DNA of 64,000 nucleotides from Butyrivibrio sp. Su6 (GTDB taxonomy: Bacteria; Bacillota; Clostridia; Lachnospirales; Lachnospiraceae): assembly GCF_900108105.1 (NCBI RefSeq), contig NZ_FNUR01000001.1, positions 372,001 to 436,000 of the forward strand, read 5' to 3'. Of the stretch, positions 1 through 64,000 are shown piece after piece (within the stretch, counting starts at the first letter, position 1; every line of letters starts with the position of its first letter). The translations under genes and the position numbers were made by a program. The notes below the pieces were generated by a model that saw nothing but the letters and a program-made list of their open reading frames with translations, was not told the origin of the DNA and searched no databases.

Positions 1-1272
1 AAGTGCAAGAAGGTTTGTCTGGGAAGCTATATCGAGGATAACCTTGGTAAGTTCTCCGATCTGATTAACCTGCTCGCTTTCCTTTACTGACTCATCAAGT
101 GTCTTGCTGAGCGCCTCAACTCTGGCACCTGTATTCTCTTTCTTCTGCATAGCCTCATTCTTAATGGTATCAGCTTCCTTCTGTATCTCGCCTGCACGCT
201 CTTTTCCTGAAGCAACCTCATCATTGATGCTCTCCACCGCATCTCTTACATCATTGAGCTGCTCCTTAATGTGAGAAGCTGTAGTTGACACATTGTCCAT
301 GCTGGCGGAAAGCTCCTCAAGCGCCGCTGATGTGTTGGTGATGTTGTCGTTAGCCAAAGCGATCTGTGAGGTCATCTTGTCTGCGGAATCTGTAAGAATG
401 AGTGTTCCGCTCTTAACATCTTTCATTACGCCCTGCAGGGTTTCAATAAAATCATTTATGCCGTCTCTTATAAATACAAGCTCATTTCCGGTCTTAACAT
501 TTACTCTTGCTGTAAGGTCACCATTTCCGGCGTTGATATCATTTATAATTTCCTGAACAGAGTCGGAAATCTTAACAATAACTTTGGTGATAAGAACAAA
601 TGAAACATAGAGGTTCAAAAGAAGGCACACGATAAACACAACCATTCCTATTACATTCATGACAGTTATCTTACTTTTTGACTGTGCCATATAATTTACA
701 ACATTACCCTTAAGTGCATCCACCGATGCATCAAGGGTTGTCATGCCTGCTTTGACACCTTCCATGTTAGTCATATAATCTCCGGTAAGTATCCCCGAGG
801 CAACACGTCCATCGCCGGTTGTCATCAAGATATTGAACACTTCATCAACGTTCGCAATAAGAGCCTTTGCCGAAGCATCAAGCTGTGTCGTTGCGTTTGG
901 ATTGCCATACATAGTAAACTCATCGCCGATTTCTTTTACAAGAGTGGTCACTTCGCTCTCGTAGGATTTAAGCTCGCTTCCGATTCTCTCTTTATCAGCA
1001 TCAGTGTAATATGTCCATAGTCCCAGTGCGCTCTGGATTGTTCCGTCAATCCTGGCCAGATCTTCCTTAACTGTTCCCTCTTTATGAACCAGCTCGGTTA
1101 CTCCGGCAATTATACCCTGAGCACTGTCAGACATGGATGATACTCCATCGTTAACAATGTAGCTTACTATGTTAAATACCAGCAACATCAGAATATTAAA
1201 GAACAAAATCTGAACCGGAATAGATTTGAAAAAACTGACCTTATTCTTCTTGTTTTCAGTTGTCCTTGACAT
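1..1272 (-). CDS. Methyl-accepting chemotaxis protein, 3' part cut by the window edge
   Basis: Membrane chemoreceptor that would signal to CheA/CheW. Reading the minus strand from ATG at 1272 gives a short basic N-terminus, a transmembrane helix (about residues 18-40), a mostly helical extracellular sensor of roughly 160 residues, a second transmembrane helix near residues 210-235, a HAMP linker and the start of the cytoplasmic signalling coiled coil. The frame is open to base 1, where the last residues read SQTNLLAL. That is the beginning of the highly conserved MCP hairpin tip, so about half of the signalling domain lies outside the window. An AGGAGTG ribosome-binding site at 1278-1284 supports the start. 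The ligand cannot be told from the sequence. Family assignment is firm. Confidence 0.93.
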   Translation of the reverse strand, partial: MSRTTENKKNKVSFFKSIPVQILFFNILMLLVFNIVSYIVNDGVSSMSDSAQGIIAGVTELVHKEGTVKEDLARIDGTIQSALGLWTYYTDADKERIGSELKSYESEVTTLVKEIGDEFTMYGNPNATTQLDASAKALIANVDEVFNILMTTGDGRVASGILTGDYMTNMEGVKAGMTTLDASVDALKGNVVNYMAQSKSKITVMNVIGMVVFIVCLLLNLYVSFVLITKVIVKISDSVQEIINDINAGNGDLTARVNVKTGNELVFIRDGINDFIETLQGVMKDVKSGTLILTDSADKMTSQIALANDNITNTSAALEELSASMDNVSTTASHIKEQLNDVRDAVESINDEVASGKERAGEIQKEADTIKNEAMQKKENTGARVEALSKTLDESVKESEQVNQIGELTKVILDIASQTNLLAL

Positions 1273-1313
1273 AGCGACACTCCTTTCAATATAATAAATA
1301 TCCACCTATATAC

Positions 1314-1319
1314 ATTATA
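1314..1319 (-). promoter_or_regulatory. Candidate -10 box for the chemoreceptor gene
   Basis: On the minus strand a perfect TATAAT lies about 42 bases upstream of the ATG at 1272. No good -35 box is seen 16-18 bases further up, so the promoter call is weak. The surrounding 1285-1390 stretch is very AT-rich. Confidence 0.35.
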
Positions 1320-1390
1320 TAGCTAATTATTGCATTGTTTTACGTTTAATATTTTTTTAATAAAATTAAATAAAAAATGCATAAAAACAC

Positions 1391-1431
1391 AAAAAAAGAA
1401 CTCCCAAATTGCATAACACAACTCGGGAGTC
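1391..1431 (-). terminator. Intrinsic terminator after the repetitive surface protein gene
   Basis: Read on the minus strand, a 12-bp stem (ACTCCCGAGTTG pairing with CAATTTGGGAGT, two G-U pairs) closes a 7-nt loop and is followed by a run of T residues. It lies just downstream of the stop at 1443. Confidence 0.85.
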
Positions 1432-1442
1432 CCTCATTTAGT

Positions 1443-3743
1443 TTATCTTTCTTTTACGCAATACTTTGTGCCACATACAATCAAGGCTCCAAGTGAAGCA
1501 ATAATAATTATCATTGCTCTTATCGGTAAATTGGTTGTATCATCTGTACTTGCTTTTCTTGCGCCAAGAACTGCTGCTTCTCTCTTTTCACCAAGAACTG
1601 CTGGTTCTGTAGGTGCCGGAGCTGGTGCAGGAGCTACTGTAGTAGCTACTAAAGGAACAACTGCAGGTGCAGGAGCTGAAGCTGGCTCAGGATCAGATTC
1701 AGAATCAGGTGCAGGATCAGGATCTGACTCTTCGATTATTACAACTACAGGATCATCGTTTGTTTCTTCCTGTGGCTTTTCTTTTGGATCATCCTCTTTG
1801 TTGTCGGGCTCATCTGGATCCACAACCGGATCAATTATTTCTTCTTCAATAGCTTTTTTAAGTGCTTTGATATTAATTCCTCCAAGTTCACTGTTTAAGG
1901 TTATCTTGTAGACACCATCAGATATCTTTTCAACGCTTGCTATTGTTTTTAAATAATCCTCATTATCAAGCTCATAGCCTTCCTGGAATGTAATGTTAAG
2001 AACCTCTCCAATTCTCATAGTTTCAAGGCCGTCGCCAAATACTCTTACATCCTCGCCATCATTCAAAAAATCAAGAGTAACTTCTTTATCGTGCTTAATT
2101 ATATAATTTATTAATCCCTTAACAGTATCGATTACTTCTGCTGCAAGTTCATCCGCGTCATCTGAAGGTTCGTCATCAATATCATCTTCATCTACCGGAT
2201 TTTCTTCATTGGTTGCAGCAAGCATGGGTACGGGTCTAAATTCATAATATTCAGAAAAATCAAATACTGAATCATAGTCCTGATAGCCAACAACTTCTGC
2301 ATTATCGCCAAGGTTAAATTCATATACAACTATGTCTGGAGTTGCCGCAATAACTTCTGCCGCTGTTTCATATCCTTTATTTAGCAAAAGTACACCATAT
2401 GCTCCGTTATCGTTGTCTTCTGCCTTGACAGTTTCCTCAACTATAACTATGCCCTTTACAGGTTCTGGCTTCTGGTTTCCTTCTTCAGAATTTGCTCCTG
2501 TCTCCGGATCAACATCTTCATCATCTGATAGTTCAAGTGCTCTAAGTCTTGGACCATCATCATTATCCATACCAATTATTATACCAATAGCAGCGGAAGG
2601 TATTTTTGAATACATTTCCATTTCAGAATCATCAAATTCCTCATCTTCAGTTTCTTCCATTTCGATTTTTCCGCTTGCTGTAACATCACCTTTTACATGT
2701 ACTGTGCTACCATTATCTGATAAAACACCAAACGCTCCACCGGTTACATTGCCGCCGACATTAACATTTGATGGAATCTCTTCAATTTTCCCATATTCTC
2801 CGTCTTCCTCGACATATCTAGCTGCACATTCTCCATCTTCCCCTACATATATGGTTGCATATCCTTCTCCTGACACAACCGGTTCATTATACACATATTT
2901 TTTGCGTGTAGACGCCTCTATTCCAATTACATTTCCATCTACATCTTTTTCTACAGTAATATTGGACCCTCTTGATTCTATACCAGTCTCTTTACTTCCC
3001 TTAACACTACCTTCTACAGATATGGTTGAGTCATCTGACCTTATTCCATTTTTATCACCTGTAACATCTCCTCCAACTTTTATATCACTTTTCGAATCTG
3101 CAGTAACACCAGTAACATCTCCTGTCACATTGCCGGAAACATCTACTTTTCCATTATTAATATATAACCCCCAAACCCCAGTAACATTACCTTCCACAGT
3201 TACAGTTCCACTAACTTCTCTATCTTCATCATCATAATTCTTGTAAATTGCTATTCCATCATCTGTTAGTCCGGTGACATTACCACCAACAGTAACTTCA
3301 CCTCCACCTGTTACATCTATACCATCTATAGCCCCTGTTACATTCCCTTTAACTTCAACGCTTCCCCCATTAACCACAATACCATATTCTTGAGTGCTAC
3401 CTTCATTAGCATTAGCAGTAACATTTCCATCTACAGTCACTGTACCACCCTCATTACTTATCCCAGTACCCTTAGCCTCAACATCACCATGTGCTGTAAC
3501 TGAGCCACCATTACTTACAATAATCCCCTCATAATCAGAAGTAATATTTCCCACTTCCTTTGAACTTTGTTCATCTGGATTTGAGGAATTTGGATCAGAA
3601 ACAACTGTCTCTTTAGCATCCTCGTAATCACCCTCAGCTGAAACAGTAAATCCTGCCCCAATAGACGCAGTTGCAATCAGTATTGCAGATGTAGCAACTG
3701 CCAACGACCTGTGCATCACCTTTCTAAGCTTTTTACTTACCAT
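1443..3743 (-). CDS. Secreted repetitive surface protein with C-terminal membrane anchor
   Basis: A 766-residue protein of unknown function. A signal peptide (basic start, hydrophobic segment to about residue 35, cleavage near VSAEG) is followed by many imperfect units of 20-25 residues containing GNVTG or GDVTG patterns (about residues 60-370). These are of the kind that fold as a right-handed beta-helix in adhesins. An acidic region and a small globular domain (about 560-640) come next, then a Pro/Glu/Asp/Ala-rich wall-spanning stretch and a C-terminal hydrophobic helix with basic tail (CVKER). The residues before the helix, NLPIRA, only loosely resemble a sortase signal. The gene at 43000-44796 is a paralogue sharing the repeats and the post-repeat domain (compare LNSELGGINIKALKKAI here with LNSYRGNIDIKAIIKAI there). 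The ribosome-binding site is AGAGGGA. Confidence 0.75.
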   Translation of the reverse strand: MVSKKLRKVMHRSLAVATSAILIATASIGAGFTVSAEGDYEDAKETVVSDPNSSNPDEQSSKEVGNITSDYEGIIVSNGGSVTAHGDVEAKGTGISNEGGTVTVDGNVTANANEGSTQEYGIVVNGGSVEVKGNVTGAIDGIDVTGGGEVTVGGNVTGLTDDGIAIYKNYDDEDREVSGTVTVEGNVTGVWGLYINNGKVDVSGNVTGDVTGVTADSKSDIKVGGDVTGDKNGIRSDDSTISVEGSVKGSKETGIESRGSNITVEKDVDGNVIGIEASTRKKYVYNEPVVSGEGYATIYVGEDGECAARYVEEDGEYGKIEEIPSNVNVGGNVTGGAFGVLSDNGSTVHVKGDVTASGKIEMEETEDEEFDDSEMEMYSKIPSAAIGIIIGMDNDDGPRLRALELSDDEDVDPETGANSEEGNQKPEPVKGIVIVEETVKAEDNDNGAYGVLLLNKGYETAAEVIAATPDIVVYEFNLGDNAEVVGYQDYDSVFDFSEYYEFRPVPMLAATNEENPVDEDDIDDEPSDDADELAAEVIDTVKGLINYIIKHDKEVTLDFLNDGEDVRVFGDGLETMRIGEVLNITFQEGYELDNEDYLKTIASVEKISDGVYKITLNSELGGINIKALKKAIEEEIIDPVVDPDEPDNKEDDPKEKPQEETNDDPVVVIIEESDPDPAPDSESDPEPASAPAPAVVPLVATTVAPAPAPAPTEPAVLGEKREAAVLGARKASTDDTTNLPIRAMIIIIASLGALIVCGTKYCVKER

Positions 3744-3859
3744 AACATTTCCCTCTCTTTTAAAAATAAATTGTTGTTTTTCTGCAACATTATTTCCGTT
3801 TCCGAGAACATCATAACAATTTAAAATTAAAAAAAAAGTATCTTTTGGTTACCTCTTTT

Positions 3860-3877
3860 ACGAAAATCTGTTTTCGT
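3860..3877. repeat. Small perfect inverted repeat upstream of the surface protein gene
   Basis: ACGAAAA and TTTTCGT flank a 4-nt loop, between the terminator of the 3946-4539 gene and the surface protein gene at 1443-3743. It could be an operator or a leader hairpin; nothing else identifies it. Confidence 0.4.
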
Positions 3878-3886
3878 GATTATACA

Positions 3887-3920
3887 CAAAAAAAGAGCCT
3901 GACCTAAAAAAGTCAGACCC
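3887..3920 (-). terminator. Intrinsic terminator after the 3946-4539 gene
   Basis: On the minus strand GTCTGAC pairs with GTCAGGC across a T/A-rich loop, and the stem is followed by a run of seven T residues. It lies 25 bases past the stop codon. Confidence 0.85.
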
Positions 3921-3945
3921 CAAAAGACTGGATTATACATATTTA

Positions 3946-4539
3946 TCACTGATTAGTCTTATCAGCTACAAGTAATTTTATAACCTCATCTAAAGAATTA
4001 TTGCTATAAGAGTTTCCATTTATATCTGCAAAGAAATTTAATTTTCCATCTTTTCCAATACTGATTCCAAAATTGGAAATCTCATCCTTTTCATCAGTAT
4101 TTTCGCTGATCTTTTTGCTCATATCACTGATCTTGGTCATAGCATCATCAATTTTTCCCAGAAGCTTATCCTTTGCCTCTTTATCTTTTTCATCGTCAGA
4201 AGCAAGAATTTTCATCTCATCTTCGGAAAGAATAATGCTATATTCAAGATCTCCGCCTATCTGCGACAGATCATCATCAGGCCCGGCCACAAATACATCG
4301 GCGTTTTCGTATTTCTTTTGAAGCAGGTCAACAACCTTGCCATACATTTCAACTTCCGGAGAAAAAGAAACTGTGGCGCTGTTTCCAAGGCCTGTTCCAA
4401 ATACTGAGGCTTTACTACTAACATCTTTGGATTTATCAGCAGATCTTGCGTTTGACTTTCCCGCTGCTTTTGCCGTTTTAGTGGCATTTGCAACATTGCG
4501 GTACATTTGGCTGACATTATTACTTATACTGGCTGCCAT
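3946..4539 (-). CDS. Uncharacterised helical protein of a Lachnospiraceae-type family
   Basis: A 197-residue protein with no signal peptide or membrane segment. The N-terminus (about residues 1-60) is rich in Asn, Ala, Lys and Ser and looks disordered. It is followed by a conserved-looking core with the phrase VSFSPEVEMYGKVVDLLQKKYENA, acidic and helical segments in the middle, and a C-terminal beta-like part (GKDGKLNFFADINGNSY). It reminds me of the small conserved proteins annotated DUF6033 in this family of bacteria, but I cannot confirm that by eye. The ribosome-binding site AAGGAGG sits 6 nt before the ATG. It is a single-gene unit with its own terminator, and its leader holds a hairpin at 4565-4584. 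Function unknown. Confidence 0.8.
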   Translation of the reverse strand: MAASISNNVSQMYRNVANATKTAKAAGKSNARSADKSKDVSSKASVFGTGLGNSATVSFSPEVEMYGKVVDLLQKKYENADVFVAGPDDDLSQIGGDLEYSIILSEDEMKILASDDEKDKEAKDKLLGKIDDAMTKISDMSKKISENTDEKDEISNFGISIGKDGKLNFFADINGNSYSNNSLDEVIKLLVADKTNQ

Positions 4540-4564
4540 AATTTTTCCTCCTTGAAAAATCAGA

Positions 4565-4584
4565 GCATAGATTCCTTTCTATGC
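4565..4584 (-). promoter_or_regulatory. Leader hairpin upstream of the 3946-4539 gene
   Basis: A perfect 7-bp inverted repeat (GCATAGA / TCTATGC, 6-nt loop) lies about 25 nt upstream of the start codon, probably inside the 5' untranslated region. A possible promoter (TTGGTT, 17 nt, TAATCT on the minus strand) lies about 75-105 nt further up. It may stabilise the mRNA or modulate translation; this is inferred from position only. Confidence 0.35.
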
Positions 4585-4727
4585 AAAAGAATGTGAAAAT
4601 ATAAAATCACACTCGTTGTTCTTTGGGTTCAGATTATCACCTACTTTATAGCTAACCAATTAAATTTGTATTAAATTTTGTACATTCTGCAATATTGTTT
4701 CAAGTAATATCAAAAAACATGAAAGTC

Positions 4728-6626
4728 TCATTCAATCCATTCAGCATAAGCTTTTTCATATTCTTCCAGATTCATAGATTTTTCGTGCTTCTTATAGTAT
4801 TTATAGCGCTGTCTTGCCATTCCATAGGAAGAATACTCGCCTTCAAACTCATTTAGCTTTGACATGATATATCCATCACCATTCATAATAGAGAACGGAA
4901 CCACAATAGCATTACTGATGATGATATTTTCAGCCTCTGCAAACTCAGTAAATCTCCTGTCATTATCGTCAGTAATAGAAGAAGCAAGATCAATCTGCTC
5001 CCGCCATTTCTTATGTATCTTTTTCATCTCTGAATTATCTGAAAGCTGCCAGAATGTGTAGTCTCCATCATCTTCAAAGGGCTCTGTCCAGGTTTGAGGA
5101 TCCTCATAATCCGCGCCCCAGCGGCATTTCATAAAGGCATATTTACCTGACATGCGAACTGAGAGTAAAAACCCCATATCGCTCCCGGCGGTTACTATAA
5201 CATCGATAAAATCCTTACCCAAAGTCGATTCTATCTGTTCCTCCATCATATATGCTTCCTGCTTCCACCCTTCTGTTGAAGGATTATATGGCATAAGCAT
5301 TTTTATTGGAAAAGTCACCCCTTTTGGCGTAAGTTCAAGCCTCGCAAGATCTCTGTAGATTCTTGCTTTTTTGGAGTCAAAAGAGTCATTTCCGGCGTGA
5401 TACGCAAGTTTCCCATAAGATGTATAATCTTTCCCGTTAAATGAATTAGAGCCTTTAGGAGTGATCGTGTTATTTATAAGAATTTCCGGATCGTATGGTT
5501 CATAGAGCTTTAAAATACTTACCCTGTCTATTGATGCCATGATAGCTTTCCTAAAGCTTAAGTTTTCTACAGCTTTTTTCCAGTTATCAGGTTCATATCT
5601 TTTATCAAATAATGGTTCAAAATTAAAGGAATAAAAATATGAAAAAGAGCTATCTGGTCTTGATCTGTGAATATTCTCTGCATATTCAGTTTTGCTCATA
5701 TACTCATCAAGATGATCAGGACTTATGATTGCCTTATCAACAGAGCCATTCATATATTGCTCTGGCCCAATTAACAGAGCATCAGCATCATAATAATTTT
5801 CAATTCTGTCAAGATAGACGTTTTTCTTATCCCAATAGGTGGGATTTTTTACAAATATCTGCTTTTCAAGTGGTTTAAAATAATGCAGTATATAAGCACC
5901 GTTATATAGCATGAACTCATTGTCTGTAGCAAAAACACTTCCAATCTCATTAAGGTACTTTCGGCAGATTGGGAGATACGTTGTATAAGATAAAACGCTG
6001 GTAAAAAAGGGACATGGTTTTTCTAAGATGTATTTCAAAGTCTTATCATCTTCTGCCACAACGCCAATATCAGAAGGGATTGTCTTTTCCGGTATTTCCT
6101 CAAAATCATCGGGGTTTAAGACATACGATGTAAATTCATAGTATTTCTGGGCATTTAAGACCACAGCCCCTGTCGAATACATGTACTGACAATCTGTATC
6201 ATTGGCAGCATTATTGACATATTCTGCAGCACATACAAAGTCATCAGCTACTACATCTGCATAATAATTGCCGTTGTAGTCGACCCATTTTATTCCGTCC
6301 CTTAAATGAAAAGTCCACTCAGTAAAATCCTCATTTGACTCCCAGCTTTCAGCAAGTCCGGGGATAATATTGCCCTTTGTGTCATAGTCAACAAGAGCAT
6401 CTATAACATTGGCACAAACTGCTGTATCAACAGCAGAACTTGTCACCAGGTAGTTTAGATCAATAACCTCCGAGGAATATACAGTCTTAAAAACAACTGC
6501 ATCATTGTCGTAAGCATCTTCAAGGGTATGATTTTCAAGATCAGGAAGCTTACCATAGCAACCGGTCAAAAAAGTCATCACAAAACACAGGAATAGAAGT
6601 ATGCACTTTTGAGAAAAACGCCTCAT
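4728..6626 (-). CDS. Family 5 extracellular solute-binding lipoprotein (oligopeptide type)
   Basis: A 632-residue binding lipoprotein of the OppA/DppA class (SBP_bac_5). The signal peptide ends in a lipobox, LTGC (Cys at residue 23), so it is anchored in the outer leaflet of the membrane. The mature part shows the family's layout, including a motif region around LAESWESNEDFTEWTFHLRDGIKWVDYNG and an ADYEDPQTWTEPF segment near the C-terminus. No permease or ATPase genes are next to it. Instead its ATG overlaps the stop codon of the diguanylate cyclase upstream by 4 bp (ATGA), so the two are translationally coupled. That suggests a role in sensing rather than, or besides, uptake. The ligand is unknown; a short peptide is the family default. 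Confidence 0.9.
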   Translation of the reverse strand: MRRFSQKCILLFLCFVMTFLTGCYGKLPDLENHTLEDAYDNDAVVFKTVYSSEVIDLNYLVTSSAVDTAVCANVIDALVDYDTKGNIIPGLAESWESNEDFTEWTFHLRDGIKWVDYNGNYYADVVADDFVCAAEYVNNAANDTDCQYMYSTGAVVLNAQKYYEFTSYVLNPDDFEEIPEKTIPSDIGVVAEDDKTLKYILEKPCPFFTSVLSYTTYLPICRKYLNEIGSVFATDNEFMLYNGAYILHYFKPLEKQIFVKNPTYWDKKNVYLDRIENYYDADALLIGPEQYMNGSVDKAIISPDHLDEYMSKTEYAENIHRSRPDSSFSYFYSFNFEPLFDKRYEPDNWKKAVENLSFRKAIMASIDRVSILKLYEPYDPEILINNTITPKGSNSFNGKDYTSYGKLAYHAGNDSFDSKKARIYRDLARLELTPKGVTFPIKMLMPYNPSTEGWKQEAYMMEEQIESTLGKDFIDVIVTAGSDMGFLLSVRMSGKYAFMKCRWGADYEDPQTWTEPFEDDGDYTFWQLSDNSEMKKIHKKWREQIDLASSITDDNDRRFTEFAEAENIIISNAIVVPFSIMNGDGYIMSKLNEFEGEYSSYGMARQRYKYYKKHEKSMNLEEYEKAYAEWIE

Positions 6627-8038
6627 CCTCGCATCTCCTTTCCTATTGATTTGTAATAGAGCTCTTTATTGCGATACATCTCCTCCTCAGCAAGCTTGAT
6701 TACTGTTAAAAGCTTCTTATCAGGTGTTGCCATGGCAAGACCACTTGCAACATGGTAATTTTCTTTTTCAATATCATCAAGAACCCTTCTAAGATCCTTT
6801 CTTACGGCCTGTTCATCCCTTTCATACCTGAATGCAACAAATTCATCACCGCCAATCCTATAGGTGTTATTTTCGCCAAATTCGGCGCTTATAATTGATG
6901 CTATGGTTTTTAGCATATTATCACCGGCCACATGTCCCTGGGTATTATTGAGCTCATGAAGGCCATTTACATCAAAGTAAATGCATGCCATACCATCTGT
7001 CCCCTGCTGTAGATGCTGGCAAAAGTATTCATACCTGTTTCTGTTTTGAAGGCCCGTTAGAGCGTCCATATTAGCTCTTCTTTCCATACCTTTAAGGGAA
7101 CCGGTTGTAATATGGATAATGTAAAAGAAATAAATAATAAGAGAAATAGCCTCTGCGGCAATAAGCAGATATAAGCCAATATGCATTGGTCTTACAGCTT
7201 CGTAGACATATTTTTCCGGAACGCTAAGAACCATCTCCCAATTGGCTATTGTCATTGGCAGATAGCAATAATACATTATTTCATTTGTTGAATGATCACG
7301 AACAATAGCATAGCCGCTTTTTCCGCTTTTTATGTTTTCATCCAGAGTTTCCCCTGTACTTATGGCAAGGAGCTTTAGAGTTGACTCATCAAAATAGGTA
7401 TTAATTCGGTTTTGGCCATCTATAAGGTACTTTCCGGTATCTCTTTCAATGATAGAAATAATGCCATGGCCGTTATATACTTCAGGAGACCATGCATCAA
7501 TAATACCTGCAGGCGTTGTGGTACCATATATAAAAGCTATTGTTCTGTCATCTTTCCTTATAGGAACAAAGCTTCTAATATCCAAAACTGAGGGAATTTC
7601 AAGATCTCTTTGAAGGGTTGAAATATGTTCTCCCTTCGCAAGCACAGAATTAAAATCCAAAATCCCGGTTGCATCAATATCTTTTCCCGAAATTCTAATG
7701 ACTTCATTTCTGGGCGTAAGAATAGCAGCCTCTGAAATATTGGAATTTACATAATAAATATTCAAATATCTGGTAACACCTAGGGAATGTAAAGATTCTC
7801 CGGACTCGGAGATAATTTTAGAAATAAGCCGTAACATATTACGGTCCGCACGAAATTCACCCTCGATGGAGCTTATGGCTTCATCGGTGGATTTTTTGAG
7901 TTCTAAATAACTTTGGTCTCTAGTATAGTTTTTTACATAGAGAACGTAAACAGTAGAATATAAGAACACGATCAGCATAAGAATGAGTGTAGCAATCAGG
8001 CTTCGCGTTCTAAATCTTTCCTGCGCACGCTTCCACAT
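6623..8038 (-). CDS. Membrane-bound diguanylate cyclase (GGDEF) with extracellular sensor
   Basis: A 471-residue protein that should make cyclic di-GMP from two GTP. Transmembrane helices at about residues 15-35 and 280-305 enclose an extracellular domain of about 245 residues that resembles a double-Cache sensor. The cytoplasmic GGDEF domain follows: FDVNGLHELNNTQGHVAGD for the metal and guanine site, and an intact GGDEF signature in YRIGGDEFVAF. The RxxD inhibitory site expected just upstream is absent (the sequence reads ENNTYRIGG), so product inhibition through that site is unlikely. The ribosome-binding site GGAGG precedes the ATG. It is followed by the binding lipoprotein with a 4-bp overlap, which may present a ligand to the sensor domain. 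Confidence 0.92.
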   Translation of the reverse strand: MWKRAQERFRTRSLIATLILMLIVFLYSTVYVLYVKNYTRDQSYLELKKSTDEAISSIEGEFRADRNMLRLISKIISESGESLHSLGVTRYLNIYYVNSNISEAAILTPRNEVIRISGKDIDATGILDFNSVLAKGEHISTLQRDLEIPSVLDIRSFVPIRKDDRTIAFIYGTTTPAGIIDAWSPEVYNGHGIISIIERDTGKYLIDGQNRINTYFDESTLKLLAISTGETLDENIKSGKSGYAIVRDHSTNEIMYYCYLPMTIANWEMVLSVPEKYVYEAVRPMHIGLYLLIAAEAISLIIYFFYIIHITTGSLKGMERRANMDALTGLQNRNRYEYFCQHLQQGTDGMACIYFDVNGLHELNNTQGHVAGDNMLKTIASIISAEFGENNTYRIGGDEFVAFRYERDEQAVRKDLRRVLDDIEKENYHVASGLAMATPDKKLLTVIKLAEEEMYRNKELYYKSIGKEMRG

Positions 8039-8056
8039 AGCTCATCCTCCATGAAA

Positions 8057-8078
8057 GGCCTGACAATTAAGTCAGGCC
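8057..8078 (-). terminator. Possible terminator after the cytidylate-kinase-like gene
   Basis: A perfect 8-bp stem (GGCCTGAC / GTCAGGCC, 6-nt loop) lies between the stop at 8092 and the next gene. The T-run after it is short (TTTC), so termination may be partial. It overlaps the region just upstream of the diguanylate cyclase ribosome-binding site. Confidence 0.55.
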
Positions 8079-8091
8079 CTCTATAGGTGAA

Positions 8092-8727
8092 TCAAAGTTT
8101 CTTGGAATGCTCATAGTCATCAATATACTGAGTAATAAATTTCACGGTACCATCTATACCGAGAATGCTTGAATTGATGCAAAGGTCATAGCTGTCAGCT
8201 CTGCCCCATTTCTTGGATGAATAATAGTTGTAATAGCTCTGACGCTGTTTATCCTTTTTATTCATCATCTCTCTTGCCTTGTCATCTGTTGTGATATCCT
8301 CAAACCGCTCTTTTATGCGCTTTATCTTGCACTCTTCATCAGCCGTGATAAAGAGATTAAGAACATTTGGAAAATCAGATAATGCATAATCTGCACATCT
8401 TCCAACGATAACGCAAGGGCCTTCCTGAGCAATCTTTTTGATAGTATCAAACTGTGCCAAAAAAACTTTGTGGCTGATAGGCATGTCAACAAAACTTGAA
8501 GAATTATATCCAAATGAATATGTGTCCATTACAAGGTTGTAAAGAAAAGAATTTGTAGGACGCTCATCATGATTCTGAATCATCTCCTCGCAAAAGCCAC
8601 TCTCTTTTGCTGCTCTAGAAAGAAGCTCCTTGTCATAACACTTAATCCCGAAATGATCGGCGACCATTTCTCCTATTTCTCTTCCGCCTGATCCGAATTG
8701 TCTTCCAATAGTGATTATAGTATTCAT
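8092..8727 (-). CDS. Cytidylate kinase-like P-loop protein
   Basis: About 211 residues of the cytidylate-kinase-like family (PF13189 type). The N-terminus reads ITIGRQFGSGGREIGEMVA, a P-loop variant typical of this family, followed by YDKELL and a C-terminal lid-like region rich in Lys/Arg (MNKKDKQRQSYYNYYSS). Members are common in anaerobic Firmicutes; the true substrate is generally unproven, so nucleoside monophosphate kinase activity is only presumed. The longest frame begins at a GTG at 8736, but the ATG at 8727 has the better spacing (8 nt) from the AGGGG ribosome-binding site and is used here. Confidence 0.88.
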   Translation of the reverse strand: MNTIITIGRQFGSGGREIGEMVADHFGIKCYDKELLSRAAKESGFCEEMIQNHDERPTNSFLYNLVMDTYSFGYNSSSFVDMPISHKVFLAQFDTIKKIAQEGPCVIVGRCADYALSDFPNVLNLFITADEECKIKRIKERFEDITTDDKAREMMNKKDKQRQSYYNYYSSKKWGRADSYDLCINSSILGIDGTVKFITQYIDDYEHSKKL

Positions 8728-8762
8728 ATACATCACCCCTTTCCCCTTTTTCTTATTTTACC

Positions 8763-9695
8763 TTATTTAAGAACATTGAGCAAATGTGAAAAATACTCAG
8801 GTAGCGGCGCATCCGTTTCTATATACTCGTTTGTTGCAGGATGTATAAAACCAAGAGTCTTGGCGTGTAAGCACTGGCCGTTTAATTTGAATCTGCTCTT
8901 CCTGTTTCCGGCATACACCTCATCTCCCAAAAGAGGATGTCCAATATGAGCCATATGAACACGAATCTGGTGGGTTCTGCCTGTTTCAAGTCTGCACTCT
9001 ATATAAGTCATATTATCTTCCTCAAATCGCTTTAGAACGCGAAAATGAGTAATCGCTTCTTTACCGCCACTTGTAACTACAGCCATTTTCTTTCTGTCAT
9101 TAGTGCTTCTGCCAATAAGGGTTTCAATCGTGCCCTCATCCTCTTTGATTACGCCGTAGCAAATTGCATGATATACACGATTTATAGAATGCTCTTTGAG
9201 CTGTTCAGCTATTTTTTGATGGGCATTATCATTTTTACAGATAATAACTGATCCCGTAGTATCTTTATCAATCCTGTGAACAATTCCCGGCCTCATAACA
9301 CCGTTAATACCTGATAAATTATCATGACAGTGATACATAACAGCGTTTACCAGAGTATCCTTATAATGACCTGCAGCAGGATGGACGACCATATCTTTTG
9401 GCTTATTTACAACAAGAACATCATTGTCTTCATAGATTATGTCCAGCGGAATATCCTGAGGCAATATCTCAGGGATCTCAGCAGGCGGAATCTCCATTTT
9501 AATATAATCATTTTCAGAGATGCAAAAGCTTGCCTTTACATTTTTTCCATTGCAAAAGACCTTTTTGTCATCTATAAGTTTTTTTATGTAAGTGCGAGAA
9601 AAAGAAGGGCTAAGCTCAGATAAAAGCTTATCTATCCTTAGTCCTTCATATTCGTCACTTACAACATATTCAAATAATTTGTTTTCACTATCCAT
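8763..9695 (-). CDS. rluD: RluA/RluD-family rRNA pseudouridine synthase
   Basis: A 310-residue enzyme that isomerises uridines in RNA, probably in 23S rRNA. An N-terminal S4 RNA-binding domain (about residues 14-75, LRIDKLLSEL..FSRTYIKKLI) is followed by the catalytic domain with the HRIDKDTTG motif that carries the catalytic Asp, and the RTHQIRVH motif near residue 245. Length is typical. Its ATG overlaps the stop of lspA by one base (TAATG), a common lspA-rluD arrangement in Firmicutes (ylyB of Bacillus). The target uridines cannot be told from sequence. Confidence 0.95.
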   Translation of the reverse strand: MDSENKLFEYVVSDEYEGLRIDKLLSELSPSFSRTYIKKLIDDKKVFCNGKNVKASFCISENDYIKMEIPPAEIPEILPQDIPLDIIYEDNDVLVVNKPKDMVVHPAAGHYKDTLVNAVMYHCHDNLSGINGVMRPGIVHRIDKDTTGSVIICKNDNAHQKIAEQLKEHSINRVYHAICYGVIKEDEGTIETLIGRSTNDRKKMAVVTSGGKEAITHFRVLKRFEEDNMTYIECRLETGRTHQIRVHMAHIGHPLLGDEVYAGNRKSRFKLNGQCLHAKTLGFIHPATNEYIETDAPLPEYFSHLLNVLK

Positions 9696-10234
9696 TATTT
9701 TTCCCTAAATTTCTTTTGCTGGTTAAAGCTAAGGAAATTGAAATCATTCTCTTTATAGTAAAAAAGAAAAAGGATCACAAATAAAAATGTTGAAACAGTA
9801 ACATATATATCTGCTACGTTAAATATCGGAAAATTGATGATAACAAAATAGATGAAATCAACAACATAATCGTTGCGAACTCTGTCTATCATGTTCCCGG
9901 CTGCGCCACTTGCGATCATAACAAGTAAAATATGCATGATATTGTACTTTTTGTCATCAGGCATTCTAAAGAGAACATAAGCTATAATGCAAAGTATCAT
10001 TACAGCAACCAGGATAAAGAAAACCTTTTGATTCTGCAAAAGGCCAAAGGCAGCTCCACTGTTTTTTAAGAAATTAAGCTCTAATACGCCGTCAATTATC
10101 TTTATAGCAGGCTTGTCTTCCAAATGGATAACTGCAAGGTACTTAGTAAACTGGTCTAATAAAACTAAAAGTATTATCATCAAAAAATCAACCAGCAAAA
10201 AGATTTTTTTCTTTTTAGATAAATTTGTATTCAT
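9695..10234 (-). CDS. lspA: Lipoprotein signal peptidase (signal peptidase II)
   Basis: A 179-residue aspartic protease that cleaves signal peptides of prolipoproteins after lipid attachment. Four hydrophobic segments are visible. The family motifs are present: LDQFTKY near the start, NSGAAFG, and the catalytic Asp residues in NMIDRVRNDYVVDF and FNVADIYV. It would process the lipoproteins encoded nearby (4728-6626 and the carboxypeptidase at 14236). It lies 9 nt after aroB and overlaps rluD by one base. Confidence 0.97.
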   Translation of the reverse strand: MNTNLSKKKKIFLLVDFLMIILLVLLDQFTKYLAVIHLEDKPAIKIIDGVLELNFLKNSGAAFGLLQNQKVFFILVAVMILCIIAYVLFRMPDDKKYNIMHILLVMIASGAAGNMIDRVRNDYVVDFIYFVIINFPIFNVADIYVTVSTFLFVILFLFYYKENDFNFLSFNQQKKFREK

Positions 10235-10243
10235 AAAAACTGA

Positions 10244-11344
10244 TCAGTCTCCATTCTCAACGTAGATAATTTCATTTAAAGCAGCATTCATCTCTTCTTC
10301 GGTAACGGTTGTATCAATAAATGCTTTTCCAATCTTTTTAAGGAGAATAAACTTAATCTTATCTCCATCAGCCTTTTTATCTGACTTTGTGAGCTTTATC
10401 ACCTCTGAAGGCTCAAGATTTTCTACTGATATAGGGAGATTAAAGGGAACAAACATATCCCTGATCTCGTAATATTCTTCCATAGCAATCAGCTCTTTTT
10501 TCCAGGAGATAAAAGCTGCTGCAACACAGCCAAGAGCTACGCACTCACCGTGAGTAAGTGAAAATCCTTTTGCCTTTTCAATAGCATGTCCAAGGGTATG
10601 TCCAAAGTTAAGAAGTGCTCTGTCTCCCTTTTCTGTGGGATCCTTTTCAACGACTGCTTTCTTGATCTCGCAGCTTCTTTTTACCATCTCAAGAACTACA
10701 TCTGTATCCTTGTCTTCAATCTCGTACATGTTCTCAATAAGCCATGAATAGAAAGAAGCATCTTTAATAAGACCATGCTTCATAACTTCTGCAAATCCTG
10801 AAGCATACTGCCTGTCACTTAAGGAATTAAGAGTAGAAATATTCATATACACAAGACGAGGCATATGGAATGCGCCTACCATATTTTTATACTCATCAAA
10901 ATCAACACCCGTCTTGCCGCCAATGCTGCTGTCTGTCTGAGCTAAAAGAGTTGTAGGAATCTGAATAAAATCAATTCCCCTAAGATATGTTGCAGAAGCA
11001 AAACCGGCCATATCACCAACAACACCGCCCCCAAGTGCAACAACAAGGTCATGTCTGTCAAAATGATTTTCAATCAAAACCTTATATATTTTCTCAATTT
11101 CTTTGAGATTCTTATTCTCTTCACCGGCAGGGATTGCATAAGCTATAACTGTCTTTGATACCTTATTAAGTTCCTTTTGAACATCCTTTGCATATAACTT
11201 CTCAACATTACTATCAGTAATTATTGCTATTTTCCTGCCCTCAAAGCCAAGCTCCCTAACCTTATCACTTAGCCCTTCAAAATCCTTTTCAAATATGATC
11301 TCATAACATGGCTTCCCACCATAGTTAACAACTAAACTTTCCAT
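10244..11344 (-). CDS. aroB: 3-dehydroquinate synthase
   Basis: Second enzyme of the shikimate pathway: converts DAHP to 3-dehydroquinate, using NAD and a divalent metal. 366 residues, normal length. The NAD-binding segment ALGGGVVGDMAGF, the substrate loop IPTTLLAQTDSSIGGKTGV, and the metal ligands in NFGHTLGHAIE and HGECVALG are all intact. It appears to be the first gene of an aroB-lspA-rluD run on the minus strand, separated from sepF by a terminator at 11371-11401. Confidence 0.97.
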   Translation of the reverse strand: MESLVVNYGGKPCYEIIFEKDFEGLSDKVRELGFEGRKIAIITDSNVEKLYAKDVQKELNKVSKTVIAYAIPAGEENKNLKEIEKIYKVLIENHFDRHDLVVALGGGVVGDMAGFASATYLRGIDFIQIPTTLLAQTDSSIGGKTGVDFDEYKNMVGAFHMPRLVYMNISTLNSLSDRQYASGFAEVMKHGLIKDASFYSWLIENMYEIEDKDTDVVLEMVKRSCEIKKAVVEKDPTEKGDRALLNFGHTLGHAIEKAKGFSLTHGECVALGCVAAAFISWKKELIAMEEYYEIRDMFVPFNLPISVENLEPSEVIKLTKSDKKADGDKIKFILLKKIGKAFIDTTVTEEEMNAALNEIIYVENGD

Positions 11345-11370
11345 CCCTAGTATCCTCTATTCTTCTAAAC

Positions 11371-11401
11371 AAAAATGAAGCTGCCGCGAATGCAGCAGCT
11401 T
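11371..11401 (-). terminator. Intrinsic terminator after sepF
   Basis: On the minus strand AAGCTGCTGC pairs with GCGGCAGCTT (10 bp, one G-U) across an ATTC loop and is followed by CATTTTTG. It separates sepF from aroB. Confidence 0.85.
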
Positions 11402-11407
11402 GTTATA

Positions 11408-11932
11408 TTAATCGATTTGATGAGGTCCCTCTGGTATTCCACTACCGAAGCCGCTCAAAATATTCTGGAAATCGCCTGAAATATCAACTGATGCCGGTGT
11501 AATAATGAAGATGTATCTTGATATCTTCTGAAGATTACCTGAAATTGCAAATGTTGAACCTGATGTAAAATCTATGATCCTCTGTGCAATATCTACATCA
11601 AGGCCTTCTAAATTAAGCACAACTGTGCGATTTGCTAAAAGTGTTTCTGTTATCTCCCTTGCATCCTCAACAGATGTAGGTTTGATCACGCAAACTTCCA
11701 TACCGGCAGCTGATAAAGCTTTCTTTGACCTGGATGGAACAACCTTTGGTGCAGGTTTTTTTGCCTTTTCCTCGGAAACATCAATAGTGGGATCATCCTT
11801 ACCAATTGGAGCCTGATTATTTATTGACTCAATCTTGGACCCACCATCATAATAAGTGTCATCCTCGTCATAATAACCATCTTCATCCCCATTAAGCTGA
11901 ATTGCTTTTAAGAATTTATCCATTACACTCAT
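11408..11932 (-). CDS. sepF: Cell division protein SepF
   Basis: A 174-residue cytoplasmic protein that in Gram-positives binds FtsZ and tethers it to the membrane. The N-terminus MSVMDKFLKAIQL fits the membrane-binding amphipathic helix. It is followed by an acidic, Tyr-rich linker (EDGYYDEDDTYYDGG) and the conserved C-terminal domain with CVIKPTSVEDAREITE, VVLNLEGLDVDIAQRIIDFTSG and FIITPASVDIS. Length is typical. The gene is separated by terminators from its neighbours on one side and by about 110 nt from the HlyD-like gene on the other. Confidence 0.95.
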   Translation of the reverse strand: MSVMDKFLKAIQLNGDEDGYYDEDDTYYDGGSKIESINNQAPIGKDDPTIDVSEEKAKKPAPKVVPSRSKKALSAAGMEVCVIKPTSVEDAREITETLLANRTVVLNLEGLDVDIAQRIIDFTSGSTFAISGNLQKISRYIFIITPASVDISGDFQNILSGFGSGIPEGPHQID

Positions 11933-12043
11933 TTTATCTAATGCTCCTCACATTTATTTTTCCCAACAAAATCTCATATAATATTATCGTAGTTTTACGT
12001 ATTATGTCAAATTTATATGGTTTTTTTAACAATTTTTAAAATT

Positions 12044-13666
12044 TTACCCCTGAGAAGAAGCTGATTCTGACGAATCTTTAGATATGCCTTCTGTTGGCTC
12101 TTGCGCAGGTTCCTCACTTACTTCATCAGATGACTCGCTTGAAGAAAGACCTGAATCTTCAGATGCGGATGTATCAGATGATTCCTGAGCACTGACATCA
12201 TCTAAGCTGCCTTCATATGCGCTTTCACTCTCATCACCATGTTCTTCTCCGGAACTGTCAGATGCTTCATCTGCCTTTTCTGAATTCTCATCAACTGTTG
12301 ATGAATCAAGAACAATGTAGTCATATACATTAAGTCCATACATAGTATTGGAACGAACTATGGCGTATTCATCGTTCTGATAAAGAATCTTAACCTGTCT
12401 GAAATCTGCATAGCCTTTGTTTATATTATAAACCCCAATAAGAGTATCTGTCTTACTAACAGTATATCTTTCATTGGAATCCGGCTTTATCAGTGTATCA
12501 CCAGCTCTTAATGTGTCCGTATCAATGTAATACTCAGTATCTGTCTCATTATATACATCAAGTGAAACAAACTCGGTAGTGGCATTTCCCTGTTCGTCGT
12601 ACTTTTCCCTTAGTACTCCTGAGGTGTTGTCATTATTGTTAATGAGGTAAGCCTTAGGGATCAGGAAAAAGCTCTTATTCACGATTGAAGAATTAGGAAT
12701 CTTAAGTCCCGTCTCATCCTCTGTTATTAGCTCCACATTTAAAAATCTGTCTCTGCAGAAAGTTATCATGGAATTTGTAAATGTAAGCTGAACGAAGCTT
12801 TGGCCATCCACATTGGTATAGGTAGTGACCTTACCCCATGATTCATCCTGGTTTTTAATGAATCTGACCTTGATATATTCAAGATTCTCAAATTCCTGAA
12901 GTCTTTCAGGATCCTGTTCATTTATAATTATAGACCATTCTTCACTTGTGCAGAGCTTATAAACAGGGTCTCCTGCCTTAACAAGAGTATTATTGATAAG
13001 CTGAGTCTTTTCATAGTTCTTTTGGTCGAGCTTATCAAGAGTCATAGTCTCAAGTGTCAGATCCTCATATCCATCAATAGAATACACGACTATTCCTGTG
13101 TCAGGAGCATTTTTATATCCAATAGATGAAAGTGTTCCACTGCTTGAATTAAGAGATTGTATATTCTGCAGAATACTGCTGTTTGAAAGCTTTTGAACAG
13201 TTCCATCTATACTGACCTTAAAATCATATACAGTATAAAAATTCTGAGGGTCAAAAGATGAATCAAAATTTACAATCTGGCTTCGAAGTTCAGATAAGTC
13301 CTCATCACCAAGTGCGACTTCTTCAGAACCCTGTGATTTAAGATACTCAAGAAGCTGCCCTGACTCATCAACTGTATAAACAAGATTTCCTACTGCAACT
13401 CTTCCGCCTTCTGTTGCAAAATAATTGACATAACCTGCATTGTCACTGGTTATGATCTTCTCTGTACGAACAGCCACAGCATCATAAATATTATTAGTTG
13501 AAAGAGCTCCCTCTTTAACCTGATATCCAACTATATGATCCCTGCGCATATAAGTAATGACACTGATAACGATATAGATAGCCATTACGGAAAAGAATAT
13601 CATTCCAATGTTTATATTATTTATATTGCCCGGATATTTTGTTACGCGGCTGTTTTTCTTAGCCAT
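12044..13666 (-). CDS. HlyD-like single-pass membrane protein of the sepF neighbourhood
   Basis: A 540-residue protein of the HlyD/periplasmic-adaptor-like type often found beside sepF in Clostridia. A short cytoplasmic N-terminus and one transmembrane helix (about residues 18-40) are followed by an external part. This has a barrel-sandwich-like segment (AVRTEKIITSDNAGYVNYFATEGGRV) and further beta-rich regions (VKAGDPVYKL, DTLRAGDTLIKP). The last 60 residues are Ser/Glu/Asp-rich low complexity, probably disordered. No transporter partner is encoded nearby, so export is not implied; a structural role at the envelope or septum is a guess from context. Confidence 0.75.
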   Translation of the reverse strand: MAKKNSRVTKYPGNINNINIGMIFFSVMAIYIVISVITYMRRDHIVGYQVKEGALSTNNIYDAVAVRTEKIITSDNAGYVNYFATEGGRVAVGNLVYTVDESGQLLEYLKSQGSEEVALGDEDLSELRSQIVNFDSSFDPQNFYTVYDFKVSIDGTVQKLSNSSILQNIQSLNSSSGTLSSIGYKNAPDTGIVVYSIDGYEDLTLETMTLDKLDQKNYEKTQLINNTLVKAGDPVYKLCTSEEWSIIINEQDPERLQEFENLEYIKVRFIKNQDESWGKVTTYTNVDGQSFVQLTFTNSMITFCRDRFLNVELITEDETGLKIPNSSIVNKSFFLIPKAYLINNNDNTSGVLREKYDEQGNATTEFVSLDVYNETDTEYYIDTDTLRAGDTLIKPDSNERYTVSKTDTLIGVYNINKGYADFRQVKILYQNDEYAIVRSNTMYGLNVYDYIVLDSSTVDENSEKADEASDSSGEEHGDESESAYEGSLDDVSAQESSDTSASEDSGLSSSESSDEVSEEPAQEPTEGISKDSSESASSQG

Positions 13667-13695
13667 TTTCCCAACCTTTTATACTTTTTTACAAT

Positions 13696-13726
13696 ATATA
13701 AGCCGCGGAAAGCCCGCGGCTTATAT
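13696..13726 (-). terminator. Strong intrinsic terminator after the 13743-14168 gene
   Basis: A perfect 13-bp stem (ATATAAGCCGCGG and its complement) encloses a 5-nt loop. On the minus strand it is followed by ATTGTAAAAAAG, so the T-tract is poor, but the stem is very stable and lies 16 nt past the stop. Confidence 0.7.
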
Positions 13727-13742
13727 ACATTATACTTTAAAA

Positions 13743-14168
13743 TTAAAGTGAAATTACAACCTTGGATCTAACATTTTCAGGAAGCTCTGATTCATCCATT
13801 GAAACGCTTAAGATGAAATCAATATTGAACTTCTCAGAAAGCTTTTCGAGCTTGTCAATAGTTTCTGTTATGTCCTTGCCCTCGAGACAAGAGATATTCA
13901 AAAATCCATCAAAATACATCTGTTGGAGATCGTGGTCCTGAGAAATAATACCACTTACGAATCCGATAAACTCATCAGAATTTGAAATCATAAACTCTGG
14001 AACTACAATAAGTCTGATCTTATTGTTTAATTCATACATGTGCTTGGTGTTCTTATCAAGAAATACTACACTTCCGAGTACATTCTTAACCTCGGTATTA
14101 ACCTTGTCCAATAAACATTTTGTCTTTCCTTTACCCTTTTTCCCAACAATTAACTGAACCATCGGCAT
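13743..14168 (-). CDS. Small P-loop protein of unknown role
   Basis: A 141-residue cytoplasmic protein with a clear Walker A motif at the start (VGKKGKGKTKCLL) and hydrophobic strands expected of a P-loop fold (GSVVFLDKN, IRLIVVPEF). It ends with a short helical/strand segment (IDFILSVSMDESELP). Homologues in related genomes are usually named 'twitching motility protein PilT', a label probably carried over from weak similarity: it lacks the length and motifs of the PilT ATPase. It is alone between a good promoter (14205-14233) and a terminator. Function unknown. Confidence 0.75.
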   Translation of the reverse strand: MPMVQLIVGKKGKGKTKCLLDKVNTEVKNVLGSVVFLDKNTKHMYELNNKIRLIVVPEFMISNSDEFIGFVSGIISQDHDLQQMYFDGFLNISCLEGKDITETIDKLEKLSEKFNIDFILSVSMDESELPENVRSKVVISL

Positions 14169-14204
14169 ACCCTCCTGCTAGTTAGAATTTAAATCCTTGT
14201 AATA

Positions 14205-14233
14205 ATTATAGAATATTACATGGTAAAAAACAA
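14205..14233 (-). promoter_or_regulatory. Sigma-A-type promoter for the small P-loop gene
   Basis: On the minus strand TTGTTT, a 17-nt spacer and a perfect TATAAT lie 37 nt upstream of the start codon at 14168. It sits in the 67-nt gap after the carboxypeptidase gene. Confidence 0.7.
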
Positions 14234-14235
14234 CT

Positions 14236-15198
14236 CTATTTGGTTATTTCTGAAAGCAAAGATGACATGTCAGAGTAAAGTGTCCCACTGTCTGTATCGC
14301 GCATGATAACTGCGATGTAAGGACTTCCGTTTGTATCTCTTGCAAGCAGGATAAGGCAATGACCTGCAGCAGATGTTGTGCCCGTTTTACCGCCAATGAC
14401 TGTAACACCCATAGGCGCTGACTGGCTGCCTGAAAGATACGCATTAGTGCTGGATACAGAAACCTCCTTTGAGTTACCTGATGAATCAAGATAGTTTGTG
14501 CTGTATTCAGTCATATTTATTATTTCACTGAAGGTCTCATATTGCATGGCAGCGTTAAATATCAGATACATATCATAAGCTGTAACATAGTGGTCCTCAT
14601 CAGTTAAACCATGAGGATTTGTAAAATGAGAATTGGTAGCTCCAATAGCAAGGGCTTCCTTATTCATCATATCTGCGAATCCTTCAATGGAACCTCCAAT
14701 ATTAGTGGCAATAAGATTAGCTACATCATTAGCTGAATATATGAGCAGGATCCTAAGTGCCTGATCAAGTGTAAGTCTGTCACCTTCCTTAAGATTCACC
14801 TTTTGTGCTCCGCTCTCATTGACATAGACATTACTGTCTGCAACAAGAACCTGATCAAGCTTGCCGTATTTTAAAGCAACAAGAGCAGTCATGACCTTTG
14901 TCAGGCTTGCAGGATGAACCTGGAGATTAACATTTTTGGCATATAAGGTTTCTTTGTTATTGAGATCAAAAAGACCGGCGCTGACATCAGAAGAAATAAC
15001 ATCCTCATCTCCTGTTATATCGCCGCCTGCTACGCAAAGATCTGAAGCAAAAGTAGGATAATAATATGTATTTCTGACATCTTCAGTTGATGAAGATACA
15101 GAGTACTTTGCAGAATATGAAAAGTAAGAACAGCCGGTAAGTCCAGTTGTTCCTACTAAAAGACACAATAATAAAGCTATCTTACTTGTACATCTCAC
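14236..15198 (-). CDS. D-alanyl-D-alanine carboxypeptidase, lipoprotein form (S11 family)
   Basis: Trims the terminal D-Ala of peptidoglycan stem peptides (penicillin-binding protein 5/DacA class). All three active-site motifs are present: SLTK in [15 protein letters not shown] in [11 protein letters not shown], and KTG in [13 protein letters not shown]. The N-terminus carries a lipoprotein signal with lipobox LTGC, so it is membrane-anchored through lipid rather than the usual C-terminal amphipathic helix; the protein ends at SEITK. The longest frame starts at 15318 inside mgsA. The GTG at 15198, or a TTG at 15207 better spaced from AGGGG, gives a proper signal peptide, and both overlap the end of mgsA. 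It is the last gene of the elongation block. Confidence 0.92.
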
Positions 15199-15577
15199 GC
15201 CACTCAAAATCTCCCCTATCCAATGACTTAAGTAAAAGCTCAGCTGATGCCAGATTGGTGGCAACAGGAATATTATGCATATCACAAAGTGACATGATAT
15301 TGCTGATATCAGGTTCATGAGATTTTACTGTTAATGGATCTCTTAAAAAGATCACAAGGTCGATTTCGTTGTGCTCTATTGCTGCACCAAGCTGCTGAGC
15401 TCCACCAAGATGTCCTGCAAGATACTTGTGAATTGAAAGATTTGTTACCTCTTCTACAAGTCTTCCTGTAGTTCCTGTAGCATAAAGATCATTTTTACTA
15501 AGGATACCTCTATAAGCTATGCAGAAATTCTGCATAAGTTTCTTTTTCGCATCATGTGCAATTAAAGCTATATTCAT
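15182..15577 (-). CDS. mgsA: Methylglyoxal synthase
   Basis: Converts dihydroxyacetone phosphate to methylglyoxal and phosphate, a bypass of lower glycolysis under phosphate stress. 131 residues. Family motifs: [10 protein letters not shown] at the start, ATGTTG for phosphate binding, [10 protein letters not shown], the catalytic Asp in FLRDPLT, and HNIPVATN near the end. It sits between rodA and the carboxypeptidase gene, an arrangement that recurs in this bacterial family, and its 3' end overlaps the carboxypeptidase start. Confidence 0.96.
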
Positions 15578-15582
15578 GTACT

Positions 15583-16707
15583 TTAACCTCTCCCCAAAAT
15601 ATATTTGTTTCCTTGAAGTCTGACATTGAGCACAAAGCCAATGCCTACATAAACACTTAAAAGCGAAGTCAGACCGGCACTTACAAAAGGAAGTGGAAGT
15701 CCTGTGTTGGGCAGAACTCCGGTTGCAACTCCTATGTTTATAATGCCCTGAAAGCCTATCCAGCCTCCAACGCCTGCGGCGATTACCTCACCTGCTTTAT
15801 CCTTGGCCCTCATGGAAACCATAAAGCATTCAATAGCGATACCAAGAATCAAAACCACAACAATACATGCCCCAATGAATCCAAACTCTTCACCGATAAC
15901 AGTGAAAATAAAGTCTGTCTGGGACTCTGAAATAAATCCGCCATTTAGAACAGAGCTTATCTCGTTGGTATTATAACCCTTGCCATAAAGCTGACCTGAA
16001 CCAATAGCCATCATAGAATTAAGTGTTTGATAAGCCTCTGAATTAGCATACTCTTCAGGATGTAACCATGCAAGAATTCTACGCTGCTGATAGTCCTTAA
16101 GAATACTGCTGTCTTCCTGAACAGCATTATAAATTATAAATAATACTGAAGGAATAGAAACAGATAAAACAAAGACGACTAGCTTCCAGTTAACACCGGC
16201 AACAAATATCATTGATGAAAAAATCATCATGACCATGATACATGTTGAAAGGTCGGGCTGCTTAAAGATAAGCCCCAAAGGAAGCGCAAGCAGTGCCAAG
16301 CAAATTAGAACAAAGCTTATGTTCTTAACTTTGTCCTTATATTTCATGATAAACTGAGCATAAAATAAAATCAATAAAATTTTGGCTGCCTCTGATGGCT
16401 GGAATGTTATTCCAAATAAGTTTATCCATCTTTGAGCTCCGTTTGTGCTGCTACCCAAAGGGGATAAAACAAGTGCCAAAAGAGCTACATTCAGTATATA
16501 AAACGGAATGTAAAGTTTTATCAAAAATGAATAATCAAGTAGTGAAATAAAAACCATTAAAACCACGCCAAAAACCATTCCTGCTGTCTGTTTGGAGACA
16601 TAGGAAGGGTTGGCTGAGCTGATAGCCATTATTCCAAATATTGTAAGACCAATTACCATTATGACCAGAGGAAAGTCATAATCCATTATCTTGTATTTCT
16701 TTAACAT
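15583..16707 (-). CDS. rodA: Rod-shape SEDS glycosyltransferase RodA
   Basis: Polymerises lipid II into glycan strands during elongation, together with the class B PBP encoded just upstream. About 374 residues with ten hydrophobic segments. SEDS signatures include [18 protein letters not shown] and [18 protein letters not shown]. The open frame runs on to 16857 inside the PBP gene, but ATG at 16707 is preceded by GGGGG at the right spacing and gives the expected N-terminus [13 protein letters not shown]. RodA rather than FtsW is inferred from the mre/PBP2 context. Confidence 0.95.
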
Positions 16708-16717
16708 TTTTCCCCCA

Positions 16718-19609
16718 TTAATCGGCGTTTGTAGCACCATCCTGAAGTTCTCTTGCTGTACCTGAAAGGATATCATCCTCATCTCTAAGCTCAAAGTAAT
16801 AAGAAAGAGCTTCTTTCGTAATCTGTGCAGCATAGCTTGATGTATAACCATAAGCAATTCGTGTTGCTATTGCAATTTCAGGCTTTTCATAAGGTGCGTA
16901 GCAGATGAAGAGTGAATGGTTTGGTCTGCTCTTCGACTCCTGCGCTGTACCTGTCTTACCGGCTACGTTAACTCCAAGATTTGCATAATAGGATTTATCC
17001 TGTACAACCTGTCTCATACCTAAATGAATTGCATTCCAGTAAGACTGAGGCATATCGATAGTATTTCTGACAGATGCACTGTACTCTTCAAGCAGATTAC
17101 CGCTTGAATCAGTAGTTTTATCTATAAGAGAAAGATTATAACATGTACCACTATTTGCAATAGTTGTCACATATCTTGCAAGTCCTATAGTTGTATATGA
17201 ATGACTACCCTGTCCGATAGCAGAACGAACAGCGTCCTGATCTGATACAGAAGGCTCTGATTCTGCAATTTCTATGCCTGATTTTTCAGTGAGGCCATAC
17301 ATATCTGCATACTGGGCAAGTTTTTCAAGACCGGTCTCTGATGAATAAGAACTACCCAAAAGACCAAGTCTGTAACCGACTTCATAGAAAAATACGTTGC
17401 AGGAATTACGGATACCACCTGTAACATTTAAGTTACCGTGTCCACTAGGATATATCCAACACCTTGGCGGATGATCGAGCTTATCAAAAATACCGCCGCA
17501 ATAAATTGTTGAATCAGTAGTAATTACTCCTTCTGTAAGGCCTGCTGTCGCAGAAACAATCTTAAATGTAGAACCGGGAGCTGTCTTCTGCTGTGTAGCG
17601 TAGTTGTACAAAGGATTTGATTTGTCGCTTCTAAGTTTAGCGTAATATTCTGCATCAACGCCGTTTGCCATTTTGTTGTTATCGTATCCGGGATATGAAA
17701 CTATAGCCAGTACATCACCGGAATTAACGTCAGTAACAACCATTGATCCTGTGCAGGGATCAAGAGCAAGCTGCGCAGGTGTAATATCCAGGTTGGAAAT
17801 CCTGTTAGTCATAAAGGTATATGCTGTCTCGCCGCCTCTATCCCATATTCCCTGCTCTTCATCTGATAAAGTAACTTTATCCTGTTCAAGAAGGAGGTTG
17901 CAAACCTGAGTGCCACTTATGTTTCCATCCAGCAAAAGATATTTATAGAGCCTTGTCTGGAAGTCATAATCAGATGACATCTTATCAATGATGTAATCTA
18001 CTATCTGAGCAAAGATTTCTTCAGAATCTGCATACTGATTGTCGATGCTGAGTTTAGAAACATCGATCCAGTTCATAGCGATAGCATATTTTAAGTATTC
18101 AGTAAGAGAAATTGTCTCATCTGTTGTCCAGGCAACATATACATCATCTTCTTTATCTACAAGAGTAGAATTGATGACGCCATCAGAATAAAGCATTGAT
18201 GCAATATGGCTCATGTACCACTGATATTCACTGCTAAGGGCATTATAAGGAGTCTTTGTTGTTTCGAACTCTTCCCTGAGTCTTGAAAGAACGGATGCAT
18301 TCTTAATTGTAAAAGCCTCATAAACAGCTTTCTCTGTTTCTTTTGCATCGTCCTCAGCAAAATGAGGTATATCAACAACGTCGTTGTCAAAAATAGCATA
18401 ATAAACATCATAGATTGGGATTACAATACTGCTTGAGCTACTTGTCTCTGTATATGTGTATGTCTTTACATTCTGTATTTTGGAAACAAGGATACCTGCA
18501 AGTGACTGCTCAATAATATCGTAGCAGGCCTCAGTAAGATCTTTATCAATAGTAAGATAAACATCATTACCTGCAATTGAATCCACATAATTGCTGGTCT
18601 CAATTACCTGACCTGTATTATCTACATAAACAGTCTCAGATCCCTTTGTGCCCTGAAGCACAGACTCCATAGCCTGCTCAATACCTGATTTACCAACAGT
18701 ATCGTTAAGTCCATAGCTTGAATTTATCTGCTGAAGCTCAGCAAGTTCATCCTCTGAAACCTTTCCTGTATAACCAAGAAGATGTGAGAAATACTGTGCA
18801 TCAACATACTTTCTGGCTGTACTCTCCTCGATAGAAACACCCTCAAGCATGCCCAGATTCTCCATAACATCAGCAACTGTCTGGTCGCTTACATCAGAAG
18901 CAACTGTAGTATCAATGTACTTCTGATAACTGTTAGAATCCATATTGTAACGAACTGTCAAAACCTTAAGAGCTCTGTCATTGGTATAGCCCCTTCTTGC
19001 AACAAAAGAAGAAGATACTCCGGGAGTTTCATACTCTCCTACACCAAATTTTTTGCAGAGGTCATCAATAACATTCTCAGGAGTTTTTGTCTTTTCCTCG
19101 TACTTAAGGTCATTTATAGATGTGTGTCCATAAACATCTGCCAGGAATCTAAGAAGTGAATTACCGGTGACCTTAAACTCAAATTCATTGCTTTCGTTGA
19201 GAATAATATTGAAATCCTGATCTACTGTATCACCATTTTCCTCGATGATATCAATAAGAGCATTTAAAGTCTGGTTAATCGCTGTGTTTTTGCCTGAACC
19301 TGACTTATAAACGTCTTCTATAGTTACAGAATTGGCAAGTTCATTATAAGCCAGAAGATTACCATTTCTGTCATAGATATTTCCTCTTGTAGCAGCTATG
19401 GTCTTTTCTTTTTTGATCCTTAACTTAAAAGTATCAAGATAATACTCACCATTTATTACCTGCAGCGAAAAAAGCCTGTATATCATTACACAGGCCAAAG
19501 TAAACAGAACAAAAGAAACTATGACTGCTCTGGAAGTTATGAATTTAATTATGTTTTCTTTTATTTCATCAAACAAATTTCTTGGCGCTCCTTTGTTCCT
19601 TTTCATCAA
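16718..19609 (-). CDS. mrdA: Class B penicillin-binding protein 2 with a large insertion
   Basis: Transpeptidase of the elongation machinery, partner of RodA. One membrane helix (about 33-52), a dimerisation domain, then the transpeptidase domain with STFK near residue 680, SCN near 735 and KTG near 885. At 963 residues it is about 300 longer than Escherichia coli PBP2. Most of the excess is an insertion of roughly 240 residues (about 375-615) between LTIDKDLTEACYDIIEQ and CTGSMVVTDVNSGDVLA, rich in acidic and aromatic residues. The start lies inside mreD (41-nt overlap); a TTG near 19576 with an AAGGAG ribosome-binding site is an alternative, shortening the protein by about 11 residues. Confidence 0.94.
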   Translation of the reverse strand: MMKRNKGAPRNLFDEIKENIIKFITSRAVIVSFVLFTLACVMIYRLFSLQVINGEYYLDTFKLRIKKEKTIAATRGNIYDRNGNLLAYNELANSVTIEDVYKSGSGKNTAINQTLNALIDIIEENGDTVDQDFNIILNESNEFEFKVTGNSLLRFLADVYGHTSINDLKYEEKTKTPENVIDDLCKKFGVGEYETPGVSSSFVARRGYTNDRALKVLTVRYNMDSNSYQKYIDTTVASDVSDQTVADVMENLGMLEGVSIEESTARKYVDAQYFSHLLGYTGKVSEDELAELQQINSSYGLNDTVGKSGIEQAMESVLQGTKGSETVYVDNTGQVIETSNYVDSIAGNDVYLTIDKDLTEACYDIIEQSLAGILVSKIQNVKTYTYTETSSSSSIVIPIYDVYYAIFDNDVVDIPHFAEDDAKETEKAVYEAFTIKNASVLSRLREEFETTKTPYNALSSEYQWYMSHIASMLYSDGVINSTLVDKEDDVYVAWTTDETISLTEYLKYAIAMNWIDVSKLSIDNQYADSEEIFAQIVDYIIDKMSSDYDFQTRLYKYLLLDGNISGTQVCNLLLEQDKVTLSDEEQGIWDRGGETAYTFMTNRISNLDITPAQLALDPCTGSMVVTDVNSGDVLAIVSYPGYDNNKMANGVDAEYYAKLRSDKSNPLYNYATQQKTAPGSTFKIVSATAGLTEGVITTDSTIYCGGIFDKLDHPPRCWIYPSGHGNLNVTGGIRNSCNVFFYEVGYRLGLLGSSYSSETGLEKLAQYADMYGLTEKSGIEIAESEPSVSDQDAVRSAIGQGSHSYTTIGLARYVTTIANSGTCYNLSLIDKTTDSSGNLLEEYSASVRNTIDMPQSYWNAIHLGMRQVVQDKSYYANLGVNVAGKTGTAQESKSRPNHSLFICYAPYEKPEIAIATRIAYGYTSSYAAQITKEALSYYFELRDEDDILSGTARELQDGATNAD

Positions 19610-20093
19610 TGATATTATTGACCTTAAGGATGATCGGATAAATAAATATGGCTACGATAGCTGTATACACAACTTCAGGAATTATTACTGTCTGCATATA
19701 ATAGCCGATATTAAATTTGGTCCTGAACAAGAACATCAGGATATAACAGACAAAGCCAAAAACAAAGTCTGATATTGTTATTACCATGATAGGGATAGCA
19801 ACATTTTGTGAAAAAAAGATAATGTGAAGCTTTCCTACAATAAATCCAATATACATGTAAATTAGTGCAAAAAAGCCAAGATATGTTCCAAAGAAAATAT
19901 CGACTAAAAGGCCGCAAAAAAAGCCTGTTAAAAGTCCCGCTTTATCTCCCTTGATAAAAGCTGTCGAAGAAGTCATTATCATAAGGACATTGGGCGCTAT
20001 TCCACCAAAGTCCAGTGCCCTGAAAAGCGTAGTCTGTAAAATAAATGAAACTATGATAAATATGAAGTTTACAAGTATACGCCTAATATTCAT
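19569..20093 (-). CDS. mreD: Rod shape-determining membrane protein MreD
   Basis: A 174-residue integral membrane protein with five or six hydrophobic segments, part of the MreBCD elongation complex. The sequence matches the family in layout (LQTTLFRALDFGGIAPNVLMI; LLTGFFCGLLVDIFFGTYLGFFAL). It lies 8 nt after mreC and overlaps the PBP2 gene. Confidence 0.9.
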   Translation of the reverse strand: MNIRRILVNFIFIIVSFILQTTLFRALDFGGIAPNVLMIMTSSTAFIKGDKAGLLTGFFCGLLVDIFFGTYLGFFALIYMYIGFIVGKLHIIFFSQNVAIPIMVITISDFVFGFVCYILMFLFRTKFNIGYYMQTVIIPEVVYTAIVAIFIYPIILKVNNIIDEKEQRSAKKFV

Positions 20094-20101
20094 AAAAAAT
20101 C

Positions 20102-20971
20102 TTAATTTCCACCATTATTCTTAACTTGTAATATCACAAGTACTTCATTCATATGTTCAAAGTCCACTGCAGGAGAAAGAGTTCCTGACTTAGTAAGATT
20201 ATTTGAATCATCTTCCAAAGTAGAAATATATCCTATCAGAATTCCGGGAAGATACTTATCACTGATATTTGAAGTCACAATCTTGTCACCGATGCTAACC
20301 TTGTCTGCATCATCAACAAGTTTAGAAAAGCTTATATATCCGCTTCTGTAGAGCTCCAGGTCTCCTGTAACGATAAGGTTATCAGAAGACGAAAGAACCA
20401 TTCCGCTCACAGCAGAGTTATCAGCAATTATAGACTGCACTTTTGCCCAGTCAGGTCCAACATCAATTACTCTTCCTACAAGACCTGCACCTGCAATAAC
20501 ATTCATATCAATTGCAATGCCATCATCGGAACCCTTATCTATGACAAAAGAATAATACCAGTTGCCCGCATCCTTGGCGATAATCCTGGCTCCGGTCTTG
20601 GGATAATCACTATATTTTGAATCAAGCTCATACAATTCACGAAGCTCAGTAAGTTCATACTTTTCCTGCTCCAGGTTTGTATTGGCAATAGTAAGCTCAT
20701 CAATCTGACTCTTTAGTCTCTCGTTTTCATCAAGAAGTTGTGTGATGGAAGCAAGTTTATCCGTAGTCTCTTTTATATAGCTTGAACAGATTGTGATTCC
20801 CTTTTGAAATGGTACAACAAATACACCTGCAAACGAGTTCAAAGGACCCGTAAACAGATTAGTGTTAAATGTGATAACAATTAACGCCGTACATAGAATT
20901 GTTAAAATAAAGAGGAGATATTTACTTGGAAGGGTAAATTCTTCTCCTCTTTGCCTTATGATGGGACTCAT
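20102..20971 (-). CDS. mreC: Rod shape-determining protein MreC
   Basis: A 289-residue membrane-anchored protein that links MreB to RodA/PBP2. It has a single transmembrane helix at about residues 18-38, a coiled coil (about 70-110, LLDENERLKSQIDELTIANTNLEQEKYELTEL region), then two beta-barrel subdomains (AGAGLVGRVIDVGPDWAKVQSII; VSIGDKIVTSNISDKYLPGILIG). Its ATG follows the stop codon of mreB directly with no gap, so translation is coupled. Confidence 0.95.
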   Translation of the reverse strand: MSPIIRQRGEEFTLPSKYLLFILTILCTALIVITFNTNLFTGPLNSFAGVFVVPFQKGITICSSYIKETTDKLASITQLLDENERLKSQIDELTIANTNLEQEKYELTELRELYELDSKYSDYPKTGARIIAKDAGNWYYSFVIDKGSDDGIAIDMNVIAGAGLVGRVIDVGPDWAKVQSIIADNSAVSGMVLSSSDNLIVTGDLELYRSGYISFSKLVDDADKVSIGDKIVTSNISDKYLPGILIGYISTLEDDSNNLTKSGTLSPAVDFEHMNEVLVILQVKNNGGN

Positions 20972-21976
20972 TTATCTATCCTCTTCGATTCCATATGCAA
21001 GAGGTTTATACTGATCATCTTTAATAATCTTGGCAAGACCAAGAGCACCTGAGCCAATAGGGTTCTCAGCGATATTTACATTAAGGCCAACACCGTTGCT
21101 AAGTCTCTGTGCAAGGTGGCAAACCTGTGAAGCACCACCTGTGAGATATAATCCGTGCTTGAAGATATCAGCAGCAAGTTCTGGTGGAGTCTTCTCAAGA
21201 GTAGCTTTAACATTATCAAGAATAACATCAAAGTTCTCAACAAGTGCCTGGTTAAGAAGATCTGTAGGGATCTTTCTCTCAACAGGAAGTCCTGTAACGA
21301 TATCTCTTCCGTAAACAACAGCGTCCTTGCCCTCTTTTTCAAGCTCCTTAAGAGAAATCTTTACGCTTTCAGATGTCTTTTCACCAATAAGAAGTCCGAA
21401 TTCCTTACGGATTACGTTTCTGATAGATTCATCAAACTTCTTGCCGCCTACCTTAATAAGCTTACTTACAACGATACCGCGAAGAGAAAGGATTGAGATC
21501 TCTGTTGTGTCATAGCCAACGTTTACAACTAAAACACCCTGAGAGTTCATAACATCTACGTTCATTCCAAGTCCGTCAGCAAGAGGCTTTTTAACCATCA
21601 TGATCTTTTTAGCCTTGATTCCGGCATCATTGATAAGATCATGGAAAGCTCTTCTCTCAACTTCTGTAACGTCCTTAGGTACTGCAATATAAACATCACA
21701 AGGCTTAACGCTGCCCTTCATCTGATCTGTTATAAAGAGTTTAACAAGTGTCTCCATATGCTCAATATCAGCAATAACACCGCTGTTAAGAGGATATGAT
21801 ATCTTGATCTTGTCAGGAGCCTTCTCATACATCTCGTATGCAGAGTTTCCATAAGCGAAGATATTTGTCTTATTCTCAATAGCGATCATGTTCTTCTCTA
21901 CTGTAAGACTGTCTTCATCCCTGTTGAAGATTTTGATATTGCTTGTTCCAAGATCAATTCCAAAAATATTAGCCAT
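20972..21976 (-). CDS. mreB: Actin-like rod shape protein MreB
   Basis: A 334-residue actin homologue that polymerises along the membrane and positions wall synthesis. Phosphate-1 motif GIDLGTSNIKIF at the start; VLVVNVGYDTTEIS (phosphate 2) and LYLTGGASQVCHLAQRL (adenosine region) follow. The phosphate-2 motif has NVGYDTTE in place of the usual DIGGGTTE, so it is somewhat divergent for MreB; an MreB-like paralogue (Mbl/MreBH type) is possible. The position directly before mreC makes MreB the simplest reading. Confidence 0.93.
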   Translation of the reverse strand: MANIFGIDLGTSNIKIFNRDEDSLTVEKNMIAIENKTNIFAYGNSAYEMYEKAPDKIKISYPLNSGVIADIEHMETLVKLFITDQMKGSVKPCDVYIAVPKDVTEVERRAFHDLINDAGIKAKKIMMVKKPLADGLGMNVDVMNSQGVLVVNVGYDTTEISILSLRGIVVSKLIKVGGKKFDESIRNVIRKEFGLLIGEKTSESVKISLKELEKEGKDAVVYGRDIVTGLPVERKIPTDLLNQALVENFDVILDNVKATLEKTPPELAADIFKHGLYLTGGASQVCHLAQRLSNGVGLNVNIAENPIGSGALGLAKIIKDDQYKPLAYGIEEDR

Positions 21977-21985
21977 TTCTTCTCC

Positions 21986-22699
21986 TTATTGCCATAAAAG
22001 CCCTTTTTCTCCAAAGCTGTAATATGACTGATTTCCTATAATAATATGATCTATAAGCCTGATATCAAGCATATTGCCTGATTCGCTGATCTTATTGGTA
22101 AGTTCCGCATCTGCCCTAGACGGAGTCGGATCTCCGCTTGGATGATTATGCAAAAGAACTATACAAGATGCACCACTTTTAAGCGCATGTGTAAATATGT
22201 CTCTGGGAGACACCAAAGCTGAATTAACCGTGCCTATGGATAATACAGATTCATTTATAAGCTTATGCTTATTATTAAGGCAAAGAAGCACTGCCTTTTC
22301 CCTTTCTTCATGCCGCATCTTCTCCATATATATGGATGCGATCTGTCTGGATGACTCAAAGAAAGTTCCGCTAAAAGAACTCTGAACAGCCATTCTCTTA
22401 GCAAGCTCCGTAAGGCATTTTAGCTTAACAGCCTTAACTTCTCCAATACCGTGAACACTTTTTAGTTCATCAAGTGTCAGGGAAAAGAGCCCGTTTAATC
22501 CTCTCTCTTTACCGTTGGATAAGCTTAATATCTCATGGGCAATTTCTATTGGTGAGGAATTGCCACTGCCTGTGCGAATGATGATCGCGAGCAGCTCTGC
22601 ATCTGTAAGACACTCCGGGCCTGCACTTATAAAGCGCTCATAAGGAAGCATTTCCTTGTAGGCACTGCTTCCAAAAATCTTATTATTTATTGTATTCAT
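21986..22699 (-). CDS. radC: RadC-family JAMM protein
   Basis: About 237 residues. An N-terminal helix-hairpin-helix-like part (about 20-100, including LKSVHGIGEVKAVKLK) is followed by a JAMM metalloprotease-like domain with the zinc motif HNHPSGDPTPSRAD. Despite the name it is not established as a repair protein; its biochemical role is unknown. In Firmicutes it commonly sits directly before mreBCD, as here (9-nt gap). The frame is open to 22723, but ATG at 22699 has an AAAGG ribosome-binding site and gives a better N-terminus. Confidence 0.94.
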   Translation of the reverse strand: MNTINNKIFGSSAYKEMLPYERFISAGPECLTDAELLAIIIRTGSGNSSPIEIAHEILSLSNGKERGLNGLFSLTLDELKSVHGIGEVKAVKLKCLTELAKRMAVQSSFSGTFFESSRQIASIYMEKMRHEEREKAVLLCLNNKHKLINESVLSIGTVNSALVSPRDIFTHALKSGASCIVLLHNHPSGDPTPSRADAELTNKISESGNMLDIRLIDHIIIGNQSYYSFGEKGLLWQ

Positions 22700-22778
22700 C
22701 TTTACCTTTCTGATATAACGCAATGCGCCGCTTCTCCAGGCAATCAGAAAAGTACAAAATGGTACAGCTAATAGTTTA

Positions 22779-24068
22779 TCACAAAGATACCATTTTTACA
22801 TCATAAAGCTTTTGCAAAGTCTTTAAAATACCATATTTAGCGTGTGGCCAGGTAAGTCCACCCTGGAAAAATACTGAATATGGCTCTTTTATAGGTCCAT
22901 CGGCTGAAAGCTCAATGGATGAGCCTGATACAAATGCTCCTGCAGCCATGATAACCTGTGCATCATAGCCAGGCATATCCCAAGGCTCTGGTGTAACAAA
23001 GGAATCAACAGGCGCTGCAGCCTGAATTCCCTCGCAGAAAGCAATAACTCCCTCAGGTTTACCAAAAGTAACTGCCTGAATGATATCAAATCTGTCTTCG
23101 CTTCCGTTTGGACAAACATCAAAGCCAAGCTTTTCGTAGATATTTGCTGCAAAGATCGCACCCTTTAAAGCTGAAGCTGTTACTGTAGGAGCAAGGAAAA
23201 ATCCCTGATAAAACTGAGGAAGGATTCCAAGAGAAGCTCCAACTTCCTTCCCAAGTCCTGGAGAAGTAAGTCTGAAAGCTGCATTTTCAACACACTCTTT
23301 TTTACCTGCAATATATCCGCCAATTGGAGCAAGTCCGCCGCCCGGATTCTTAATAAGTGAACCAACAACCATATCTGCGCCGAGATCTGTGGGCTCAATT
23401 CTCTCAACAAACTCTCCATAGCAGTTATCAACCATACAGAGAACATCTTTTTTAATGCCCTTGATAAAGCTTATGAGTTCTCCTATCCTCTCTACAGAAA
23501 GTGTAGGTCTTGTCTGATATCCCTTGGATCTCTGGATAGTTACAAGCTTGATATTATCGTTTTCAAGTAATACTTTTTTGATATTCTCAAAATCAAAGCT
23601 TCCGTCAGGTAATAGATCTACCTGTGAATATGAAACTCCATACTCAGCAAGGGATCCCTTTGAAGGCCTTATTCCAATTACTTCTTCCAATGTATCGTAA
23701 GGCTTTCCAACAGGAGAAAAAAGCATATCTCCCGGGCGAAGGTTACTCATAAGAGCAAGTGCAAGTGCATGTGTTCCGCATGTGATCTGAGGTCTTACAA
23801 GAGCATCCTCTGCATGGAAAACTGAGGCATAGACTGCTTCAAGCTTTTCTCTTCCGATATCGTTATATCCGTAGCCTGTAGTTCCAAGAAGGCAGGCTTC
23901 ACTAACCTTATTATCCTGCATTGCCTTAAGAACCTTAAGCTGATTGTACTCAGCAGTCTCATCTATGGCCTTAAATCTTGGCTCAAGCTCCTTTAAAATC
24001 TTTTCTCCAAACTCATAAACTTCCCTTGATATACCAAGGGCTTCATACATATTACTGTTCATTTCCAT
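22779..24068 (-). CDS. PLP-dependent methionine gamma-lyase-like protein (aluminum resistance family)
   Basis: A 429-residue member of the PF06838 family, labelled 'methionine gamma-lyase family' or 'aluminum resistance protein'. It has the fold-type I PLP layout: CGTHALALALMSNL for cofactor phosphate binding, CMVDNCYGEFVE with the Asp that pairs with the pyridine nitrogen, and the likely Schiff-base lysine in GSLIKNPGGGLAPIGGYIAG. The reaction and any role in metal tolerance are unproven for the family. The start overlaps the end of miaA; ATG at 24068 or at 24062 could be used. It lies at the end of the mutS-mutL-miaA run. Confidence 0.9.
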   Translation of the reverse strand: MEMNSNMYEALGISREVYEFGEKILKELEPRFKAIDETAEYNQLKVLKAMQDNKVSEACLLGTTGYGYNDIGREKLEAVYASVFHAEDALVRPQITCGTHALALALMSNLRPGDMLFSPVGKPYDTLEEVIGIRPSKGSLAEYGVSYSQVDLLPDGSFDFENIKKVLLENDNIKLVTIQRSKGYQTRPTLSVERIGELISFIKGIKKDVLCMVDNCYGEFVERIEPTDLGADMVVGSLIKNPGGGLAPIGGYIAGKKECVENAAFRLTSPGLGKEVGASLGILPQFYQGFFLAPTVTASALKGAIFAANIYEKLGFDVCPNGSEDRFDIIQAVTFGKPEGVIAFCEGIQAAAPVDSFVTPEPWDMPGYDAQVIMAAGAFVSGSSIELSADGPIKEPYSVFFQGGLTWPHAKYGILKTLQKLYDVKMVSL

Positions 24069-24993
24069 AAATCCTAAGCATCTCTTTCAATATTAAATCT
24101 TCATCGTGGCCGAAAGCTTCTTTATCCAGCCATATTACATCTCTTTCACGTCTAAACCAGGTAAGCTGTCTCTTAGCAAAGTGCCTTGTATTGAGCTTTA
24201 TCAGATAAATTGCTCTTTCAAGGTCGTACTCACCATTTAAATATCCGATCATTTCCCTGTAGCCAAGACTTTGCATGGACGTTGCCGTCATTGGAATGTC
24301 CATCTTAACAAGGTCCCTTACTTCCTGTTCGAGGCCATCGGATATCATTTTATCGACGCGAGCGTCTATGCGTGAGTATAACGTTTTTCTATCATCTGTC
24401 AATACAAAGTAGGTAAAATCATATGGAGAATCGTTATTACTCTGCTCTTTATTGTGTTCAGATATCTTTTTTCCTGTCTTTTTATAATACTCCAAAGCTC
24501 TTATAACACGCTTTGAGTTGTTCTCATGAATTATTTCTGCTGACTGAGGATCTACTTTTTTCAGCTCTTCAAAGAGTTCATGGCCTTCACCGTTTTCCGC
24601 TCTTTTCTCAAGCTCTTTTCTATAGGAATCATCCTCATCAGTTTCTGTAAAATCTATATCTCGAAGTACTGCCTGAATATAAAAACCTGTACCACCCACG
24701 AGAATTGGGATTTTGCCCCTTGAGGAAATATCCTCTATAGCTTCTTTTACAAGCTTTTGAAACATAAAGACATTAAAATCTTCCTTGGGGTCAAGAAAAT
24801 CGATGAGGTGGTGCTTTACCCCTCCCATTTTTTCGGGAGATATCTTATCGGTTCCTATATTCATATATTTATAGACCTGCATAGAATCAGCGGAGATTAT
24901 CTCTCCGCCAATAGCTTTTGCAAGTTCAATTGATAGCTTTGATTTGCCAACAGCAGTTGGCCCTGTTAAAACAACAAGCTTTTGTTTGCTCAT
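24052..24993 (-). CDS. miaA: tRNA dimethylallyltransferase
   Basis: Transfers a dimethylallyl group to N6 of A37 in tRNAs reading UNN codons; MiaB, encoded at 29749, then methylthiolates the same base. 313 residues, normal length. P-loop GPTAVGKSKLSIELAK at the start, followed by ISADSMQVYKYMNIGTDK, the SILVGGTGFY-like segment (ILVGGTGFYIQAVL) and the tRNA-binding insertion. The ATG overlaps the mutL stop by 4 bp. Confidence 0.97.
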   Translation of the reverse strand: MSKQKLVVLTGPTAVGKSKLSIELAKAIGGEIISADSMQVYKYMNIGTDKISPEKMGGVKHHLIDFLDPKEDFNVFMFQKLVKEAIEDISSRGKIPILVGGTGFYIQAVLRDIDFTETDEDDSYRKELEKRAENGEGHELFEELKKVDPQSAEIIHENNSKRVIRALEYYKKTGKKISEHNKEQSNNDSPYDFTYFVLTDDRKTLYSRIDARVDKMISDGLEQEVRDLVKMDIPMTATSMQSLGYREMIGYLNGEYDLERAIYLIKLNTRHFAKRQLTWFRRERDVIWLDKEAFGHDEDLILKEMLRIYGNEQ

Positions 24994-27023
24994 TCCACTA
25001 CTCGCTTAAACTTCTTATCAATCTCATACTTGGACATCGATATAATTGTAGGTCTTCCATGGGGGCAATTATATGGATTTTCAAGTGTCAGCAGTTCATC
25101 TAAAAGAGCTTCAAGCTCAGTCCTGGACATTCTTGTATTGCCCTTAACTGAAGCCTTACAAGCCATACTTGCTATCTTGTAGTTGATGACATCAGGTGTT
25201 CTGTCAAGGCTTGTTTCATGTGATAGCTCATCAAGAATCTCTATAAACATCTCTTTTTCATTCTCACAGCCAAAAAGGTCTACAGGAATTGCTCTCATAG
25301 CATATTCATGACCGCCGAAGTTTTCAATATTAAATCCAAGTTTTTCAAAGTATTGTCTGTATTTAAGGAAAAGCTCCTCCTCAGCTGCAGAAAGAGAAAC
25401 AATAACAGGAGGATTAACCATCTGTGAAAGCTGCTCTCCTGACTTATATCTCTTCATCATACGCTCATAATTAACTTTTTCATGAGCAGCATGCTGATCC
25501 ATAAGGAATATCTTGTCCTTAAAACCTATGATCCAATAAGTCCCAAAGATCTGACCTATTATCTCATATTCTTTTACATTTTCCCTGCTAAGAACCTTTT
25601 CATCAAAGAGATTAAGCTGAACAGGCTTTTCTACTATAACAGCTTCATCCTGCTTGATTATAGGAGAAGGTTTTTCTGTTTCTTTTGCCTTTGAGCCGTC
25701 TGAGTCCCCAAAGATCCTTGTCCAGACCGCAGACTTATTGGAATCCTCAATCTTAATAGGCTCCGCCTTGATTCCTGTTGCAAAAACAGGCTCATCTTCC
25801 TTTAATCTGTTCTCTTCGAATCTGACTTTTTCAAATGGCTGAGGAGCAATGTATTTCTGGGGTTTATCATCTTTTTTTACCGCAGATTTATCATCATCTT
25901 CAAAATCACTGAGAATTTCCGGTTTTTTATTATCAGGTGCCTCGGCCACAGCGCCTGAATTTAATGCATTTTCATCATTACCGGTATTTTTCTTTACAGG
26001 TTCATCCTCCCCAAGGAGTGCATCCGGTATCATCTCATGATTTCGCAGGGTGTTTTCTACATTTGTCCTTATAAAATCATAAAGAGCAGGTTGGTTTCCA
26101 AATCTTACCTCGAGCTTTGCAGGATGAACATTGACATCAACCATAGCAGGGTCAAGGCGCAGATGCAGAACTGCAAAAGGGAACTTATGCATCATAAGAT
26201 ACTGCTTGTATCCCTCTTCTAAGGCCTTGGACATGACCTTATCTTTTACATATCTTCCATTTACAAAAAAGATCTCAAAATTCCTGTTTGATCTGTTTAT
26301 GGAAGGTTCTCCCAAATACCCCTCAAGGGTATAGCCGTTACCTGAAACATTTATAGGAACAAGGCTTACAGAAATATCTCTTCCATAGATCCTGTAGATT
26401 ATCTCCTTAAGATCGCCGTTTCCTGTTGTAGAGAATTTATCCTCTTTATTATTTATGTAGTGAAAAGAAACTGTTGGGTTATCAAGAGCAAGATGCTCCA
26501 TGACATCTCCAATATAGCTTCCTTCAGTCTGAGGAGTCTTAAGGAACTTCTTTCTGGCAGGAGTATTGTAAAAAAGATTCCTCACAATAAGTGAAGTTCC
26601 ATCTGGCGCTCCAATCTCTTCAAAAGAAATCTCTTCACCGCCATTTATGGTATATCTTGTGCCTGTAAGATCATCAGAAGTCTTAGTTATCATATCAACC
26701 TGAGCAACCGATGAAATACTCGAAAGAGCCTCACCTCTAAATCCAAGAGAATGAATAGTATAAAGGTCATCTATGCAGGTAAGCTTACTTGTAGCATGAC
26801 GTTTAAAGGCCTTGCGGATCTGACTTTTTTCGATTCCGCTGCCATTGTCGGTTACACGGATCATGTCGATACCGCCGCCCTTTATCTCAACTGTAACTGC
26901 CGTTGCACCCGAGTCAATAGCATTTTCAACAAGCTCTTTTACAACACTTGCAGGCCTTTCTACAACTTCACCTGCAGCAATCTGATCTATGGTATTTTTG
27001 TCCAGTTCATTAATAAAAGCCAT
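24990..27023 (-). CDS. mutL: DNA mismatch repair protein MutL (endonuclease type)
   Basis: A 677-residue mismatch repair ATPase. The GHKL ATPase domain is intact (VVKELVENAIDSGA, DNGSGI, GFRGEALSSISS). An acidic, Lys-rich linker (about 340-475) joins the C-terminal dimerisation domain, which carries DQHAAHEKVNYE, fitting the DQHAx2Ex4E endonuclease motif, and CPHGRP near the end. It is therefore likely a nicking MutL, as in bacteria without MutH. It follows mutS with no gap and overlaps miaA. Confidence 0.97.
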   Translation of the reverse strand: MAFINELDKNTIDQIAAGEVVERPASVVKELVENAIDSGATAVTVEIKGGGIDMIRVTDNGSGIEKSQIRKAFKRHATSKLTCIDDLYTIHSLGFRGEALSSISSVAQVDMITKTSDDLTGTRYTINGGEEISFEEIGAPDGTSLIVRNLFYNTPARKKFLKTPQTEGSYIGDVMEHLALDNPTVSFHYINNKEDKFSTTGNGDLKEIIYRIYGRDISVSLVPINVSGNGYTLEGYLGEPSINRSNRNFEIFFVNGRYVKDKVMSKALEEGYKQYLMMHKFPFAVLHLRLDPAMVDVNVHPAKLEVRFGNQPALYDFIRTNVENTLRNHEMIPDALLGEDEPVKKNTGNDENALNSGAVAEAPDNKKPEILSDFEDDDKSAVKKDDKPQKYIAPQPFEKVRFEENRLKEDEPVFATGIKAEPIKIEDSNKSAVWTRIFGDSDGSKAKETEKPSPIIKQDEAVIVEKPVQLNLFDEKVLSRENVKEYEIIGQIFGTYWIIGFKDKIFLMDQHAAHEKVNYERMMKRYKSGEQLSQMVNPPVIVSLSAAEEELFLKYRQYFEKLGFNIENFGGHEYAMRAIPVDLFGCENEKEMFIEILDELSHETSLDRTPDVINYKIASMACKASVKGNTRMSRTELEALLDELLTLENPYNCPHGRPTIISMSKYEIDKKFKRVVE

Positions 27024-29717
27024 TTAGTTTTTCCACCTGTTTTTCAAATCACTTTGAAGCTTATAAAGCGTGTTAAGCGCATCCATTGGGGTAAGTGTTG
27101 TTATATCTATTTCCTGTAACCTCTTTAATACGTCTTCATCTGTAACCGTATCAAAAAGAGTCATCTGATCTATATCCACATCATCATAGTGCTGTACTTT
27201 GACTTTTTTATCGTTCTTGGATTCTTTGGCAATACTCTGAACCTTTTCAGTAATATCATTATCCGTAAGTTCAGTCACAATCTCTTTTGCCCTGTCAATT
27301 ACCATATCAGGAACACCGGCAAGCTTGGCAACCTGGATACCATAGCTCTTATCAGCGCCGCCCTTGATGATCTTACGTAAAAATACGATATCATCACCAT
27401 TTTCCTTAACAGCGATACAATAGTTATTTACATTGTCCATTTTGCCCTCAAGCTCAGTAAGCTCATGATAATGAGTAGCGAACAAAGTCTTGGCTCCAAG
27501 TATCTTTCTGTTGCTGATATGTTCTGTTACAGCCCAGGCAATGGCAAGTCCGTCATATGTAGAAGTACCACGCCCTATCTCATCCAGGATAAGAAGTGAA
27601 TTGGGCGTTGCGTTTCTGAGGATATTGGCAACCTCATTCATCTCTACCATAAAAGTGGACTGACCGCTTCCAAGGTCATCTGATGCACCAACTCTTGTAA
27701 ATATCCTGTCAACAACGCAAATATCAGCTTTTTCAGCAGGTACAAAAGAGCCTATCTGTGCCATTAAAACAATAAGCGCCGACTGTCTCATATAGGTTGA
27801 CTTACCGGCCATATTAGGACCTGTGATGATTGAAATGCAGTGCTTTTTATTATCAAGGTATGTGTCATTTGAAATGAACATATCTGAAGAATCAAGCATT
27901 CTCTCAACTACCGGATGTCTTCCGTTCTTAATATTGATAATACCCTTTTCATTAAGAGAAGGCTTAACATATCTGTTCTTTTCAGCCACATAGGCAAGGG
28001 ATGCATACACATCCAAAAGAGCTATGGATTTAGCTGTACTCTGTATTCTGTTTATCTCAAGAGCAATGGAATCCCTGATCTTGCAGAACATGTCGTACTC
28101 AAGGTTATTTAACTTATCCTGTGCATTAAGAATAGTATCCTCAAGTTCTTTTAACTTAGGTGTTGTATATCTCTCGCAATTAGTAAGAGTCTGCTTTCTG
28201 ATGAAGTAATCAGGCACCTTGTCCTTAAATGAGTTTGTAACTTCAAAGGAATATCCAAACACATTGCTGTATTTGATCCTAAGGTTCTTTATTCCTGTAT
28301 TTTCTTTTTCTTCCTCTTCAAGCTGTGAAAGCCAGACTTTGCCGTTAGTTCCGGCTTCTCTGAAATGATCTATATCTTTATCAAAACCGTCTTTAATGAT
28401 TCCGCTCTCTTTTATGGCAAGTGGTGGTTCCTCCACTATGGCACTGTCAATAAGATCATGGATATCAGTTAAAGGATCAAGATTTTCAGTAAGCTTTTTT
28501 ATCTCTGGGTCATCCTGAATATCCAAAAGAGCTGTGATAATTGCAGGAATCATCTTTATAGAATTTCTGAATGCCAAAAGATCTCTTGGATTAGCGGTCT
28601 TAAATACAATCTTGGACATCAGTCTTTCAAGGTCATATACAGGATTTAAGTATTCCCTGATTTCCTCTCTTGTAACGACGTTTTTCAAAAGAGTATCAAC
28701 TGCACCCTGCCTTAAAAGAATCTCATCCTTTTCAATAAGGGGCTGCTCAATGAAGCTTCTAAGAGTTCTGGCTCCCATGGCAGTCTTGGTCTTATCAAGA
28801 ACCCACAGAAGGGTTCCTCTTTTCTGCTTATCTCTCATTGTCTCAACAAGCTCAAGATTTCGCCTTGTTGAGCTGTCAAGCAGCATGTACTTACTTGTAA
28901 GATAAGGATAAATATGAGTGATATTTGAAATATCCGACTTCTGCATATCTGTCAGATACTGCAGTAAAGATCCGGCAGCCACTATTCCGTTTGGAAAATC
29001 ATCTATTCCAAGTCCTATAAGTGAAGAAACCTTAAAGTGCCTTAACAGCAGTCTCTTACAAGAATCTTCATCATAGTACCTTGAATCTAACGGATTTACA
29101 AAAATCTGAAGTCTATTCTTTAGATCATTTATATCGATTCCGGAAAAAGTAAAGGCCTCATTACAGATGATCTCCGATGGCATATACTTTACGATCTCAT
29201 CATTGCAGGCCCTTAAACTATCAACCTCAGTAAGATAATAATCTCCGGTGGTCACATCAGCTATAGAGATTCCGATGCTGTCAGGTGAATAAAGAACACT
29301 CATGATATAATTGTTCTTTGTTTCCTCAAGGGACTGCATGTTAAGATTGGTTCCGGGTGTTACGATCCTTGTTACATCTCTTTTGACAATTCCCTTAGCA
29401 AGCTTAGGGTCTTCAGTCTGTTCACAGATTGCTACCTTATAGCCCCTGGAAACAAGCTTTGTAAGGTAAGAATCAACTGCATGGAAGGGAACTCCGCACA
29501 TTGGAGCTCTTTCCTCAAGGCCACAGGCCTTTCCTGTAAGTGTAAGCTCCAGTTCCTTTGAAGCTACCTTGGCATCGTCAAAAAAGAGTTCATAAAAGTC
29601 ACCAAGTCTGTAAAACAGTATGCAGTCTTTGTATTCAGCCTTCGTTTGAAGATAGTGCTGCATCATCGGTGAAACTTTTTCAATATCTATACTTTCAAAC
29701 ATGGTAGTGTTCTCCAC
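27024..29717 (-). CDS. mutS: DNA mismatch repair protein MutS
   Basis: An 897-residue mismatch recognition ATPase. The mismatch-reading Phe-x-Glu is present in RLGDFYELFFDDAK near residue 40; the connector, lever and clamp regions follow. The ATPase carries TGPNMAGKSTYMRQ (Walker A), LLILDEIGRGTSTYDG (Walker B) and TLFATHYHELTEL. The C-terminal tail after about residue 810 is the usual dimerisation region. It lies between miaB and mutL in a minus-strand run. Confidence 0.98.
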   Translation of the reverse strand: MENTTMFESIDIEKVSPMMQHYLQTKAEYKDCILFYRLGDFYELFFDDAKVASKELELTLTGKACGLEERAPMCGVPFHAVDSYLTKLVSRGYKVAICEQTEDPKLAKGIVKRDVTRIVTPGTNLNMQSLEETKNNYIMSVLYSPDSIGISIADVTTGDYYLTEVDSLRACNDEIVKYMPSEIICNEAFTFSGIDINDLKNRLQIFVNPLDSRYYDEDSCKRLLLRHFKVSSLIGLGIDDFPNGIVAAGSLLQYLTDMQKSDISNITHIYPYLTSKYMLLDSSTRRNLELVETMRDKQKRGTLLWVLDKTKTAMGARTLRSFIEQPLIEKDEILLRQGAVDTLLKNVVTREEIREYLNPVYDLERLMSKIVFKTANPRDLLAFRNSIKMIPAIITALLDIQDDPEIKKLTENLDPLTDIHDLIDSAIVEEPPLAIKESGIIKDGFDKDIDHFREAGTNGKVWLSQLEEEEKENTGIKNLRIKYSNVFGYSFEVTNSFKDKVPDYFIRKQTLTNCERYTTPKLKELEDTILNAQDKLNNLEYDMFCKIRDSIALEINRIQSTAKSIALLDVYASLAYVAEKNRYVKPSLNEKGIINIKNGRHPVVERMLDSSDMFISNDTYLDNKKHCISIITGPNMAGKSTYMRQSALIVLMAQIGSFVPAEKADICVVDRIFTRVGASDDLGSGQSTFMVEMNEVANILRNATPNSLLILDEIGRGTSTYDGLAIAWAVTEHISNRKILGAKTLFATHYHELTELEGKMDNVNNYCIAVKENGDDIVFLRKIIKGGADKSYGIQVAKLAGVPDMVIDRAKEIVTELTDNDITEKVQSIAKESKNDKKVKVQHYDDVDIDQMTLFDTVTDEDVLKRLQEIDITTLTPMDALNTLYKLQSDLKNRWKN

Positions 29718-29748
29718 GTTTATATCCCCATTTCATTAGATTTTAGAA

Positions 29749-31209
29749 TTAAACCGCATGGCCCATGAAGTAGAAGCCTTTGCATTCATCGAGGCTAACA
29801 TTAACAAATGTTCCAATAAGAGACTCATCGCCTTTAAAATGAACCAAAGTGTTATTTGAAAGACGTCCAGTCACAAGAGATGAATCTTGTTCATTAACAC
29901 TTTCTACAAGAACTTCTGCAGTGATACCTGTCATCTTCTCTGACTGCTTGCGGGCTGTTTCCTGAACAACTTTAAGAAGCTTGTCGAAGTTCTTTTTTAC
30001 CTCTTCTTCAGGAACCTGGTTCTCGAAAGAGGCAGCAGGTGTACCTGTTCTCTTTGAATAGATGAAGGTAAATGCATTGTCAAATCCAGCCTTCTTTACT
30101 ACATCAATTGTGTCGTCTACATCGCTTTCTGTCTCCCCCGGAAAGCCAACGATAATGTCTGTAGTTATTGCAATATCAGGGAGCTTCTCGTGGATCTTAT
30201 CTACAAGTGCAAGATAGCTCTCCTTTGTATACTTTCTGTTCATACGCCTTAAGATCTCAGTATTTCCTGACTGCAAAGGAAGATGGATATGTCTTGCGAT
30301 CTTAGGATTACGGGCAATTACATCCAAAAGCTCATCAGAAAAATCCTTAGGATGAGGAGTCATGAATCTTACTCTCTCTATGCCTTTAACCTTGGACACT
30401 TCCTCCAAAAGCTCAGGGAAAGATATTCGATTTGGGTCACCCTCTTTAAAATCAAGGCCATAAGAGTTTACATTCTGGCCAAGGAGCATTACTTCTTTTA
30501 CGCCGTCATTTGCAAGCTTTTCGCACTCTCTTATGATGTCCTTAGGATTTCTTGAACGTTCTCTTCCGCGAACATAAGGAACGATACAGTATGTGCAGAA
30601 ATTGTTGCATCCAAACATGATATTTACGCCTGACTTAAATGGATACTTTCTAAATACAGGAAGATCCTCGACAATTTTGTCTGTTTCCTTCCAGATATCT
30701 ATGATCATTCTGTCAGATACAAGCGCTGTACATAAAAGTTCAGCAAACTTATAGATGTTGTGTGTACCAAAGATAAGGTCAACAAAGCGATAGCTCTTCT
30801 TAATCTTTTCAACTGCGCTCTGCTCCTGCATAAGGCAGCCGCAGATAGCTATCTTCATATGAGGATTCTTTTTCTTGTGGCTTCCGCATGCGCCAAGTCG
30901 TCCATATACTCTCTGATCCGCATTATCTCTGACTGTACAGGTATTATACAGAACAAAATCTGCCTCTTCTGAATCAGTCTCTTCATATCCAACAAGCTTC
31001 AAGATAGCCAAAAGCTTTTCAGAATCTCTTGCATTCATCTGGCATCCAAAAGTCACAACACAGGCCTTTGGTGTTCTTCCAAGCTCTTTTTTCAGCTCTT
31101 CAACATAGCCTTTTGCCTCTTCAATAAAGCCAAGCTGCTTTAAGCTCTCGGCATCTGTTACTTCTTCTTTGTTTGCGTTTAAAATATTTATATCTTTCTT
31201 AAATTCCAT
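29749..31209 (-). CDS. miaB: tRNA-2-methylthio-N6-dimethylallyladenosine synthase
   Basis: A 486-residue radical-SAM methylthiotransferase acting on i6A37 of tRNA, the product of MiaA. The N-terminal MTTase domain has Cys residues in VVTFGCQMNARDSEKL, NTCTVRDNADQ and IAICGCLMQEQS. The radical SAM motif is FGCNNFCTYCIVPYVRGRERSR, and a TRAM domain closes the C-terminus. The stop codon shares its last base region with the pepT end: the start at 31209 abuts the pepT stop. Together with miaA it completes the ms2i6A pathway within one gene cluster. Confidence 0.97.
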   Translation of the reverse strand: MEFKKDINILNANKEEVTDAESLKQLGFIEEAKGYVEELKKELGRTPKACVVTFGCQMNARDSEKLLAILKLVGYEETDSEEADFVLYNTCTVRDNADQRVYGRLGACGSHKKKNPHMKIAICGCLMQEQSAVEKIKKSYRFVDLIFGTHNIYKFAELLCTALVSDRMIIDIWKETDKIVEDLPVFRKYPFKSGVNIMFGCNNFCTYCIVPYVRGRERSRNPKDIIRECEKLANDGVKEVMLLGQNVNSYGLDFKEGDPNRISFPELLEEVSKVKGIERVRFMTPHPKDFSDELLDVIARNPKIARHIHLPLQSGNTEILRRMNRKYTKESYLALVDKIHEKLPDIAITTDIIVGFPGETESDVDDTIDVVKKAGFDNAFTFIYSKRTGTPAASFENQVPEEEVKKNFDKLLKVVQETARKQSEKMTGITAEVLVESVNEQDSSLVTGRLSNNTLVHFKGDESLIGTFVNVSLDECKGFYFMGHAV

Positions 31210-32456
31210 TACTTATAACTCTTTCCGTACTCATTAACAATTCCAAGCAGAATATCTACAGTTTTTTCCATTTCCTGTACTGATGCATATTCATACTTGC
31301 CGTGATAGTTGTAGCCACCTGTGCAAAGGTTTGGACATGGAAGTCCCTTATATGAAAGGCTTGCTCCGTCTGTGCCGCCTCTGATCGGGAATTCCAAAGG
31401 TGTAACACCGATATCTGTCATGGCTTTTTTAGCATTCTCAATAAGATGCATGTGAGGTCTTATCTTTTCGATCATGTTTTTGTACTGATCTCTTACTTTT
31501 ACCTCTACAGTGCCCTCGCCATATTTCTTGTTCAAATATTCAGCAGCATCAATAAAGAGCTGTTTCTTTTTCTCAAACAAAGCTTCATCATGGTCACGAA
31601 TAATATAGCTTGCACTTGCCTTTTCTGTTGATCCGTTTACTTCTGTCAGATGGAAAAAGCCCTCTCTTCCCTGTGTATACATAGGATTCATCTGAACAGG
31701 TAAAAGAGAATGGAACTCATAGCAGATAAGCGAAGCATTTACCATTTTGTCTTTTGCATCTCCGGGATGAACGCTTCTTCCGTTTACTACGATCTTGCCC
31801 TCGGCAGCATTGAAGTTCTCATACTCAAGGTCTCCAAGCTTTCCGCCGTCAACAGTATATGCAAACTTTGCTCCAAATTTTTCGATATCAAAGTGAGCAG
31901 TTCCCTCACCAATTTCCTCATCAGGAGTAAATGCAATCTTAATATCTCCGTGAGGAATATCAGGATTAGTCAAAAGAACTTCCGCCATAGTCATGATCTC
32001 GGCGATACCAGCCTTATCATCGGCACCAAGAAGGGTTGTTCCATCTGTGACAATAAGTGTTTCTCCCACATGATTTGAAAGCTCAGGGAAATCAGCAGGT
32101 GATAACACAACGCCAAGCTCCTTATTAAGAACAATATCTTTTCCGTCATAATTCTCAACTTTTCTTGGCTTAACATCCTTGCCGCTAACCTCATCAGATG
32201 TGTCCATATGAGAAATAAAGCCGATTGCAGGTCTGTCGACATTGTCGTTTATGTTAGATGGTATTGAAGCATAAACGTAGCAATGCTCCTCATCATAATA
32301 AACATCAGATGCACCTATCTCATTTAATTCTTTTACAAGGAAACGCGCAAGTTCATGCTGTTTCATTGTGGAAGGAGAAGTTCCTGTTGTGTCATCAGAC
32401 TGTGTGTCAAATTTTACATAGTTTAAAAATTTTGAAATTACATCGGGTCTATTCAT
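31209..32456 (-). CDS. pepT: Peptidase T (aminotripeptidase)
   Basis: A 415-residue zinc peptidase of the M20 family that removes the N-terminal residue from tripeptides. Zinc ligands and catalytic acids are visible in GFISHMDTSDEVSG, LLGADDKAGIAEIM and FTPDEEIGEGTAHFD; RGGTDGASLSYKGLPCPNLCTGG is near the C-terminus. Length matches the family. It overlaps the GH13-like gene upstream by 4 bp (ATGA). Confidence 0.97.
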   Translation of the reverse strand: MNRPDVISKFLNYVKFDTQSDDTTGTSPSTMKQHELARFLVKELNEIGASDVYYDEEHCYVYASIPSNINDNVDRPAIGFISHMDTSDEVSGKDVKPRKVENYDGKDIVLNKELGVVLSPADFPELSNHVGETLIVTDGTTLLGADDKAGIAEIMTMAEVLLTNPDIPHGDIKIAFTPDEEIGEGTAHFDIEKFGAKFAYTVDGGKLGDLEYENFNAAEGKIVVNGRSVHPGDAKDKMVNASLICYEFHSLLPVQMNPMYTQGREGFFHLTEVNGSTEKASASYIIRDHDEALFEKKKQLFIDAAEYLNKKYGEGTVEVKVRDQYKNMIEKIRPHMHLIENAKKAMTDIGVTPLEFPIRGGTDGASLSYKGLPCPNLCTGGYNYHGKYEYASVQEMEKTVDILLGIVNEYGKSYK

Positions 32457-34390
32457 TTTCTTTTCAACTTCCTTTTGCTTTTATTATCAGGGTCAGGCTC
32501 GCTCATATAGATCCTAACTGACCTTTCACTCATTTTTTCAACTGAATTGTTCTTTTTATCAGTATTATCTATTTTTGAAATGCTCTCAGTATCCGATATC
32601 ATCTTCCAGCGAAGACCATCAGGGAGTTTGGGGAGAGCAATCTCTTCAGCCATCCAGTGCATGTTATAGCAGACATAGATAAATGGACTGTTTTTGTCGC
32701 TCTTATCATACTGCCCGCAATAAAGCATCCCCAGGATGTGGCTGTGTCCCGTAAAATCAGGTCTCCAGGCTTCTCTTCCATGACAGGACAGATCCGGATA
32801 GCCACAGGAAATATAATCCATTAGTTTAAATGTTGATGGGTTATGAAGTACTTTATGGTCAAAACGCAGCTTCAAAAGGAACTTAAAGTACTCAAATATC
32901 TCAGCATTTTTCTCAAGAGCCTTCCAGTCAACCCAACCTGTCTCATTGTCCTGGCAATATGGATTGTTATTGCCTCCCTGAGAAGAACAGAACTCATCAC
33001 CGCTAAAGATCATCGGTGTTCCCTGGGCTAAAAGGAGCATTGTCAAAATGTTCTTTATCTGCTTTTTCCTTAGTTCCAGAATACTCTGCTTTCTGGTCCT
33101 TCCCTCAATTCCGCAGTTCCAGCTAAGGTTATTGTCAGTGCCATCCTTATTGTTTTCACCGTTTTCTTCATTGTGCTTATGTTCATAGGCAACCAGGTCA
33201 GCAAGCCTAAAGCCCTCATAATCACAGATATAATTGATGACTCCATGAGTATTTCCGTTTGCGATCATCGAACGGAAAAAATCACTTGCAGAGTTGTCAT
33301 CACTCTTTAAAAATCTCCTGCTTGCATATAAAAATGAATTGTTATATACGGCAAGATATCTTTTGGCAGGATCAGAACTATCCTCAAACCAGTCATACCA
33401 TATCTTTGCATCAGCAAAAAGCGGTTCTCTGGTTATAAGAGAAATGGGTATCCTTGCTCCCTTCAAATGAAAACCATCAACATGATAAGAGCATCTCCAG
33501 TATCTAAGCGCATCTATCATAAGGCTCTCATTCTCATTCTCTTCGAAAAAGAACTGCATGATAACTTCAAGACCATTTTCATGCATTGTCTTTATAAAAT
33601 GCTTAAACTCGTTCTCGGCATCATCAGGGTTTGAACAATAAGCTGTCCTTGGAGCAAAGTAAAAGCCCTTTTTATAGCCCCAGAAATTGAGACGAGGCTT
33701 AATACTGTTAGTATTTGATATGCTGCCATCTTTGGAATACAAAAGCTCTTTTGACAAAATACCTCCATGAGTCTTTGGAGTCTCAACCTCATTCATCTCA
33801 ATGGCTGGCATAAGCTCAACAGTCGTAACACCTATGGATTTAAGATAAGGAATCTTATCAAGTATTCCCATAAATGTTCCTCTGTGCTGCGAAGGAACTC
33901 CGCTTCCTGAAGACTTCGTAAATCCTCTTACATGGAGCAGGTAAACAAAGCTGTCTTCATAGGGAATATCAGGAAAAGAGTCATTCCCCCAGTCAAAAGA
34001 GTATTCGGAAGCCTTTAAAGTTGATCTGTTATCAAGTTTAGCTCTTATATCGCAGTCAGGAACATCAAGTCCAAAAGTCTCAAGTCCCAGAAGGTGCTTG
34101 GCATAAGAATCACAAAAATAAGTAGAATCGACAAAATAGTTATAAGATGAGTATTCATCTATATTTTCAATTCCTTTTATCCTTGCAGCATATATAGAAC
34201 CGCGCTTCAAATATTTAGGGAATTTGATCTTAAGAGCTGTCTCTCCATCATTAGAAGTCCCTTTATAAAGCGCGATACCACAGGTCTTGTCCCCGTCAAA
34301 AACAGTGCGTACCACAAGAGACTTGTCATAATCAATATAGCAACCTAGTGGATATGGTTTTTCCTTGAGTATTTCTAGCTTTTCTGACAT
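32453..34390 (-). CDS. Isoamylase-like GH13 protein lacking the catalytic residues
   Basis: About 645 residues resembling glycogen-debranching/isoamylase proteins (CBM48-like N-terminus, then a TIM-barrel). Close similarity to isoamylases runs through HNEENGENNKDGTDNNLSWN and GTPMIFSGDEFCSSQGGNNN. However, the catalytic regions are degenerate. The nucleophile region, usually DGFRFD, reads VDGFHLKGARIP (Asp replaced by Lys). The general-acid region, usually AEPWD, reads LFADAKIWY. The third-acid region, usually AHDGFTL, reads CDYEGFRL. It should not hydrolyse glucan by the GH13 mechanism. A role in binding or regulating glycogen is a guess. The start at 34390 has a GGAG ribosome-binding site; the frame itself extends to 34429. 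It overlaps pepT by 4 bp. Confidence 0.85.
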   Translation of the reverse strand: MSEKLEILKEKPYPLGCYIDYDKSLVVRTVFDGDKTCGIALYKGTSNDGETALKIKFPKYLKRGSIYAARIKGIENIDEYSSYNYFVDSTYFCDSYAKHLLGLETFGLDVPDCDIRAKLDNRSTLKASEYSFDWGNDSFPDIPYEDSFVYLLHVRGFTKSSGSGVPSQHRGTFMGILDKIPYLKSIGVTTVELMPAIEMNEVETPKTHGGILSKELLYSKDGSISNTNSIKPRLNFWGYKKGFYFAPRTAYCSNPDDAENEFKHFIKTMHENGLEVIMQFFFEENENESLMIDALRYWRCSYHVDGFHLKGARIPISLITREPLFADAKIWYDWFEDSSDPAKRYLAVYNNSFLYASRRFLKSDDNSASDFFRSMIANGNTHGVINYICDYEGFRLADLVAYEHKHNEENGENNKDGTDNNLSWNCGIEGRTRKQSILELRKKQIKNILTMLLLAQGTPMIFSGDEFCSSQGGNNNPYCQDNETGWVDWKALEKNAEIFEYFKFLLKLRFDHKVLHNPSTFKLMDYISCGYPDLSCHGREAWRPDFTGHSHILGMLYCGQYDKSDKNSPFIYVCYNMHWMAEEIALPKLPDGLRWKMISDTESISKIDNTDKKNNSVEKMSERSVRIYMSEPDPDNKSKRKLKRK

Positions 34391-34447
34391 TTTTGCTCCA
34401 TCCTGTACTTGTAAATCTACATAAGCCATAATATTTTACCACAAAAC

Positions 34448-34477
34448 TTCTCATACTGCATCGTGTCGTGCTATAAT
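34448..34477 (+). promoter_or_regulatory. Candidate promoter for the DUF1292-like gene
   Basis: TTCTCA (4 of 6 to TTGACA), an 18-nt spacer and a perfect TATAAT lie 42-71 nt upstream of the start at 34519. It sits in the divergent gap with the GH13-like gene. Confidence 0.55.
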
Positions 34478-34518
34478 CTTGATAGATAAATCGAAAAGTT
34501 TTTTCAGGAGGATTATTA

Positions 34519-34875
34519 ATGGAATTTTCTAAAATTGCCACAGACATGAATACAAAGATCGAAAACGATGAGCAGATGACTGTAGATGTAGAGCTTGACG
34601 GAGGTGAAGTAGTTACTTGTGCTATTATCATCGTCCTCACTGTTAATTCAAAAGACTACATTGTACTTCTCCCTCTCGATAAAAACGGACAGAATAACGA
34701 TGGCAATGTTTGGTTTTATGAATTTATTTACAAGGGCGAGGAAGAAGATCCTGAACTTGGATATATAAGTGATGATGCTGAATATGAAGCTGTTGCTGAA
34801 GCTTTCAACCTCTATCTTGATGATGTAGAGTTTGATGAGCTTGTAGAACTTCCGGAAGAAGGACTTGATGGCTGA
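34519..34875 (+). CDS. DUF1292 (YrzB-like) protein
   Basis: A 118-residue acidic cytoplasmic protein of the DUF1292 type. Recognisable features are the LDGGEVVTCAIIIVLTVNSKDYIVLLPLD strand pattern, an ENDGNVWFYEF-like segment (NDGNVWFYEFIYK) and an acidic tail predicting [19 protein letters not shown]. Function is unknown in the family. The ribosome-binding site AGGAGG is 6-7 nt from the ATG. It is the only plus-strand gene in this stretch, and its last 64 bases overlap the 3' end of the helicase gene on the opposite strand. Confidence 0.88.
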   Translation: MEFSKIATDMNTKIENDEQMTVDVELDGGEVVTCAIIIVLTVNSKDYIVLLPLDKNGQNNDGNVWFYEFIYKGEEEDPELGYISDDAEYEAVAEAFNLYLDDVEFDELVELPEEGLDG

Positions 34876-36734
34876 TCACCATATTTTAAAGTCCACTTTG
34901 ACCTTATTGGTCGCAGGAACCTTGAGGGAAGCATAGCATTTTCCTTAGTTCCTGTAACAAAGCTTACCATGAGCGCCTGTTTTGCCCTGGTCATTGCGAC
35001 ATAGAGCATTCGGCGCTCTTCTTCTATCTGACTTTCTGTCGCTGCCCCTCTGCTTGGAATGATTCCTTCATTAAGATCCGGGATCCAGACCATATCAAAT
35101 TCAAGTCCCTTTGAACCATGCATAGTAAGTAGCTTTACAAAGTTCCCGTTATTTCTTTTTTTCGCACCCTTTTCGTCAACTTTTTCACCCATTCTTTTTT
35201 CCATTTCATTCAAAAGACTCTTTGTATCTTCAAAAGTTCTTGCAAGTTTTTCAAATTCATCAAGCTGCTCTTTTTCTTTTGGAAATGCCCTGTCTATCCC
35301 GATTTCTTTTCTTATATACCTGACCGATAAGGATGGCCTCATATGTGAGATCATATTTATCTGGGAAAAGAGCTTATTTACCTCTTCAAGCATTCTTTTA
35401 TTTGACTTATAGAATCTTTTAACTGCCATTTCATTTACAATTTCTGTAGATACCGCTTCCCTCGAAATATATCGCAAGGGTTTATTCATGATCTTGTAAA
35501 AGAACTCTCTTCTTCGCTCAACACATGAAAACTTAAGGTAATTTATTAAGACCATGACGCTTTCTGACTCTAAAAAGCTCTTTGAGCACTCATCAAGATT
35601 AGTAGGGATTTTCTCTTCTTTTAACATTGCTGCTATAGACATGCATTCAGAATTGGTTCTGCAGATTATAGAGATATTTGAAAGATTATCTTTTTGCCTG
35701 TGTAGAAAAGTTTTTATTGAATTATACTGGTTCTCTTTCGTTGTAAACTTTAGTGGAACAAGGCACCCTGTGCCATTTGAACCATCTGCCTTCAGATCTT
35801 TTAAAAGTCTTTCTTTATTTTCGCCAATAACCAGAAGTGCGTTATTTAAGATATCGCTGCCACATCTGTAATTGATGTTAAGGTTGTATGTTTTAGGGTC
35901 ATCATCTTTAAAAGAATCAGCAAATTCAAGCATAAACTTTGGCTCGGATCCCCTAAAGCCGTAAATTGACTGGTCATCATCGCCAACAATAAAAAGATTT
36001 TTCTCTTTTCCTATCAGAAGTTCAATAACTTTATACTGCATGAGATTGATATCCTGATACTCATCTATAAGGATAAACCGAAACCTCTTTCTGCACAGAT
36101 CAAGCAGCGTCTCATCATTGCACAGAAGCTCATAACACAAAAGTATCATGTCATCAAAGTCTATTTTTTCAAATTCCTTTAATGCCCTTTTATACTTCTC
36201 AAATATCTCATTAAAATACTTTGAAAAGGCAAAACAGCTGTTGCAGTCATCACTCTTTAAAGAGCTGTTCTTAATTCTTGATATTTCAGATAGCACGTTC
36301 TTACATATATCAGAGCCTGAATCCATTTCCTCTTTCAGGCTCGGATCTTTTTCTGCAATAGAAAAAAGAATATTATAAATGATCTTTTGCTTAAAGCTTT
36401 CATTTGCAATTTCTAAGTGTTTGGAATTATAGTGACCAGAATTTTTGATTATCTGATAAAAGATAGAATGAAATGTTCCAAAAGTCACTTCCGGATAAGA
36501 ACTATCCGTATTTTTCATGAATCGCTGCTGCATCTCGAAAGCAGCCGCTTTGGTAAAAGTAATTACCAGAATACTGGATGGTACAACGCCTCTTACTTCA
36601 ATGAGATAGCGTATCCTCGAAACTATAACAAAGGTCTTTCCGCTACCGGGCCCTGCAAGTACCATTGCAGGGCCTTTGTAATGACTTATAGCCATCATCT
36701 GAGCGGAATTACCTTGAAAATTATTATTTTTCAA
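34812..36734 (-). CDS. UvrD/Rep-family DNA helicase (superfamily 1)
   Basis: A 640-residue ATP-dependent 3'-5' helicase, shorter than PcrA (about 730). Motifs in order: Q motif region NSAQMMAI, Walker [22 protein letters not shown] (motif II), [13 protein letters not shown] (III), [11 protein letters not shown] (IV), [22 protein letters not shown] (V) and [16 protein letters not shown] (VI). The start is TTG at 36734 with AAGGA upstream; a stop codon lies just before it, and the later ATG would cut off the Q motif. The C-terminal 20 residues are almost all Ser, Thr, Pro and Gly, and are read from the strand opposite the DUF1292-like gene. It overlaps the end of gltX by 11 nt. Confidence 0.93.
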
Positions 36735-38187
36735 GTAATGCTATTCCTTCTTTAATTCTCTTAATTGACTCTTCTTTTCCGATCACTTCCATGAGCTCTG
36801 TAGCTCCACAAGGAGTCATCTCTTTTCCTGAAAGAGCGATTCTTACAGGCCAGAGAACATATCCGTTCTTGTACTCGTGAGACTTAACAAAATCTGAAAG
36901 ACAAGCATAAAGTGCATCGTTTGTATAATCATCATGTGCTTCAAGAACAGGAAGAACTTCCTTAAGAACCTTTAAGCTGCTCTCAGCATCAGTTTTCATC
37001 TTCTTGTGGCAATAAATTGCTGTGTCATATTCAGGAACTTCGTTAAAGAAGTCAACCATTGGTGCAATATCAGGCCAGATCTCAATTCTAGTCTTAACCA
37101 TATTAGCGATTTTCTTAAGATCAAGATCCTTTGTGATAGCTTTCTCAAGATAAGGCTTTGCAAGCTCAAAGAATCTGTCATCATCCATTCTCTTTAAGTA
37201 CTCGCCGTTCATCCATTTAAGCTTTGTATAGTCAAATACAGCCGGTGACTTGTTTATTCTCTTGTAGTCAAACTTTTTGATGAGATCCTCAAGGCTCATG
37301 ATCTCTTCATTATCCTCAGGAGACCATCCAAGAAGTGCTACAAAGTTAACAACAGCCTCTGGTAAAAAGCCCTGCTCGATAAGATCTTCAAAAGATGAAT
37401 GTCCTGATCTCTTTGAAAGCTTATGATGCTCTTCATCTGTAATAAGTGGGCAGTGAATGTACTTTGGCACTTCCCAGCCAAATGCATCATAAAGTCTGTT
37501 GTACTTAGGTGATGATGAAATGTACTCATTACCACGAACAACATGTGTGATTCCCATAAGATGGTCATCTACAACGTTAGCAAAGTTGTATGTTGGGTAT
37601 CCATCAGACTTAATGAGGATCATGTCATCAAGTTCTTTATTCTCAACAGATACATCTCCGTAAAGCTCATCATGGAATGTAGTTGTTCCCTCTGTTGGGT
37701 TATTCTGTCTGATAACAAAAGGCTTACCCTCAGCAAGGTTCTTTTCAACTTCTTCTTTTGATAAGTGAAGACAATGTTTGTCATAAACACTGATCTCTTT
37801 TGTCTCACCATCAACTTCAATTTTCTGAACAAGACTCTTAAGTCTCTCTTCATCACAGAAGCAATAATATGCCTCGCCCTTATCGATGAGCTCCTTGGCA
37901 TACTGCATGTAAATGCCGGCCTTCTGTCTCTCGCTCTGAACATATGGTCCAACAGGTCCACCGATATCCGGACCCTCATCATGAATAAGACCAGTCTCCT
38001 TAAGTGTTCTGTAGATGATCTCTGTAGCGCCCTCTACAAAACGTTCCTGATCTGTATCCTCGATTCTTAATATATAGTCACCGCCTTCATGCTTAGAAAT
38101 AAGATAAGCATAAAGAGCTGTTCTTAAATTTCCTACATGCATACGTCCCGTTGGGCTCGGTGCATATCTTGTACGAATCTTAACCAT
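36724..38187 (-). CDS. gltX: Glutamyl-tRNA synthetase
   Basis: A 487-residue class I aminoacyl-tRNA synthetase that charges tRNA-Glu. HIGH-type motif in [26 protein letters not shown]-type motif in [16 protein letters not shown]. Cys residues in [10 protein letters not shown] fit the zinc-site region. Length is normal. Whether it also charges tRNA-Gln cannot be told here. Confidence 0.98.
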
Positions 38188-38286
38188 ATCTGCTCCTATC
38201 TTCTTTATTAGATGTGCTTAAAATGACTATCTTTAAGCGCCTCTATATAGTAATATCACGTTTTTTATAACAAAACAACAAATGAC

Positions 38287-38314
38287 ATTCTATCATATAA
38301 CATATTTTTTTCAA
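38287..38314 (-). promoter_or_regulatory. Candidate gltX promoter
   Basis: On the minus strand TTGAAA, a 16-nt spacer and TAGAAT lie about 100 nt upstream of the gltX start. A second possibility (TTGTTT, 17 nt, TATTAC) lies nearer the gene. The intergenic region of 259 nt is shared with the divergent dUTPase gene, whose own -10 (TATAAT at 38391-38396) lacks a good -35. Confidence 0.4.
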
Positions 38315-38446
38315 GCAATTGACATCCATGTATTTTAAATAGTTCAGCACTTAAATAATCACTTTCGAAGAAGCATTTACCTTGAATCTTTATAATGTCA
38401 AATGTATACTAACTTTAAAATGATCAAGAGCTTAAATGGAGGAAAA

Positions 38447-38884
38447 ATGGAGAAAGTTATTAAGATCAAATATTTAAATGACAAAATTGAAAAGCTTACA
38501 TATATTGATGGAAAATCAGACTGGATCGATTTAAGAAGTGCTGAGGATGTGGACCTTAAAAAGGGAGAATTTCACCTTATTCCACTTGGCGTAGCCATGG
38601 AAATACCTGAAGGCTATGAAGCTCACATTGTACCAAGAAGTTCAACCTATAAGAATTTTGGTATCATTCAGTCAAATCACATGGGAGTAGTTGACCACTC
38701 ATACTGTGGAGACAACGATCAGTGGTTCATGGCAGCTATCGCTATGCGTGATACTCATATTTCTTTCAACGACAGGATCTGCCAGTTCCGCATCATGGAA
38801 AACCAGCCAAAAATAGTCTTTGACGAGTGTGAACACCTGGGCAACACAGACCGCGGCGGCTTCGGAACAACAGGAAAACAATAA
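38447..38884 (+). CDS. dut: dUTP diphosphatase
   Basis: About 145 residues, the trimeric dUTPase that hydrolyses dUTP to dUMP and keeps uracil out of DNA. All five family motifs can be placed: [10 protein letters not shown] (1), [10 protein letters not shown] (2), [14 protein letters not shown] (3, with the substrate-binding Asp and Tyr), RICQFRIME (4) and [12 protein letters not shown] (5). The open frame begins at 38402, but ATG at 38447 directly follows a GGAGG ribosome-binding site and matches the family length. It stands alone and ends at a bidirectional terminator. Confidence 0.95.
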
Positions 38885-38903
38885 TATATACAAGCCTATA
38901 AAA

Positions 38904-38939
38904 AAGGATTGGCACGCCAGATAAGGCAAACCAATCCTT
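38904..38939. terminator. Bidirectional terminator between dut and copA
   Basis: AAGGATTGG pairs with CCAATCCTT (9 bp), with a small inner GCC/GGC stem. On the minus strand it is followed by TTTTTAT, on the plus strand by CTTTATTT. It serves the convergent dut and copA genes. Confidence 0.85.
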
Positions 38940-38945
38940 CTTTAT

Positions 38946-39155
38946 TTATGCTATATCAGTAACTTTGTAGTCCTTATCTTCTACTGCCTTTTTTAGAACA
39001 TCATTTGCAACATCTTCTGAAAATGTTACAACAGCTGTTCCATCCTGGTGGCTTACTACAGCGCTTTCTACTCCGCTAACCTCTTCAAGAGCCTTCTTTA
39101 CTGTAGCCTCGCAGTGGCCACACATCATTCCTTCAATCTTAAGTGTCTTCGTCAT
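38946..39155 (-). CDS. copZ: Possible separately translated copper chaperone CopZ, in frame within copA
   Basis: The C-terminal 69 residues of the copper ATPase begin at an in-frame ATG (39155) preceded by AAAGGA about 10 nt upstream in a purine-rich stretch. That is what a normal gene start looks like here. The product would be exactly the size of a CopZ metallochaperone, with the CxxC in MMCGHC at residues 11-15. No stop codon separates it from the ATPase, so both a fusion and a free chaperone could be made. Free production is an inference from the start signals. Confidence 0.5.
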
Positions 39156-41561
39156 TTTATCTTTCCTTTCTTCTATAACTATATTTTTAATTTTATGCCT
39201 AATAGCCTTATCTTTTGATGAATCATTTATATTGAAAAGATTAAGTCTTAGAGCATTTGTAACTACAAAAAAGCTTGATAAACTCATGGCTGCAGCTCCA
39301 AACATAGGGCTTAGTGACCAGCCAAACAGCTTTATATAACAGCCTGCGGCCAGCGGGATTCCAATTACATTGTAAAAGAATGCCCAAAACAGGTTCTCAT
39401 GGATATTCTTAAGTGTCTGTCTTGAAAGTCTTATTGCCCTTGAAACATCAAGGAGACTGCTCTTCATGAGTACGACATCTGCAGCATCAATTGCCACATC
39501 GGTGCCTGCCCCTATGGCTATACCTGTATCAGCCCTTGTAAGAGCCGGCGCATCATTAATTCCATCACCGACCATGGCTGTTATTCCCTGTTTTGAAAGA
39601 TCTGCTACAACCTTCTCTTTTTCTTCAGGAAGGACTTCTGCAACAATGTTGTCAACTCCGGCCTTTTTACCAATAGCAATGGAAGTTTTCTCATTGTCAC
39701 CTGTAAGCATGACAACTTTAATTCCCATGTTCTTTAGCTGGGAAATCGCTTCTTCCGAATCATCCTTGATAGTATCAGCAACAGCGATTATGCCTACAAG
39801 TTTATTGTCCTGTGAAAAATAAAGAGGTGTCTTTCCTTCACCAGCAAGTCCATCAGCCTTTTCAAGTATTTCGCCCTGGATCCTTGCATATTTTTCTATG
39901 AAATGTCTTTTGCCGCCTCGGATAATGTGACCATCGAGTTTTGCCTCAAGTCCATTGCCAAAGACTGCCTTAAAATCTGTGATCTCTTCATCAAGCTCAA
40001 CGTTGAGGTCATTGACATGCTTCATTACAGCCTTTGCCAAAGGATGCTCACTTTTTGACTCAAGAAGGCCTGCTATCTTTAAGAGCTTGTCATCAAAATT
40101 CTCATACTTACTGGGGGTATATCCGCTTTTATCAATTGAGTCTGCAGAAAATACATCGGTAACAATGGGCTCGCCCTTTGTTATGGTTCCTGTTTTATCA
40201 AGTGCAACAATCTGAGTCTTTCCAAGCATTTCAAGTGATGCTGCTGTTTTGAACATGATGCCGTTTTTGGCGCCAATACCATTACCAACCATTATGGCAA
40301 CAGGAGTTGCAAGGCCAAGGGCGCATGGGCAACTGATAACCAAAACAGCTATTCCTCTTGCAAGTGCACTTCCAAAATCAGCTCCCAGTATGAGCCATAC
40401 AATAATTGTCAAAAGAGCTATTCCCATTACAACAGGGACAAAGACTCCAGAAACTTTATCAGCAACCTTTGCAATAGGCGCCTTTGTTGATGCTGCATCA
40501 CTGACCATCTGAATTATCTGCGAAAGCGTTGTATCTCTTCCAACTCTGGTAGCTCTGCACTTGATAAATCCTGACTGATTTATGGTTGCAGCCGAGACTT
40601 CCATGCCAACAGCCTTATCAACAGGGATGCTTTCGCCTGTAAGGGCTGCCTCGTCTACAGAACTGGTTCCTTCAATGACTATGCCATCAACAGGAATGCT
40701 CTCGCCTGGTCTTACAACAAATACAGTTCCAATCTGAACATTTTCAATCGATACTTCTTTTTCTTCACCTGAATCATCGATTATATTTGCTGTCTTTGGT
40801 GCAAGCTTCATAAGACTCTTTATGGCATCTGTTGTTCTGCCCTTGCTCATAGCTTCAAGCATCTTACCAACAGTGATAAGCGTAAGGATCATAGCTGCAG
40901 ATTCAAAATAGAACTCATGCATGAAGTGCATTACTGCCTCAGTATCACCTTTTACCTGTGCATCTGTCATAAGGAAAAGAGCTACAAGGCTATAAACAAA
41001 TGCAGCTGAGCTTCCAAGTGCAACCAGCGTATCCATATTGGCGCCGCCGTGGAAAAGCCCTTTAAAGCCGCTGATAAAAAACTTACGATTTATAAACATG
41101 ATAATGATCGTAAGGATCATCTGTACCATGCCCATAGCAACATGGTTCCCATCAAAAAATGAAGGCAGTGGCCAGCCAAACATCATGTGACCCATTGAAA
41201 AATACATCAAAACCACAAGAAATCCGATTGATGTAATAAGTCTTTTCTTAAGGACAGGAGTTTCCTTATCTCTAAGAGCCTCTTCTTCCATGGCAAAGTC
41301 ATTTGCTGTCGCATTTCCAAGAGACTCACTGCTTTGAGCATTTATCTTTTGTGACATAGGCTGAGCGCCATATCCGGCATTTTCTACTGCTTTGATAATA
41401 TCTGCTTCGCTTGCAGAACCCTCAACCCCCATGGAATTGGTAAGCAGATTAACATTACAGCTCTTAACACCTTCTACACTGCTTACAGCCTTTTCAACTC
41501 TTGCCTGACAAGCTGCACAGCTCATGCCTGTAACAATGTATTTATCCATACTTTTTATCAC
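38946..41561 (-). CDS. copA: Copper-exporting P1B-type ATPase with fused C-terminal CopZ-like domain
   Basis: An 871-residue Cu(I) pump. It carries an N-terminal heavy-metal domain ([15 protein letters not shown], CxxC), eight hydrophobic helices, the actuator TGES, the transmembrane metal site [10 protein letters not shown], the phosphorylation motif [18 protein letters not shown] (the HP motif) and [12 protein letters not shown]. Unusually, the last 69 residues are a second heavy-metal domain ([15 protein letters not shown]) with the size and sequence of a free CopZ chaperone. It follows csoR with a 4-bp overlap and is thus under copper control. An internal ribosome-binding site and ATG (39155) precede the C-terminal domain. 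Confidence 0.96.
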
Positions 41562-41869
41562 CTCATCATTTTCTGTAAAACATCCAGAAGTTCGTCTACT
41601 GTCTCATCCTTGCCTGCCCTGATATCATCCGTAACGCAGGTTTTTATATGGTTAGATAAAAGAACTTTTGCAAAACTGTTAAGAGCCTTATTTGCAGCAG
41701 CAACCTGAGTAAGGATATCTGTACAGTAAGAATCATTTTCTACCATTCCTTCTATACCTCTTATCTGGCCTTCAATTCTTTTAAGCCTGTTGATAAGGTC
41801 TTTATATTCTTTTTCTTCCCTGACCTTTGTTTTTCCTGATGTTTCAGAGCAACATTTTGGACAAGCCAT
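41558..41869 (-). CDS. csoR: CsoR-family copper-sensing repressor
   Basis: A 103-residue all-helical repressor that releases DNA on binding Cu(I). The family core [22 protein letters not shown] is present, with the Cys-His-Cys metal site expected of CsoR: Cys in SYCTD, then His and Cys in SNHIKTC. The N-terminus has an extra Cys-rich stretch (MACPKCCSE). It is the first gene of csoR-copA, with its stop overlapping the copA start, and it is preceded by a matching operator at 41922-41944. It is therefore autoregulated, by inference. Confidence 0.95.
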
Positions 41870-41919
41870 AGTAATCTCCTATTTACGATAATATTTTACA
41901 AAATCTATTTGTTAAAAAT

Positions 41920-41948
41920 ATAATATACCCCCGAGGGGTATATTGCAA
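41920..41948 (-). promoter_or_regulatory. csoR-copA promoter with operator in the spacer
   Basis: On the minus strand TTGCAA (-35) and TATTAT (-10) are separated by exactly 17 nt. The spacer and its edges form the G/C-tract palindrome at 41922-41944 (AATATACCCCC facing AGGGGTATATT), the form typical of CsoR operators. The start codon lies about 50 nt downstream. The palindrome would block RNA polymerase when bound. Confidence 0.85.
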
Positions 41949-41998
41949 GTGTTTTTTTCTTGGATTATTAATGAGCTGTGATCACCTGTAATGGCAAA

Positions 41999-42030
41999 AA
42001 GGATAGGCTCGTATTTACAAGCCTATCCTT
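41999..42030 (-). terminator. Intrinsic terminator after the DUF975 gene
   Basis: A perfect 11-bp stem (AAGGATAGGCT and its complement) with a 10-nt loop is followed on the minus strand by TTTTTG. It lies 39 nt past the stop. Confidence 0.85.
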
Positions 42031-42068
42031 GATATGTCATTAATTATTAAATTATTACTACAGATCTT

Positions 42069-42752
42069 TTATCCTCTGATTCTTCTATAAAGCTCAGCAT
42101 CGGCATTCTGCTTATAAGGATTAACATAGAAAATACCCACAAGTCCTATAGTACACAGTGATAAAATATACCATCCAATATATGAAAGATCATATACAAA
42201 GCATGCCCACTTCTGTCCTTTCATCATAGCTCTTGATTTTTTCAGAGCATCAATAGCAGAAATTGTTGGATCCTCAGCAAGGATATATGGCACCATCCTG
42301 TATGAATACATAAGGATAAATCCCGGGATCAGTAAGCAGATACATCCAAGTCCGATCACAATATCTCTGATAAAAAGACCTAAAACTGTATTAATGTAAT
42401 TGTTTTTGAATGCATGCAATAATTCAGGGAAATCAGCATCAGTTTCCTGATTAACGAGGAAAAATCTGTTACATCCAACTTCCAATGGATTGAAAACAAA
42501 AAGGTCAATCAGTTTCAAAATGATCAATATTGTACCAACAATGCCAAGAGCAACAAGAAGTATTACCATAAATGATGGATCACTTGCAGCCTCTTCGGAG
42601 AAAGAACTTGAAAGCTGCTCCTGATTGTTCTTAAATGTAGCTGAAGTTGATGTAAAAAATAGTGTATAAATAAATGCAACTATTACAGACTTCCAATAAT
42701 TCCTCTTAAAACTAGCTTTACCATTTTCCTTAACTTCACTTCTGTTCCACAT
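42069..42752 (-). CDS. DUF975 multi-pass membrane protein
   Basis: About 227 residues with five to six hydrophobic segments. The N-terminal WNRSEVKENGKASFKRNYWK, the middle NPLEVGCNRFFLVNQET and the later SRAMMKGQKWACFVYDLSYIGW are hallmarks of the DUF975 family. Function unknown. The frame is open to 42815, but the ATG at 42752 has GGAGGAG 5 nt upstream and gives the usual family N-terminus. It is a single-gene unit with its own terminator. Confidence 0.9.
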   Translation of the reverse strand: MWNRSEVKENGKASFKRNYWKSVIVAFIYTLFFTSTSATFKNNQEQLSSSFSEEAASDPSFMVILLVALGIVGTILIILKLIDLFVFNPLEVGCNRFFLVNQETDADFPELLHAFKNNYINTVLGLFIRDIVIGLGCICLLIPGFILMYSYRMVPYILAEDPTISAIDALKKSRAMMKGQKWACFVYDLSYIGWYILSLCTIGLVGIFYVNPYKQNADAELYRRIRG

Positions 42753-42950
42753 AATAACTCCTCCATAAAAAAATGTTGTTTGATAATAATGATTATAAAT
42801 TCCTTTAATATGCATAAAAAGATAAACAATTGCAAATTAAAGTGTTCTATTACTTTATTATACGAATATTTTGAAATTAAATTACACCAAATAATAAATT
42901 TTATACATTTTTTAGATTATTTTATATCTCATTTTGGTAACATGACCCTG

Positions 42951-42979
42951 TTGTTTATTAAATACAATTTCTGTATACA
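42951..42979 (+). promoter_or_regulatory. Candidate promoter for the second surface protein gene
   Basis: TTGTTT, a 17-nt spacer and TATACA. The predicted transcript start would leave only a few bases before the GGAGG at 42989, an unusually short leader, so this call is uncertain. Confidence 0.35.
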
Positions 42980-42999
42980 TTTTTTCATGGAGGAAAAAT

Positions 43000-44796
43000 A
43001 TGCTAAACAATGTGTTTATGAAAGTATTCTCATGTGCAATAGCTATGACAGTTGCTATCTCAATACCAGCAATTACTGTTCTTGCAGAAGACACAACAAA
43101 CGAAAATGAAACCAATGCAACTGTTGAAATTGAAACATCATTCGATGGTTCATTAGATGTGGAAGGTGCCGGAAACTATTCCTATAACCACGATTTAAAT
43201 TATGAGGCTTCAAATTCCGGATATGCTATTGAAGTTACAGGAAGTTCAACTAGTTCATCAACTGGATTTAAAGATGCGAACAACAGCGATCTGACATTGA
43301 CAGTTAATGGCGATGTCAATGCAACACAAGGTAATGAACAAGCAAACACCTCTATTGCATATGTAAATGATGGAACTCTTAATATAAATGGCAATGCTAC
43401 ATCTGAGGGTGAGGGCTTAAACGCATATGGCGGTGATATTAATATTAAAGGTGATCTCACAATTGGTTCTGATGATACTAATAACACAGCGATAATATCA
43501 AATAATAATAGTAATATTAACATCACAGGTGATGTAACAAAAAACGGTTCTGGTGTATATGCCATTAGTCAAAGCTCAGGTAACACCAATATTGGCGGAG
43601 ATGTTAATGTAGTTGATGGCAGAGCTATTCTGGTTTCAGATAGTGGTGAAATAAATGTTGCAGGAAGTGTTATAGCAAATGATACTGCTCTTATGGTAAC
43701 AGGCGGATCAACTGCTACAGTAGGAAAAAACGTAGTTTCACTTTCAGGTATTTATAATCCTGCTGTACAAGTAGATTCTTCTAGCAATTTAATCATTGGT
43801 GGTGATCTTAATGCTAATTACAGACCTCTCTGGATAATGATAACTGAAGGCGGAAATGGAACTATTGATATAAAAGGTACTATAAACGGAAATACAGGTA
43901 TTCAGTTAAGACAGGATCTTTACGGCTTAAATAACGGAATGTACGATCGGGAAGCACTTACAGATGAGGATAAACAGAATCTGATAGCCTTCCTTCCGAG
44001 AGTAAATGTATATGCAATTAACTCAAATGGAGAATTACTTGTGCCTTCAGAATCTGTCAGCAAAGATGTCTATGAAGTATTTTATAATAATATCAATTAC
44101 TATATAAAAGCTGGTGAAAATGTAACTATCAATAATGAAAACAAGCAGACCATGAGAACTATTGACACATTGAATGTATCTGTTCCTGACGGATATACTC
44201 TACAGGTCAGTGATACTATGAGTTTTACCCAGCTTGAAGATGGAACTTATGCTGTAAAGCTCAATTCATATCGCGGTAACATTGATATCAAGGCAATAAT
44301 CAAAGCTATCAGCCAGGCAACAGGTATTGCTGAAGAAGATATAAAGGTTGTAAATGAAAACAATGAAACAAATAATACTCCTGCCCCATCATCAGGCATG
44401 GGAATATCTGTTTCTACACCTAGTACTAATCATGATGCATTTGCACCAGTAATAGAAGGTGGTGCTACACCATCAAAGGCTGTTAAATTTGATTTTAGAA
44501 ACGGTATAACAAACGAAGCCTACAAGGCTGCAGTAATTGAGAGTTTCAAATCCACTCCAGCAGGAACAACTCTCAGAATTGAGTCAAATACTACAAGCGT
44601 TTTTGATAAAAAGATGATAGAAGCACTTGCAGCTAACCCTACAATTGATGTTGAAGTACTCTTCACTTATGCAGGAAAGAAAATGCGTGTTGTAATCCCT
44701 GCAGGATACGATGTCAACAGTCTTCTTGATTCAAATGGATACTGCGGATATCTTCGTCTTGCATCCATCCTTGGATCACAGATAATCGATATTTAA
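43000..44796 (+). CDS. Secreted repetitive surface protein, paralogue of the 1443-3743 product
   Basis: A 598-residue secreted protein of unknown function. The signal peptide ends near TVLAED. Repeats with GDVNA, GNATS, GDLTI and GDVTK patterns fill about residues 85-320, as expected for a right-handed beta-helix. A post-repeat domain (DGYTLQVSDTMSFTQLEDGTYAVKLN) is shared with the other protein, then a Ser/Thr/Pro linker. The C-terminal globular part (about 495-598) differs: VEVLFTYAGKKMRVVIPAGYDV and GYLRLASILGSQ. Unlike its paralogue it has no C-terminal membrane helix and is likely released or bound non-covalently. The ribosome-binding site GGAGG is clear. Confidence 0.75.
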   Translation: MLNNVFMKVFSCAIAMTVAISIPAITVLAEDTTNENETNATVEIETSFDGSLDVEGAGNYSYNHDLNYEASNSGYAIEVTGSSTSSSTGFKDANNSDLTLTVNGDVNATQGNEQANTSIAYVNDGTLNINGNATSEGEGLNAYGGDINIKGDLTIGSDDTNNTAIISNNNSNINITGDVTKNGSGVYAISQSSGNTNIGGDVNVVDGRAILVSDSGEINVAGSVIANDTALMVTGGSTATVGKNVVSLSGIYNPAVQVDSSSNLIIGGDLNANYRPLWIMITEGGNGTIDIKGTINGNTGIQLRQDLYGLNNGMYDREALTDEDKQNLIAFLPRVNVYAINSNGELLVPSESVSKDVYEVFYNNINYYIKAGENVTINNENKQTMRTIDTLNVSVPDGYTLQVSDTMSFTQLEDGTYAVKLNSYRGNIDIKAIIKAISQATGIAEEDIKVVNENNETNNTPAPSSGMGISVSTPSTNHDAFAPVIEGGATPSKAVKFDFRNGITNEAYKAAVIESFKSTPAGTTLRIESNTTSVFDKKMIEALAANPTIDVEVLFTYAGKKMRVVIPAGYDVNSLLDSNGYCGYLRLASILGSQIIDI

Positions 44797-44910
44797 ATAG
44801 TTAAAAAGATATTAAATTATACTTAAAATCAGTTTTTTTCATCAAAAAACCTTTATAATTGATTGTAAAGATATTGACATAATATCAATCATATTATTAA
44901 GGAGGTAATG

Positions 44911-45087
44911 ATGAGCAGAGTATCAGAAGTAAAAGCATTGCAGGATCAGAGAATCAAAGAGATGAAGGAACGCTTCAAAAAAGAAGAAGTATCAGATTCT
45001 AAAAGATTGGAGCTAATGGTACAGAATATGACTCAGACTCTTAATGATATCTCTTTTACTCTTGCGATGATTGCCGATAAAAAATAA
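44911..45087 (+). CDS. 58-residue helical protein of unknown function
   Basis: A short frame with a very strong AAGGAGG ribosome-binding site (AGGAGG, 5 nt, ATG) and its own terminator 11 nt after the stop. The product starts MSRVSEVKALQDQRIKEMK and ends SFTLAMIADKK. It is charged and predicted helical over most of its length, with a heptad-like pattern that could form a coiled coil, and has no membrane segment. A second ATG lies directly before the chosen one, but is only 2 nt from the AGGAGG. I do not recognise it. It is the last gene before the palindromic noncoding element. Confidence 0.75.
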   Translation: MSRVSEVKALQDQRIKEMKERFKKEEVSDSKRLELMVQNMTQTLNDISFTLAMIADKK

Positions 45088-45097
45088 AAAATTCTAA

Positions 45098-45136
45098 TAA
45101 AAAGGGAAGCGCCAATCAAGGCTCTTCCCTTTTTTA
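45098..45136 (+). terminator. Intrinsic terminator after the 58-residue gene
   Basis: AAAAGGGAAG pairs with CTTCCCTTTT with an inner GCC/GGC stem, followed by a T-run. It separates the small gene from the noncoding element. Confidence 0.85.
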
Positions 45137-45180
45137 TAAAATTGTTGCCCAATCAAAAAATTCTCACTTTGTATATGCGT

Positions 45181-45385
45181 AAGTGATTGGCAGCGTCCGC
45201 CACCATTGACTGAACCTGAGGAAAACGCCTTAGTCTGCGAGCCGACGGTGAGGATGATGGGAACAGTAGATTCTATCTCACCGTCGGATTCAGTATTGTA
45301 GCGTTTTCCTCAGAACCCGTCAATGGCAAGCACCTTCGTTGTGGCTGGGTACAAGCGCCTCAGGCTCTGACTCCGAGAACAGTAG
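45181..45385 (+). repeat. Left inverted arm of the palindromic element
   Basis: It matches the reverse complement of 46520-46727 along its length, with perfect blocks of 30 nt (45199-45228 against 46679-46708), 32 nt (45238-45269 against 46638-46669), 19 nt (45295-45313 against 46592-46610) and 13 nt (45326-45338 against 46567-46579). The arm also folds on itself: CCATTGAC (45203) with GTCAATGG (45319), TGAGGAAAACGC (45217) with GCGTTTTCCTCA (45301), and CCGACGGTGAG (45242) with CTCACCGTCGG (45277). Confidence 0.9.
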
Positions 45386-45453
45386 ATGTTGATACTTCTA
45401 GAACTTATAATGCTTTATTCCCTCGGCTCCCAATGCTATGAGAGCGAGCTGCT

Positions 45454-45758
45454 GTTTTGGGCATATAGCTCGTTTTCAATAGCTCAGCCACCTGCAATTA
45501 AATCGGTTTTGGGCTCATAGCCTGATTTCAGGCTTGCAGCCACCCCTCATCATGGATTTCATCGCAGGCGATTGGGCATATACGGTAATAATCCGGCCGC
45601 AGCCACCTTTTTACGGGTGGCCCGAGGCTTGAAATCGGCCTATATGCCCAGTTCAACTTTCATGAGGGGTGGCTGGCAACGCAAAAAAGCTCTATAAGGA
45701 CAAATAAGTAAAAATCAGAGGTGGCTGGAAGCTTTCCAAAGCGCTATATGCCCAAAAC
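45454..45758. repeat. 305-bp co-centred imperfect palindrome
   Basis: Nested inverted blocks share one centre near 45606-45611. GTTTTGGGCATATAGC (45454-45469) mates with 45743-45758, a perfect 16 bp. CAGCCACC (45485) mates with GGTGGCTG (45720). CAGCCACCCCTCAT (45537-45550) mates with 45662-45675. TGGGCATATA (45573) mates with TATATGCCCA (45641), and GCCACC (45602) with GGTGGC (45616). Each half is built of three units that start with a GGGCATATA-like word and end in CAGCCACC, several with their own small hairpin such as AGCCTG-attt-CAGGCT at 45518-45533. Confidence 0.85.
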
Positions 45759-45803
45759 AATTTTCTATTCGTTGGCGATTCAAATTGGATAAACATGGAT
45801 TAG

Positions 45804-46120
45804 CTTGGATGTAGGATAAGAACGATAGATTTGAAACATTTATCCCACTTTATCCAAGCCTATTTTCTAAACTGTGGGATAAAACCTGAAATTCTATCGT
45901 AGTTATCCCACAATTTCGGCCTTCTGAACACTGCGATTGACCGAGTAGGATAAGTGTGAAAAAAACAATTGATTTATCCCACAATCCTCAGCCAGAGCCT
46001 TGAGAATTATGGGATAAAAAGCGCTAAAGTCAAGCTTTTATCCTACTCATGAGCAGATTCACTATCAGGATGGTTAAATCTATAGGATAAAAAACGTATT
46101 ACATAAACACTTATCCTACA
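45804..46120. repeat. Five tandem GGATAA-N20-TTATCC inverted pairs
   Basis: GGATAA starts at 45814, 45877, 45948, 46012 and 46085, and TTATCC at 45840, 45903, 45974, 46038 and 46111. The gap between half-sites is exactly 20 nt in all five, although the 20-nt sequences mostly differ. Flanking bases often extend the match (TGTGGGATAA with TTATCCCACA in the second). Spacing from one pair to the next alternates 31, 39, 32 and 41 nt. The first pair has an outer stem CTTGGAT/ATCCAAG (45804 and 45852). Confidence 0.9.
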
Positions 46121-46137
46121 TCTTCTCCTAGCTCTGG

Positions 46138-46153
46138 ATTGTCACAGTGAAAT
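46138..46153 (+). repeat. 16-bp direct repeat, copy 1
   Basis: ATTGTCACAGTGAAAT here and ATTGTCACAGTAAAAT at 46465-46480 differ at one base. The two copies bracket the GACCTA tandem module. Confidence 0.75.
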
Positions 46154-46157
46154 GGAT

Positions 46158-46184
46158 AAAGCGCTTAAATAATGCGCTTTTTTT
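46158..46184 (+). terminator. Terminator-like hairpin inside the palindromic element
   Basis: On the plus strand AAAGCGC, a 9-nt loop and GCGCTTT are followed by TTTT, giving a run of seven T residues. With no coding gene before it back to 45087, it suggests a plus-strand noncoding transcript ending here. Confidence 0.6.
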
Positions 46185-46235
46185 GTCTATGGATTTGGCA
46201 TCCGTTATTCAATATTCATTCCATAAAATCAAAAA

Positions 46236-46421
46236 CATGACCTAAGTAAAATAAATATACTGATTAGGTCATGAATTCTGTAATAACAAAGCAATATCAT
46301 GACAAAAATCATGACCTAGACAAATGAAAAATGCTGTTTAGGTCATGAATTCTGTAATAACAAGGCAATATCATGACAAAAAACATGACCTAAGCAAGTG
46401 AAAAATGCTAATTAGGTCATG
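46236..46421. repeat. Three 74-bp tandem units with GACCTA-N20-TAGGTC inverted pairs
   Basis: CATGACCTA begins at 46236, 46310 and 46384, an exact 74-nt period. Each is matched by TAGGTCATG, and GACCTA to TAGGTC is 20 nt apart in all three. Between units 1-2 and 2-3 a 37-nt linker beginning AATTCTGTAATAACAA is nearly identical. The 20-nt inner sequences differ more than the linkers. Confidence 0.9.
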
Positions 46422-46464
46422 TTTTTTGTAATAGCACGTTATCCGTGCAGGTTATAATAAATAA

Positions 46465-46480
46465 ATTGTCACAGTAAAAT
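46465..46480 (+). repeat. 16-bp direct repeat, copy 2
   Basis: Matches 46138-46153 in 15 of 16 positions and ends the GACCTA module. Confidence 0.75.
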
Positions 46481-46519
46481 TGAGAATATAGCCCTACACA
46501 TCCTTGAAAGTAGCCGCCC

Positions 46520-46727
46520 CTACTGTTCTCGGAATTGGATCCTGAGGCATCTTCCCCCAGCCACACCGAAGGTGCTTGCTATTGACGGGGGCTGAGGAAA
46601 ACGCTACAATGCTGGTTCCGACGGTGCATGAATCTAACTACTGTTCCCATCATCCTCACCGTCGGCTCGAAGACCAAAGCGTTTTCCTCAGGTTCAGTCA
46701 ATGGTGGCGTACGAGGCCAATTCATTT
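46520..46727 (-). repeat. Right inverted arm of the palindromic element
   Basis: Reverse-complement copy of 45181-45385 (see that entry for matching blocks). It ends in GGCCAATTCATTT, the counterpart of AAGTGATTGGC at the left outer edge. No target-site duplication is apparent outside the arms. Confidence 0.9.
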
Positions 46728-46736
46728 GCTTTTATA

Positions 46737-46783
46737 AAAAAGAGTATTTTGCAAAGAAATAATTGCATGCAAAATACTCTTTT
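46737..46783. terminator. Strong bidirectional terminator after the acyl-CoA ligase gene
   Basis: A perfect 16-bp stem (AAAAGAGTATTTTGCA and its complement) with a 15-nt loop has T-runs on both sides. It terminates the minus-strand ligase gene and insulates it from the palindromic element. Confidence 0.9.
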
Positions 46784-46851
46784 CTTAATCAGGTCTACAT
46801 ATTTATCAATAAAAGCAAAAAAAGTTTGATTATTCAATTCTATAAGTATGA

Positions 46852-48486
46852 TCATCCCTGATTTTGTTTTTCTACAAGGTGATCACCACAGTACTTCTGT
46901 CTTAATTTTGGTTTATCGATCTTGCCTGTGGCATTTCTGATAACTTTATCAAATATGATCTTTCTTGGCCTTTTATATCTTGGAAGGTCAACACAGAAAG
47001 CATCTACATCATCCTCTGTGAGAGTCATTCCCTCTTTTACCTGGATAATTGCGGCAGCAATTTCACCAAGACGCTGATCAGGAAGACCTATAACAGCTGC
47101 ATCATGGATCTTGTCATTTTTCATGAGGAAGCTCTCAATCTGTACAGGATACAGATTCTCACCGCCTGAAATAATAACGTCTTTTTTACGGTCAACGAGG
47201 AATATAAAGCCGTCCTCGTCCTGACGGGCCATATCACCTGTAAAGAGCCATCCGTTTTTAAGAATCTCAGCTGTTGCTTCAGGATTCTTGTAATAGCAGA
47301 CCATAACGCCGGGGCCTTTGACACAAAGCTCTCCGATCTCGCCCTGCTTAACAGGATTTCCTTCTTCATCTACTATCTTGGTCTTCCAGCCATAACCTGG
47401 AACACCTATGGCGCCTACCTTATGTACATTTTCCATTCCAAGATGAACGCAGCCAGGGCCTGTTGATTCAGAAAGGCCATAGTTAGTGTCATACTTATGA
47501 TGAGGAAAATACTGAAGCCAATGACGGACAAGGCTTGGTGGAATCGGCTGAGCACCTATGTGCATCAGACGCCACTGACTTAATTTGTAATCTTCCATCT
47601 TGAGCTTTCCGCTATCGAGTGCAGCAAGAATATCCTGCGCCCACGGAACAAGGAGCCATACAATTGTGCAGTGTTCTTCAGATACTGCTCTAAATACTGC
47701 TTCCGGTGAATTTCCCTTTAAAAGAACTGCTCTGCTTCCTGTATATAGTGAACCAAACCAATGCATTTTTGCACCTGTATGGTAAAGAGGCGGAATGCAG
47801 AGGAAATTGTCCTCGTGTGTTGTCTCGTGATGGATTGCTTCCATTTTTGCAGACTGCATAAGTGCAGTGTGGATATGCAAAATAGCCTTAGGAAATCCGG
47901 TAGTTCCTGATGAAAAATAGATTGCTGCATCATCCTTATCTTCAATAAGGACTCTTGGCGCTGTTGAAGATGAGTTTGAAACCTGCTTGTAATAGTCCTC
48001 AGCATAGGATGGACACTGATCTCCAACATAGTAAAGAAGCATCTCCTTCTTTAATTTTTCAGCAATATCCTCGATTCTTCCGATGAACTCAGGTCCGTAG
48101 AAAAGGACATCAGAATCAGAAGCCTTAAGGCAATAATCAATTTCTTCAGAAGTAAATCTGAAATTAAGCGGAACAGCTACAGCTCCGCATTTTAATATTC
48201 CAAAATAAATAGGCAGCCATTCTAGACAGTTCATAAGCAATATAGCGCACTTCTGTCCTTTTTTGATACCCCTTTCCATGAGCATATTGGCTACTCTGTT
48301 AGCTTTTTCATCAAATACAGACCATGTGATCTGTCTTCTGTAATAGGAAGTGCTTGTGGGCTGAATAAGTTCATATTCCTTCCATGTCACTCTCTGCTCT
48401 TCCTTTATCTCAGGATTTATCTCTACAAGAGCAACCTCTTCCCCATAAAGTTTGCTGTTTCTTTCTAGTAAATCTGTAATCGGCAT
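46852..48486 (-). CDS. AMP-forming acyl-CoA ligase (ANL superfamily)
   Basis: A 544-residue ligase that activates a carboxylic acid to its CoA thioester through an acyl-adenylate. Motifs: AIYFSSGTTGFPKAI (AMP-binding loop), NYGLSESTGPG, GWLFTGDMARQDEDGF, VDRKKDVIISGGENLYPVQIE (hinge), and the C-terminal catalytic Lys in NATGKIDKPKLR. The substrate is not readable; medium-chain or aryl acids are plausible given the divergent arylpyruvate operon. It has its own sigma-A promoter (48528-48556), with a shared 26-bp motif at the transcript start. Confidence 0.92.
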   Translation of the reverse strand: MPITDLLERNSKLYGEEVALVEINPEIKEEQRVTWKEYELIQPTSTSYYRRQITWSVFDEKANRVANMLMERGIKKGQKCAILLMNCLEWLPIYFGILKCGAVAVPLNFRFTSEEIDYCLKASDSDVLFYGPEFIGRIEDIAEKLKKEMLLYYVGDQCPSYAEDYYKQVSNSSSTAPRVLIEDKDDAAIYFSSGTTGFPKAILHIHTALMQSAKMEAIHHETTHEDNFLCIPPLYHTGAKMHWFGSLYTGSRAVLLKGNSPEAVFRAVSEEHCTIVWLLVPWAQDILAALDSGKLKMEDYKLSQWRLMHIGAQPIPPSLVRHWLQYFPHHKYDTNYGLSESTGPGCVHLGMENVHKVGAIGVPGYGWKTKIVDEEGNPVKQGEIGELCVKGPGVMVCYYKNPEATAEILKNGWLFTGDMARQDEDGFIFLVDRKKDVIISGGENLYPVQIESFLMKNDKIHDAAVIGLPDQRLGEIAAAIIQVKEGMTLTEDDVDAFCVDLPRYKRPRKIIFDKVIRNATGKIDKPKLRQKYCGDHLVEKQNQG

Positions 48487-48500
48487 ATTGTAATCCCCTT

Positions 48501-48526
48501 CTTGTACGCTTTAAAGCGCTAAAGTA
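48501..48526 (-). promoter_or_regulatory. Shared 26-bp operator-like motif, site 1 (acyl-CoA ligase)
   Basis: On the minus strand it contains TACTTTAGCGCTTTAAAGCG and ends TACAAG; the core CGCTTTAAAGCG is a perfect palindrome. It begins 1 nt after the -10 box and so covers the transcription start, a position typical of a repressor site. Sites 2 (56842-56867) and 3 (48642-48667) match it closely. Confidence 0.65.
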
Positions 48527-48527
48527 T

Positions 48528-48556
48528 ATTATAAAGACATTTAATAAAAAGGTCAA
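48528..48556 (-). promoter_or_regulatory. Promoter of the acyl-CoA ligase gene
   Basis: On the minus strand TTGACC, a 17-nt spacer and a perfect TATAAT lie about 40-70 nt upstream of the start codon. Confidence 0.8.
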
Positions 48557-48641
48557 TACAGGTAATGCCCTATTATTTAGTAATTTAAAGCATATTTAAT
48601 TCTTGATTTTATATTTTATTTTTATTATTCTAGTGTATATG

Positions 48642-48667
48642 CACTTTATCACTTTAAATCAAAACAA
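48642..48667 (+). promoter_or_regulatory. Shared 26-bp operator-like motif, site 3 (ior operon)
   Basis: CACTTTATCACTTTAAATCA followed by AAACAA, 52 nt upstream of iorA. It matches sites 1 and 2 at most positions (common pattern ACTTTA-n-C-n-CTTTAAA-n-C). It overlaps the expected -35 region of the candidate -10 TATAAT at 48679-48684. Confidence 0.55.
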
Positions 48668-48719
48668 TGTCTGTTTTATATAATTGTGCGTAATTTTCAA
48701 GAAGGTAGGAGGATTATAA

Positions 48720-50474
48720 ATGAGCAAAGACAATGGCAAACAGCTCATGCTTGGCAACAAGGCTGTTGCCCGGGGATTATATGAAGCCGGAGTATGCTTC
48801 ATTTCAAGTTATCCTGGTACTCCAAGTACAGAGGTAACTGAAGAAGCAGCAAAATATGATGATATTTACTGTGAATGGGCACCTAATGAAAAGGTGGCTA
48901 TGGAATCTGCTTTTGGAGCATCACTTGCAGGAAAAAGAGCTTTCTGCGCTCAGAAGCACGTTGGTCTTAATGTGGCTGCAGATCCACTTTACACCATGTC
49001 CTATACAGGAGTTAATGCAGGTCTCGTGATCGTAGTTGCTGATGACGCAGGAATGCACTCATCACAGAATGAGCAGGATTCAAGGCACCACGCTATCGCT
49101 GCCAAGGTTCCTATGATTGAGCCTTCTGATTCAGGTGAAGCCCTCGAATACACAAAGCTTGCCTATGAAATTTCTGAAAAATTTGACACTCCTGTTCTTT
49201 TAAAGATGTGCACAAGGGTTGCACACTCTCAGTCTCTCGTAAGTACAGGTGAAAGAACTGTTCCCGATAAGCCATACGAAAAAAATATCGCAAAATACGT
49301 AATGATGCCAGGCAATGCCAAAAAGCGTCATCCTATCGTCGAGCAGAGAACAAAAGACCTTATTTCTTATGCTGAAGACTGTCCTCTTAACAGAGTTGAA
49401 ATGGGTGATACAAAAACAGGTATCATTACCTGTTCAACTTCTTACCAGTATGTAAAAGAAGTTTTTGGTGACTCCGTAAGTGTACTTAAGCTTGGTATGA
49501 CCAATCCTCTTCCTGAGAAGCTTATCAGGGACTTTGCTTCAAGGGTTGATAAGCTCTTTGTTGTAGAAGAACTTGATCCTATCATTGAAAATCATGTAAA
49601 AGCTCTTGGAATTGAAGTCACAGGAAAAGACCTTCTTCCAATCGTTGATGAGTTTTCACAAAATCTAATTGCTCAGAAATTCGGAAAAGATGTCGAGAGC
49701 TCTTTTGCCCTTGACGCAGAGATTCCTAATCGTCCACCTGTTATGTGTGCAGGCTGCCCACACAGAGGACTTTTCTATACTCTAAAAAAGAATAACTGCA
49801 CTGTTTTAGGCGATATTGGATGCTATACACTGGGCGCAGTTCCACCACTTGGTGCTATCGAAATGACTCTCTGTATGGGAGCTTCAATTGGCGCACTCCA
49901 TGGTTTTAACAAAGTAAGAGGTGCCGAAAGTGAGCACAAAACTGTTGCTGTTATCGGCGATTCTACATTTATGCATTCAGGAATGACAGGTCTTGCCAAC
50001 GTTGCATATAACCAGTCAAACTCAACTATCATTATTGTTGACAATTCAATCACCGGAATGACAGGTCACCAACAGAATCCAACAACCGGCTACAACATAA
50101 AGGGTGATCCGGCAGGAAAGATCGATCTTGAAGCCCTTTGCAGAGCTATGGGCTTTGAGAGAGTTCGCGTAGTTGATCCTTATAATCTTGATGAATGCGA
50201 TAAAGTCCTCAAGGAAGAGCTCAGCGCAGACGCTCCTTCTGTGATAATCTCAAGGCGCCCTTGTGCACTGTTAAAATACGTAAAACACAATCCTCCTCTT
50301 AGCGTTGATAAGAATAAATGCGTAGGCTGTAAATCCTGTATGAGAATTGGATGCCCTGCAATTTCCATGAAAGATGGACAGGCCAGAATTGATACAACAC
50401 TGTGCGTAGGCTGCAACGTATGTAGCCAGCTCTGTCCGGTTGGAGCCTTTAATGCTCCGGAAAAGGAGGCTTGA
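48720..50474 (+). CDS. iorA: Indolepyruvate:ferredoxin oxidoreductase, alpha subunit
   Basis: A 584-residue TPP and iron-sulfur enzyme subunit. With IorB it oxidatively decarboxylates arylpyruvates (from Trp, Phe, Tyr transamination) to aryl-acetyl-CoA, reducing ferredoxin. An N-terminal pyruvate-ferredoxin-oxidoreductase-like domain (SSYPGTPSTEVTEEAAKY) is followed by a TPP-binding region (MCAGCPHRGLFYTL; VIGDSTFMHSGMTGLANVAYN). Two C-terminal 4Fe-4S clusters follow: CVGCKSCMRIGCP and CVGCNVCSQLCPVGAF. The ribosome-binding site is AGGAGG. First gene of iorA-iorB-paaK-ACT. Confidence 0.96.
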   Translation: MSKDNGKQLMLGNKAVARGLYEAGVCFISSYPGTPSTEVTEEAAKYDDIYCEWAPNEKVAMESAFGASLAGKRAFCAQKHVGLNVAADPLYTMSYTGVNAGLVIVVADDAGMHSSQNEQDSRHHAIAAKVPMIEPSDSGEALEYTKLAYEISEKFDTPVLLKMCTRVAHSQSLVSTGERTVPDKPYEKNIAKYVMMPGNAKKRHPIVEQRTKDLISYAEDCPLNRVEMGDTKTGIITCSTSYQYVKEVFGDSVSVLKLGMTNPLPEKLIRDFASRVDKLFVVEELDPIIENHVKALGIEVTGKDLLPIVDEFSQNLIAQKFGKDVESSFALDAEIPNRPPVMCAGCPHRGLFYTLKKNNCTVLGDIGCYTLGAVPPLGAIEMTLCMGASIGALHGFNKVRGAESEHKTVAVIGDSTFMHSGMTGLANVAYNQSNSTIIIVDNSITGMTGHQQNPTTGYNIKGDPAGKIDLEALCRAMGFERVRVVDPYNLDECDKVLKEELSADAPSVIISRRPCALLKYVKHNPPLSVDKNKCVGCKSCMRIGCPAISMKDGQARIDTTLCVGCNVCSQLCPVGAFNAPEKEA

Positions 50475-50478
50475 AACA

Positions 50479-51054
50479 ATGGAAACTAAGAATATTATGA
50501 TCGTTGGTGTAGGCGGACAGGGTTCACTTCTTGCCAGCAAACTTTTAGGACATCTTTTAATGGCTCAGGGATATGATGTAAAAGTTTCTGAAGTACATGG
50601 TATGAGCCAGCGAGGAGGAAGCGTTGTAACCTATGTAAGATACGGCGATAAAGTCTTCTCTCCTGTCATCGATAAAGGTCAGGCTGATTACATTGTTTCC
50701 TTTGAAGCTTTAGAAGCTGCAAGATGGCTTCCATACCTAAAAAAGGATGGACAGATCGTCACAAACACTCAGCAGATAGATCCTATGCCGGTAATTACAG
50801 GAGCAGCTGAATATCCTGACAATATTATCGATAAGATCAAAGCTACAGGAGCAAAGGTTGATGCTCTGGACTGCCTTACTCTTGCAGAACAGGCCGGTTC
50901 ATCAAAAGCTGTAAATATAGTATTACTTGGAAGACTCTCACACTACTTTGATCTTCCTGAAGATGAATGGATGAAGAGCCTTGAAGCCAATGTACCTGCC
51001 AAATTCCTCGACATGAATAAAAAAGCCTTCGAGCTTGGCAAAAACTTCGCATAA
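50479..51054 (+). CDS. iorB: Indolepyruvate:ferredoxin oxidoreductase, beta subunit
   Basis: About 191 residues, the gamma-domain-like subunit that partners IorA. The N-terminus IMIVGVGGQGSLLASKLLG and EVHGMSQRGGSVVTYVRYG are hallmarks of the family. The open frame extends back to 50440 inside iorA, but the ATG at 50479 with AAGGAGG 9 nt upstream is the natural start, 4 nt after the iorA stop. Confidence 0.95.
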   Translation: METKNIMIVGVGGQGSLLASKLLGHLLMAQGYDVKVSEVHGMSQRGGSVVTYVRYGDKVFSPVIDKGQADYIVSFEALEAARWLPYLKKDGQIVTNTQQIDPMPVITGAAEYPDNIIDKIKATGAKVDALDCLTLAEQAGSSKAVNIVLLGRLSHYFDLPEDEWMKSLEANVPAKFLDMNKKAFELGKNFA

Positions 51055-51082
51055 AAAGAATTGTTTTTGGGGAGAAAAAGAT

Positions 51083-52384
51083 ATGGAGCAATATTTTCAG
51101 AAAGAAATTGAAACAGCACCTTATGAAGAAATAAAAAAGATTCAGAGCGAAAAGCTTGTACAGCAGGTAAAAAGAGTTTGGGATAATGTCCCTTACTACA
51201 GGAAAAAGATGGAGGAAAAAGGCGTTACTCCCGATGATATTAAGTCCGTAGATGACCTTCACAAGCTCCCATTTTTATCAAAAAAGGATCTTAGAGACGC
51301 CTATCCCACAGGCCTTCTTGGTGCTCCAATGAAGGACTGCGTAAGAATCCACTCAACTTCCGGAACAACAGGAAAAAGAGTTGTCGCTTTCTATACACAG
51401 CATGACATTGATCTTTGGGAAGACTGCTGCGCAAGAGCTATCATGGCTGCCGGCGGAACTGATGAAGATGTCTGCCAGATTGCATATGGCTTTGGACTTT
51501 TTACAGGCGGCGCCGGCCTTAATGGCGGTTCTCATAAAGTTGGTTGCCTTACAGTTCCTATAAGCTCCGGTAACACTGACAGACAGATGATGTTTATAAA
51601 TGACCTAAAGGCCACTATCCTTTGCTGCACACCAAGTTATGCCGCGTACCTCTCAGAGCGTTTCAAAGAAGAAGGCTACAAGCCTGAAGATATTCCTCTT
51701 AAGGCAGGAATCTTTGGCGCAGAAGCCTGGAGCGAAGAAATGCGTCAGGAAATAGAATCCACTTTAGGAATCAAAGCCTACGATATTTATGGTCTTACAG
51801 AGCTTTCCGGTCCCGGAGTTGCCTTTGAATGCTGTGAGCAAAATGGTATGCACATAAATGAGGATCACTTCATAGCAGAGATCATCGATCCTGATACTGA
51901 AGAAGTACTTCCTGAAGGCTCACAGGGCGAGCTGGTATTTACAGCTGTAGATAAAGAAGCCTTCCCAATGCTCCGCTATCGCACAAGAGATATCTGCAAA
52001 CTCACACGAGGCAAGTGTTCCTGCGGAAGAACATTCATCAAAATGGCTAAACCAATGGGTCGTTCAGATGACATGCTCATTGTAAGAGGCGTAAATGTAT
52101 TCCCGAGCCAGATCGAAACAGTTCTTTTGAACAATGGATATGCTGCAAACTACCAGATAGTTGTTGACAGAGCCAACAACACCGACTCTCTTGATGTTCA
52201 GGTAGAAATGACACCTGAGATGTTCACAGATAATGTCGGTGAGATCGAGGAACGTCAGAAAAAGCTTGCTACAGATATGTACTCAATGCTTGGAATCAAG
52301 GTAAAGATCTCTCTCCTTGCACCAAAGTCAATCGCAAGAAGCGAAGGAAAAGCTGTAAGAGTTATCGATAAGAGAAAAATCTAA
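51083..52384 (+). CDS. paaK: Phenylacetate-CoA ligase-type enzyme
   Basis: About 433 residues, AMP-forming aryl-acid CoA ligase. Motifs: IHSTSGTTGKRVVAFYT for ATP binding, DIYGLTELSGPGVAFEC, RYRTRDICKLTRGKCSCGRTF (with a Cys cluster seen in PaaK proteins) and MGRSDDMLIVRGVNVFPSQIE. Beside IorAB in anaerobes it is thought to couple aryl-acetyl-CoA to aryl-acetate, or to re-activate aryl acids; direction is not readable from sequence. The start at 51083 follows GGGGAG and lies 28 nt after iorB; the open frame extends back to 51035. Confidence 0.94.
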   Translation: MEQYFQKEIETAPYEEIKKIQSEKLVQQVKRVWDNVPYYRKKMEEKGVTPDDIKSVDDLHKLPFLSKKDLRDAYPTGLLGAPMKDCVRIHSTSGTTGKRVVAFYTQHDIDLWEDCCARAIMAAGGTDEDVCQIAYGFGLFTGGAGLNGGSHKVGCLTVPISSGNTDRQMMFINDLKATILCCTPSYAAYLSERFKEEGYKPEDIPLKAGIFGAEAWSEEMRQEIESTLGIKAYDIYGLTELSGPGVAFECCEQNGMHINEDHFIAEIIDPDTEEVLPEGSQGELVFTAVDKEAFPMLRYRTRDICKLTRGKCSCGRTFIKMAKPMGRSDDMLIVRGVNVFPSQIETVLLNNGYAANYQIVVDRANNTDSLDVQVEMTPEMFTDNVGEIEERQKKLATDMYSMLGIKVKISLLAPKSIARSEGKAVRVIDKRKI

Positions 52385-52454
52385 GTTTTATTGATATTTT
52401 TTGCAGTAATTATTCAAAAATTATTCTATACTAGAAATATAGGAGGATTCTATC

Positions 52455-52889
52455 ATGAGTATAAAACAGATATCAGTTTTCCTTGAAAATAAACCCGGCA
52501 CACTAAAAAAACTTACAAGCGTCATGGCTAAAAACAAAATAGATATGCGTGCCACTTCCCTTGCCGAGACCAAGGATTTTGGAATTGCCCGCATCATCGT
52601 TGACGACGCTTTAGAAGCTGTAAATACCTTAAAAGAAAATGACTTCGTAGCAAGTCTTACATCAGTTCTGGCAGTAGAGATTCCTGATGAGGCAGGCGGA
52701 CTCGATAAGCTTTTGGAAGTTTTCGCTGATGCAGAAGTCAACATCGAGTACATGTACGCTTTTCCCGGAAGAGGCTCTTCCAACCACGCTTACATGATCT
52801 TCAGAGTTGCTGATACAAAAGCTGCTGAGGCAAAGCTCACAGGAAAGGGCTTAAAACTCCTTTCACAGGAAGATATTGCAAACATCTAA
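52455..52889 (+). CDS. Tandem ACT-domain protein
   Basis: A 144-residue cytoplasmic protein made of two ACT domains (about 1-70: ISVFLENKPGTLKKLTSVMAKNKIDMRAT; about 71-140: PDEAGGLDKLLEVFADAEVNIEYMYAF). Such proteins commonly follow paaK/ior genes and are presumed to sense an amino acid, here likely an aromatic one. No DNA-binding domain is present. The ribosome-binding site is AGGAGG. It is the last gene of the operon, 70 nt after paaK, and ends at a bidirectional terminator. Confidence 0.92.
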   Translation: MSIKQISVFLENKPGTLKKLTSVMAKNKIDMRATSLAETKDFGIARIIVDDALEAVNTLKENDFVASLTSVLAVEIPDEAGGLDKLLEVFADAEVNIEYMYAFPGRGSSNHAYMIFRVADTKAAEAKLTGKGLKLLSQEDIANI

Positions 52890-52897
52890 AAAATTAC

Positions 52898-52923
52898 AAC
52901 CTCTGACCATTTGGCCAGAGGTT
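52898..52923. terminator. Bidirectional terminator between the ACT gene and the FIST-GGDEF gene
   Basis: AACCTCTG pairs with CAGAGGTT, with an inner CC/GG step past one mismatch. T-rich sequence follows on the plus strand (TTTATTTATTTTTG), and TTGTAATTTTTTAG on the minus strand. Confidence 0.8.
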
Positions 52924-52935
52924 TATTTATTTTTG

Positions 52936-54693
52936 TTATTTTGCAAATACTACTTTATTTCTTCCGTTTTCTTTTGCATTGTATAAAGCCTCGTCAGCTC
53001 TTTTTACAAAGGTTTCTATTGTATCTTCAGGCCTTATCATTGTCACTCCTATGCTCACAGTAAGATGCTGAACTGTGACAAAGTAGGTATCGTCAATTGT
53101 CTGCCTTATCCTTTCAGCAAACTCTAAAGCCTTTTCAACATCTGAATTTGGGAAAAGATATAAAAACTCCTCTCCGCCCCATCTGCCAAATACATGGTTA
53201 TCTTCAATAAAGTCTTTGACAATATTTACGATACTCTTAAGGACCACATCACCTACATCGTGACCATAGGTGTCATTGACGTGTTTAAAATGATCAATAT
53301 CAAAGAAAAGTAGTGAATATGAGCTTCCATTTTGCGCAAGAGTTATGGCTTCGTTTATGCTCCTTTCAAGCTCCCACCTGTTATAGATCTTTGTGAGCTG
53401 GTCTGTATAGGCAACCTTTCCAAGCTGTTTATTGAGCTCATCAAGATCCTTTGAGGTACTTTCAAGGAAAGTAAGAATCCTTTCAAAAAACGGAACTTCA
53501 CGCTTTTCATCTTCATCCTGCTCAATTAAGAATCCACAGCTACCGTGAACAAAAAGATCTTTTGAATACTTATTCTCCGTTAAGCCAACAATGACTAAGG
53601 CGCTGTTTAGATCGCACATACCACAATTGGGCAAAGCAAATAGCTCTGAGTAGCCGGTTGTGCTTGAGCACTCAGGAAAGAATGAGTGAAAGACGTCTCT
53701 CTCTTCACTATAATATTCCCTAAGAAACCTTTGCCTGTTACCACATTCAAAAAAGTAAAGGGCCTGTGGCTGAAGCCACGAAATTGCATTTATTCCGATT
53801 TTTGTCTTATTGAGAACCTGCTGCGGAAATGAGTAAGAGAGCCTAAAATGCTCGCCCTGAAAAACATCAGAATTAAAAATAATAGCTCCGTCCTCGTTAT
53901 AACCACTCGGAACCCTTGCCACGAAGTTATTATTTCTTTTTAGGACAAAAGGAAATTCGCATACATTCTGGACAAAAAACTCATTTGGAGTGATCTTTAA
54001 ATATTTTTTATAAACCTCAATAGCAGGAGCACCATCTACTTCAGTTACGATCCTGTCTCCTTCAACCCCTGTTATTACCATCTCTTTTCCAATCTCAGCC
54101 CAGTCGAGATTGTTATCCATGTAAAGAGATAAAGAATCACTTTGAAAAATAACCGACACTATAGCATTATCAAAGCATTTACTGCCATAGACATGTGCGG
54201 TATTAAGCGCACGAATATTTCTTCCTGCTTTAGCGCCAAACACAGGAAGATTTTGATGGCTAAATTCCTTAGAGAAAACAGAAATAGACGAACTTGGAGA
54301 AACGTAAAATATCTGCATACATTTTACGTCTCTAAGACCGTCTATTTTTTCATTCATTATTCTTCCGGCTACAAACATCGATACTTCATTTAGATCATAT
54401 TCGTAGCGGTATATCTTTGTTTTGAAAAAATAAGATACTGAAAGCTGTATTGGTGAGTCTTTCAGATCATACTTCTCCTCAGCTATACTTGCACATGTCA
54501 TACCGGTAAGCACAGCCTTTGGACAGATTTCATTAATACGGCTGACAAGATATTCCTCATCTATGTCCAGCCTTGGATTATACAGCTGCATCAGAATGCC
54601 TGATGCAAAATAATAATCCTCTGAAGAATTGATCTCATTTAAAACATTATCCAAAGTACCAAAATCTAAAATGCGATATGTTCTTTGCCTCAT
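52936..54693 (-). CDS. FIST sensor-diguanylate cyclase
   Basis: A 585-residue soluble protein. The first about 380 residues resemble a FIST sensor (FIST_N with SINEICPKAVLTGMTCASIAEE-like text, then FIST_C with GCFLYF-like ALYFFECGNRQRFLREY), thought to bind small ligands such as amino acids. A short coiled coil (about 395-420) leads to a GGDEF domain: FFDIDHFKHVNDTYGHDVGD and GRWGGEEFLYLFPN, with the GGEEF signature near residue 500. The RxxD inhibitory site is absent (FIEDNHVFGRW). No membrane segment. Amino-acid sensing is inferred from the family. Confidence 0.88.
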   Translation of the reverse strand: MRQRTYRILDFGTLDNVLNEINSSEDYYFASGILMQLYNPRLDIDEEYLVSRINEICPKAVLTGMTCASIAEEKYDLKDSPIQLSVSYFFKTKIYRYEYDLNEVSMFVAGRIMNEKIDGLRDVKCMQIFYVSPSSSISVFSKEFSHQNLPVFGAKAGRNIRALNTAHVYGSKCFDNAIVSVIFQSDSLSLYMDNNLDWAEIGKEMVITGVEGDRIVTEVDGAPAIEVYKKYLKITPNEFFVQNVCEFPFVLKRNNNFVARVPSGYNEDGAIIFNSDVFQGEHFRLSYSFPQQVLNKTKIGINAISWLQPQALYFFECGNRQRFLREYYSEERDVFHSFFPECSSTTGYSELFALPNCGMCDLNSALVIVGLTENKYSKDLFVHGSCGFLIEQDEDEKREVPFFERILTFLESTSKDLDELNKQLGKVAYTDQLTKIYNRWELERSINEAITLAQNGSSYSLLFFDIDHFKHVNDTYGHDVGDVVLKSIVNIVKDFIEDNHVFGRWGGEEFLYLFPNSDVEKALEFAERIRQTIDDTYFVTVQHLTVSIGVTMIRPEDTIETFVKRADEALYNAKENGRNKVVFAK

Positions 54694-54755
54694 ATATTAA
54701 GCCCTATATGATAATCTTTTGTCCAAATTACACATCTATTTTATCATTTTAGCAT

Positions 54756-55223
54756 TTATAAAATCAATTCCATCTGATACTCTTTTACCTTCATGCCAAG
54801 GCTGTTATAAAAAGCAATTGCTGAGTCATTACCCTCCCATACATTGAGAGTAACCTCATAGCATCCAAGCTTTTTAGCCTCTTCTTTTACATAATCAAAG
54901 AGCTTTCTTCCTATATGCTCACCCCTCTTTGATTCGTCAACACACAGATCATCTATGAAAAGAATCTTTATAGGAGCCATAAAGTCCGCCTTGGGAATAT
55001 CCCTAAGTACACAGAAACAATAGCCCATACATTCATCATTTTCATCTGTGTAGACATAAACAGGCTTATTATCATCAGCTAATATTTCTTTTAACTCCGT
55101 GGTTGAATATTTAGTCTTTTCTGAAACAAAAATGTCAGGTCTTATCTTTGCATGTATCTCAAGAACTTGATTAAGTAATGTGATCATGCGGGGAATATCT
55201 GTTTCTTTTGCTCTTCTGATCAT
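54756..55223 (-). CDS. GNAT-family N-acetyltransferase
   Basis: A 155-residue acetyltransferase. N-terminal IRRAKETDIPRMITLLNQVLEIH, acetyl-CoA-binding motif A in FIDDLCVDESKRGEHIGRKLFDYV, and motif B in LNVWEGNDSAIAFYNSLGMK are typical of GNAT proteins. The substrate is unknown. It lies 26 nt after the symporter gene on the same strand and could be co-transcribed with it. Confidence 0.92.
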   Translation of the reverse strand: MIRRAKETDIPRMITLLNQVLEIHAKIRPDIFVSEKTKYSTTELKEILADDNKPVYVYTDENDECMGYCFCVLRDIPKADFMAPIKILFIDDLCVDESKRGEHIGRKLFDYVKEEAKKLGCYEVTLNVWEGNDSAIAFYNSLGMKVKEYQMELIL

Positions 55224-55249
55224 AAAAAAGTTAATCTCCTAAATAAGTT

Positions 55250-56803
55250 TTAAGCTATGTTTTCTTCGTCAGAAAGTGATGTACTCTGATGAACCATAAC
55301 TTCCTTATTGTAGCACGCAAAGGCGCTATCAACCAAGGCTTTATCAGGCTTTTTAGTAAATACAGAAACCAAAGGAACAATAACAAGTCCTGCAATCATG
55401 CAAAAAGCTCCGGCATTTATAGGAGACTGTAAGAGTTTTGGAAAACTTGGTCTTACAAGCATATTTGCAAGCATTACTACCGTCGAAAAGATAAAGCTGC
55501 ACCATACTCCGGCTTTAGAAGTTCCCTTCCAGTAAAGTCCATATAAGAAAGGTGCAAGAAAGGCTCCGGCAAGAGCTCCCCATGAAACTCCCATAAGCTG
55601 AGCAATAAAAGTCACATTTTGTTTGTACTGAACAATTGCTATAACAACTGAAACAGCTACAAACACAACGATAAGACATCTCATTATGAGAATCTGCTTC
55701 TTTTCATCCATCTTTTTGATAACATGGCCCTTTAAAAGGTCAAGAGTAAGCGTTGAACTACTTGTAAGAACAAGTGATGAAAGTGTGGACATAGAAGCTG
55801 ATAAAACAAGCACCACAACAACTGCAATAAGAATATCAGGAAGCCCTGATAACATTGCAGGTACAACGCTGTCATATCCATTTGCAGCAATATCTATTCT
55901 GTCTGAAAAAAGTCTTCCGAAGCCGCCAAGGAAATAGCATCCGCCGGCAACTACGAAGGCAAAGAAGGTAGAAACCAAGGTTCCCTTAGAGATTGCTCTC
56001 TCACTTTTTATGGCATAGAATTTTTGCACCATCTGTGGAAGTCCCCAGGTTCCAAGGGATGTTAATATTACAACGCCTAGAAGGTTTAAAGGATCTGGTC
56101 CAAAGAAAGAAGCAAAAATACCTGGAGTTGTACTTACCGTCTCATCAGAAATTCTTGCAAGTCCGTCAAGTGATGCAAGAAATCCTCCCTGACTGTTAAG
56201 TACAGAAATAACTACTGCTGATATACCAAAGAGCATAATTATTCCCTGAATAAAATCGTTGATGGCTGTTGCCATATAACCACCCGCAATTACATATATT
56301 CCCGTAAGAACTGCCATGACTATAACGCAAACAGAATAGTCAATATTAAATGCCATTCCAAAGAGTCTTGAAAGACCGTTGTATAAAGAAGCTGTATATG
56401 GGATAAGGAAAATAAAAGTAATCACAGATGCGGCAATTTTAAGCGATGAGCCTCCAAATCTGGATGCAAAGAACTGCGGCATTGTAGCAGAATTAAGATG
56501 CTGTGTCATGATCCTTGTTCTTCTGCCAAGAATTGTCCATGCCATAAGTGATCCGATAAAAGCATTTCCAATTCCTACCCAGGTAGCAGCTATTCCATAT
56601 TTCCAGCCAAACTGTCCTGCATAGCCAACAAAGATTACAGCAGAAAAGTAACTTGTTCCATAGGCAAACGCAGAAACCCAGGGGCCAACAGACCTTCCGC
56701 CGAGAACAAAACCATTAACATCTGTCGAGTTCTTTCTGCAGGTAAAACCAATAAACAGCATCACCGCAAAAAATACAACAAGCAACAACACTTTAATAAT
56801 CAT
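55250..56803 (-). CDS. Sodium:solute symporter (SSS family)
   Basis: A 517-residue transporter with about 13 hydrophobic segments. The order of motifs (GGRSVGPWVSAFAYGTSYFSAVIFVGYAGQFGWKYG near the start; YVIAGGYMATAINDFIQGIIMLFG; LSASMSTLSSLVLTSSSTLTLDL with sodium-site Ser residues) places it with PutP/PanF-type proteins. The substrate could be a proline-like or other carboxylate solute. Its promoter region contains the shared 26-bp motif also found at the acyl-CoA ligase and ior genes, so it may import an acid used by them; that is an inference. Confidence 0.92.
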   Translation of the reverse strand: MIIKVLLLVVFFAVMLFIGFTCRKNSTDVNGFVLGGRSVGPWVSAFAYGTSYFSAVIFVGYAGQFGWKYGIAATWVGIGNAFIGSLMAWTILGRRTRIMTQHLNSATMPQFFASRFGGSSLKIAASVITFIFLIPYTASLYNGLSRLFGMAFNIDYSVCVIVMAVLTGIYVIAGGYMATAINDFIQGIIMLFGISAVVISVLNSQGGFLASLDGLARISDETVSTTPGIFASFFGPDPLNLLGVVILTSLGTWGLPQMVQKFYAIKSERAISKGTLVSTFFAFVVAGGCYFLGGFGRLFSDRIDIAANGYDSVVPAMLSGLPDILIAVVVVLVLSASMSTLSSLVLTSSSTLTLDLLKGHVIKKMDEKKQILIMRCLIVVFVAVSVVIAIVQYKQNVTFIAQLMGVSWGALAGAFLAPFLYGLYWKGTSKAGVWCSFIFSTVVMLANMLVRPSFPKLLQSPINAGAFCMIAGLVIVPLVSVFTKKPDKALVDSAFACYNKEVMVHQSTSLSDEENIA

Positions 56804-56841
56804 ACAAACCTCCCAAGCAATATTTTGATGTGTTCTTTTAA

Positions 56842-56867
56842 TACTTTAACGCTTTAAATCGTACAAG
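56842..56867 (+). promoter_or_regulatory. Shared 26-bp operator-like motif, site 2 (symporter)
   Basis: TACTTTAACGCTTTAAATCG followed by TACAAG; it differs from site 1 in only two positions. It covers the spacer of a possible minus-strand promoter (TTGACT at 56866-56871, 17 nt, TAAAGT at 56843-56848) upstream of the symporter gene. Confidence 0.65.
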
Positions 56868-56882
56868 TCAATAAATATAATA

Positions 56883-56912
56883 AAAGACCACCAATTAAAT
56901 TAGTGGCCTTTA
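56883..56912 (-). terminator. Intrinsic terminator after the MATE-ATPase gene
   Basis: On the minus strand AAAGGCCAC pairs with GTGGTCTTT (one G-U) across an AT-rich loop, followed by TATTATATTT. It is 7 nt past the stop. Confidence 0.75.
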
Positions 56913-56918
56913 GAATAA

Positions 56919-58706
56919 TCAAATCTTTATTGTAAGAACATTCAAACCTAAAACATTTTGATAAGTAAAATCCTTGGCGATACTATAGACCATCCTTAGT
57001 CCGATGTTCGTGGTCTTATCATCAGGATCAGCAAGGCGCTGCCTTTGAACAGGGTCAAAGGGCTGGCAGTCATCCTTAATACAAAGTATAACATCGTCGT
57101 CTTTAACTATTGCTCTGGCAGTGAGATTATGCTTTTTGTTATCCATAGCAAAACCGTGTCTTACTACATTCCCTGCCATTTCTTCAAGGGAGAGACTGGC
57201 AAAATACGCTCTTCTTTTATCTATGCCTTTACTTATACAGAAGTTTTGTACATTTTCAGAAGTTCCGGTCACGTCATCTGGCTTTTGAACCAACAATTCC
57301 AGTCTATGATCTTCATCCACGCCGAAATTGTCAGGGATTACCATAAGCTCGTCTATGTTTTGAGGTATTTTTTTATTCTTGATCATTGCATAAATGATAA
57401 CAATTAAAACGCCCACAATGCCATTTAGAACATTGGCAAAATAAACAGCATTCATTCCCAAAAAAGGAATCAAAACGGCGGTAAAAGCACTTACACAAAC
57501 GAATCCATCCAATACTCCATATATATGCACTAAAAGTTTTCTATTTGAAGCAAGTGCATAGCAACTAAAATGCATAAGCCATACTGCAAGCGGCATACAT
57601 AGAGGAAGGATTCTGTATCCCCACATAGTCATGGCAAAAACCGGTTCTGACTGATTTTGGAAGAAAACCAAAGTAAAGGGCTTTGCCATTAGAATAATAA
57701 ATGCCGAAACTGCGCATTGAAGAGGGATAAATCTAAAAAGCGCAGTCCTCATTACGTTCTTCAGAGTAGTTCTGTCCTCTTCTCCAATACTTACACTTAT
57801 CATCATTCTTGATACATTCAGCATTCCGGCGGGAATCGCCCAAAAGAAAGCCATTATCGCGTTAGAAGCCGCAAAAGCAGAAATGCCAACATTTCCTACA
57901 TAGGAAATAATAAGTCCATTGACAATCAATCCACGGATAGTCTGATATCCATTTCCTATTGCTCCAGGGAATCCGATAGTAACAATCTCTTTTGCATCAT
58001 CCCACCTAAAGCCCTTAAAATTAAGTCTTATTGATGCTTGTGGCGTAAAGAAGAACTGGGCCTGAACCAGCATATACACCCACATTCCAAGGGACGATGC
58101 AATTGCAAGTCCCAAGGCCTGCAAATGAAGTACCTGAACAAAGACATAATTAAAAATCAGATTGACGACTATATATACAATACTTGCTATAGTAGTTCGG
58201 GTGGATTTGTTTTCAAGAGAAAGAAATGCCGCAAGTTGATTGCCAATAAATAAGGGGAAAATTCCAAGCGCCTGACCGAGTAAAAATCTATTAAACACAA
58301 GCCTGGACGAATTCTCAGGAGCAATAAAAGATGTCAGATCAAATATAGCCAATATGATCAATATCGCGGCTGTTACAGCTGAGATAATAGTACATAACAG
58401 AATATCCAGTGTAAAAACATTCTGCATTTGTCCAACCTGATTCTTGCCCATATATTTGCCGCAGATAACAACAGAACCGGTCAAAAGCATAAAGCTTATC
58501 GCACCTACAAGCTGACTAATTGGATTATAAAGACCTACGGCACCCATGGCAGCTTCTCCAACATAGTTAGATGCAAAGAAGCCTGTAACTATACCATTAA
58601 TAGCACTAATAGAATTTAAGAGTATCTGTACCGGTAAGAGTCTGAACAACAGTTTTGCAGTCATTTGAAAATCAGAAACTTTAGAAATGTTTTTATTCAT
58701 AATCAC
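56919..58706 (-). CDS. MATE transporter fused to an anti-sigma-type histidine-kinase-like ATPase
   Basis: A 595-residue two-part protein. Residues about 1-450 form a 12-helix MATE-type transporter (NYVGEAAMGAVGLYNPISQLVGAISFML; FPGAIGNGYQTIRGLIVNGLI). Residues about 465-595 are a GHKL ATPase domain of the SpoIIAB/RsbW sort: N box in LSLEEMAGNVVRHGF, G1-like box in CIKDDCQPFDPVQRQRL (Cys in the usual Gly position) and NIGLRMVYSIAKDFTYQNV. Such fusions occur in Lachnospiraceae, but the function is unknown. Two ATG codons at the start are alternatives. A terminator follows. Confidence 0.88.
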   Translation of the reverse strand: MIMNKNISKVSDFQMTAKLLFRLLPVQILLNSISAINGIVTGFFASNYVGEAAMGAVGLYNPISQLVGAISFMLLTGSVVICGKYMGKNQVGQMQNVFTLDILLCTIISAVTAAILIILAIFDLTSFIAPENSSRLVFNRFLLGQALGIFPLFIGNQLAAFLSLENKSTRTTIASIVYIVVNLIFNYVFVQVLHLQALGLAIASSLGMWVYMLVQAQFFFTPQASIRLNFKGFRWDDAKEIVTIGFPGAIGNGYQTIRGLIVNGLIISYVGNVGISAFAASNAIMAFFWAIPAGMLNVSRMMISVSIGEEDRTTLKNVMRTALFRFIPLQCAVSAFIILMAKPFTLVFFQNQSEPVFAMTMWGYRILPLCMPLAVWLMHFSCYALASNRKLLVHIYGVLDGFVCVSAFTAVLIPFLGMNAVYFANVLNGIVGVLIVIIYAMIKNKKIPQNIDELMVIPDNFGVDEDHRLELLVQKPDDVTGTSENVQNFCISKGIDKRRAYFASLSLEEMAGNVVRHGFAMDNKKHNLTARAIVKDDDVILCIKDDCQPFDPVQRQRLADPDDKTTNIGLRMVYSIAKDFTYQNVLGLNVLTIKI

Positions 58707-58785
58707 ACTCCTTGATTGTCATTGACGTATTTACAGATATATTTTATCACCAAACAAATTATACACTTATTAAAGTTTTCTAATA

Positions 58786-58834
58786 ATAAAATAACTTCCC
58801 ATATAGGTTAATTGTTCCTATATGGGAAGTTATT
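58786..58834 (-). terminator. Very strong terminator after the sortase gene
   Basis: A perfect 18-bp stem (AATAACTTCCCATATAGG and its complement, 9-nt loop) overlaps the stop codon and is followed on the minus strand by TTATTATTAG. It ends the surface protein-sortase operon. Confidence 0.8.
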
Positions 58835-59429
58835 AAAATACTCTTTCTGCTATAACTACCAACCTGTGCGTTGCTATATAGATTGGTGTACAAGTGTAAA
58901 GAGTTAAAATTTCTTTGTCAGTATTTTCAAGTATTTCAACATCCTCAGGTTTTACAGTTTTTATTTCATAAACTCTATAGCTATATGTATCTGTAGGAGT
59001 ATCAATATAGATCATATCGCCTATTTCTACTTCTTCAAGCCTGTTGAAAAACTTTCCAAAAGTATAATTCCTGTGCCCTGCTATTACACAGTTACCTAGT
59101 TCACCTGGCAAAACAGTATCAGATTCATGACCAAGAGCAGCTTTTAAAGCTTCTTTTGAAGTTCCTTCAGTTACTACATTTTCACTGTCAATTGAGGGAA
59201 TTCTTAAAATGTACTCGTTTTCTCCATCACTCTCTGATGATCCAACACTAGAAATTATACCTGTCTGTAAAAACTCTTCCCTCTCCTGCTTTATTTTTTG
59301 AATAGTATCCTCAACCTCTTTTTTCTGGCTTATGTTAAGCTGTATGGACGCTATTATTAAATATACGCCCATACTCAAAACAAATATGCCAAGGAAGCTC
59401 TTTACTATCTTGAATAAAATATTATTCAT
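58833..59429 (-). CDS. Sortase (class C/D-like transpeptidase)
   Basis: A 198-residue cysteine transpeptidase that attaches surface proteins to the wall or to each other. One N-terminal membrane helix (about 9-30), then the sortase barrel with His119 (VIAGHRNYTFGKFF), Cys180 (LTLYTCTP) and Arg189 (ATHRLVV). The TCTP...THRL pattern resembles pilin-type (class C) sortases, but the C-terminal membrane helix of that class is missing, which fits class D better. Its start overlaps the stop of the LAKTG surface protein by 8 nt, so that protein is the obvious substrate. Confidence 0.92.
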   Translation of the reverse strand: MNNILFKIVKSFLGIFVLSMGVYLIIASIQLNISQKKEVEDTIQKIKQEREEFLQTGIISSVGSSESDGENEYILRIPSIDSENVVTEGTSKEALKAALGHESDTVLPGELGNCVIAGHRNYTFGKFFNRLEEVEIGDMIYIDTPTDTYSYRVYEIKTVKPEDVEILENTDKEILTLYTCTPIYIATHRLVVIAERVF

Positions 59430-62400
59430 TAATCTTCTTCTTTCTAAAAACTATGAAAGCACCTGTTACAATCAATATAATTCCAAGAACATAAGATAAG
59501 ACTGTTCCTATAAATCCACCTGTCTTAGCCAGTCTGTTTATACCCTTTATAGACTGCTGATTTGCATCTAATGTTTCATCTTCTGATACGTCTTCTAAGC
59601 TAACACTTTCGACAGTTGCATTTATTATGGCAGAATTGTCAGCCTGTTCATATGTATCTGTTGTATTTGCACTTGTATCTGCGTCGTTATCTGTATCTGT
59701 GTCTGTAGATGTATTTGTATCGGTGTCTGCGTCTGCATTTGAATTTGTGCCTGCACCAGCCTGTACATCAGAACCTTTAGCTGTATCCGAATCCGTGACA
59801 GTCTCTTTGTTTTTATCTGTATCCTTTTCTACAACTGTATCTTTACCCGATTCAGGATTTTCACCTTCATTTGTATTATCGCCTACTTCTGATCCGGTTT
59901 TTTCACCTTCTGAAGGCTCATTTTCTGTTTCAGGCTTAGTAACAGTCTGTGGAGCTTTATTTGGCCCTTTACTACCACTTTCAAATGTAGGAAGTTTAAT
60001 AGTTGTCAAAAGAACTACTTTGTTATCCTCAAGTGCACTGGTAGAGCCATCATTTGAAATAATTTCTACAACATCATTATCATCTGATCTGAGAACTGTA
60101 AACTTGATTGATGAAGCTTTTTCATAGCCATCAAGGCCTTCTGTTTCACTGAGAATATATATTTTCTGATATCCAAGGTATAAGGTCTTGCTTTTGCCAT
60201 CTGTTATCCAGGACTCAATTATTTCAGCTTTATTCTCGTTATCAGTCAGCTCATAAAGGGTAAGTGTTACACCTTCAAGTACTGTTGAAAGCTCATCTTC
60301 TTCAAACAATTCAACACAGGCTGTAATCTCTTCGTCATTAACATCTATAAATACAAAGTTTGATTCAGTACTTACATATTCAGTATCAGTATCTGATTCT
60401 GTTTGAATATAAAAATCACCGTTTGAGTCGATTCTTATAGCTTTAACAATAGCTGATTCAGAAACATAGCCAAATGGTACCTCACTTTGTTTAATATAGT
60501 AGTCTCCGGAAGGTAAACTTATTGATATTTTGCTTCCGGTTGTATTATATACACGAACAGGGTCAGATCCTGAAGCTTCATATACTGATATTTCAGCTCC
60601 TGTAAGGCTTGTATTTTCCTGATTAACTACATCCACTGTAAACGTGTATGTGTCCAGGTTTTTGTCTACCATTTGTATTTCATCGCCATCTACAGTATTA
60701 AAGCTGCCTTCCTGCGCATCGCACAAATTTAAATTGCCGTTTTCGTCAATATAAAAAACTATATCATCAGCTTTTTCATAGCCAAAAGGAACATCTTCTT
60801 CAGCTTCAGAAAGTGTGTAATGCACGTCATATGCGGCATTAAATATGTACGCATTTTCAGATGAAGTAAACTGCTCAGTTTTTGTAGTATTATTTGTTAA
60901 TGTCCTTGAAATAGAAAGGTCAACTCCACTTAAAGCATTTCCATAACTATCAACCTTCGATATTTTTACTTCTTTTGTCTTCTTTTTTGCCACAAAAGAA
61001 ATGGTCTTAGCATTTTGAACTCCACCGGATTCTTCCGTAGTAAGTATCTGATCAGTTGTAACAAATTCATACAGATTAGGAATAGATTCTTCAATTACAC
61101 TAATTGTATAGTCTGTGCTATCAGCCAGTTTTCCAATCAGAGTTGCTTTTCCGTTTGATTTAGTTGTTAAAGTAGCAACTTTATTGCCATCTTTATCTGT
61201 AACTGCAAACTTAACTCCGGATAAAACAATATCACTGTCATCACTATCTGTAACTGTAATATACAAAACCTGAGGATCCTTGGTCCATCCTCCGCCAAAA
61301 GAGCTGACGCTTAAATCTGCTTTTGAGCTGTTAACAGCGCTTGAAGAGTAACCAACAAGTGAAATAGCATTGGAGTAATCACCACCACTTTTTATTTCAG
61401 TTGGCATAGCTTTATAGGTAAGAACATAAATGTTTGTATTATTCTCCCTTTGAGGGAGTGTCACATCAAGCTGTGTCTTCTCTCCGTTTGGTGTTACTAA
61501 AACAGTGTAATCTGTTTCTTCATTTTCAGCAGTTATCTCACCTGTAGAAGCATTAATGGAGCCAACATACAATTTTACAGATGTTTCATCAAGCGAAAGG
61601 TCTTCTCCCAATGTATCCCTCAAGATCAAATTTGATGGAAGAAGCTGCCTGTTGCCGTTAAAGTAAACACTATAAGTTATTTCTTTTGTAGTAGTATCAA
61701 CGCTGGCAATCTTCTCTATGACCTTATTGATCCACTGGGTCTTAACAGACTTAGTTACTTCAAAACCTTTTATTGCAGAAGTAGATAAACTTGCTGTATT
61801 TGTAACGTATACTTTACCGCCATTAGTCGATGTAAATATATCTCCATCGTTAACTTTTGCAGAAAATGTTATGACCTTTTTGGCATTATCTGTTCCGACT
61901 TCATCATCATTTACATTAGGAAGATATATTTTCAAAGCTCCATCTGAATCATAGCTATAATATGCATCAGTAGATGTTTCCTCATCTATAGTGTTTCCAT
62001 TAACTGCGATGCTACCTGAAACCAATGACAATCCATTAGTTCCAAGGTCATCAGTTACTACAATATGGGACATAGCCATTTTATTGGCATTTACAGTTAT
62101 TGTGTAATCAATAGCATGAGTATCATAGTTATAACTTCCGGCTGTTTTATCAAGCACAGTACTTACGTAATTGGCATAAGCCGTATCAGATGACGCAGTT
62201 GCCTGATCAGCAAAAGTAAGTTTTACTGTATCCTTGTAATAACTTTTTTTAGTGACATTGTTTGACCAAACTTCAGCCTCTTCATCAGTAAGTTTCGTCA
62301 CTATAGTAAATGAGGCGCTGGCACCATTAAGTTCATCGTCAAAACTAATCACCTTATTACCAGCTTCGTTTTCGCTAAGTGTTTTGCTGCCTTCATCAAT

Positions 62401-64000
62401 AGTATAATTCTCAGATGTATCTTCTGTTGAAATCACAGCATTACTGACACTTACAAATTCCTGGCCATTTCCTACTATTTCTTCTACAACTGCATCTGTA
62501 ATATTCTGCTTATTCTTATTTACTAAAACATTCCATGTAAGCTCATGTGTAGCAGCATTGTATTCCTCAAACTCTATATCAATTGCAGCATTTGTGGCAA
62601 CGCTGGTACCTGTTACAGATATTTTACTCAGTGTTGGTCCTTTTAAAGGTTTGTAATTACCATTTCCTGTATAGTCATACTCATATTCCAGAAAAGCATA
62701 ATTGTTAGGAAGCGTTGAATGGTTAGTCTGAAGAAATTCTGTATAGTTTTCTATTATCGTATTATATGTAATAGTGTATGTATGATCCTTTATTATCTGC
62801 TTGCTTCCATCTTCAAGAAATACCAATTTCCAGGTATAGGCCGTCTGACCAATATCAGAACTTCCCGAAGTTGTACCTATCTCATAATCTGTTCCAGCTA
62901 CAAGGTCTGTTCCATTTTCAGTCACTTTAACAGAAGATTCATCAAGCTTCATAGTATAGTCATCATAGGAAGATATAACATCATACAGAGTAAGGTTCTG
63001 ATAAGAATATCCGTTTGAATTGACCGTTATTGTCCATGAAGCAACACCTGTATTATTGCTGCTGTCATATTTAAGCTCTCCACCATTTTTTGTTATGAAC
63101 TGTTTAAGTTCAGCAGATGATACAGAATCTTCTACTGTTGCTGATGTTATAGGATTGTCTAAATTATTCTTATCATAAAGACTTGCAGTATTTTCTATTG
63201 AAAGTGTTATGGCTCCACTATTTTGAGTGGATCCTGATGAAAGAAAATCAATATGAGTCTTGTAAGTAATAATAGTCTTCGATTCGGAGTCAAAAGAATA
63301 AGTAATAGTATTAGTATTGTCATTGATATTCAGATTTTCATTTTCATCTGAAACTGCACTTCCATTACATTCAAATGAACCTTTTACATAGCTCTGATTA
63401 GAATCGAAAGTATCAATAACTGTATACCCATTCTCATAGCTAACCGGATTTTCGGCTTCTGTAACAGTAATTGTCCATAATATATTGCTATCTTCATCAA
63501 GTTTGCTTTTTGTCTTAGTAATTGCAGGCTCAGAAGGCTGATTCTCTGAAATCTTAACAGTTAAAGCCTGAGCATCGCTGCCGCCCGGTAATGTAATAGC
63601 AAATTCTTCCTTACTTCCGACAGATTCGGCGTTTAATGTAAACGCCACGCCGAAAACCACATCATAAACCAGTTTCAAATTTTCGTAAGTAACATATAAT
63701 TTTACATTACCATCAGTATCAATTGTTACATCACCAAATTTCGTGGTCTGATCTGAAAAATAAACCGGAAAAGTGAGGTCATTCTGAATAGCAAAAATGT
63801 CTGTATCAATTGAAGGTAAAGCATATGTGTTACCTGCTGACAAATATACTGCATTTTCATCATTCATGGCATCTTCAGAATAGTTTAAACTCAAAGGACT
63901 TTTGAATATATATTTTATAGTTAGTTCATCATTTAAAGAAACTGTAGTATCTGACGTAACCTCGTCACCATTAAGGAGTAATTTTACAGAGTCAATAAGA
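59422..64000 (-). CDS. Giant LAKTG-anchored surface adhesin, 5' end outside the window
   Basis: At least 1525 residues; the frame is open from the stop at 59422 to base 64000 with no stop, so the start lies beyond the window (an internal TTG at 63894 is not the start). The visible part begins with repeated adhesin-type beta domains of about 130 residues (patterns like WTITVNSNGYSYQNLTLYDV and ITVNANKMAMSHIVVTDDLG). Four SpaA/Cna-B domains follow (roughly 61260, 60970, 60640, 60320), with E-box-like YTLSEAEEDVPFGYEK; such domains usually carry isopeptide bonds. Then come a Thr/Asp-rich linker (59.63-59.98 kb) and the sorting signal LAKTG, a hydrophobic helix and FRKKK. Confidence 0.92.
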   Translation of the reverse strand, partial: LIDSVKLLLNGDEVTSDTTVSLNDELTIKYIFKSPLSLNYSEDAMNDENAVYLSAGNTYALPSIDTDIFAIQNDLTFPVYFSDQTTKFGDVTIDTDGNVKLYVTYENLKLVYDVVFGVAFTLNAESVGSKEEFAITLPGGSDAQALTVKISENQPSEPAITKTKSKLDEDSNILWTITVTEAENPVSYENGYTVIDTFDSNQSYVKGSFECNGSAVSDENENLNINDNTNTITYSFDSESKTIITYKTHIDFLSSGSTQNSGAITLSIENTASLYDKNNLDNPITSATVEDSVSSAELKQFITKNGGELKYDSSNNTGVASWTITVNSNGYSYQNLTLYDVISSYDDYTMKLDESSVKVTENGTDLVAGTDYEIGTTSGSSDIGQTAYTWKLVFLEDGSKQIIKDHTYTITYNTIIENYTEFLQTNHSTLPNNYAFLEYEYDYTGNGNYKPLKGPTLSKISVTGTSVATNAAIDIEFEEYNAATHELTWNVLVNKNKQNITDAVVEEIVGNGQEFVSVSNAVISTEDTSENYTIDEGSKTLSENEAGNKVISFDDELNGASASFTIVTKLTDEEAEVWSNNVTKKSYYKDTVKLTFADQATASSDTAYANYVSTVLDKTAGSYNYDTHAIDYTITVNANKMAMSHIVVTDDLGTNGLSLVSGSIAVNGNTIDEETSTDAYYSYDSDGALKIYLPNVNDDEVGTDNAKKVITFSAKVNDGDIFTSTNGGKVYVTNTASLSTSAIKGFEVTKSVKTQWINKVIEKIASVDTTTKEITYSVYFNGNRQLLPSNLILRDTLGEDLSLDETSVKLYVGSINASTGEITAENEETDYTVLVTPNGEKTQLDVTLPQRENNTNIYVLTYKAMPTEIKSGGDYSNAISLVGYSSSAVNSSKADLSVSSFGGGWTKDPQVLYITVTDSDDSDIVLSGVKFAVTDKDGNKVATLTTKSNGKATLIGKLADSTDYTISVIEESIPNLYEFVTTDQILTTEESGGVQNAKTISFVAKKKTKEVKISKVDSYGNALSGVDLSISRTLTNNTTKTEQFTSSENAYIFNAAYDVHYTLSEAEEDVPFGYEKADDIVFYIDENGNLNLCDAQEGSFNTVDGDEIQMVDKNLDTYTFTVDVVNQENTSLTGAEISVYEASGSDPVRVYNTTGSKISISLPSGDYYIKQSEVPFGYVSESAIVKAIRIDSNGDFYIQTESDTDTEYVSTESNFVFIDVNDEEITACVELFEEDELSTVLEGVTLTLYELTDNENKAEIIESWITDGKSKTLYLGYQKIYILSETEGLDGYEKASSIKFTVLRSDDNDVVEIISNDGSTSALEDNKVVLLTTIKLPTFESGSKGPNKAPQTVTKPETENEPSEGEKTGSEVGDNTNEGENPESGKDTVVEKDTDKNKETVTDSDTAKGSDVQAGAGTNSNADADTDTNTSTDTDTDNDADTSANTTDTYEQADNSAIINATVESVSLEDVSEDETLDANQQSIKGINRLAKTGGFIGTVLSYVLGIILIVTGAFIVFRKKKINE

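Follow-up and report, generated by a model that had tools for sequence, protein, structure and literature searches.

The ORF-free palindromic region of the window (in our work, the whole 64,000-nucleotide stretch of Butyrivibrio sp. Su6 DNA that was analysed) is one copy of a dispersed mosaic repeat bounded by two inverted hairpins of ~187 nt, to which we give an even chance of being promoter or priming hairpins for single-stranded DNA (ssDNA), of the Frpo/sso class. As predicted from sequence and modelled folds, the minus strand of the ~187-nt unit lays out a near-consensus sigma-A promoter in its own fold. A search of the literature for such repeats in Butyrivibrio or Lachnospiraceae retrieved nothing.

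Two inverted arms delimit the palindrome. In agreement with the original prediction, which had placed here arms of about 200 bp with perfect blocks of up to 32 nt, positions 45186-45269 pair with 46638-46721 (84 nt, 93%) and positions 45279-45397 with 46508-46626 (119 nt, 82%), the longest perfect blocks being 32 nt (45238-45269 with 46638-46669) and 31 nt (45198-45228 with 46679-46709). The unit is present on the plus strand in the left arm (45198-45385; CGCCACC ... GAGAACAGTAG) and inverted, on the minus strand, in the right arm (46521-46709). That an arm is itself a long hairpin was likewise confirmed by folding the 187 nt of the left arm alone as DNA, which yielded -37.6 kcal/mol (z -4.5), a value equalled by none of 200 shuffles; larger pieces of the element gave z values of -8.7 and -8.3 against shuffles. 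Within the left unit, one copy of an 11-nt motif occupies the loop (GGGAACAGTAG, 45259-45269, plus strand) and a direct copy is found at the 3' end (GAGAACAGTAG, 45375-45385, plus strand), both being recognised by their sequence and by co-variation with each other. Outside the left arm lies the boundary motif TTGTATATGCGTAAGT (45169-45185, plus strand), which is common to 29 of the 56 arm ends in the genome, where TATATGCGTAAG is located just outside the arm and usually follows the T-tract of a terminator. The latter sequence, or a form with one mismatch, is also present without arms at G000:C13:88201-88215, at G000:C7:24264-24278 and around position 986 of L043, where GTGGCGTACGGAG is all that is kept beside the boundary motif; these armless sites are possibly remnants of lost elements.

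The interior of the window element consists, as had been proposed, of three unrelated palindrome families: an array of GGGCATATAG...GCCACC units in both orientations (45454-45758), which in the DNA examined is limited to these elements, an array of GGATAA hairpins (GTRGGATAA ... TTATCCYAC; 45785-46160), and three 74-nt units of the form ATGACCTAA ... TTAGGTCAT (46231-46452). Across the ~340 kb examined, inner motifs were counted inside versus outside the elements at 112 versus 0 and 33 versus 0, and the GGATAA hairpin at 27 versus 3. The phrase "nest of palindromic elements", offered earlier for this region, is right as a description. The claim that it is free of ORFs also held, with no ORF of at least 60 aa between positions 44797 and 46851 of the window and, inside the other complete copies of the repeat, none of at least 102 aa. 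Without ORFs, the window copy has no ORF cassettes between hairpins of the kind that characterise an integron attC array, and its inner repeats are inverted pairs belonging to degenerate families, in contrast to a CRISPR array, in which the direct repeats are identical and the unique spacers between them constant in length. Neither the window element nor the ~187-nt unit matched any Rfam family at the gathering score.

The region had been taken for a single element outside any named class, a view that was overturned when BLAST against its own genome returned 169 matches, corresponding to about 37 loci, at 19 of which both arms are present. Complete copies measure 665-1512 bp, the window copy being the longest. 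The copies lie between genes, as a rule at a distance of 100-250 bp from them, and the complete ones are mostly situated at gene 3' ends, 10 of the 19 between convergent genes. Their palindromic units alternate in orientation within intergenic DNA, as do those of BIMEs. Many contigs of the genome end in or near a copy, and the repeat explains the positions at which these contigs break.

Comparison with relatives, one of the checks proposed at the outset, revealed that the window site is empty in Butyrivibrio sp. AE2015 and in B. proteoclasticus P18. In the former, flanks that are 93-97% identical enclose 5 bp, as compared to ~1.69 kb in the source genome, placing the inserted DNA at 45137-46829 (ends accurate to within tens of bases); the predicted extent of 1.5 kb consequently holds for the palindrome and falls short of the inserted DNA as a whole. 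The same comparison modifies the claim that strong terminators fence the element on both sides: the left one is also present in the empty site and is therefore assigned to the neighbouring gene, while the terminator-like hairpin on the right (46738-46783, with perfect arms of 16 nt) is absent from the empty site and belongs to the inserted DNA. A further locus (L037) is likewise unoccupied in the two relatives, and the 12 loci checked in AE2015 comprise six that are empty, five that are apparently filled (meaning that the flanks are found beside units, mostly at contig ends) and one undecided. No clear target duplication was found at the empty sites, some of which in AE2015 carry other terminators or another palindrome; for example, L295, the AE2015 counterpart of L039, contains an unrelated palindrome of ~106 bp (GGCCCTCGGGGACGGGG ... 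CCCCGTCCCCGAGGGTC) where the source genome has an element. Other copies occupy the same site in P18 with their interior partly replaced or inverted, which indicates that the inner arrays are exchanged between copies. At the site shared by L047 and L026, one half of the P18 element corresponds, in inverted form, to the opposite half of the copy in the source genome, as though recombination had used the arms as handles. The repeat is mobile, or at least polymorphic, being present or absent between species. Since it is shared by independent assemblies (P18 and AE2015), and since the unit also occurs in the complete chromosome of Hungatella hathewayi, the repeat is not the assembly artefact that had been considered as a way in which the prediction might fail.

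A structure-aware search, which had also been recommended, was performed with a covariance model of the unit built from 13 arms, and it retrieved the unit from 29 of 79 Butyrivibrio genomes and, among 299 Lachnospiraceae genomes that were sampled, from 23. A scan with a sequence pattern added records from Oscillospiraceae and Ruminococcaceae, together with a few viral contigs. Covariation was assessed on 61 units of shared ancestry that are less than 90% identical, and nearly every pair of helix P3 occurs in at least two Watson-Crick types. Many of the units from outside Butyrivibrio had been picked by a pattern located outside P3 (their ends being set afterwards by the covariance model), and these were therefore not selected for P3 pairing. 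As a control, a tmRNA alignment from 30 genera of the same family was used, both strands of both alignments being folded alike. In helices common to both strands, 4.6% of the tmRNA cells were GT and 1.3% AC, as compared to 0.7% GT and 1.7% AC in the unit (Fisher p 2e-5), even though the unit is the more divergent of the two. Judged from these alignments, helix P3 is free in sequence and strictly Watson-Crick, and the hairpin is apparently kept at the DNA level.

This scarcity of wobble pairs bears on the earlier suggestion of a large structured RNA, considered here in the form that the minus strand of the unit is a non-coding RNA or part of the 3' UTR of transposase mRNAs and that the element with both arms is one large RNA. 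Compensatory changes as such would suit an RNA, as would the position of units after transposase stop codons and the strand bias of the alignment, in which the minus strand folds better (-43.6 versus -35.7) and AC cells outnumber GT cells (30 versus 13, p 0.014). On the other hand, wobbles are much less frequent than in the tmRNA control from this family, the unit has no Rfam match, and a transcript from its own minus-strand promoter, as described below, would start in the loop and would lack one strand of P3. We consider a structured RNA very unlikely; the arms are best accommodated by the alternative suggestion that had been made, namely a DNA site recognised as a hairpin, given both the wobble-poor covariation and the promoter layout within the hairpin.

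The promoter layout consists, on the minus strand of the unit, of TTGAC(A/G) in helix P2 and TAnnnT in the loop, both highly conserved, separated by a spacer of 17 nt in 54 of the 61 units, which is mostly formed by helix P3 and is variable in sequence. In the window, the left hairpin carries this layout on the minus strand (45295-45323; -35 TTGACG at 45323-45318, a 17-nt spacer and -10 TACAAT at 45300-45295) and the right hairpin on the plus strand (46582-46610; TTGACG, 17 nt, TACAAT). Column counts among the 61 units are T61 T61 G53 A59 for the first box and T57 A61 n n n T60 for the second, so that the conserved columns are those expected from the important positions of -35 and -10 boxes. 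A loose promoter rule was passed by 51 units and failed by 10. Under a strict rule, 41 of the 61 minus strands passed, all of them at one and the same column and none at any other, as compared to a single hit in all on the other strand and at most 10 hits at one column in column-shuffled alignments. Promoter-like hexamers are common by chance (4 in the same 2 kb, versus 5.1 expected in shuffles), and the case for a promoter rests on the fixed and conserved position of the boxes.

When the single minus strand is folded as DNA, the -35 box (paired 0.89) and the spacer (paired 0.88) are predicted to be double-stranded and the -10 box to be open, although both folding cut-offs were reached by only 35 of the 61 units. 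In this fold the boxes are rebuilt inside a stem-loop of one strand, as in Frpo and sso. The first base of the -10 box has a pairing value of 0.75 and the second base one of 0.18, from which it follows that the predicted duplex ends between positions -12 and -11. An open promoter complex has its upstream edge at this point, which is where melting by RNA polymerase begins.

In duplex DNA, the same boxes of the window element face outward from both arms, towards the terminator-like hairpins at its edges. As the duplex arm thus has, by its sequence, a good outward promoter, ssDNA need not be the working form, and the element might instead be an ordinary promoter island that produces, at gene ends, antisense RNA stopped by terminators, with the hairpin as a by-product. 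The outward TTGACG-17-TACAAT of each arm is in keeping with such an island, and so are the coincidence of the element boundaries with terminators and the prevalence of complete copies at gene 3' ends, more than half of them between convergent genes. A plain promoter, however, needs no complementary copy of its spacer across the loop, and yet divergent copies keep one, for which reason we hold this explanation to be quite unlikely.

The 11-nt motif of the loop co-varies with its direct copy at the 3' end of the unit (152 versus 44 expected, reached in 0 of 5000 shuffles that did not control for relatedness between units). Within a subfamily the loop motif is constant whatever the flank, so that the motif belongs to the unit itself and is no target sequence; a reading of the repeated motif as guide and target was rejected on the same grounds. 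Some arms (L010, the right arms of L033 and L036, and L056) lack exactly the segment between the direct copies of the loop motif and retain one copy, as precise excision or slippage between repeats of 8-11 bp would leave. The ssDNA-promoter reading leaves both the co-varying loop motif and the inner hairpin arrays unaccounted for.

Outside the repeat-rich Butyrivibrio genomes, the unit is mostly single, being found either by itself in an intergenic region or immediately after a transposase gene. In the latter case its 3' end lies about -11 to +25 nt from the transposase stop codon, and its orientation is against the gene. The statement that no transposase is in or beside the element is hence correct for the window locus and does not extend to the arm unit elsewhere, which directly follows transposases of four unrelated groups, IS6-like, IS30, IS3 and ISL3. 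Most cases, including that of Hungatella hathewayi, involve an IS6-like DDE protein with a zinc ribbon, which scores below the curated IS6 cut-off; the combination of IS30 and unit occurs as four near-identical copies in one genome and as one copy in P18. Within IS6-like and IS30 elements the unit occupies an interior position, some 95-300 bp away from the IS end. A collection of 72,556 plasmid records gave no match to two queries. In L135, a unit around 4591-4779 is situated 6 bp from a MobA/VirD2-like relaxase gene, which suggests a natural setting for an ssDNA promoter. In two genomes, repetitive frames (L136, 5140-5454, where they are lysine-rich; L255, 5327-5695) overlap units on their 3' side and are probably chance frames across further repeats.

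The main rival of the ssDNA promoter is a giant BIME- or MITE-like repeat in which the hairpin is bound or cleaved by a transposase or recombinase that acts in trans, its resemblance to a promoter being incidental. In favour of such an enzyme site, the hairpin is strictly Watson-Crick, its loop motif co-varies with the 3' direct copy, the shortened arms lack the part that excision or slippage would remove, the repeat varies in presence between relatives, and units adjoin transposases. Nevertheless, no tested enzyme tracks the repeat. The source genome has one Y1 protein of 166 aa and no longer, RAYT-like one, while proteins of RAYT length are found in relatives that lack the repeat; the unit-bearing IS30 element is absent from the source genome and from AE2015, and the IS6-like transposase from AE2015, P18 and G089. 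The empty sites, moreover, are without clear target duplication, and the fixed 17-nt spacer and the boxes would be left unexplained. We regard an enzyme site as possible though doubtful. Two specific origins were also considered. A RAYT/REPIN origin is unlikely, because no RAYT-length protein is encoded in the source genome and such proteins do not correlate with the repeat. Descent as a MITE from either IS30 or the IS6-like element, these being the two parents that were checked, was rejected: the IS ends differ, the unit is internal and no clear duplication is seen; in the source genome the IS30 element is absent, the sole copy of the IS6-like transposase has no adjoining unit, and AE2015 carries the repeat with neither IS.

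According to the ssDNA-promoter reading, the strand carrying the unit would become single-stranded in conjugation, rolling-circle or lagging-strand intermediates, upon which the single minus strand would fold into a ready-melted promoter. Host RNA polymerase would then start at the hairpin, and the resulting RNA would prime the complementary strand or be expressed early. An element with two arms would provide one correctly turned hairpin on each DNA strand, and its inner arrays would be swapped by homologous recombination between copies. Both the activity on ssDNA and the use made of the unit are what we infer from the analysis. An ssDNA promoter does not have to carry a gene, and this would account for a passenger devoid of ORFs behind transposases. 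A more specific version, which we think unlikely, is that the unit is a selfish mobile ssDNA promoter that has come to lie behind the transposase genes of at least four unrelated IS families and has spread across a family of gut bacteria. In this version the loop motif, matching the 3' boundary of the unit, would act as a code for cutting or joining, and the doubled head-to-head units of Butyrivibrio would ensure a start on either strand of an expanding hairpin island.

Most ssDNA promoters and priming sites known so far come from conjugative plasmids, rolling-circle plasmids and a few ICEs. If the ssDNA-promoter reading is true, abundant gut bacteria harbour a large family of them in their chromosomes and insertion sequences, which would show how priming or transcription might take place on insertion sequences and incoming DNA that are not yet double-stranded. 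Its signature (strict Watson-Crick covariation, a fixed 17-nt spacer and a -10 box in the loop) would allow a computable search that does not depend on sequence similarity.

Among known systems, MITEs resemble the repeat in being non-coding, in having inverted ends and in being present or absent between relatives, but no autonomous parent with the same ends and no clear target duplication were found for the repeat, and the unit is internal, not an IS end, in IS6-like and IS30 elements. BIMEs and REPINs with their RAYT share with it the intergenic mosaic of palindromes, the alternating orientation and the inverted doublets (PMC2817692, PMC3116915); they differ in size, the unit measuring 187 nt as compared to 20-40 bp for single REPs and the element reaching up to 1.7 kb, and the repeat further departs from them in combining several unrelated palindrome families in a genome where no RAYT-length protein was found. 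In the sso of Gram-positive rolling-circle plasmids and sso1 of ICEBs1, folded ssDNA is the promoter at which host RNA polymerase makes a primer (PMC4595007). The reading proposed for the unit has the same elements, namely a folded ssDNA promoter for which orientation matters and which has no gene of its own; most unit copies, unlike sso, have no adjoining replicon or conjugative genes (the unit 6 bp from a relaxase gene being one exception), and the likeness is drawn from the layout. In Frpo/ssi of the F plasmid, folded ssDNA acts as promoter for host RNA polymerase (PMC9849209, PMC11541004), the ssDNA promoters of F-like plasmids being credited in these two articles to Masai and Arai (1997). 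Unlike Frpo/ssi, the unit is chromosomal, multicopy and either IS-borne or head-to-head, with no known placement in a plasmid leading region or before early genes; what the two have in common, again in layout, is a non-coding DNA stem-loop that rebuilds the -35 and -10 boxes on one strand and is tied to mobile DNA.
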